A DNA stretch of 34,372 bases from Coprobacillus sp. (GTDB lineage: Bacteria > Bacillota_I > Bacilli_A > RFN20 > CAG-826), in assembly GCA_021203815.1 (NCBI GenBank), contig JAJQAL010000008.1:1-34372 (forward strand). Reading direction: 5' to 3'. Below are positions 1-34,372 of the stretch, in pieces; positions within the stretch are counted from its first letter, which is position 1; each line of letters opens with the position of its first letter. The notes under the pieces were generated by a model. It saw only the letters and a list, made by a program, of their open reading frames with translations. It searched no databases and was not told the DNA's origin. Position numbers and translations under genes: made by a program.

Positions 1-435
1 GATGTTCACACCATAGATCACTTCCTTTTTGGAGATAAATTTGTTTATCTCATAATCGACAGGTATTTTCATGGCGATTTATCTGGAAAAGGAAGAGATG
101 GGTCACTTATTTTTGTTCCTAATAATGGGAAAAGGCAATATGTCACTAATCCCTTTGGTACTCTAAAAGAGTACACCTCTACTATAGAAAACTTGACAAA
201 CTTCCCAAATTCGTCAATTATAGGTATTGTTCTTGTAAATGATGATTGCAAAGTTGCAATCATGAATGAATCTGAACAGTTCTTTATTGCGAACAGAAGC
301 GATTTAGCTAGTCTAGTAAAGGATATTGAATCTCGGGATAGTGAATATCTCTATGAAGATCAGCTCTCACTCAAAGTGAAAGAAATCGCTAGTATGAATC
401 TAAATGAAAGGAAAGGCAAAACAAATGAGCGATAA
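1..435 (+). CDS. C-terminal part of a NERD-like (nuclease-related domain) protein, truncated at window start
   Basis: Frame 1 is open from base 1 to the TGA..TAA region at 435 (the listed ORF 193..435 is its tail). Translation DVHTIDHFLFGDKFVYLIIDRYFHGDLSGKGRDGSLIF...NPFGTLKEYTSTIENL...SIIGIVLVNDDCKV resembles a NERD domain (iDHlli / NP / IVviN pattern). Confidence 0.6.
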   Translation, partial: DVHTIDHFLFGDKFVYLIIDRYFHGDLSGKGRDGSLIFVPNNGKRQYVTNPFGTLKEYTSTIENLTNFPNSSIIGIVLVNDDCKVAIMNESEQFFIANRSDLASLVKDIESRDSEYLYEDQLSLKVKEIASMNLNERKGKTNER

Positions 436-1588
436 TTACAGCGATATTATCGATAATGATCAGCTAACGAACACAAATTTATGGCGTTCCGCTATGAATA
501 TTTATCGTGGTCAATGGGCAACTAACTGGATTTTGTCCTTTATTTTCATTTTGGTAACCTGTGGAATTCTTCTAATTGGGCTTTATAGTTACACGATTAT
601 TCTCATTTTTGTTTTAATTCCGCTTATAATTTTGCCTCTTTTCTATGCCACTTTAAGTGCTCATTATAAAGTCTATAAAGAAGGGGCCAAGATTACCTTT
701 CAAAGCTTTTTCTCAGATTTTGCAGCCTTTTACAAAAGAAGCAGCAGAGGAACGTTTAGTTTTTGGAAGTCTTTCCTCGTTTATATAGTGGCTTATTTAA
801 TTTGCGAAATTCTATTCCAATATATTGCTCTACTTGTTTGTCAAAGCATTGATGCTGAAGTTTTCTCTGAGATGAATACTCTTCTTGGAACGATAGAGAC
901 TAGCTATCCTACATTTGGAGAAGTTTATGATGTCCTTGGAGATGAATGTTATAGGATGTACATGACCTATCTTGCGGTCGCTATGATGCCCACAATGGCG
1001 ATTCCAGTTATATTCTTTATCTTTGTTGTCTTTAAATCTTCGCTTTCAATTTATTATAGACAGGCTCATCCCGCCGTTAATCCCTCTTCGGTTAATAATA
1101 CCTTCCAAATGACTTTAAGAAATAATAAGACTCCATATCGAAAAGACCTATGGTCAATGATTGGACCTATTCTGGGATTATATGTAGCTGGGTATGCTAT
1201 TACCGGTGTTCTACTTCTTATTTTTATGGATAGTTACGGCGGCTATTACTATTACCCATCTATTCTTGGTATTGTCGGTGGGTTTGTTGCTATCTTCTTC
1301 TTTATGCCTTTTTATATGCCGGCGTCGGTATCATTCTATGAGAAATGGCAGAAAGAATATGACAACTCGAATTTAAGATATACCGCTATGATGGCGGACC
1401 GTTTTGCTCAGCAAGCTCAGATGGCGGAGCAGCAGAGAAAGATTATGGAAGACCAGATGAGACAGCAGGGAATAGACCCTGATGACTACCGTAACCAGAA
1501 TAATAATCAGGAGGAATCTCCTAATGATAATAATGGTGATGATGGTCCGAGTGGTTGTAGTGATGACGGAGGCTTCTGGTCTAACTAA
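425..1588 (+). CDS. Multi-pass membrane protein with an Asn/Asp-rich cytosolic tail
   Basis: ORF 404..1588. The ATG at 425 follows an AAAGGAAAGG Shine-Dalgarno-like stretch. Several hydrophobic segments are followed by a QQGIDPDDYRNQNNNQEESPNDNNGDDG tail. Confidence 0.7.
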   Translation: MSDNYSDIIDNDQLTNTNLWRSAMNIYRGQWATNWILSFIFILVTCGILLIGLYSYTIILIFVLIPLIILPLFYATLSAHYKVYKEGAKITFQSFFSDFAAFYKRSSRGTFSFWKSFLVYIVAYLICEILFQYIALLVCQSIDAEVFSEMNTLLGTIETSYPTFGEVYDVLGDECYRMYMTYLAVAMMPTMAIPVIFFIFVVFKSSLSIYYRQAHPAVNPSSVNNTFQMTLRNNKTPYRKDLWSMIGPILGLYVAGYAITGVLLLIFMDSYGGYYYYPSILGIVGGFVAIFFFMPFYMPASVSFYEKWQKEYDNSNLRYTAMMADRFAQQAQMAEQQRKIMEDQMRQQGIDPDDYRNQNNNQEESPNDNNGDDGPSGCSDDGGFWSN

Positions 1589-1609
1589 AAAAAAAGAGAC
1601 TAATGTCTC
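1587..1609 (-). terminator. Intrinsic terminator for the minus-strand tRNA-Gly
   Basis: GAGAC-TAAT-GTCTC hairpin. On the minus strand it is followed by a run of nine T (plus-strand A run 1587-1595). Confidence 0.6.
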
Positions 1610-1614
1610 ACTAA

Positions 1615-1688
1615 TGGAGCAGGTGACGGGAATCGGACCCGCGTATCTACCTTGGCAAGGTAGTGTTCTGCCACTGAACTACACCTGC
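1615..1688 (-). tRNA. tRNA-Gly (anticodon GCC), CCA encoded
   Basis: Reverse complement GCAGGTG...TACC TTGCCAA GGTA...GGGTCCGATTCCCG...CACCTGC T CCA folds as a cloverleaf. Confidence 0.93.
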
Positions 1689-1753
1689 AATCGCAGTATG
1701 ATTATTATAGCAAAATAGACAAAATATGCAATATAAAAAAAGAAAGGAAATGT

Positions 1754-3427
1754 ATGACAACTGATAAAGAACTTGCTGATCTTATCTTTCCAGATGTCAG
1801 TGAAACTATTGATGATTTAGAGGCTCGATATCCAGCGAGAAATTTAAAAGAGGGCGCGGAAGTTACAAGGTTTGCTCCATCTCCGACCGGTTTTTTACAT
1901 ACCGGTTCTTTATTCACTTCTATGGTTTGTCGTAAGGTAGCCACGCAAACAGGCGGGGTCTTCTTTATTCGCTTAGAAGATACCGACACAAAAAGAGAAG
2001 TAGAAAACTCAAGAACCATCCTTTTCGAACAATTAAAATCATTCAATATAATCCCAGATGAGGGATATTTTGGAAATGAAGAAAAGGGTTTATATGGTCC
2101 TTATGTTCAATCAAAAAGAGCAGATGTTTATAAAGTAGTTATTAAACATTTAATAGAAATTGGACGCGCTTATCCTTGCTTCTGTACGCCAGAAGAACTT
2201 GATGAAATAAGAAAAGAACAAGAGGAAGCAAAATTATTAACTGGGTATTACGGCCAATTTGCAAAGTATAGATTTATCTCAAATGATGAGCGAAAAGCCC
2301 TCATTGAAAGTGGAAAACCCTACGTAATCCGCTTTAAATCACTTGGAAATCATGTTAAAAAAATCAAAGTTCACGATTTAATTCATAAAGATTTTGATAT
2401 TGCTCAAAACGATTTAGATATTGTTATCTTTAAAAGCGACGGACTCCCTACTTATCATTTTGCGCATGTTGTCGATGATCATTTTATGAGAACCACCACT
2501 GTTATCCGTGGCGAAGAGTGGATTGCGTCTCTTCCAATTCATTTAGATTTATTTGAAGCATTAGGTTGGGAACCTCCTAAATATGCGCATATCCCGCTTA
2601 TTCTTAAATTAGATGAGGAGGGACATAAACGTAAATTGTCTAAGAGACTTGATCCTGAAGCCGCTGTTTCATATTTTATTGAGGAGGGTTATCCTAGTGA
2701 AGCTGTCATTATGTATCTAATGACTATTGCTAATACCAATTTTGAGGAATGGATTTTCCAGCATCATTTCAAAGACATGGATCAATTTGAATTTTCTTTT
2801 GATAAAATGTCGTCGGACGGCTCGTTATTTGATATTAATAAATTGACTTTCTTTTCTAGAGAAATCCTTGCGAATTACACTAAATCTGAAATTACTGATG
2901 CGATTTTAGAATATGCAAAGAAGTATAATAAGGATTTAGAAACCCTCATTGAAAACGACCGAACCTACTTTGAGGAGATTATGAATATAGAAAGGGAGAG
3001 AGACAATCCCCGAAAGGACTATGATAAATACTCAAATATATATGATTCTGTTGGCTTCTTCTATGACGAAATATACGGTGATTTAATTTCAAATCCCTCT
3101 ATTCTCCCCTTTAATCATGAGAAATTTAGCAATTCTATTATAAAAGAAGTGCTCCAGGCCTTATATGATAATATCAATTTGCCAGATGAAGAAAGCGACT
3201 GGTTTGCTAATATTAAGAAAATAGGTGGTAGTATTGGTTTTGCGGAAAATAATCGCGCATTTAAAGAGAATCCTGATTTATATAAGGGAGTTGTCGCCGA
3301 TGTAGCGGAAATTTTAAGAATTACGCTTACATGTAGAAAAAACTCCCCCAATCTTTATTATGTTATGAAAGTATTGGGGTTAGAACGCAGTAAACAAAGA
3401 ATTGCACATATGATATCTTTGTTATAG
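1754..3427 (+). CDS. gltX: Glutamyl-tRNA synthetase (long, about 557-aa form)
   Basis: TRFAPSPTGFLHTGSLFTS, FFIRLEDTDTKREVE, KRKLSKR signature. AAAGGA ribosome-binding site upstream. Confidence 0.93.
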   Translation: MTTDKELADLIFPDVSETIDDLEARYPARNLKEGAEVTRFAPSPTGFLHTGSLFTSMVCRKVATQTGGVFFIRLEDTDTKREVENSRTILFEQLKSFNIIPDEGYFGNEEKGLYGPYVQSKRADVYKVVIKHLIEIGRAYPCFCTPEELDEIRKEQEEAKLLTGYYGQFAKYRFISNDERKALIESGKPYVIRFKSLGNHVKKIKVHDLIHKDFDIAQNDLDIVIFKSDGLPTYHFAHVVDDHFMRTTTVIRGEEWIASLPIHLDLFEALGWEPPKYAHIPLILKLDEEGHKRKLSKRLDPEAAVSYFIEEGYPSEAVIMYLMTIANTNFEEWIFQHHFKDMDQFEFSFDKMSSDGSLFDINKLTFFSREILANYTKSEITDAILEYAKKYNKDLETLIENDRTYFEEIMNIERERDNPRKDYDKYSNIYDSVGFFYDEIYGDLISNPSILPFNHEKFSNSIIKEVLQALYDNINLPDEESDWFANIKKIGGSIGFAENNRAFKENPDLYKGVVADVAEILRITLTCRKNSPNLYYVMKVLGLERSKQRIAHMISLL

Positions 3428-3438
3428 AATAATCCTGT

Positions 3439-3513
3439 GGTCCCATGGTCAAGAGGTTAAGACGAGACCCTCTCAAGGTCTAATCCCCGGTTCGATTCCG
3501 GGTGGGATCACCA
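3439..3513 (+). tRNA. tRNA-Glu (anticodon CTC), CCA encoded
   Basis: GGTCCCA acceptor pairs with TGGGATC. Anticodon arm AGACC CTCTCAA GGTCT, T-arm CCCGGTTCGATTCCGGG, ACCA end. Confidence 0.92.
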
Positions 3514-3723
3514 AAAACTATTCAAAAAAAACAAAAAAGGCCATACATACTAATTAAAAAATTTAAAAAAAATTTAATTTTAAAAATTCGAAAAAAACCG
3601 CAATTTCCATACAAAAAATTTGATATTAAAATTAAAGTTAGAAACTGCGCTTTTTTTAATAAATTTTCTTTTGCATTACGCGCGAAAACAATTAAAATAT
3701 AAAACATAAAGGAGATTCTATTT

Positions 3724-5397
3724 ATGGAAAAAGAAAAGAAATCTAAATCTTTACTAATAATTGGTTTAATTGCTTTATGCCTTGTTGTTGTTTTTGTAGT
3801 TTTCTATTTCTTACAATATCTATTCCTTGCTGAGGAAGGTGTAGGATTTGTTGATTACTTAAATAATGTCCAAGTAAAACAAATGACCGATTACTTCCAA
3901 TTTGGAGGTACGAGTTATGAGTGGGGCGATCTCTGGGCAAATACAAATTTACTTGCCGGATATCTCACATTACTTGTGTGCGTAATCCTTCTTATTGTTT
4001 CTATAGTAATGGCCTGTGTTAAAAAGAATGGCTGGGTCTTATTAGGATGGCTTCCAATCTTAGTCCTCACTGCTGGTGTCTTCGACATGGCAGGAACAAT
4101 TGAGGTTCCAGGATTCATGTCATTCATTGTTACTAACATTAACGACTTTAGAGATGGTGCTGAGGGTCTTACCGCATTAAGATTCTCTTACTTCCTTATT
4201 GTTCAAATTATTTACGCTCTTGGTTGTCTCTTTGCAGCAGTTTACTGGATTATGTGTTTAGTCCGTACTTGCAAGAGACCAGTTGGGGCTTTCGATGAAG
4301 AAGTCGAGCTCGAAGAAGAAATTGAGCTTGAGGAAGAGAATCCATTTGATTCCTTCACCGACAGCGAAGATGTTGAGCCTGAGCCAATTCCACTCTTTGT
4401 AGCGGAACCTGAGGCTGAAGTCGAAGAAGTTGCCCCTGTTGCTGAGAAAGTCGCTGTTGCTCCTGAAGCTCCAGTTGAGGAGACTGTTGCTCCTGCTAGT
4501 GCAACCGATGAACTCATTGAGATGTTAAAAGAAGTCGTTAGAGAGACTGTTAAAGAGGAGCTTGGTCATCCTAGTGAGGGCGAGCCTCATCATCACACCA
4601 GTGCTGTTGGTGGACCTCTTGTTGTCCAGTATTTCAATGGACCAGTTCCAACTAACGTCATTCCCCATCATGCGCATCATGAAGGCGGCCACGAACACCA
4701 CGAAGGTGGAGAGCCACACGAAGGAAGTTGCGATGATGATGAACATCATCCATGTGGTCCCTACGAACAGCAATTTGTCGATCCTAATGTCACCCCAATT
4801 GTGGTAAATATTTACCCCAATGGTGAAACTTGCGTTTCTGATTATGAGGAGGAAGAGGTTTGTGAGCCTGCGCCAGAGCCAGCTCCTGCAGCTCCAGTAA
4901 AAGCTGCAAAGCCAAAACCCACCCCCGTCAGAGAAACAGTTAGTGATGAAGTTCCTGTTGTAGGACCTGTCGATGACAGTAAGATTGTCCGTATTCCATT
5001 CCAGACTAGAATAGTCGCCGCGGAAAAGGACATGAAGGACAACTATAATGTCCTAAAGAACACCATTCTCTCTTATGGTGTGAAATCCCGTGTGTCAAAC
5101 AGTGGTGATACATTCCGTCTCCACCGCAAGACCTACATTAAGATTACCATTGCTGGTAAGAGCCTAAAGCTCTACTACGCTCTTGATCCTCGTGATTATG
5201 CGGAAAGCACAATCCCTGTGCAAGATGCTGGTGATATTGCCATCTATCAGGATATTCCACTTGTGTTCAAAGTGAGATCTCCTCTCTCCCTTAGAAGAGC
5301 CATTGTTCTCATCAATGAGCTCATGGAGAAGAATGATCTCGAGCAAGGAGAAGTCCATCAGATAGATTGGGTTAAAAGAATTGCTCAAGGCCAATAA
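3724..5397 (+). CDS. Large membrane protein: N-terminal TM segments, acidic and His-rich linker, conserved C-terminal domain of unknown function
   Basis: At least four hydrophobic segments, then an E/P-rich region, an H-rich region (HHHTSAVGG...HHAHHEGGHEHHEGGEPHEG...DDDEHHPC), and a C-terminal domain RIVAAEKDMKDNYNVLKNTILSYGVKSRVSNSGDTFRLHRKTYIKITIAGKSLKLYYALDPRDY of the type seen in many uncharacterised Firmicutes proteins. Confidence 0.8.
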   Translation: MEKEKKSKSLLIIGLIALCLVVVFVVFYFLQYLFLAEEGVGFVDYLNNVQVKQMTDYFQFGGTSYEWGDLWANTNLLAGYLTLLVCVILLIVSIVMACVKKNGWVLLGWLPILVLTAGVFDMAGTIEVPGFMSFIVTNINDFRDGAEGLTALRFSYFLIVQIIYALGCLFAAVYWIMCLVRTCKRPVGAFDEEVELEEEIELEEENPFDSFTDSEDVEPEPIPLFVAEPEAEVEEVAPVAEKVAVAPEAPVEETVAPASATDELIEMLKEVVRETVKEELGHPSEGEPHHHTSAVGGPLVVQYFNGPVPTNVIPHHAHHEGGHEHHEGGEPHEGSCDDDEHHPCGPYEQQFVDPNVTPIVVNIYPNGETCVSDYEEEEVCEPAPEPAPAAPVKAAKPKPTPVRETVSDEVPVVGPVDDSKIVRIPFQTRIVAAEKDMKDNYNVLKNTILSYGVKSRVSNSGDTFRLHRKTYIKITIAGKSLKLYYALDPRDYAESTIPVQDAGDIAIYQDIPLVFKVRSPLSLRRAIVLINELMEKNDLEQGEVHQIDWVKRIAQGQ

Positions 5398-5421
5398 CTA
5401 GTTAAGTCTTAATAAACAATT

Positions 5422-5446
5422 AATCCCTCCTAGTGAGGGATTTTTT
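5422..5446 (+). terminator. Rho-independent terminator
   Basis: AATCCCTC-CTAGT-GAGGGATT stem-loop followed by TTTTT. Confidence 0.85.
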
Positions 5447-5482
5447 GTATGCTTTTTATTTAGAAAGTATATAATATAAAGC

Positions 5483-5665
5483 ATGCCAAACATTAGAAAA
5501 GACGATCCACTTGAAGAAAGAGGCGAACAAGACCACAAGTTCGACATTCATAACAAAACCGATAGAGGTATTCTTATTACTATTATTGTCATTGTCCTCA
5601 TCGCTATTGCTTTAATCGTTTTAGCGGTCTATGGTTACTATAACTGGAGAGTCTACGATGTCTAA
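5483..5665 (+). CDS. Small single-pass membrane protein (60 aa)
   Basis: Charged N-terminus then a hydrophobic segment ILITIIVIVLIAIALIVLAVYGYYNW. TATAAT lies 7 nt upstream of the ATG. Confidence 0.6.
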   Translation: MPNIRKDDPLEERGEQDHKFDIHNKTDRGILITIIVIVLIAIALIVLAVYGYYNWRVYDV

Positions 5666-6908
5666 AGATCCTTACCGACATGGCATCATCGTTTTAGATT
5701 TTATAAATAGTGAGAAGCAGAATTTTCTCCTCGAGATGTGCTCTTACTTTTTTTATATGCCCCTTGATGTCGTTTTCCTCGCTGGTGATGACTTAGATGA
5801 GGACGAGGAAGAAGAGAGTGAAACTATAACGGAAGTCGAAATTGACGAGACCTATTACTACGAAAAAGATGTCTTCTTCTCCCTTATGGACCGACTTGAA
5901 GAGCTTAAAGGAACTCTAGAAGAAGGAGACTCCTATGAAGTGATTCTTCCTATGGATTTAACTAGTAAACAAAGAGAAATGTTTTACCGACACATGCCCT
6001 TCCCTTTTTGGGAATATAGCGCTATTGTGATTAATTATCTTGCGGCGAACGCGAAGGGCGAGATGAGTGAGGTTCTCGTTGAAAGAATGTTTAGTGAAAT
6101 TAGTAAAAGAGAAGCCCATACCTACGCAGAAAGTACGCGTATGGCTAATATCGCCATTAAAAGAGAAAAGAACTACCTAAAAAATAGTGAAGAATATCTC
6201 GTCCCGATAATCGAGTCAAGAAAGAATAAGATTCTTAAATATTATAATAGTGATATCCCAATCATCGCTTTAATCGGCTATCCAAGCGCGGGGAAATCGA
6301 CGCTTTTTAATAATCTTCTTTCTAGTCTTACTGGAGTTAAAGCGAAAAGAGAGCCCTTTACTATTGAGCCTAAATATAAGCATATAAAAAACTTCCGTTA
6401 TCCCGATTTCTATCTCATGAATGGAACCGGGCTTATTATCTCGGAAGCGGATTTTATTTTTTCTAATTTAGCCCCTTACTACGAAGAATACGGCTACGCT
6501 GATCTCGTGGTTAATATCGTTGACACCACAAACGCTGATTATCTTAGTATTATTACTAATAGTGAGAATTTCCTTAAAGAGAGACAAGTTAATCCCCATC
6601 AAAAAGTCGTGCATCTCCTTAGTAAATCAGACTTAGAAAACTCGGTTATAAGAAAAATACCCCGCTCTAACGAGCTTCTTATCTCCCTTGCTAATAGCGA
6701 TGACACCGATGATATATTAGCCTTTATATTTTCCGAGCTATATAGCGAGTGGCCCCTTCTTCATCTATTTCTTCCCTACGAAGTAAGTAAAGAAAAACTC
6801 TTTAAGCACGCCTATGTTACCACGCTTGAAGAAAAAGAAAACGGCTACGAAGTAACCGCTTATCTTAATCCTAAGTATTTAAATCTATATAATGATTATA
6901 TCGTGTAG
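5658..6908 (+). CDS. HflX-like GTPase (divergent)
   Basis: P-loop ALIGYPSAGKSTLFNNLLS, then a helical region, LVVNIVDTTNADYL, and HLLSKSDL in the G4 position. Overall layout resembles HflX. The ATG at 5658 (MSKDPYRHG) is the more likely start than 5631. Confidence 0.72.
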   Translation: MSKDPYRHGIIVLDFINSEKQNFLLEMCSYFFYMPLDVVFLAGDDLDEDEEEESETITEVEIDETYYYEKDVFFSLMDRLEELKGTLEEGDSYEVILPMDLTSKQREMFYRHMPFPFWEYSAIVINYLAANAKGEMSEVLVERMFSEISKREAHTYAESTRMANIAIKREKNYLKNSEEYLVPIIESRKNKILKYYNSDIPIIALIGYPSAGKSTLFNNLLSSLTGVKAKREPFTIEPKYKHIKNFRYPDFYLMNGTGLIISEADFIFSNLAPYYEEYGYADLVVNIVDTTNADYLSIITNSENFLKERQVNPHQKVVHLLSKSDLENSVIRKIPRSNELLISLANSDDTDDILAFIFSELYSEWPLLHLFLPYEVSKEKLFKHAYVTTLEEKENGYEVTAYLNPKYLNLYNDYIV

Positions 6909-7447
6909 CCCCTTTTAGTGAGCTCCTCTACGTATTTAGCGTATATATCCCTAGTCACCTCTTCGACATTTTGCGTCTGTGAATTCACTCTAAAGTCGAC
7001 ACTTGGGATTTTTTCTTCCGCAAAAGCGGTGCGGTCGTGGACGATTCGGCCTCTAGCGTCCTCGACATTATCCCCTCTTAGCATCATCCTTTCAAATCTC
7101 ACCTCTTCAGTGGAGTCGAGATAGAAGGTAATAATAGTGGGGTCAGATAGGGCCATATAGCTTTTTAGTCCTTCAGGGTCAATAACCACGGAGGTATATA
7201 GGTCTATTCCGTCTTTTGTACTTCCATAGTAGTTATTATTAAATTCAGTGTATTCAATGAATTTATCATCATAGATCATTTCTAAAAATGTCTCTTTACT
7301 AACGAAGTGGTAGTCCACGCCGTCGACCTCTCCACTTCTTTTTTCTCTTGTCGTCGTCGTGATGACTTTTTTTATTCCAAAAAAATCGAATAGCTGCTTG
7401 GCTACCTCTGTTTTCCCTGATGCACTTGCTCCCGCTAAAACAATCAT
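6896..7447 (-). CDS. Guanylate kinase-like P-loop kinase
   Basis: MIVLAGASASGKTEVAKQL...TTTTREKRSGEVDGVDYHFVSKETFLEMI...YTEFNNNYYGS matches the guanylate kinase motif order. Confidence 0.8.
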   Translation of the reverse strand: MIVLAGASASGKTEVAKQLFDFFGIKKVITTTTREKRSGEVDGVDYHFVSKETFLEMIYDDKFIEYTEFNNNYYGSTKDGIDLYTSVVIDPEGLKSYMALSDPTIITFYLDSTEEVRFERMMLRGDNVEDARGRIVHDRTAFAEEKIPSVDFRVNSQTQNVEEVTRDIYAKYVEELTKRGYTI

Positions 7448-7483
7448 TTTCTATGTCTTTTCCTTACTTTATAGGTAAATTAT

Positions 7484-7523
7484 AAACTTTTTTAAACTTT
7501 TTTAAATTTTTTTTACCAAAAAA
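7484..7523. promoter_or_regulatory. Helically phased A/T-tracts upstream of the pilus-like operon (predicted curved DNA)
   Basis: T6 (7488-7493), T6 (7498-7503), T8 (7507-7514), A6 (7518-7523). Tract centres are exactly 10 bp apart. The first two tracts are perfect tandem copies of AAACTTTTTT. Confidence 0.5.
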
Positions 7524-7561
7524 GCCACTTTTCGCTAATACATATAAGTAGGAGGTAAATT

Positions 7562-7891
7562 ATGGCAAAAGATAATTACAAAGAAATGATCTCCATCATT
7601 AAGGAGATATCGATAACCTATTTCTTCTATCAGGATAGGGTAAGAAGAAGTAATAACGGAATGCTAGGTTCCACTAATTTAGAAGACGCTAAATCTTATA
7701 TTCAAAATACGAATCAGGCTTTTAATCAATTAACTGATGAAGAAAAGGACATCATTAATAATGAGTTCTTCTACCAAGACTACGCTGATTGGTGGATTAA
7801 AAAATATTCGAGAGGGGACTTCCAAAAGAAAAAGAAGATTGCCATGCATCAATTTATTAACTATTTCAGTGAGGTGAATAATGCTAACTAG
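7562..7891 (+). CDS. Small cytosolic protein, first gene of the pilus-like operon; function unknown
   Basis: 109 aa, strong AGGAGG ribosome-binding site, 11-bp overlap with the next gene. The C-terminal LTDEEKDIINNEFFYQDYADWWIKKYSRGDFQKKKKIAMHQFINYF looks like a small conserved Mollicutes/Firmicutes family, but I cannot name it. Confidence 0.6.
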   Translation: MAKDNYKEMISIIKEISITYFFYQDRVRRSNNGMLGSTNLEDAKSYIQNTNQAFNQLTDEEKDIINNEFFYQDYADWWIKKYSRGDFQKKKKIAMHQFINYFSEVNNAN

Positions 7892-8963
7892 TGTGGCGGT
7901 GGCCCTTACTTTATTAACGGTTATGCCTTTAACGATTCTTGAATTTCCTGGAGGAGATGGCGACGGTAGTTCAACGTATAACCCATATAAGAATATTTCT
8001 ATATATTCGAGCATAATTGGACCGTATGAGGGTCAAGGGGGCGATGATATGACTTGGACCGTTGTAAATCCTAATAAAAGTGGTTCTGAGTCTCTTACAG
8101 TATACGCGGATTTAACAGAAACAGTGACGGTGGGTAATACGACCCATAACGGGAGAGCAGGAATTGATCACCGAGAGGATAAAATAACTATAAAAGTCGG
8201 AGGTGAATATACGTGGGACTTCTATTTTGACTATTTCAATGAAGGCACAAAATTATACGGCAATACAATAACGGTTGATTTTAATCTTTATGAGAGTGCC
8301 ACTGGCACCACCCCAGCCTATCAAAAAACAGAAACATATACTATCTACGATGTTGAAACCCGTGAAATAGCGTCGTCATTTAGCCCCATTCAGCGATATT
8401 ATCAGTATTACAGCAATACGGCATACATGGTTAAAAACGAAAGCTACGCCTTTTCCTCATCATATGGCTATTTATTCCTTAATGGTAATACACTAGATAT
8501 TGATTTTGATTTTACCTATAACCCAGGAGGCCTTCCCGTAGATACCTTTACCTGCGAAGAAGCCTATATATTAGTGAATGACTATGGGAATGTATATCCC
8601 TATATGAGTAAAAACGAAGGAGATTCGTCCTTTAGAATTGAACTTGATACATCTTACAATCAATCCACTAACGAAGTCTCCCTTTCAATTAAGGACGGAC
8701 TATACTATGTTAACCCAAATAGTCTTCAAATGTATGACACTTCAACATACGGAACATCTTCTAAATATCAAAAAACAAAGGATTTCTATATGCCTGTTGG
8801 GAAAGCGGATAAAGCTAAAGAAAATACATACCGACTCGTTTTAAATGGATGTGGATATAATAAAGTAAATTTATATAAAGATTTAGATTATTATCCCGAA
8901 AAGGACTATTTTAGCTCTAACTGTAATACATCTAATTACTGCGTTATAGGTAAAAAAGGATGA
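7881..8963 (+). CDS. Exported protein, candidate surface or pilus-associated subunit
   Basis: N-terminal hydrophobic signal MLTSVAVALTLLTVMPLTILEF, then about 330 residues that look extracellular (Thr/Ser/Tyr-rich, beta-type, several Cys). AGGTGA ribosome-binding site. Confidence 0.6.
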   Translation: MLTSVAVALTLLTVMPLTILEFPGGDGDGSSTYNPYKNISIYSSIIGPYEGQGGDDMTWTVVNPNKSGSESLTVYADLTETVTVGNTTHNGRAGIDHREDKITIKVGGEYTWDFYFDYFNEGTKLYGNTITVDFNLYESATGTTPAYQKTETYTIYDVETREIASSFSPIQRYYQYYSNTAYMVKNESYAFSSSYGYLFLNGNTLDIDFDFTYNPGGLPVDTFTCEEAYILVNDYGNVYPYMSKNEGDSSFRIELDTSYNQSTNEVSLSIKDGLYYVNPNSLQMYDTSTYGTSSKYQKTKDFYMPVGKADKAKENTYRLVLNGCGYNKVNLYKDLDYYPEKDYFSSNCNTSNYCVIGKKG

Positions 8964-9340
8964 TTAATTTATTTGTGGCTATTCTCTTCGCCTGTATGTG
9001 TAGTGAGTATTTCTATATCTACTTTCAGACGAATACACTCTCCAGTGCGATGGAGAATATGCCACTTTCTATCATCGCGGTAAGCACTAATAATCTAGAA
9101 ATCCCTTATATCGAAAAAGATGTCTTAGAGGACAATGTAAATACTTATTTTATGACAACGATTGGCTCGTTTTATGAAAAATGCGGAAATGATGAAGAGA
9201 AGGTCTTTTATACCTATGGTAATTACCTCGATGATAAAGAAGAAAAACCGCAGCTAGTTACTGTGACCTTATCGTGTGATATCTCTTCTCTTTGGTCTTT
9301 TTCTAAAAGCATGACTTACGAAATAGTAGGAGGTGAATAA
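8960..9340 (+). CDS. TadE/pseudopilin-like small exported protein
   Basis: N-terminal hydrophobic helix MINLFVAILFACMCSEYFYIYFQTNTLSSAM plus a small exposed domain. ATGA-type overlap with neighbours, inside the Tad-like cluster. Confidence 0.5.
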   Translation: MINLFVAILFACMCSEYFYIYFQTNTLSSAMENMPLSIIAVSTNNLEIPYIEKDVLEDNVNTYFMTTIGSFYEKCGNDEEKVFYTYGNYLDDKEEKPQLVTVTLSCDISSLWSFSKSMTYEIVGGE

Positions 9341-10401
9341 TGGTAAATAAAGCGGTGGAATATATGGAGCATTCCTTTCTATCCTCTCTCCTTCTTTCCC
9401 CATCCGTTACGGATATCTCATATAACGGGAAAGACCTATATTATATGGATAACTTTAAAGGGAGACAGAAAGCGGATTTTAAGGTCACTCGTGAGCAGGT
9501 TGATAGTTTTATCCGACAGCTCTCAAACTACACTCAAGAGCAGTTCTCCTTTACTAATCCCATTCTCGATATCTCTTTATCTAGATATCGAATCAGCGCG
9601 ATTCACCACACAATTAGTAAATATTTAAATGAAGATGTCACCACTTTTTCTATCCGTATCGGAAGAAAAGAACTACAAATCACCGATAATTGTTCCTTTT
9701 TTACGCCGCTTGCAAGAGAGCTACTCGTGCATGCGCTTAATCTTAGGATTCCAATTATCATCGGTGGAGAAACCTCTTCCGGGAAAACCGAGCTTCAGAA
9801 GTATCTTATCTCAAAGCTTCCCGCAGCGGAGAGAGTCATCGTCATTGATCAGGTCTTAGAGCTCGATTACTGTCACGAGTATTCCGCTTGCGACATCACG
9901 CTTTGGAGAGTGGATTTTAAAAGGAGCTGCACCTCTATGGAAAATCTACTAAGCACTGCACTTCGTAATAATCCCGACTGGATCATAATCGCCGAAACGA
10001 GGGGCGTCGAGATGATTAATATAATCCAGTCACAGATGACTGGCCACTCTATTATTACGACAGTACACGCAAGTGACGTTTACTCTATGCCGGAAAAGAT
10101 CAGCATGATGGTGATGAACGGAGATAAAAAGCTCGATTATAGTAATGTGCTCTCCGACGTATACTATAACTTCCCGCTTTATGTATACGTCAAAAAGAAA
10201 GAAAGAGGAGGGAAAATATCCCGCTATATCTCTGAGATTATGGAGGTAAGTAAAACGGGGGAGAAAAATATCCTCTACCAAAATAACGGGGATGGACCAA
10301 TTTATCACAAATTGATGAAAAATAGTCCACTTTTAGAGGATATTCTTGATTGTTCGGACTCGTTTTACGAGGCTTTTATGGGGGAGAATGATGAAAAATA
10401 A
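9340..10401 (+). CDS. CpaF/TadA (VirB11-type) secretion ATPase
   Basis: Walker A IIIGGETSSGKTELQKYL, Walker B-like PDWIIIAETRG, GHSIITTVHASD. N-terminal VTDISYNGKDLYYMDNFKGRQ is typical of TadA/CpaF. Confidence 0.88.
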   Translation: MVNKAVEYMEHSFLSSLLLSPSVTDISYNGKDLYYMDNFKGRQKADFKVTREQVDSFIRQLSNYTQEQFSFTNPILDISLSRYRISAIHHTISKYLNEDVTTFSIRIGRKELQITDNCSFFTPLARELLVHALNLRIPIIIGGETSSGKTELQKYLISKLPAAERVIVIDQVLELDYCHEYSACDITLWRVDFKRSCTSMENLLSTALRNNPDWIIIAETRGVEMINIIQSQMTGHSIITTVHASDVYSMPEKISMMVMNGDKKLDYSNVLSDVYYNFPLYVYVKKKERGGKISRYISEIMEVSKTGEKNILYQNNGDGPIYHKLMKNSPLLEDILDCSDSFYEAFMGENDEK

Positions 10402-11092
10402 TTATCTAATTTATATTCTGGTTTCCCTTCTTATTGGAGTGGTGTGTTATCTCTCTATTAACCAGCTTTTCCTCAGTGTCGCTATCGCTCTTATATTCCT
10501 TCTCTATTTCATCATTAGAACCCAGAGAGTAATCAAAAAGGAAAAGCATAAGCAGGATAAGATTCATCTTGCCTATAACATCATTAATAATACGATTACC
10601 TCAATCTCCGTTTATCAAAACTCCACAAACGGGATTGAGAAAGTATTTGAGACCTTAGACTTATCTAAATTTAAAGAGATTGGCGATTTATCGCAGATGA
10701 GCGGGTCCGAGAAACTTAAGTTTCTCTCTACCTTCTTTAATCTCCCGATTTATGAGGCCTTTCTCAATGTCATCCAGCTCTATGAGGATAACGGAGGTAA
10801 TATCCTCGATATGAGTGAATACATTCTCGATGAGATCAAGCAGATTGAAATAAGCGTCACTTCTTTAAATAAGTATAACCGCTCCAAAATGATTAGTATT
10901 GGTTCATTATGGGCTTTTGCTCTAGTAATTCCAGTCTTTATCCGTTTTGCGCTTACTGATTTCTACTCGTCTCTAGTGGCCTCTTCCGTTTATATCATTG
11001 GGATAATCGTAGTCTTTGGTCTTCTTCTATTTACGATTGAATATATAACAATCCGTATCACAAAGCAGCGTATTAAGGGGGTGGATTCATGA
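10388..11092 (+). CDS. TadB-like inner-membrane platform protein
   Basis: Start at tandem ATG 10388/10391. Two N-terminal and two C-terminal TM segments flank a helical cytosolic domain. Located directly downstream of TadA. Confidence 0.7.
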   Translation: MMKNNYLIYILVSLLIGVVCYLSINQLFLSVAIALIFLLYFIIRTQRVIKKEKHKQDKIHLAYNIINNTITSISVYQNSTNGIEKVFETLDLSKFKEIGDLSQMSGSEKLKFLSTFFNLPIYEAFLNVIQLYEDNGGNILDMSEYILDEIKQIEISVTSLNKYNRSKMISIGSLWAFALVIPVFIRFALTDFYSSLVASSVYIIGIIVVFGLLLFTIEYITIRITKQRIKGVDS

Positions 11093-11868
11093 AAAAGCTA
11101 TTTCATCGAAGAAAAAATAAAGAGGAAGAGTACACAAATGAAGGAGAGTACATAGATGGTAACACCACCGAAGAAAGAGGATCTGATAAACGCTTCTCCT
11201 TTAGAAGAAAAAATAAAGACGAAGACACTGATACTAATAAAAAGAAGAGCAAATGGGCTCTCCCTGTCTTCGGTAATATTCTTATTATTGGTGTGGGCAC
11301 CGTCTTTACAGTCCTTTATTTCTCCTATACTGAGCTAATTATCTTTGTCCTCATCTTAGCTATCTTTGACTACTGGCTCTATTCTTCAAGAGCGGGTAAA
11401 AAGCAGAGCCAAGAAGAACTCCATAGCGAGGAATTTGTCTCTCTTCTTACCTATATTCAAATCTATATTGTAAATGGAATAAACGTCTATCAGTCATTTC
11501 AGCTTTCAGAAGCCTATCTCTCGGATTGGATGAGAGATAAAGTGGACCGACTCCTCTCCGACATCGATCAAGATAAAACCGTGGAGCCCTTCCTTAATTT
11601 TGCTTCTAATTTCACTGAGCAACACTACGAAGATATTCTTATCGTTTTATATCAGATGGTTGATCAGGGAAATGAGAGCACCTATATGAGTAAGTTTCTT
11701 ACTCTCTTTACTAAATTAAATGAAGATAGCCGTAACGCTTCATTTGAAAAGAATCAAAGAATTATTAACAGCGCCTCTAGTTTTCCAATGATTGGAACCG
11801 CTGTCTTCACCATTTGTTTAACATTTGGAATTATTTCTATGCTAGGAGATATGATGAGTGTCCTCTAA
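11089..11868 (+). CDS. TadC-like inner-membrane platform protein
   Basis: Charged N-terminus (FHRRKNKEEE... FSFRRKNKDED) followed by TM helices, a helical domain and a C-terminal TM. ATGA overlap with the TadB-like gene. Confidence 0.68.
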   Translation: MKKLFHRRKNKEEEYTNEGEYIDGNTTEERGSDKRFSFRRKNKDEDTDTNKKKSKWALPVFGNILIIGVGTVFTVLYFSYTELIIFVLILAIFDYWLYSSRAGKKQSQEELHSEEFVSLLTYIQIYIVNGINVYQSFQLSEAYLSDWMRDKVDRLLSDIDQDKTVEPFLNFASNFTEQHYEDILIVLYQMVDQGNESTYMSKFLTLFTKLNEDSRNASFEKNQRIINSASSFPMIGTAVFTICLTFGIISMLGDMMSVL

Positions 11869-12217
11869 TGTTGGTTTAATTTTATCGCTTCTATTTGTCG
11901 CTATCGTCTTTTTATTCGGCGCGGATCTTATCACTCTTCAAGCGGCTTATACCGCCCTAGAGAATACGGCAAACGATATCGCTTTCGATATCATGTGGAA
12001 TAGTTCATTTACTAAAGATGATGAAGCTGATTTAATCGCTTCGTTAAAGGAGGATGGCATTACTTACACCACAATTGACAGCTGTAAAACTGATGTCTGT
12101 GCCTATGGTGAAACAGTTTCCTTTAATTTATCGCGTACGATTGATTTATTTCTATTTTCAAATGATATGACAATCTCAGTTTCAAGAAGTGCTGTCCTTG
12201 GATACTATGGAAATTAA
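11858..12217 (+). CDS. TadE-like pseudopilin (GTG start)
   Basis: 119 aa; N-terminal hydrophobic helix VGLILSLLFVAIVFLFGADLITLQAAYTALENTANDIAFDI then an exposed domain containing SCKTDVC. AGGAGAT ribosome-binding site before GTG. Confidence 0.6.
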   Translation: MSSNVGLILSLLFVAIVFLFGADLITLQAAYTALENTANDIAFDIMWNSSFTKDDEADLIASLKEDGITYTTIDSCKTDVCAYGETVSFNLSRTIDLFLFSNDMTISVSRSAVLGYYGN

Positions 12218-12243
12218 TAAATATCTAAAAGAAAGGAGGATTT

Positions 12244-12477
12244 ATGAGCGAACTAAATGGTCAAGTATTAGGTTTACTCCTCGTTGTCGCGGTCTTCGCC
12301 GCGATGGTACCAACACTTATCAGTCTATTTAATGGAATGGTTGAAAATGTTGAGGACGAGATTACTTCTCTATATGACGCAGATGGACATCTAATAACCA
12401 CATATGGTACAGACGATGATGATGATCCACCCGGTGAGTCAAAGATATATCTCATCTCTGATTTACTCTCATTCTAA
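12244..12477 (+). CDS. Flp-like candidate major pilin (77 aa)
   Basis: MSELNGQVLGLLLVVAVFAAMVPTLISLFNGMVENVEDEI...: single N-terminal hydrophobic helix and a short tail. Preceded by AAAGGAGG, the strongest Shine-Dalgarno in the cluster. Confidence 0.55.
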   Translation: MSELNGQVLGLLLVVAVFAAMVPTLISLFNGMVENVEDEITSLYDADGHLITTYGTDDDDDPPGESKIYLISDLLSF

Positions 12478-12494
12478 TTATTAAACTATTATCA

Positions 12495-12563
12495 ATTTGC
12501 CCGCCAAAACACCCCTTTTGGTTCCCTACCTCTATTCCATCTATTTCTAATAGGCGGGCAAAT
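12495..12563. repeat. Perfect 11-bp GC-rich inverted repeat with 47-nt loop
   Basis: ATTTGCCCGCC (12495-12505) and GGCGGGCAAAT (12553-12563). The loop contains a second CCAAAA/TTTTGG pairing option. Confidence 0.85.
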
Positions 12564-12573
12564 GGTATATATG

Positions 12574-12611
12574 AAGACTAAATAGTCACACCGCTCTATT
12601 TAGTCTTTTTT
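12574..12611 (+). terminator. Rho-independent terminator of the pilus-like operon
   Basis: AAGACTAAATAG - 10 nt - CTATTTAGTCTT perfect 12-bp stem followed by a T tract. Confidence 0.85.
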
Positions 12612-12618
12612 AAATATT

Positions 12619-12638
12619 TATAAAGATTAATCTTTATA
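12619..12638. promoter_or_regulatory. Perfect 20-bp palindrome upstream of acpP (candidate operator)
   Basis: TATAAAGATT|AATCTTTATA, ending 5 bp before a TTGTAA-like -35 box. Confidence 0.5.
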
Positions 12639-12643
12639 TATAT

Positions 12644-12671
12644 TTGTAATTTAGCAAGAAAATGATAAAAT
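12644..12671 (+). promoter_or_regulatory. Candidate acpP promoter
   Basis: TTGTAA (12644-12649), 16 bp spacer, TAAAAT (12666-12671). Confidence 0.5.
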
Positions 12672-12696
12672 ATTTTACAATGAAGAGGATATTACT

Positions 12697-12921
12697 ATGA
12701 ATATTGATGAAATTCTATCTTCAATTCTCTCTAAAAGAGTGGATATCAGCTCTATTAATGATAATAGCGTCCTTAGTGACCTCGGCCTTGATTCCCTCGA
12801 TTTAGTAGAAGTTATGATGGAAATTGAAGCGGAACTCAATGTGGAGTTCTCTAATGAAGAGATTTTAGCGATTAAGACAATTAAAGATGTGAAGGCTCTA
12901 ATTAACTCAAAGGTGAGTTAA
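12697..12921 (+). CDS. acpP: Acyl carrier protein
   Basis: 74 aa with the phosphopantetheine motif DLGLDSLDLVEVMMEIEAELNVEF. Confidence 0.93.
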   Translation: MNIDEILSSILSKRVDISSINDNSVLSDLGLDSLDLVEVMMEIEAELNVEFSNEEILAIKTIKDVKALINSKVS

Positions 12922-12975
12922 TACTCTTGCACTTTTACTTCTATTTTGCTAATATCTATTTTGCTTTATAGGGAT

Positions 12976-13051
12976 GCCTACTTAGCTCAGTCGGCAGAGC
13001 AATCGGCTGTTAACCGATCGGTCGTGGGTTCGAGTCCCTCAGTAGGCGCCA
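12976..13051 (+). tRNA. tRNA-Asn (anticodon GTT), CCA encoded
   Basis: GCCTACT/AGTAGGC acceptor, ATCGG CTGTTAA CCGAT anticodon arm, GCGCCA end. Confidence 0.95.
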
Positions 13052-13056
13052 CTCTT

Positions 13057-13133
13057 GGCCAGTTGGAGAAGCGGCTTAACTCATCACCCTTTCACGGTGA
13101 CATACACGGGTTCGAATCCCGTACTGGTCACCA
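13057..13133 (+). tRNA. tRNA-Glu (anticodon TTC), CCA encoded
   Basis: GGCCAGT/ACTGGTC acceptor, TCACC CTTTCAC GGTGA anticodon arm, ACGGGTTCGAATCCCGT T-arm. Confidence 0.93.
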
Positions 13134-13146
13134 ATAAAGCATAATT

Positions 13147-13170
13147 AATAAGGCCCGTGCCTTATTTTTT
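13147..13170 (+). terminator. Rho-independent terminator after the tRNA pair
   Basis: AATAAGGC-CCGT-GCCTTATT followed by TTTT. Confidence 0.8.
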
Positions 13171-13207
13171 ATTGCTTTTTATATCCTAATTTCTAAAATA
13201 TTTAGTT

Positions 13208-15073
13208 ATGAAAAAATGTCTTACGTTACTCTTAATTATTCCTTTACTCGTCTGTGGATGCGCTAAGGAAAAAGATGTTAATAGTGATACTAGTGATGTA
13301 GGAGATAGTTTTATTAGCGACTGGACTAATCCTGGTGACTATTTAGGCGGAAATGGCACAGTGGAAGATTTACCGATTGAAGCCCAGCTAGAAGTTAGCG
13401 AGATGGAAAATGTAATTGAGGCAAATACATTCGAAATAGAAGAGCTTGATACCAGTAAAGTATCAGAGGACGCTATTGAATACACAGATAAAATTAAAGA
13501 TGATAACAATTATGTTCTCCAAGGGGATATAGATTCGCAAATAGAAGTAGGCTCAAAAGGCAAGGGCGCTCATATATATCTTAATGGAGTTAATCTAACT
13601 TGCTCTAAAAAAGCGATGGATATCGGCGGTGATATCACTCTTGTATTAGTCGATGGCACCACGAACTATATAACTGCCACTGATGAAAGCGGGAAAAACT
13701 GTATTGATGGTGATGACGCTTCAATCACTATTTTAGGTAGTGGAACACTTATCATTAATTCAACTAAAAAAGGCATAGTTTCTGATAAAGATATTGTGAT
13801 AGGGGGTTCCCCAGTAATTGAAATAAATAGCGTGGAAGAAGGAATTCAGGCTAAAGGTCAGCTATATATTGCAGGTGGAACCTATAAGATAACAACAGAG
13901 GAACACGCTTTAAAAGGCTATAGTGTTACTATCTTAGGTGACACCAATATAGAAACAGAAACCACTGATAAAGACGGAATCCACGCCGAAATGAAAGATG
14001 ATGTTAGTGAATTTACTTATGAAGATGGATATGTCTATATAGATACAACTGGTTCAATCTCCCTTACCACAACTGGATCAGGAGACGGGATTCAAGCGGA
14101 TACCTTTGTATATATAAAGAATGGTGACTTTAGTATAACCACGAATGGAGGAGCGCCTAAAAGCGCTAGCTCATCTACCGCTAATAGGGGAGACGGTAAA
14201 GCCATCAAAGCGGGCACTATTGATTATGAAATTGATAATGCTGAGTATGAACTAGATTCTATTTATGATTATACGATTTGTATTTTAGGGGGAAGCTACG
14301 ATATAAGCGCAAATGACGACGGCCTCCACTCTAACGGAAAACTCTATCTCGTTGGAGGGGACTATACAATTAAAACAGGAGACGATGCTATCCACGCAGA
14401 AACGGATCTTATAGTAGTGGGCGGTACTATTTATATTGAAGAGTCTTATGAGGGCGTAGAAGCCCAAGTAATTCAAATAGATGGTGGAGTTTTATCGGTT
14501 GTTGCTACTGACGACGGGATAAACGCCGCCAGTGTTAAAGGAGCCCAAGCGGATAAAAACTGCCAGATTATTATTAATGATGGTGTAGTCTATGTGGATG
14601 CTCAAGGAGACGGAATGGATTCAAATGGCTATATTTATATTAACGGCGGATCTCTAGCAATAAACGGACCATCAAGTAATATGGACGCCGCGATTGATAG
14701 CGAGTACGGAATTCTTGTAACGGGCGGGAATTTCCTCGCCTGCGGTTCACTTGGCATGGTGGAAACCCCGGCCTCTAATTCTACGCAGTATGTCATTAGT
14801 TTTGGTGCTCAAAGCTCTATTAGTAGTGGGACTTATGTCTCTATAAGAGATAAAAGCGATAATGAAATAATTGGACTAACCACAGCGAGAAGCTACCGCT
14901 CTATCATGTTCTCTTCTCCTAGTCTTAAAAAAGGTGAAACATATTATATCTATGGAGGCGATAAACTTTTAGTTGAGGCCACTATTAGCGGGATTATTAC
15001 AAGTGTTGGAACCACGAGAACCTCTGGAGGAGGAGGTACTCCAGGTGGCGGTAATATGATGCCGCACCGTTAA
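13208..15073 (+). CDS. Carbohydrate-binding domain-containing lipoprotein (Cthe_2159-like beta-helix)
   Basis: Lipobox LLVCGC at the N-terminus. Repeated strands of the type DDGLHSNGKLYLVGGDYTIKTGDDAIHAETDLIVVGGTIYI...GDGMDSNGYIYINGGSL, typical of the Cthe_2159 / DUF4353 family. Confidence 0.82.
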   Translation: MKKCLTLLLIIPLLVCGCAKEKDVNSDTSDVGDSFISDWTNPGDYLGGNGTVEDLPIEAQLEVSEMENVIEANTFEIEELDTSKVSEDAIEYTDKIKDDNNYVLQGDIDSQIEVGSKGKGAHIYLNGVNLTCSKKAMDIGGDITLVLVDGTTNYITATDESGKNCIDGDDASITILGSGTLIINSTKKGIVSDKDIVIGGSPVIEINSVEEGIQAKGQLYIAGGTYKITTEEHALKGYSVTILGDTNIETETTDKDGIHAEMKDDVSEFTYEDGYVYIDTTGSISLTTTGSGDGIQADTFVYIKNGDFSITTNGGAPKSASSSTANRGDGKAIKAGTIDYEIDNAEYELDSIYDYTICILGGSYDISANDDGLHSNGKLYLVGGDYTIKTGDDAIHAETDLIVVGGTIYIEESYEGVEAQVIQIDGGVLSVVATDDGINAASVKGAQADKNCQIIINDGVVYVDAQGDGMDSNGYIYINGGSLAINGPSSNMDAAIDSEYGILVTGGNFLACGSLGMVETPASNSTQYVISFGAQSSISSGTYVSIRDKSDNEIIGLTTARSYRSIMFSSPSLKKGETYYIYGGDKLLVEATISGIITSVGTTRTSGGGGTPGGGNMMPHR

Positions 15074-15083
15074 AAAGCTAATA

Positions 15084-15109
15084 AAAAAGTGAGTATTTGC
15101 TCACTTTTT
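15084..15109. terminator. Bidirectional intrinsic terminator
   Basis: AAAAAGTGAG-TATTTG-CTCACTTTTT between convergent genes. Confidence 0.85.
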
Positions 15110-15111
15110 AT

Positions 15112-15606
15112 TTAATCTGCTAAGATTTCTTTAACGCTTTCTATCCAGTAGTCGATATCTTCTTCTTTACTCACCATTCCTTTTTTCATATCAAACTGGA
15201 AGAAACCTTCTCCTTTTACCTCAGAGCCCACACATAGTTTTTCAATCTCTTCAAGGGACTCTCCTCTATCACTTCCACTGGTAATAAAGGGAATAATTAG
15301 TTTACCAGTTAAATCATATTCCTTTAAGAATGTCCTTGTCGTTGGTGGAATGGTATACCACCAGACTGGTGTTCCAATTATAACCGTATCATAATTATCA
15401 AAATTAATAGTGCACCCCTTTATATCCGTGCATGGTTTATCTTTTTGATTATTTCTTGTTTGATTAATTAGACCATTCACATCTTTTGTATATTCCTTAA
15501 GAGGAGTTATTTCAAAAGAGTCTAAACCTAAACGAGCCTCTAATTTAGAGGCAATATATTTCGTATTTCCTGAATATGAATAATAAATTAAAATAGCTTT
15601 TTTCAT
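15112..15606 (-). CDS. Flavodoxin-like protein
   Basis: ILIYYSYSGNTKYIASKL FMN-binding loop, DTVIIGTPVWWYTIPPTTRTFL, IIPFITSGSDRG. Confidence 0.85.
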   Translation of the reverse strand: MKKAILIYYSYSGNTKYIASKLEARLGLDSFEITPLKEYTKDVNGLINQTRNNQKDKPCTDIKGCTINFDNYDTVIIGTPVWWYTIPPTTRTFLKEYDLTGKLIIPFITSGSDRGESLEEIEKLCVGSEVKGEGFFQFDMKKGMVSKEEDIDYWIESVKEILAD

Positions 15607-15610
15607 TGAA

Positions 15611-16114
15611 CTATACTTTTTTTAATTTTATATCAATAGTTCCATATGGTCGATAAATAAGTGTATTTTCGTCTTCCCTCGTCATTTCAAAAATGCCAAC
15701 AAAATTGCGGGGAACGACATATTTAAAATATCCAGTTAATCGGTATTCCTCTTCGTTATAATCGAAGACAAATCTCCATGCTTTTCTACTTCCATTATAT
15801 GAAATGTCATCTATTTGTAAGGAATCATACACCGATTCATTATTAGCATATAAATCCACAGCATAGAATACTTTGCCTTTTGTAATGCCTTTTATATCTC
15901 CATTTGGTGTATCCTCATCCCACTTTGTTACTTCTAGTCTTAAAGTAGATATACTCTGATCTCCATAATTTAAATCATCTATTTCCCAAGTCCCTTCTTT
16001 TATAAAACCTCTCGCAGGATTATTAGAGCCCCAAGGATTATTATCACACGCACTAATAGTAATTAGAGCCAGGCAGGATACAATAACAAAATATTTAGGG
16101 ATTTTCCTACTCAT
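15611..16114 (-). CDS. Putative lipoprotein
   Basis: Signal peptide plus lipobox LITISAC. IKEGTWEIDDLNYGDQSISTLRLEVTKW. Confidence 0.6.
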   Translation of the reverse strand: MSRKIPKYFVIVSCLALITISACDNNPWGSNNPARGFIKEGTWEIDDLNYGDQSISTLRLEVTKWDEDTPNGDIKGITKGKVFYAVDLYANNESVYDSLQIDDISYNGSRKAWRFVFDYNEEEYRLTGYFKYVVPRNFVGIFEMTREDENTLIYRPYGTIDIKLKKV

Positions 16115-16628
16115 TTTCCCAAGCCGTCCTTACTAGTGTTATTTCTTTTGATTCAATACGCGAATCGTTTGAATTATGAGTGGTGCTAAAAACACTATAA
16201 TCACCAATAGAAAAGGTCATATTAATTTCGTCTAGAGACTGATTTTCTTCTAGTTCTGTTTCTAATTTATAGAGGTATGTTCCATCATTCCAAGATATAT
16301 TGGTTTGTGGAATAAAGTTGTATGTAAACTCTTCAGATTCATCCTGTCCAACTGGAACATCGTTTAACCAAATAGAGTAATTAAATATCGATGAATTTTC
16401 GCTACTATATAGTCCATATTGCAATCCAGTTTTTTCACTTATAACAAGTTTTATATTATTGATTAACAAATTGGTTTGTTCGAAATATATATTATTTGCT
16501 TCCCACACCCCTTGTTCTTTTATATGCTGGTGATAACCTTGCCAGCAGCCACTTAAACAGACCACCATAAGTGGTAAATATCCTAGCAATACTAACTTAT
16601 TAGTAATTATTTTTGTTGTTATTTTCAT
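16107..16628 (-). CDS. Putative lipoprotein, possible divergent paralogue of its neighbour
   Basis: Signal peptide plus lipobox VVCLSGC. IKEQGVWEANNIYFEQTNLLINNIKLVISEK. Overlaps the neighbouring gene. Confidence 0.6.
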   Translation of the reverse strand: MKITTKIITNKLVLLGYLPLMVVCLSGCWQGYHQHIKEQGVWEANNIYFEQTNLLINNIKLVISEKTGLQYGLYSSENSSIFNYSIWLNDVPVGQDESEEFTYNFIPQTNISWNDGTYLYKLETELEENQSLDEINMTFSIGDYSVFSTTHNSNDSRIESKEITLVRTAWENE

Positions 16629-16715
16629 GCTAGTTTCCTACTTTAATGCTAAGCGTTTGTTTAAATGATGGTGTAGGGATATATTCAATCAGTATTATTG
16701 TCAATTTTTTTTGCG

Positions 16716-16806
16716 TGGCGGAGGAAGAGGGGTTCGAACCCTCGCGCACTGTGACATGCCTACGAGCTTTCCAAGCCCGCCCCTTCAGCCTCTTGGGTAT
16801 TCCTCC
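16716..16806 (-). tRNA. tRNA-Ser (anticodon GGA), CCA encoded
   Basis: Reverse complement GGAGGAATACCCAAGAGGCTGAAGG...CGGGC TTGGAAA GCTCG... long variable arm...TTCCTCCGCCA. Confidence 0.93.
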
Positions 16807-16862
16807 ACTAACTAGGTATTATACCAAATTATATATAATTTACTAAATATTTCATATAAAAT

Positions 16863-17849
16863 ATGAATATGCGTGAATTCACTATAAATAGCAATGAAGA
16901 AGGTCAAACTTTAGAGAAGTATATTCGCAAACTTTTAGTGAACGCTCCCCTTAGTTTTATCTATAAAACCTTCCGTAAAGAAGATATTAAAATTAATGGG
17001 AAAAAAGCGAAAAAGGAAGCCGTTTTACACAAAGGAGATAAGGTTAGTATCTATATTAGTGAAGACGCTTTCCTCTCTTTTCTTAAAAGCGAGACTATTA
17101 CCCCTAATGAATATATAAAGCCTTGGATTATCTATGAGGATGATAATATCCTCATCGTTAATAAACCAAAGGGCATTTTAGTAGTGGATGATAGATCAGA
17201 GGAAAAAAGCCTCACCGATATGACGCTTGAGTATTTATACGCCGAAGGGGTCTATGACCCAACTGAAAGCCCCACCTTAAAGCCAGGTCCCGCTCATAGA
17301 CTAGATAGGAATACCTCAGGACTAGTGGTATTTGGAAAAAATGTTCTCTCATTACAGGCTCTCCTTCTCATGATGAAAGATAAATCCGCTCTTAAAAAGA
17401 AATACTATGCCCTAGTAAAGGGAATAGTGGACGAACCCGGGATAGTGGATGTTCCCCTTCTTAAGGATAGTAAAAATAACACCGTTTATGTCTCTTCCTT
17501 AGAAGCGGGAGGGAAAAGAGCCCAGACGAGATATGTCCCGCTATCATACCATGGAAACTATACTCTTTTAGATATCACATTATTAACAGGCCGTACCCAT
17601 CAAATCCGTGTCCATATGGCGTATATATCTCATCCAGTAGTGGGAGACTCGAAATATGGAGACTTCGACCTTAACCGTCTTTTTAAGGACGAATACCATC
17701 TCCACTCCCAGTTTCTTGAGGCTTATGAACTTACCTTTACTAATCCTCCAGATACCTTAAATTACCTAAAAGGGAAGACGTTTACTGCGCCAATGGATGA
17801 AGAATATATGAAGATATTAGAAGGGCTTGATGAGAATTCTTCTAATTAA
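16863..17849 (+). CDS. RluA-family 23S rRNA pseudouridine synthase
   Basis: S4-like N-terminus, IIYEDDNILIVNKPKGILV, PAHRLDRNTSGLVVFGKN, GRTHQIRVHMAYISHPVVGDSKYG. Start may be the ATG at 16869. Confidence 0.88.
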   Translation: MNMREFTINSNEEGQTLEKYIRKLLVNAPLSFIYKTFRKEDIKINGKKAKKEAVLHKGDKVSIYISEDAFLSFLKSETITPNEYIKPWIIYEDDNILIVNKPKGILVVDDRSEEKSLTDMTLEYLYAEGVYDPTESPTLKPGPAHRLDRNTSGLVVFGKNVLSLQALLLMMKDKSALKKKYYALVKGIVDEPGIVDVPLLKDSKNNTVYVSSLEAGGKRAQTRYVPLSYHGNYTLLDITLLTGRTHQIRVHMAYISHPVVGDSKYGDFDLNRLFKDEYHLHSQFLEAYELTFTNPPDTLNYLKGKTFTAPMDEEYMKILEGLDENSSN

Positions 17850-17901
17850 CTTTTAGTTAACCCCTAAAAAAACTATAATATTAACTAGTGAGTGAAGCGA
17901 T

Positions 17902-19611
17902 ATGAGCATCATCGATAGTTATAATAGATGGCTTAATTCTTCTAAGGTGGATGAGTCCACTAAAGAGATTTTACGTAACATGAGTAAAGAAGAAATCGAC
18001 GATGCTTTTTTTAAAGACGTTGAATTCGGAACCGCGGGAATGAGAGGGGTCCTTGGCCCCGGAACTAACCGCCTTAACTCCTTTACCATAAAAAAGGCCG
18101 CTATTGGTTTTAGTATGTACCTCCTCGAGAAATATCCCGACGCGAAAGATAGAGGTGTAGTGATATCTCATGATAATAGGCATATGTCGAGAGAGTTTAC
18201 TCTTTTAAGTGCGGAAGTTCTTAATGACTTTGGAATTAAAGCCTATATCTTTGATTCCCTAAGGCCCACTCCAGAACTCTCTTTTGCGGTCCGATATACC
18301 CATGCCTCTGGCGGTATTATGATCACCGCCTCTCATAACCCTAAAGAATATAATGGGTTTAAGGTCTATGATGATACAGGCTGCCAGCTTGTGCCCGCTA
18401 AAATAAGCCGTTTAGTGGAGATTATTGCTTCTCTTCCTAATGAACTAGAAGTGGAATATGATACCGCCCCCACAAGAGGCGAGACTATAACCCTAGGAAG
18501 TGAAGTGGATGATACTTATGTTAAGGAAGTCGAAAAAATTCAGCTTCATCCTGAACTTGATAAATCTAACTTCAAGATTGTTTTTACCCCTAACCACGGC
18601 ACTAGTTATGTTAATTTAATGAGAATCTTTAAAGACTGTGGATACGAAGTCTATCCAGTGGAAGAGCAGTGCGTCGTGGACCCTGATTTCTCCGCGACGG
18701 AGTGTCCTAATCCTGAAGACCCCCGCTCGTTTACTAAAGCCATAGAACTCGCCTATAAAGTAGGCGCGAATATTATAATTGCCACTGATCCAGATGGCGA
18801 TAGGGTGGGCCTTGCTTACCACTCAAGTAGCGGCGGAGACTATAAACTCTTTACTGGTAATGACTCCGCTTCGATGCTCTTTGACTATATTTGTAGTGAG
18901 CGTATATCTCTAGGGACAATGCCGGAGCACCCAGCGATGTATTCCACAATTGTTTCCACTCCGCTTGGAGAGGAACTTGCTCGTCACTACGGCGTGGCCT
19001 ATAAGAATTTCCTTACTGGATTTAAATATATCGGTAATCAAATCGCAGAAGATGAGGCGCATAATGGGCCAACCTATATCTTTGGGTTTGAAGAGTCGTA
19101 TGGCTGCCTTATTTCCCCTATTGCAAGAGATAAAGACGGATTACAAGCCGCTCTCCTTTACGCTGAGCTTGCGCTATATAATAAACTCCACGGAAGAACC
19201 TTAGGGCAAAACTATGACCGTATCTCCGAAGAGTTTGGCTATCACCTCGACCTTGTTAAATCCATCGAGTTTAAAGGGGCAAGCGGTAGTCAGAAAATGA
19301 AAGATATTCTTAATGCTTTAAGAACCGAGCCCCTTACTGAAATTAATGGAGCGAAAGTCGTTTCCCTAGAGGACTATCTCGTAAGTAAGAAATATGAAGG
19401 CGAGAAAATCACTCCTATCGATATTGAAAAGAGTGATGTTCTTATCTATAAGTTTAGTGATAGAACGTCTCTTGCGGTCAGGCCTAGCGGCACTGAGCCT
19501 AAGATTAAATTCTATGTCGGCGTGGTCTCTACTGACCGTATAAACGCTAAAGAAAAAGCCTCAAATTTCTTTGACGCTGTTATCTCTCATTTGAATCTTA
19601 ATTTTGAGTAA
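17902..19611 (+). CDS. Phosphoglucomutase/phosphomannomutase family
   Basis: GTAGMRGVLGPGTNRLN, TASHNPKEYNGFKVY, IIATDPDGDRVG, GFEESYGCL, RPSGTEPKIKFY. Confidence 0.92.
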   Translation: MSIIDSYNRWLNSSKVDESTKEILRNMSKEEIDDAFFKDVEFGTAGMRGVLGPGTNRLNSFTIKKAAIGFSMYLLEKYPDAKDRGVVISHDNRHMSREFTLLSAEVLNDFGIKAYIFDSLRPTPELSFAVRYTHASGGIMITASHNPKEYNGFKVYDDTGCQLVPAKISRLVEIIASLPNELEVEYDTAPTRGETITLGSEVDDTYVKEVEKIQLHPELDKSNFKIVFTPNHGTSYVNLMRIFKDCGYEVYPVEEQCVVDPDFSATECPNPEDPRSFTKAIELAYKVGANIIIATDPDGDRVGLAYHSSSGGDYKLFTGNDSASMLFDYICSERISLGTMPEHPAMYSTIVSTPLGEELARHYGVAYKNFLTGFKYIGNQIAEDEAHNGPTYIFGFEESYGCLISPIARDKDGLQAALLYAELALYNKLHGRTLGQNYDRISEEFGYHLDLVKSIEFKGASGSQKMKDILNALRTEPLTEINGAKVVSLEDYLVSKKYEGEKITPIDIEKSDVLIYKFSDRTSLAVRPSGTEPKIKFYVGVVSTDRINAKEKASNFFDAVISHLNLNFE

Positions 19612-19630
19612 AATAAGCTTGTTTTGCGCT

Positions 19631-20440
19631 TTATTTATTTAAAATACTTTCTAAAACGCGCATTACTCCATCGTTATTATTATCATATTCGGTCACTATA
19701 TTAGCGGCTTTTTTTAATTGATCCACTCCGTTAATCATGGCCACTCCAATTCCAGCGTATTTAATCATTTCTAAATCGTTAAAAGAGTCTCCAATACATA
19801 TTATATTTCTTTTTGGGATATGGTAATAGTGGGCGGTCCTTTTAATACACGCCGCTTTTGATATTTTTTTAAAATAGATTTCGCTATATTCCGCTTTAAA
19901 CCAGTATCTCACTGCATATCCTTTATGTTTAGCGACCGCTTTATCGATTCTTTCATCTGGTTTAGTGCTATCTGTATCTTTCATAATCATAGTCCAAGGG
20001 TCTTCGTCAAGTGTTTCAACGATGTTTCCGTAGTTGATATCAAGCCCTTCATGCCAGAAGAAACGTGATAGCTCTTCATCAGACTCCGCTAGCCATATCT
20101 TATCATCAGTCTCACACATGACGTTACATATCGCGTCTCCGCAGTCTTGATATATCTTTTTAATGATTTCCTTAGGAAAGGTGAAATAGGTCTTTTTAAA
20201 ATTCTCATCATTAGGATGGAAACAGTAGGCCCCATTATAGCAAATAAGGGGAGAATTAAGGCCTATTTGATTATAGTAATAGATTAATGAGCGACGTGGA
20301 CGACCGCTTGCAAGCATCACAATATGACCTTCATCTTGAAGGGATTTTAAATATTTTTGACTCATTTCTGATATGGTTTTCTCATCCGTTAGAAGCGTCG
20401 AGTCCATATCGATGACAATTAAATATTTATTAGTCTTCAT
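19631..20440 (-). CDS. Cof-type HAD hydrolase
   Basis: VIDMDSTLLTDEKTISE, MLASGRPRRSL, CIGDSFNDLEMIKYAGIGVAM. Confidence 0.88.
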   Translation of the reverse strand: MKTNKYLIVIDMDSTLLTDEKTISEMSQKYLKSLQDEGHIVMLASGRPRRSLIYYYNQIGLNSPLICYNGAYCFHPNDENFKKTYFTFPKEIIKKIYQDCGDAICNVMCETDDKIWLAESDEELSRFFWHEGLDINYGNIVETLDEDPWTMIMKDTDSTKPDERIDKAVAKHKGYAVRYWFKAEYSEIYFKKISKAACIKRTAHYYHIPKRNIICIGDSFNDLEMIKYAGIGVAMINGVDQLKKAANIVTEYDNNNDGVMRVLESILNK

Positions 20441-21422
20441 TAAGATTAACTAGTCCAACTTTAGCTTTTACCCGCTCGAGAGTCTTACTCGCGACTTTTC
20501 TTGCCTCTTTAGCCCCTTCTTTTAGAGCGGCTTCATATTCTTTACTTTCTAAAATGGCTTTATATCTTTCTTGGAAGGGGATGAGCTCATTTACGACGGC
20601 ATCACAAACTTCTTTTTTAAAATCCCCATATCCTTTACCCACGAAATGGGCTTCCGCTTCTTCTATGCTTGTATTAGTAAGCGCGGCGTATATGGTAAGT
20701 AAATTAGATATTCCAGGTTTATTTTCTACGTCATATTTAATTTCATTTCCAAGATCAGTAACCGCGCTCATAATCTTTTTTCTGATCGTTTTCTCGTCAT
20801 CTAAAAGGAAAATGTCGCCTTTCGGGTCGCTTTTACTCATTTTTTTCGTGGGATCTGATAAGGACATAATTCTTTTTCCGACTTCATTAACCTGGGCTTT
20901 TGGCACTGTAAATGTTTCGCCATATCTTTTATTAAAGCGGTTAGCGAGGTCGCGGCAAAGCTCGACATGCTGGACTTGATCCTCTCCAACGGGAACAGTA
21001 TCCACGTCATAAAGGAGAATATCGCTTGCCATTAAGACTGGATAAGTAAAAATTCCTAGTCCAATGGCATTATCATTAAGTTTTTTTGACTGGTCTTTAA
21101 ACTGAGTCATCCTTGAAAGCTCTCCCATATAGAGGTAGTTTTGAAGGATTATCGCTAGCTCAGCGTGCTCATGAACACTTGATTGGAGAAAGATGTGACT
21201 CTTGGCGGGGTCAAGACCCGCGGCGAGATAAAAACAGGTGATATCGATGCTATTTCTCGAGAGTGTTTCGCTTTCAATTGGAAGCGTTAAGGCGTGGAGG
21301 TCCGCAATAAAAATAAACATCTCGCCTTCCTTTTCAAGATGCTTTAAGTTTTTAAGCACGCCAATATAGTTTCCAAGTGTTAGTGTGCCGGTAGGTTTTA
21401 CTCCTGTAAGTATTCTTTTCAT
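20430..21422 (-). CDS. trpS: Tryptophanyl-tRNA synthetase
   Basis: TGVKPTGTLTLGNYIG, FIFIADLHALT, GEDQVQHVEL, KKMSKSDPKGDIFLLD. Confidence 0.94.
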   Translation of the reverse strand: MKRILTGVKPTGTLTLGNYIGVLKNLKHLEKEGEMFIFIADLHALTLPIESETLSRNSIDITCFYLAAGLDPAKSHIFLQSSVHEHAELAIILQNYLYMGELSRMTQFKDQSKKLNDNAIGLGIFTYPVLMASDILLYDVDTVPVGEDQVQHVELCRDLANRFNKRYGETFTVPKAQVNEVGKRIMSLSDPTKKMSKSDPKGDIFLLDDEKTIRKKIMSAVTDLGNEIKYDVENKPGISNLLTIYAALTNTSIEEAEAHFVGKGYGDFKKEVCDAVVNELIPFQERYKAILESKEYEAALKEGAKEARKVASKTLERVKAKVGLVNLNED

Positions 21423-21465
21423 AAGCGCCTCTGCGTATATTAAGTTTATGTTATAAACTTTAGTT

Positions 21466-21494
21466 TTGCAACTAGTTAAATAGGGGACTATTAT
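21466..21494 (+). promoter_or_regulatory. Candidate nrdG promoter
   Basis: TTGCAA (21466-21471), 17-bp spacer, TATTAT (21489-21494), 6 nt before the ATG. Confidence 0.5.
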
Positions 21495-21500
21495 ACTCTT

Positions 21501-22193
21501 ATGAATATCGTTTCTATGATAAAACTATCCCTCGTGGATTATCCTGATAAGCTCTCCTGCGTTCTATTTACTCAGGGGTGTAATTTCGTCTGCCCCTTTT
21601 GTCATAATAAAGATTTAGTGCTCCCTGGCCCCCGTCTCCCAAGTCTATCTCACGATGAAATCTTTGATTTTTTAAAGGCGAGAATCGGGAAACTTGACGC
21701 AGTAGTTATTACCGGCGGAGAGCCCACGCTTGATAAAGACCTAATACCCTTCATAAAAGAGATAAAAGCACTCGGTTATCTTGTAAAACTCGACAGTAAC
21801 GGCACCAATCCTTCAGTTTTGAAAAATCTTATCGATAATCACCTCGTTGATTATGTAGCGATGGATATAAAAAATTCTCCCGCAAAATACGCCCTAACTG
21901 CGGGGTTATCAAGTGTTGACCTCTCTCCTATAAAAGAGAGCATTTCCCTTCTTATTAACTCCGATATCGATTACGAATTCCGTATGACGACGATTGATGA
22001 GTTTCACTCGGCTGAGGATATGGACGAGATTGGTGAGCTTATTAAAGGAGCAAAGCGCTTCTATTTTCAAAAGTATGTCGACTCCCCTAACTGCATCGTC
22101 GGCGGCTATCACTCAGTGGATGAAAAAAAGATAAGAGAATTCGCTCTTATCTTATCTAAGTATGTTAGCGAAGTAAATCTTCGCGGCTACTAA
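21501..22193 (+). CDS. nrdG: Radical SAM anaerobic ribonucleotide reductase activating protein
   Basis: VDYPDKLSCVLFTQGCNFVCPFCHNKDLV with CxxxCxxC, AVVITGGEPTLDKDL. Confidence 0.85.
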   Translation: MNIVSMIKLSLVDYPDKLSCVLFTQGCNFVCPFCHNKDLVLPGPRLPSLSHDEIFDFLKARIGKLDAVVITGGEPTLDKDLIPFIKEIKALGYLVKLDSNGTNPSVLKNLIDNHLVDYVAMDIKNSPAKYALTAGLSSVDLSPIKESISLLINSDIDYEFRMTTIDEFHSAEDMDEIGELIKGAKRFYFQKYVDSPNCIVGGYHSVDEKKIREFALILSKYVSEVNLRGY

Positions 22194-24571
22194 TTGAGAT
22201 TCATTTTCCTTTCATCAAGATATTTTCTAATATTACTTGGATTATTATAAATAGTTGTGTTCCCGTTTTCTTTTACCACTAGGGTTGGAGCGCTCTTTAT
22301 GTTAAAGGATTTAGTGAGCTCGGCGTTTTCCTCGGCGTCGACGTTTTCATATTCAAGTCCTTCTTCCTCAAGCATCTCTTTCGCCATGCGGCATTTTGGG
22401 CAGGTCTTTGTAGTGAAAAGAATTATCTGCTCGTCATCGATAAGCTCGGAGTAGGAACCCGGTTTCTCTTCTTTTATGATATCACGGGGCTTAAGAACGC
22501 TTGTTTCTATCACATATTCTTTTCTATTTCTAAACTCTTCCGCTTTTCCGGCGTTCCAGTTTGAGACTGGTCTATAGTAGCCGGTTATTCTTGAGTAGAC
22601 CTCAGTCCTTTCGTGACAGATTGGGCACTCATAGACCTCTCCTGTAATATATCCATGGTGATGACAGACTGAATATGTTGGAGAAATCGTATAGTAAGGG
22701 AGACGGTAGTTCTCCGCAATCTTTTTAACTAGGTTCATACAGGACTTCCAGTCAGGCATCTTCTCTCCAAGGAAGACGTGGAAGACAGTTCCTGAGGTAT
22801 ATAGAGTCTGTAGTTCATCTTGAATATCTAAAGCACTAAAGACGTCATCGGTATAGGAGACAGGAAGATGAGAGGAATTAGTGTAGTAAGGCGTATGATC
22901 AGCGTCACTAGCGGTAATGATTCCAGGATATTTCTCTTTATCGTGTTTAGCGAGTCTATAAGCGGTCGATTCCGCGGGTGTGGCCTCTAGATTATAGAGG
23001 TCTCCATACATCTCCTGATAATCTGAGAGTTTATTTCTCATAAAGTTAAGGACTTCTTTAGTGAATTTCTGTCCTCTTGGGTCAGAAAGATCACATCTAA
23101 GCCATCTCGCGTTAAGGCAGCACTCATTCATTCCTACGAGGCCAATCGTTGAGAAGTGGTTTTCAAATGAGCCGAGATATTTCTTCGTATATGGGTATAG
23201 ACCCTCATCTAATAGTTTAGTAATGACATTACGTTTAATCTTAAGAGATCTCGCCGCGACATTCATAAGTTTCTCGAGTCGGTTATAGAAATCTTTTTCG
23301 TCTGTTGATAAATAAGCAAGACGGGGCATATTAAGAGTAACCACACCGACGCTACCAGTGGATTCTCCGCTTCCAAAGAAGCCGCCTGACTTTCTTCTTA
23401 GCTCCCTTAGATCGAGCCTAAGACGGCAGCACATACTTCTCACATCGCTTGGCTCCATATCGGAATTAATGTAGTTAGAGAAGTATGGGGTTCCGTATTT
23501 AGCGGTCATCTCAAATAGGAGTCTATTATTTTCCGTTTCTGACCAATCAAAATCTTTAGTAATAGAGTATGTTGGAATTGGATACTGGAAGCCTCTTCCA
23601 TCGCTATCGCCTTCAATCATAATCTCAATGAAGGCTTTATTAATCATGGCCATTTCTTTCGTGCAGTCTTTATACTTGAAGTCCATTTCTTTCCCGCCGA
23701 CAATCGCTGGAAGCTCCGCCATATCATCAGGGACTACCCAGTCAAGGGTGATATTAGTAAATGGAGCCTGTGTTCCCCATCTTGATGGAGTGTTAACTCC
23801 ATAGACGAAGGACTGAATGCACTGCTTGACTTCGTCATAAGAGAGATTATCCACTTTAACAAAGGGAGCGAGATAAGTATCAAAAGAGGAGAAGGCCTGC
23901 GCGCCCGCCCACTCATTTTGCATAATGCCAAGGAAGTTCACCATTTGGTTACAAAGGGTTGAAAGATGTTTAGCGGGGCAAGAGGTAATCTTTCCTTCAA
24001 TGCCTCCTAGTCCTTCGACAAGAAGTTGACGGAGACTCCATCCCGCGCAGTAACCGGTAAGCATAGAGAGGTCGTGGAGATGAAGGTCACAGTTTTTATG
24101 AGCGTTAGCGATTTCTGGGTCATAAACTTCACTAAGCCAGTAGTTAGCGGTAATCGCTCCGGAGTTTGATAAAATAAGTCCTCCGACGGAGTATGTCACT
24201 GTGGAGTTTTCTTTTACTCTCCAGTCATTATTCTTTAAATAATTATCGACGGTTTTCTTATAGTCGAGATCGCTTGATCTCATATCGCGGAGAGACTCGT
24301 GCTGTCTTCTATAAACCATATATGATTTACAGACATCGGTGTAACCGGTCTCTAATAAAACGTTTTCTACAGAGTCCTGGATAGTTTCAACATCAATGAT
24401 GTTTTCCTTAACCTTATTATTAAAGTCAGAAGTCACTTTTAAAGCGAGAGTGGTAATAACCTCCTCGGTATAAACCTTGTGCTCGGCGATAAAGGCTTTG
24501 CGCATGGCATTCTCGATTTTCACTAAATCAAAGTCGACAATAGAGCCGTCTCTTTTTCTGACTTGTAACAT
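22190..24571 (-). CDS. nrdD: Anaerobic ribonucleoside-triphosphate reductase with C-terminal glutaredoxin/thioredoxin-like domain
   Basis: N-terminal ATP-cone (RKRDGSIVDFDLVKIENAM), zinc motif CHHHGYITGEVYECPICHERTEVYSRITGYYRPVSNWN, then IILFTTKTCPKCRMAKEMLEEEGLEYENVDAEENAELTKSFNIKSAPTLVV. Confidence 0.92.
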   Translation of the reverse strand: MLQVRKRDGSIVDFDLVKIENAMRKAFIAEHKVYTEEVITTLALKVTSDFNNKVKENIIDVETIQDSVENVLLETGYTDVCKSYMVYRRQHESLRDMRSSDLDYKKTVDNYLKNNDWRVKENSTVTYSVGGLILSNSGAITANYWLSEVYDPEIANAHKNCDLHLHDLSMLTGYCAGWSLRQLLVEGLGGIEGKITSCPAKHLSTLCNQMVNFLGIMQNEWAGAQAFSSFDTYLAPFVKVDNLSYDEVKQCIQSFVYGVNTPSRWGTQAPFTNITLDWVVPDDMAELPAIVGGKEMDFKYKDCTKEMAMINKAFIEIMIEGDSDGRGFQYPIPTYSITKDFDWSETENNRLLFEMTAKYGTPYFSNYINSDMEPSDVRSMCCRLRLDLRELRRKSGGFFGSGESTGSVGVVTLNMPRLAYLSTDEKDFYNRLEKLMNVAARSLKIKRNVITKLLDEGLYPYTKKYLGSFENHFSTIGLVGMNECCLNARWLRCDLSDPRGQKFTKEVLNFMRNKLSDYQEMYGDLYNLEATPAESTAYRLAKHDKEKYPGIITASDADHTPYYTNSSHLPVSYTDDVFSALDIQDELQTLYTSGTVFHVFLGEKMPDWKSCMNLVKKIAENYRLPYYTISPTYSVCHHHGYITGEVYECPICHERTEVYSRITGYYRPVSNWNAGKAEEFRNRKEYVIETSVLKPRDIIKEEKPGSYSELIDDEQIILFTTKTCPKCRMAKEMLEEEGLEYENVDAEENAELTKSFNIKSAPTLVVKENGNTTIYNNPSNIRKYLDERKMNLN

Positions 24572-24620
24572 GATTATACCCCCATATAGTTAAAGGCCAC
24601 TTTTTCGTGATATAATACCT

Positions 24621-24634
24621 CTAACTCGTGTTAG
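24621..24634. promoter_or_regulatory. Short inverted repeat upstream of nrdD (candidate operator)
   Basis: CTAAC-TCGT-GTTAG, about 50 bp upstream of the nrdD start. Confidence 0.3.
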
Positions 24635-24820
24635 TGTCTTATATGTTATCTAAAAAAGAAAATAAAATAAATAGAAAAATTAAGATATAAAAAAATTTTT
24701 TGACAGTGTATAAATATTGCTATTTTTTGCTTTATTTATCTATGTAAACTAATGTAGGTAAAAAGAAAAAAAGTGAGCATTTTATTAAATAAATTTAATA
24801 ATAAAGATTATAATAAACGT

Positions 24821-25279
24821 ATGATTAAAATCTATACCACCCCATCATGCTCATCCTGCCGTAAGGTTAGAGAATGGCTCAAAGAACAAGATATTCCCTT
24901 CGAAGAGAAGAATATTTTTAAAAGTGTTCTCTCCGAAAAAGAGCTCACCGAAATCCTCTCTTTAACGGAAAACGGGACCGATGATATTATTTCGAAAAGA
25001 AGTAGGGTAATAAGAGAAAATAATATCGATATCGACTCAATGTCCGTAAAAGAACTCATAAAATTTATTAAAGAAAATCCCTCGTGTCTAAAAAGGCCCA
25101 TTATCGTCGATGATAATAAATTTCAGGTTGGCTATAACCCTGATGATATTACCGCTTTTCTTGATAGAGCCAAAAAAGTGGCCATCTGGGAATGCCAGAA
25201 AGGCCTATGCGAGGAGTGCGAAGACTGCGACGCTTGTCTATTTGAAGATTTAATCGAGGGCGAAGAAAAAAGCGATTAA
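24821..25279 (+). CDS. spx: Spx/ArsC-family redox regulator with Cys-rich C-terminal extension
   Basis: MIKIYTTPSCSSCRKVREWLKEQDIPFEEKNIF...TENGTDDIISKRSRV...CLKRPIIVDDNKFQVGYNPDDI matches Spx. The ATG at 24821 sits 6 nt after TATAAT and is preferred over 24773. Confidence 0.85.
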   Translation: MIKIYTTPSCSSCRKVREWLKEQDIPFEEKNIFKSVLSEKELTEILSLTENGTDDIISKRSRVIRENNIDIDSMSVKELIKFIKENPSCLKRPIIVDDNKFQVGYNPDDITAFLDRAKKVAIWECQKGLCEECEDCDACLFEDLIEGEEKSD

Positions 25280-25854
25280 GAATGAACCGCTCTTAAATAT
25301 TTAGATTTATAGTGTTTACTTATCTTGAAGTGATATTCTCCCGCAAGTTTTTCTAGCGTCTCACTCGCTAGCTCGGGGCTAATGGCCTCAACTTCGAGAT
25401 CATAATCGCTTTTTTCATTATATTTATTAGAGTCGAGGATAATCTTATAGTCCTCTTTTATAATCTCGAGTCTTTTGGTCTCCATCTCTCCCACTTTAAT
25501 AAAGGTGAGTTTATTAAGTCCCGCTTCGCTTAGGGCGCTACTTACATCACCAGGAGGGAGAATATGTCCGTTTACGAGTAAAGAAAAATCAGTTTCACTG
25601 ATGATATCGGTAACTTCGATATTCTCAGTTTCACTGACGCGTTTTTTTAGAGTTAATTCGATGGTGTTTTTACAGTTTCTGACGCGGAGGAAACAGCCAT
25701 TTTCCTCAAGTGTATATTGACTATCGTCAATATAATAATTAACTACATCGAAGAACTCTTGATGGGAATCGTTTCTTAAAAAAGAAGCGGTTATATTAAT
25801 ATATTGCTGCTCGGTTAGAAAAGTTCTAGTTTCTATTTCTTTCGCCTCAGGCAT
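25276..25854 (-). CDS. CYTH-domain protein
   Basis: KEIETRTFLTEQQYINI...YYIDDSQYTLEENGCFLRVRN...IELTLKKR...DYDLEVEA: CYTH ExExR-type pattern. Confidence 0.8.
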   Translation of the reverse strand: MPEAKEIETRTFLTEQQYINITASFLRNDSHQEFFDVVNYYIDDSQYTLEENGCFLRVRNCKNTIELTLKKRVSETENIEVTDIISETDFSLLVNGHILPPGDVSSALSEAGLNKLTFIKVGEMETKRLEIIKEDYKIILDSNKYNEKSDYDLEVEAISPELASETLEKLAGEYHFKISKHYKSKYLRAVHS

Positions 25855-25953
25855 GCTGATATATTACTCCCCTATTAAGTAAAAATCAACCCCCAACCCC
25901 TTTAAGCGGTCCTCCTCCTTTATTTATTATTTAATTACATATATAATTAAAGC

Positions 25954-26763
25954 ATGACCTTTTCCCTATTTGAAACTAGTCTTGATACCGATAATAAAAA
26001 GATAAAAGACGCGCTTGAATGCCTTTTAGAAGCGGGGTTAGTTTATGATGAAGAAAACCCCGATATCATCCTCTTTTTTGGAGGGGATGGAACCTTCCTT
26101 AGATGTGTTCAGGCTAATTTAAATAGACTAAATAGTATTTATCTACTCGGTATCGCTATGGGTGGAACCTGCTTCTACTATGACTACGATATCGATCACG
26201 TTGCCACCCTAGTAAAAGATTTACTTGGTGAAGAATGTTTCTATATAAATCTCCCCCTACTAAAACTCGAGGTTATGAGTAAAGGGGAATCCTCAATGCA
26301 TTACGCCGTTAATGATATTCGTATTATGAGCGAAGAAAAAACGATTAAAGCTCATATCGCTATTGGCTATGATGAACTCGAGTATTACCGCGGTAGTGGA
26401 CTCTGTTTTGCGACGCCCTCTGGTTCCACTGGGTTTAATAAGTCCATTGGAGGGGCGATTCTTGACGAATCGATACCGGGCTTTACGATGAGTGAAATTG
26501 CTCCGATGAATAACTATATGGTCAGTTCACTTCGTAGCCCCTTAGTTTTAAGAAAAGATAAAAATGTGGACGTTATCTTTGAAAAGTGTCCGCCTTTTAA
26601 AATCCTATATGATAATAACGTGATAGATGGAGAAGGGATAGAGGCTCTGACCGTGACCTTATCGACGAAAAAGGTTCGTCTTGCTCGTTCTCCTCGCTAC
26701 TCATTTGGAGAGCATATTAGTAGTCTATTACTAAAGGAAGGTGATGATGGAGGAGATTACTAG
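25954..26763 (+). CDS. NAD kinase
   Basis: IILFFGGDGTFLRCVQ, CFATPSGSTGFNKSIGGAILDESIPGFTMSEIAPMN. Confidence 0.88.
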   Translation: MTFSLFETSLDTDNKKIKDALECLLEAGLVYDEENPDIILFFGGDGTFLRCVQANLNRLNSIYLLGIAMGGTCFYYDYDIDHVATLVKDLLGEECFYINLPLLKLEVMSKGESSMHYAVNDIRIMSEEKTIKAHIAIGYDELEYYRGSGLCFATPSGSTGFNKSIGGAILDESIPGFTMSEIAPMNNYMVSSLRSPLVLRKDKNVDVIFEKCPPFKILYDNNVIDGEGIEALTVTLSTKKVRLARSPRYSFGEHISSLLLKEGDDGGDY

Positions 26764-27133
26764 CTTCTTTGCCGACTACTGGTATATCCTTCTCGGCGCT
26801 GGAATATTAGTTATAATCGCGGCGATTGCCATTGTTTTAGGTTTAACTAGACATAGAGCGAAGCAGAGTAGTGTGGCCATCTCTGAAAGTGACTATATCC
26901 TTAATTTTGTCGAGGGACTTGGCGGAGCGGAAAATATCGCCTCGGTTGCCATCGACGGAAAAAAACTAGTCGTTGGACTAGTCAATTTCCAGATTTATGA
27001 TAAGTCGCTTCTTGCGGCGCTCGGGGTTACTAAAACTTCTTTGGATAAACATATGCTTACGATTACTATGGAAAGAGATCCTAAAAAGATTGCGGATCTC
27101 CTCTCTCCATATATTCAGGGTGAATTAAATTAA
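26744..27133 (+). CDS. Membrane-anchored PTS EIIB-like protein lacking the usual Cys
   Basis: One TM segment, then ILNFVEGLGGAENIASVAIDGKKLVVGLVNFQIYDKSLLAALGV, which resembles the EIIB GGxxNI...D...LR..LGV layout. Confidence 0.6.
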   Translation: MMEEITSFFADYWYILLGAGILVIIAAIAIVLGLTRHRAKQSSVAISESDYILNFVEGLGGAENIASVAIDGKKLVVGLVNFQIYDKSLLAALGVTKTSLDKHMLTITMERDPKKIADLLSPYIQGELN

Positions 27134-27721
27134 AAAGTCGGGATTTATTTCTAGTTTAACGCAGAAACTAAATAAATCTTTTTTTATTTCGCTAAGCGGG
27201 AAACCCATAATATTAGTGAATGAACCCGAAAACTCTTCAATAAGGGGATATTCTTTACTGCTATCCTGAATTCCATACGCTCCCGCTTTATCGTAAGGAT
27301 GAAATTCATTTAGATATTTTTCGATTAATTCATCATCTAATTTATTAAATTTAACATAGGAATGAACGTGATTTTGAAGTTTTTTACCTTGATATTGAAG
27401 ACAGTATGCGGTGATTACTTCATGAGTCTTTCCCGATTCTTTTCGTAATATATTTGCTGCATCAGAATAATCCACTGGTTTCCCTATTATTTCTCCATCA
27501 AGCACCACAATTGTGTCACAAGCAACAACTAAACTATCCGGATGCTTATCTATGCATGCCTTAGCTTTTTCACTAGCAAGCTCTGTTACGCATTCAAGAG
27601 GCGCTAGTGACTTCGCTCCACTTTCATCAATGTCCTCTCCTTCCGCTAAAAAAGAAGAGCATATTTCTTTAAATAGCTCTCTTCTTCTAGGGGAATTAGA
27701 TGCGAGGATTACATTAGTCAT
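27125..27721 (-). CDS. maf: Maf-like nucleoside triphosphate pyrophosphatase
   Basis: ILASNSPRRRELFKEI, ACDTIVVLDGEIIGKP, KAGAYGIQD. Confidence 0.92.
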   Translation of the reverse strand: MTNVILASNSPRRRELFKEICSSFLAEGEDIDESGAKSLAPLECVTELASEKAKACIDKHPDSLVVACDTIVVLDGEIIGKPVDYSDAANILRKESGKTHEVITAYCLQYQGKKLQNHVHSYVKFNKLDDELIEKYLNEFHPYDKAGAYGIQDSSKEYPLIEEFSGSFTNIMGFPLSEIKKDLFSFCVKLEINPDFLI

Positions 27722-29390
27722 CGTTTTTACTCATAATAATAGGAATTACCATTGGGGAACGATGGGTCTTCCTATAGATATATTCACTCGCGACATATTT
27801 CATTTCTGATTTAAGCTCGGAGAAATTAGTCTTTCTGCTAAGGAGCTCTCTTACTTTCTTTTCGACGAGGTCTCGACATTCATTCATATCTTTTGTTTTT
27901 GTGGAGAACATGAGGCCTTTTGAGCTAAGAACAGGTGGGACAATAAGTTCATTTGTTTTTGGATCAATTGCAATCGCAATGGATAGCATTCCTTCTTCAG
28001 TAAGCACTTTTCTATCATTAATCACCGTTTCCGCTAAACCATTGATATCACTTCCATCGATATAGGTATTTCCATGTTCAACGCTATAACCTCTTGTTAC
28101 TTTATGGTTTTTAAGCTCTAAGACATCCCCATTATCGCAGATAAAGGTATTTTCATAGGGCACTCCAACGGTCGCAGCGAGTTCCGCATGCGTCTTAAGC
28201 ATTCTATACTCTCCGTGGACCGGCATGAAATAGCGGGGTTTAAGGAGTTTTAAGACGAGTCTTAACTCTTGTTTTCCTGGGTGACCAGAGGAGTGAATAT
28301 CGCTAAGAATTGAATTAGTGATGACACTAGCGCCGCTTCTTGTGAGAGTATTAACGACCTTATCGATTAGAACTCCATTTCCAGGAATAGCGGAGCTAGA
28401 GAAGATCACTGTGTCGCCTGGAATAATCTTTACGTCTTTATTCTCTCCGTTTGCAATCCTTGAAAGAGCGGACATACTTTCTCCCTGACTTCCCGTGCAG
28501 AGTAGAACGGTTTCATAAGGCTTATACTGCTTAAGCTCTTCAGGCTGGATAAGGCAGTCATCTTTAATATGAATATAACCAAAATTACGGGAGATTTGCA
28601 CAGCATTTTCCATGCTTCTTCCTAAAATGCAGACTTTTTTATTTCTGTCATTAGCGACTGAAACAATTTGTTGAATTCGCGAAATATTAGAGGCGAATGT
28701 CGCGACTATTAATCTTCCTGACGCGTTATCGAAGATTTCCTGAATCGATGCGAGGACATTTTTTTCTGAAGGAGTGTATCCTTCTGACTCCGCATTTGTG
28801 GAGTCGCTTAAAACTAAATCGACACCCTCCGTTCCTAGTCTAGCCATCGTCCCTAAATCGATATCTCTTCCGATTGGAGTGAGGTCCACTTTAAAGTCAC
28901 CAGTGGTAACGATTCTTCCTTCATTCGTATCGATACAGATTCCAAAGGAATCAGGGATGGAGTGGGTCACTCTAAAGAAAGTCACATGGAAGGCATCTAT
29001 ATCGAGAATAGTATTTTCATCATATTCGATAATATTTACCGAAGTGGTCACTTTAAAATCTTCAAGTTTCTGCCTAATCATCGCCGCGGCAAGTCTAGGC
29101 GCATATATCACTGGTATCTTAACCGACTGCACTAAAAAGGGAATAGAACCGATATGATCTTCGTGTCCATGGGTAATAAGAAGGGCTCTAATCTTACTTC
29201 TATTATTTTTTAAGTGAGAGAAATCAGGAATAATATAATCCACTCCTGGATAATCAGTTCCAGGGAATCTCACTCCGGAGTCGATGATTAAAATTGACTC
29301 ATCAGTCTCGAGGCAGTACATGTTCTTACCGACTTCCCCAAGGCCTCCAAGCGCATAAATAGAAATGGGCGACGAAGCACTTTTAACCAT
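27714..29390 (-). CDS. Ribonuclease J
   Basis: IYALGGLGEVGKNMYCLE, LLITHGHEDHIGSIPFL, SDSTNAESEGYTPSE, SDIHSSGHPGKQELRLVLKLLKPRYFMPVHGEYRM. Confidence 0.93.
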   Translation of the reverse strand: MVKSASSPISIYALGGLGEVGKNMYCLETDESILIIDSGVRFPGTDYPGVDYIIPDFSHLKNNRSKIRALLITHGHEDHIGSIPFLVQSVKIPVIYAPRLAAAMIRQKLEDFKVTTSVNIIEYDENTILDIDAFHVTFFRVTHSIPDSFGICIDTNEGRIVTTGDFKVDLTPIGRDIDLGTMARLGTEGVDLVLSDSTNAESEGYTPSEKNVLASIQEIFDNASGRLIVATFASNISRIQQIVSVANDRNKKVCILGRSMENAVQISRNFGYIHIKDDCLIQPEELKQYKPYETVLLCTGSQGESMSALSRIANGENKDVKIIPGDTVIFSSSAIPGNGVLIDKVVNTLTRSGASVITNSILSDIHSSGHPGKQELRLVLKLLKPRYFMPVHGEYRMLKTHAELAATVGVPYENTFICDNGDVLELKNHKVTRGYSVEHGNTYIDGSDINGLAETVINDRKVLTEEGMLSIAIAIDPKTNELIVPPVLSSKGLMFSTKTKDMNECRDLVEKKVRELLSRKTNFSELKSEMKYVASEYIYRKTHRSPMVIPIIMSKNDD

Positions 29391-29466
29391 AAAAAGATAT
29401 GACTCCTATAAAGATGTATAAATATATATTTTTTAAAATTATTAACTGATTAAGTTTACAAAGATT

Positions 29467-29472
29467 ATTATA
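29467..29472 (-). promoter_or_regulatory. Candidate -10 box for the RNase J gene
   Basis: Minus-strand TATAAT in an AT-rich 119-bp gap. A normal leader with AGGAG follows. Confidence 0.35.
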
Positions 29473-29509
29473 TCAATTTTTAAACAAAATTGAATAGTTT
29501 TTTCCTTAA

Positions 29510-30055
29510 CTAAATAAGGACTTCATTTGGTCTTTGTTTATCGGGATTATTTGGGTCGATTCGGTCGTAGAATAAGACCCCATTAAGGTGATCAAATTCA
29601 TGCTGAAGGACAATCGCTTCATATCCACTAGCGTCAATTTCTACGTCCTGCTTTGAGTAAAAGTCATAGGCTTTCATCTTAATGGAGTAGTGACGGTGAG
29701 CGAGTCCAGGGTGAGGTTTATCCACGCTGAGGCATCCCTCCCCATCCTTAATGGCAATGAGTTTATCTGATTCTTCTAGTATCTCTGGATTAACAAGCTG
29801 ATAAACAACATCTTTTCCATCGAGATTAGGAATATAGATAATAAACATTCTCTTTAAGATACCAAGCTGAGGGGCGGCAAGACCCACGCCCGCTCTGATA
29901 TTATGTTTTGCGGCGTATTCTTCGTCGGTGCTTCTTTTAATATAAGAAAGCATGAACTCGATAGTTTCTTCGTCTTCTTTACTTAAAGGAAGAGAGACGG
30001 GCTCACTTACTTTTCTTAGTCTAGGGTTTGTGTCTTTAATAATGTTATATTTCAC
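29510..30055 (-). CDS. def: Peptide deformylase
   Basis: GVGLAAPQLGI, EGCLSV, VLQHEFDHLNGVLFYDRI. Confidence 0.94.
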   Translation of the reverse strand: MKYNIIKDTNPRLRKVSEPVSLPLSKEDEETIEFMLSYIKRSTDEEYAAKHNIRAGVGLAAPQLGILKRMFIIYIPNLDGKDVVYQLVNPEILEESDKLIAIKDGEGCLSVDKPHPGLAHRHYSIKMKAYDFYSKQDVEIDASGYEAIVLQHEFDHLNGVLFYDRIDPNNPDKQRPNEVLI

Positions 30056-30103
30056 TGCCCCTATATTTTATCATTAATCGCTATTAAGTGGTATAATTTA
30101 AGC

Positions 30104-30466
30104 GTGGACATTGAACTTCTTAATATTCTAGAAAATATTAAAAATGATCTTAAAAGTAGTAAGACCTATCTTTCTTTAGTGGATAGTGAAACCTTAATGA
30201 ATGAATCGGAAGAAGTAAAAGCGTTATCAAATCAGATGAAAATAGATTTAGATAACTATAATAAACTTATCGAAGAATATGGAGAGGATTCCTACGAGGT
30301 AAAACCCGCTCAAAAAGCTCTTCAAAATTCGAAAAACGCTTTATATGCCCATCCATTAGTGAAAAATTACCTCTCATATTATAGAGAATATCAAAACGAA
30401 CTCGATCAGATTAATGAGGAGATTATCTCTCCCTTAAAGGCTAATTTATGTCAAAAGAAACCCTAA
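30104..30466 (+). CDS. YlbF-family protein (GTG start)
   Basis: 120-aa all-helical protein with the YlbF/YmcA-like pattern DNYNKLIEEYGEDSYEVKPAQKALQNSKNALYAHPLVKNYLSYYREYQNELDQINEEI. Confidence 0.6.
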   Translation: MDIELLNILENIKNDLKSSKTYLSLVDSETLMNESEEVKALSNQMKIDLDNYNKLIEEYGEDSYEVKPAQKALQNSKNALYAHPLVKNYLSYYREYQNELDQINEEIISPLKANLCQKKP

Positions 30467-31008
30467 GGATAATAAGTGGAAATTACCGCCACCGTAGAAT
30501 TGATTTTCCTATGGAGGGGGGAATTAGACCCACAAAAGATAAGGTGAGAGAAGCGCTATTTTCATCTCTAGGTAATATAAACGGCAAAGCCTTTCTTGAT
30601 ATGTACGCTGGAAGTGGGTCAATTGGCCTTGAAGCAGCATCACGAGGGGCCGCTCCTATCTATTTTATCGATAATAATAAAGCCGCTATTAAGTGCATAA
30701 AAGATAACATTTCTAGTTTAGGAGTAGAAAATACTAATGTTATCGAAAGCGATGTAATGACCGCTCTTAAGCGATTAAGTGAGAGTTATATAGTCTTTGA
30801 CTATATCTATCTCGATCCTCCCTATAAACAGGAGCAGTATACTTGTGACCTCTTGCTCCTTAATGAATATCATTTACTATCAAGTGATGCTATAATAGTA
30901 GTGGAATCAGATCACCCTTTAAGTGAAGCTGATTTTCCACTTTATGAGATCATAAAAAGAAAGAACTTTGGCTTTATTAATCTAACGTATTTCCAGGTAA
31001 AAAAATGA
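30448..31008 (+). CDS. rsmD: 16S rRNA m2G966 methyltransferase
   Basis: RIISGNYRHRRIDFP, RPTKDKVREALFSSLG, FLDMYAGSGSIGLEAASRGA, YIYLDPPY. Confidence 0.92.
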   Translation: MSKETLRIISGNYRHRRIDFPMEGGIRPTKDKVREALFSSLGNINGKAFLDMYAGSGSIGLEAASRGAAPIYFIDNNKAAIKCIKDNISSLGVENTNVIESDVMTALKRLSESYIVFDYIYLDPPYKQEQYTCDLLLLNEYHLLSSDAIIVVESDHPLSEADFPLYEIIKRKNFGFINLTYFQVKK

Positions 31009-31478
31009 AAATAGCGGTCTATCCAGGAAGTTTTGATCCAATTACTAATGGGCACCTTAAAATCTTATATAGGTCCCTTTCTCTTTTTGATAAGGTTATC
31101 GTCTTAGTGGCAAATAACCCTACGAAAACCCCGCGCTTTTCTGTAGAAGATCGAGTGGAGATGATAAAAGAAACAGTTAAAGACCTTCCTAACGTTGAAG
31201 TGGACTTTACGGACGGACTCTCTATTGAATACGCAAAAAAGGTGGGAGCGACCCATCTAATTAGAGGACTTCGCGCCGTCTCTGATTTTGAATATGAGTT
31301 CCAGCTTAATAGCGCTAATAACTATATCGATAATGAAATAGACATGGTTTTCCTCATGTCTAGTGGTAATGATTCTTTTATTAACTCATCGACGATTGTC
31401 GATATGTATCTTAACGGCGTGGATGTTTCTGACCTAGTTCCCGCTCCTGTCTTAGATGGGCTTAAGAAACTACTTTAA
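31005..31478 (+). CDS. coaD: Phosphopantetheine adenylyltransferase
   Basis: KIAVYPGSFDPITNGHLKIL, LIRGLRAVSDFEYEFQ, INSSTIVDMYLNG. Confidence 0.95.
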   Translation: MKIAVYPGSFDPITNGHLKILYRSLSLFDKVIVLVANNPTKTPRFSVEDRVEMIKETVKDLPNVEVDFTDGLSIEYAKKVGATHLIRGLRAVSDFEYEFQLNSANNYIDNEIDMVFLMSSGNDSFINSSTIVDMYLNGVDVSDLVPAPVLDGLKKLL

Positions 31479-32204
31479 CATAATAAGCGAGGACATACGT
31501 CCGTTTTTCTTTTCGGGAAGAATGGCGCTATAGCAGTTATCATCATCGCAGGTATCGACTTCACAGGAGTCGATATTTTTATAGGGGATTCCCGCTTCCA
31601 CTAAATCATTGATATTAGAGAAAGGCGCGTCAAAGAATCCGCCGTCTAGGTCATATCTATATGCTTTTTCGCATCCCGCTTCAAATATAAGCTTTCTGTC
31701 TTCCTCTCCTACTTTAAAAGAGTAGAACTGACGGGCGGGTCCTAAATGAGCGTAGATATCTTCTCCCTTTACTCCATATTTATCGATTAAATGTTTTACT
31801 GATTTATAAGCGACATGTTTAAGTGTTCCCTGATACCCCGCGTGAATTATACACACTAGAGGAACCCTTGGAATATAGACAAAGATTGGGACGCAGTCAG
31901 CGTGGAAGCAGCCCACCGCTATTCCTCTTTCCGTGGTATAAAGCGCGTCCCCTTCCATACCAGAGAGAAAGGAGTCCATTCCTCTCCCAAGGTTCTCCCC
32001 CGTGACCTTTAGGATTATATCGCTATGGGTTTGATGGGTAAAAATCATGTGGTCAGGAGCTATCCCTAAATCTAAGGCCACCGTCTCTCTCGCCTTTTTT
32101 ACGCTTTCATGGTCCTCTCCGATTTGGTAGGCCATATTTCCGATTTCTCTCGTTGTCGTAATCGCGCTTATCTCTTTAAATGTATCCCAATTAAAATATT
32201 TCAT
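31470..32204 (-). CDS. YlmD/PgeF-like (multicopper polyphenol oxidase-family fold) protein
   Basis: FTHQTHSDIILKV, GDALYTTERGIAVGCFHADCVPIFVYI, IIHAGYQGTLKHVAYKSV. The start was moved to 32204 because the upstream part of the ORF lies in a terminator and a TATAAT box. Confidence 0.8.
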   Translation of the reverse strand: MKYFNWDTFKEISAITTTREIGNMAYQIGEDHESVKKARETVALDLGIAPDHMIFTHQTHSDIILKVTGENLGRGMDSFLSGMEGDALYTTERGIAVGCFHADCVPIFVYIPRVPLVCIIHAGYQGTLKHVAYKSVKHLIDKYGVKGEDIYAHLGPARQFYSFKVGEEDRKLIFEAGCEKAYRYDLDGGFFDAPFSNINDLVEAGIPYKNIDSCEVDTCDDDNCYSAILPEKKNGRMSSLIMLK

Positions 32205-32224
32205 CTCTCTTATTATATAAGAAA

Positions 32225-32245
32225 AAACCACCGCTTGGGTGGTTT
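32225..32245 (-). terminator. Intrinsic terminator, minus strand
   Basis: AAACCACC-CAAGC-GGTGGTTT on the minus strand followed by TTT. Confidence 0.75.
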
Positions 32246-32267
32246 ATTTTCTTTTAGCTATATTTTT

Positions 32268-33152
32268 TTACTGTTTATCGTAGTAGTCTTTACCAAACTC
32301 ACCATCGTGATTCCAGCAGTCTCTAAGCGTTGTGGCCTTAGCCTGAGGAGTGGTGGTCTCTCCGCCGCCTGTTGCGGTTCCTTCATAAGCGAAGAAGACC
32401 TCACTTATTCCATATTCATTCGTATAGAATGGGGCGTCTTTAGTAAAGTCGATTAAGAAGGTCGTTGGGGACTCAAAGCTATCCGCATCGGTAATCGATT
32501 CAAGAGCGCTATCGATTTGGCTCTCATGAGTCATATAGTAATAAGACTCTTGATAGGTTCCCGCGGTCTGCTCAAAGATCGTGTCGAAGTGGTTATAGAC
32601 GTATTTAGCAAATAAGTTATATTTATCATCATCGTCATACTCATCGATGAAGACTGTGTAAAGTTTAAAGCTTCCACCATCATCGATTTCATATCCACTC
32701 TTATTCCAGTTTGTCTGGAGGTAGTTAAAGCCGTAGTAGTTAGACTCGCAGTCAGAGCAACCTTCCTGAACAAAGGAGAGGAAGAACTTTTCTCCATACT
32801 TTTCTTTTTGTTCACTTGTGGCTTTATTTTCACTTTGATCTTCGAGGTACTGGAGGAGGTCATCTACTTCGGATTCTCCGTCTTCACAGTTATCGAGTGA
32901 TAAAGCGTATTTCTGATAGTAAGAGACTGAGGCATCGCCGTTATACCATGATTTGACCCAGACCGTGATATAAGGAATGGAGAAGACAACGATAAAGATC
33001 GCTGCGACAATTAAAAGCGGCTGAATCCATGCCGTATCTCTAATCCATCTACCAATTCTTCTGAAGAAGTTTCCGATTGCTTTCATCGCTTCAATATTCT
33101 CTTCCTTTTCGTTCAGTTTTGATATTTTACCATTAGGTAATCCTAATTTCAA
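32268..33152 (-). CDS. Membrane-anchored extracytoplasmic thioredoxin-like protein
   Basis: N-terminal TM PLLIVAAIFIVVFSIPYITVWV, then KFFLSFVQEGCSDCESNYYGF (CxxC in thioredoxin-like context) and SPTTFLIDF (cis-Pro-like). Confidence 0.55.
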   Translation of the reverse strand: MKLGLPNGKISKLNEKEENIEAMKAIGNFFRRIGRWIRDTAWIQPLLIVAAIFIVVFSIPYITVWVKSWYNGDASVSYYQKYALSLDNCEDGESEVDDLLQYLEDQSENKATSEQKEKYGEKFFLSFVQEGCSDCESNYYGFNYLQTNWNKSGYEIDDGGSFKLYTVFIDEYDDDDKYNLFAKYVYNHFDTIFEQTAGTYQESYYYMTHESQIDSALESITDADSFESPTTFLIDFTKDAPFYTNEYGISEVFFAYEGTATGGGETTTPQAKATTLRDCWNHDGEFGKDYYDKQ

Positions 33153-33258
33153 ATAGTATTTATATAATAAATTACTATCTTATTCAAGAATAATTTTATT
33201 TCTCCCTTTTTAGTGATAACATAATAGCGCTTAAAGGAAAAAACACGTTGATAATTTT

Positions 33259-34260
33259 ATGAAAAAATCCGAAAAAATCAAGAAGAAAATAAATAATTAT
33301 TTATTTGACCACCTCCACCTTAGGAACTGGCTTAATTATATTTGGCTTTTTATCCTCGCGGTCGCTAGTGCTTTTCTTTTTGCTTTTGCTTTTACCTGCT
33401 TTGTCACGCCGGCTGTAGACTCTGGAGATATGACGTTAGTCACCGGTGGTGTCAGCGGTCTCTCTCAGAATATCGTCCAAATTGTAAGGCTATGTGGAGG
33501 CACTGTTAATACCTACACTCTTCAGTCTATTCTCTACTTTGCCTTTAACGTTCCTATCCTCATTTTTGGATTCATATGCGTGGGTAAAAAGTTTACGGTC
33601 TATACGATTATTAATGTTGTTTTAACTTCTGTTTTTATCTCGCTACTACCAGATGTCGGTTTTAGTCAGCCGATACAGGAAGCCGCGGTTATCTCTAACT
33701 CCATGCTTACGCGTACCCTCTTTGCGGGTATATGTATCGGCACAAGCGCGGCCATCGCCTTTAAAGGCGACTTCTCATGTGGAGGGATGGATGTGATTAC
33801 TTATTACTTCTCTTTAAGAAAATCAACTTCTGTTGGTCAGTATATGATTCTAGTTAATGGAATTATTATCACTTTATATGCGATTGTCTTATTTGCGGGT
33901 AATCCATCTGACTATCCCACGGCGCTCCTTAGTATTCTCTTCTCAATAACTGAAATACTAGTCAGTTCAATGCTTATTGATGCCATTAATACCCGAAATA
34001 AGAAGGTCCAAGTCCAGCTAATCTCCTCAAGTGATTATCTCGTCGATATACTTCTTGCTTATTTCCCACATGGGGCCACTGTTTTAAACGGAAAAGGCGC
34101 TTATTCAGGTAGTGAGAGAAAGGTTATCTATATGATTGTTTCCTCTAACGAGATTAAAAGAGTCGCGGAAGTTGCCAGAAAAGTAGACCCTAATGTCTTT
34201 ATCGCGGCCACCCCTCTGCAGCAGGTCTATGGGAACTTCTTTATAAAGCCAGTTGAATGA
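33259..34260 (+). CDS. YitT-family membrane protein (DUF2179 C-terminus)
   Basis: Multi-TM with LVTGGVSGLSQNIV, GTSAAIAFKGDFSCGGMDVITYYFSLRK, and a C-terminal VIYMIVSSNEIKRVAEVARKVDPNVFIAATPLQQVYGNF. Confidence 0.85.
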   Translation: MKKSEKIKKKINNYLFDHLHLRNWLNYIWLFILAVASAFLFAFAFTCFVTPAVDSGDMTLVTGGVSGLSQNIVQIVRLCGGTVNTYTLQSILYFAFNVPILIFGFICVGKKFTVYTIINVVLTSVFISLLPDVGFSQPIQEAAVISNSMLTRTLFAGICIGTSAAIAFKGDFSCGGMDVITYYFSLRKSTSVGQYMILVNGIIITLYAIVLFAGNPSDYPTALLSILFSITEILVSSMLIDAINTRNKKVQVQLISSSDYLVDILLAYFPHGATVLNGKGAYSGSERKVIYMIVSSNEIKRVAEVARKVDPNVFIAATPLQQVYGNFFIKPVE

Positions 34261-34277
34261 TATATATAAAATGTACA

Positions 34278-34306
34278 TAAAAAGGCGACTACGTATCGCC
34301 TTTTTT
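34278..34306. terminator. Bidirectional intrinsic terminator
   Basis: AAAAGGCGA-CTACGTA-TCGCCTTTT flanked by A and T tracts. Confidence 0.85.
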
Positions 34307-34319
34307 ACTAACTAGGTAG

Positions 34320-34372
34320 TGGTGCTCAAAGCCGGACTTGAACCGGCACGGGCTCAACACCCGACGGATTTT
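34320..34372 (-). tRNA. Partial tRNA, probably tRNA-Leu, truncated at window end
   Basis: Reverse complement AAAATCCGTCGGGTGTTGAGCCCGT GCCGGTTCAAGTCCGGC TTTGAGC ACCA. The long variable arm, T-arm, acceptor 3' side and CCA are visible. The anticodon is outside or at the edge of the window. Confidence 0.75.

Follow-up and report, generated by a model that had tools for sequence, protein, structure and literature searches.

Why should an operon that already ends in an ordinary terminator carry a GC-rich hairpin just before it? The window, by which we mean the whole 34,372-nucleotide stretch of Coprobacillus sp. DNA analyzed here (genome G000), contains such an element between the stop codon of a pilin-like gene (12475–12477) and an intrinsic terminator (12574–12607). 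An earlier note, made from the letters alone, had described a perfect 11-bp GC-rich inverted repeat with a 47-nt pyrimidine-rich loop, lying between the pilin stop and a separate, ordinary terminator; the arms, the loop composition, and the placement were all found to be as described. The features of the region are as follows.

12244 to 12477, + strand: flp-like small pilin gene, 77 amino acids, last of a Tad-like pilus operon (by translation and synteny)
12495 to 12505, + strand: 5' arm of the hairpin, ATTTGCCCGCC
12506 to 12552, + strand: hairpin loop, 47 nt, C/T-rich, 2 G
12553 to 12563, + strand: 3' arm of the hairpin, GGCGGGCAAAT
12574 to 12611, + strand: AT-rich intrinsic terminator, 12-bp stem (12574–12585/12596–12607) followed by Ts, conserved in the same-genus genome G001
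12697 to 12921, + strand: acpP-like acyl carrier protein gene, downstream syntenic marker (Pfam PP-binding, 1.4e-12)
12976 to 13133, + strand: tRNA-Asn and tRNA-Glu, syntenic markers, same pair in G001

The upstream Tad-like operon contains a T2SSE ATPase recognized by Pfam (2e-19) and a T2SSF-like membrane protein with a weak Pfam match (3.5e-4, below Pfam's cut-off). A Pfam search with the gene at 12244–12477 gave no match. Its product starts with an M(S/G)E(I/L)(K/N)GQ(L/I)LG-like sequence, which is common to the syntenic small proteins encoded before acpP in most relatives examined, and by synteny and form it is probably an flp-like pilin. The gap between the terminator and acpP holds a 17-nt AT-rich palindrome (12612–12645), 94% complementary and without a spacer; in G001 a partly conserved version of it is present (TTATAAAGAGTTATCTTTATAA).

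The two arms, ATTTGCCCGCC and GGCGGGCAAAT, are perfectly complementary over 11 bp, 7 of them GC, and the loop is poor in G (A12 C15 G2 T18). The earlier note had also proposed a CCAAAA/TTTTGG pair nested inside the stem. These letters are present; however, the outer stem already uses their CC. The pair therefore competes with the main stem instead of nesting within it, and it is missing both from the minimum-energy fold of the segment and from G001.

Considering that intrinsic (Rho-independent) terminators are likewise GC-rich hairpins in a 3' region, the stem could be a second, auxiliary terminator or a pause hairpin. The element differs from them in that its loop far exceeds intrinsic-terminator loops, its 3' arm is followed by no T-run in either the window or G001, and a real terminator lies downstream, its stem starting about ten bases past the hairpin in both genomes. 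A consensus terminator scan lists nothing at the hairpin, but it also misses the evident terminator at 12574–12607, whose loop is too long for the scan, and its result thus carries little weight. Because of the missing T-run and the long loop a second terminator, which the earlier note had called unlikely, is very improbable.

How unusual is such a structure in this genome? The 96-nt segment that contains it folds at -23.4 kcal/mol (z = -4.2), and none of 200 shuffled versions folded as well. The inverted-repeat thresholds were chosen after the element had been seen, so the following figures convey its rarity rather than serving as strict tests. Inverted repeats of at least 11 bp with at least 7 GC pairs and a loop of at most 80 nt average 0.023 per second-order Markov version of the window, and mononucleotide shuffling of the local 220 nt produced none in 20,000 trials. 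A genome sample of 272,611 bases (about 273 kb, window included) was scanned for perfect repeats with 9 bp or more, 6 or more GC pairs, and a loop of 15–80 nt. No other GC-rich long-loop inverted repeat in this sample is as strong as the element, and the only further perfect repeat lies inside a coding sequence. A stable non-terminator hairpin in the 3' UTR, as expected of an operon 3' protective stem-loop, is thus present.

A homologous element was found in the same place on contig C15 of G001 (TTTACCCACC, 36 nt, and GGTGGGTAA). This contig opens with TAAG..., taken from its alignment to the window to be the flp stop, and the flp gene itself is not on it; downstream, acpP shows 81% nucleotide identity and is accompanied by the tRNA pair listed above. 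The G001 loop is also G-poor (1 G in 36) and can partly be aligned with that of the window, being otherwise of different length. The flanks, and the loop as far as it can be aligned, are about 76–80% identical, similar to other intergenic DNA. An extra palindrome, TATCAATATTGATA, is located just upstream of the G001 hairpin (L002 9-22) and is absent from the window.

For a comparison of pairing in the two stems, the shorter G001 loop was filled up with N to bring the arms into register, as plain alignments failed to place both arms. Pairs 5 and 9 have changed on both sides, being G-C in the window and A-T in G001; seven pairs are invariant, and the two outermost pairs are not formed in G001. 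All pairs of the nine-pair core are Watson-Crick in G001. When the partner was slid by 1–3 columns, 33–50% of positions were paired and compensation fell to zero. A permutation control gave 119/500, a figure that cannot reach significance with two rows. The earlier note had named a lack of compensatory change in relatives among the findings that would refute it; such change has now been found, in two pairs. These two pairs are the main evidence of selection on the pairing, of modest weight as the comparison covers only two sequences, the window and G001.

A neutral or transient structure would account for some of these observations. In that case the ancestor shared by G000 and G001 acquired a functionless insertion, and the compensated pairs are a matter of luck, which is consistent with the limitation of the element to two genomes and with surroundings and loop that diverge at the ordinary intergenic rate. 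However, when four unconstrained substitutions were simulated in the 9-bp core, all pairs stayed intact in only about 0.3% of cases (p ~0.003), and the element departs strongly from background in both genomes. We consider a structure without function somewhat unlikely.

The distribution of the element was then compared with that of its surroundings. The order flp–terminator–acpP is widespread in the family. Sixty-nine related loci were processed, and an flp-like ORF was present in 62, some of which (e.g., L040, L046, and L101) are probably not pilin. In G002, a member of the same genus, the terminator follows the flp stop directly and the slot contains no extra stem; in G003 the contig stops inside flp, so the slot is not covered. 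Among the relatives' folds listed, none showed, as judged by eye, a further long-loop, GC-rich hairpin ahead of the terminator. The absence of the element from the G002 slot and from the other relatives listed implies that pilin expression does not generally depend on it.

Contig ends are found near flp in several of these assemblies. Of the three other assemblies from this genus, two have a contig that ends inside flp (G001:C27, L065 1924-1948; G003:C85, L066 about 2027-2067), at stated coverages of 59x and 208x, and another G001 contig (C15, L068 1) starts at the apparent flp stop codon. Strain-level hypervariability of the pilin could be responsible, as could coincidence. Two contigs from other genera of the family (G170:C36 and G090:C38; L081 and L106) end about 150–170 nt upstream of acpP, near the 3' end of flp; no excess of breaks there was obvious by eye among the plus-strand acpP matches. 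On the side facing the tRNA genes, many related contigs end about 200–300 nt from acpP (acpP–tRNA-Asn–tRNA-Glu in the window, 12697–13133), where perhaps the conserved tRNA sequences break the assembly.

The earlier note had suggested a covariance search in homologous loci and a search for further copies of the arm pair. A covariance-model search of 58 relatives recovered only the two known loci, and DNA, pattern, and covariance-model searches of the related genomes and of the window's own assembly (72% complete) revealed no other copies. When one mismatch is allowed, the genome contains 18 occurrences of TTTGCCCGCC against 14 of a reversed control, which is no clear enrichment; both arms together occur in the own genome at this locus only. 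One further model match in G001 (contig C3, E = 0.001) lies inside a coding gene, cytidylate kinase-like by translation, and was rejected as a chance match. Among 4227 Rfam families, none but the two tRNAs scored above threshold near the element or at its G001 homologue.

The TadC-like protein alone, used as query, found no relatives in genome contigs. With the four-species alignment as query, viral contigs yielded no relatives, and genome contigs yielded three MAG contigs and no species beyond G001–G003. Five phage matches, among those listed, were discarded, only the tRNA-bearing portion of the query being similar to them. A literature search found no flp 3'-UTR hairpin among the titles listed. 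As far as seen in these sequences, the element seems to be lineage-specific, young, present in a single copy, and kept by pairing.

Copy number also bears on whether the arms act at the level of DNA, as a protein-binding site, a cruciform, or a recombination or transposition end. Complementary arms work in DNA too, and since the compensations are full Watson-Crick, the pairing does not separate RNA from DNA function. Folding z-scores differ between the strands of the window (-4.2 on the + or pilin strand vs. -1.3 on the - strand); in G001 they are about equal (-3.9 vs. -3.8), a result that would suit a DNA site. On the other hand, the element is single-copy in its own and in same-genus genomes, the second G001 match being the one in a coding gene, and no mobile genes were seen next to it. 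No further genome copies, as would be expected of a mobile element, a MITE, or a dispersed repeat, were found in the own assembly, which is 72% complete. In addition, both species have the pyrimidine-rich side of the loop on the same strand, and the element, read on the pilin strand, lies right before the terminator. A DNA-level site is thus quite unlikely, and the recombination site proposed in the earlier note, with one genome copy, a kept loop orientation, and no mobile-element signature seen, finds no support here.

The location of the element, on the pilin strand and ahead of the terminator, together with the kept pairing, points to a function at the 3' end of the mRNA, and we infer that the element acts as RNA. 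One way to do so is to give rise to a small RNA freed from the pilin 3' UTR, whose C/U-rich loop would serve as a seed for G/A-rich ribosome-binding sites (RBSs), possibly including that of the pilin itself (feedback), and whose 3' end would be formed by the terminator. The anatomy, an unstructured C/U loop plus a terminator, fits this model, and 3'-UTR small RNAs of surface appendages are known, such as FliX, which derives from the 3' end of fliC (PMC10578931). The element resembles the fliC case in being a structured 3' region of a filament-subunit gene; unlike FliX, it has no Hfq link and no conserved seed, and its discrete RNA is hypothetical.

When the loop was paired with 23 start regions of the window, the pilin RBS ranked first (-16.2 kcal/mol). 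However, shuffled loops pair with it about equally well (p = 0.075 for the G000 loop and 0.50 for that of G001, uncorrected for the 23 targets), the window and G001 loops share no conserved seed motif, and no promoter-like site was found in the 3' UTR before the stem. A conserved seed with better-than-shuffled targets was therefore not found among the window start regions. The small RNA is the main rival explanation, although we think it somewhat unlikely. A more specific version, a lineage-specific riboregulator of the Tad-type pilus whose G-poor loop pairs with the pilin RBS and tunes pilin dosage, has only a slim chance of being correct.

The reading that we tentatively favor, at slightly less than an even chance, is a hairpin that protects the 3' end of the pilin mRNA or takes part in its processing. 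The stem-loop would sit in the 3' UTR of the pilin operon mRNA in one small lineage, where its 11-bp GC-rich stem, ahead of the AT-rich terminator, may block exonucleases or mark the end-point of processing. Such a barrier would prolong the life of the pilin mRNA, the pilin presumably being the operon product needed in the largest amount, and the loop may stay G-poor to avoid pairing with the C-rich arm. Non-terminator stabilizing 3' hairpins have been documented in E. coli operons (PMC5927463). Similar to the malE-type stem-loops described there, the element is a non-terminator hairpin after a gene, placed against 3'-5' decay. It differs from them in its location at the operon end, directly before the terminator, and in its 47-nt loop, its activity being predicted only, in a Firmicutes-like genome with other RNases; decay differs in Firmicutes, which use other RNases (PMC5927463). 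The terminator hairpin is a 3' barrier already, so a second barrier looks redundant, and an unpaired loop of 47 nt could be liable to endonuclease cuts, which counts against a barrier.

Of the roles that the earlier note had listed, a 3'-UTR stabilizer or a small RNA is thus supported as far as sequence goes, by a homologue with two compensatory changes and by the missing T-run. Nothing points to a new mechanism; the structure is real, and its comparative support is modest. The element is probably a functional RNA end structure, either a stabilizer or the source of a small RNA, and otherwise of an ordinary kind. If it is not functional, it is an ordinary 3'-UTR hairpin. If it is functional, it would represent a recently gained post-transcriptional control element of the major pilin in an uncultured, Firmicutes-like lineage with small genomes, for which the conserved order flp–terminator–acpP offers a clean comparison of sister species with and without the hairpin.
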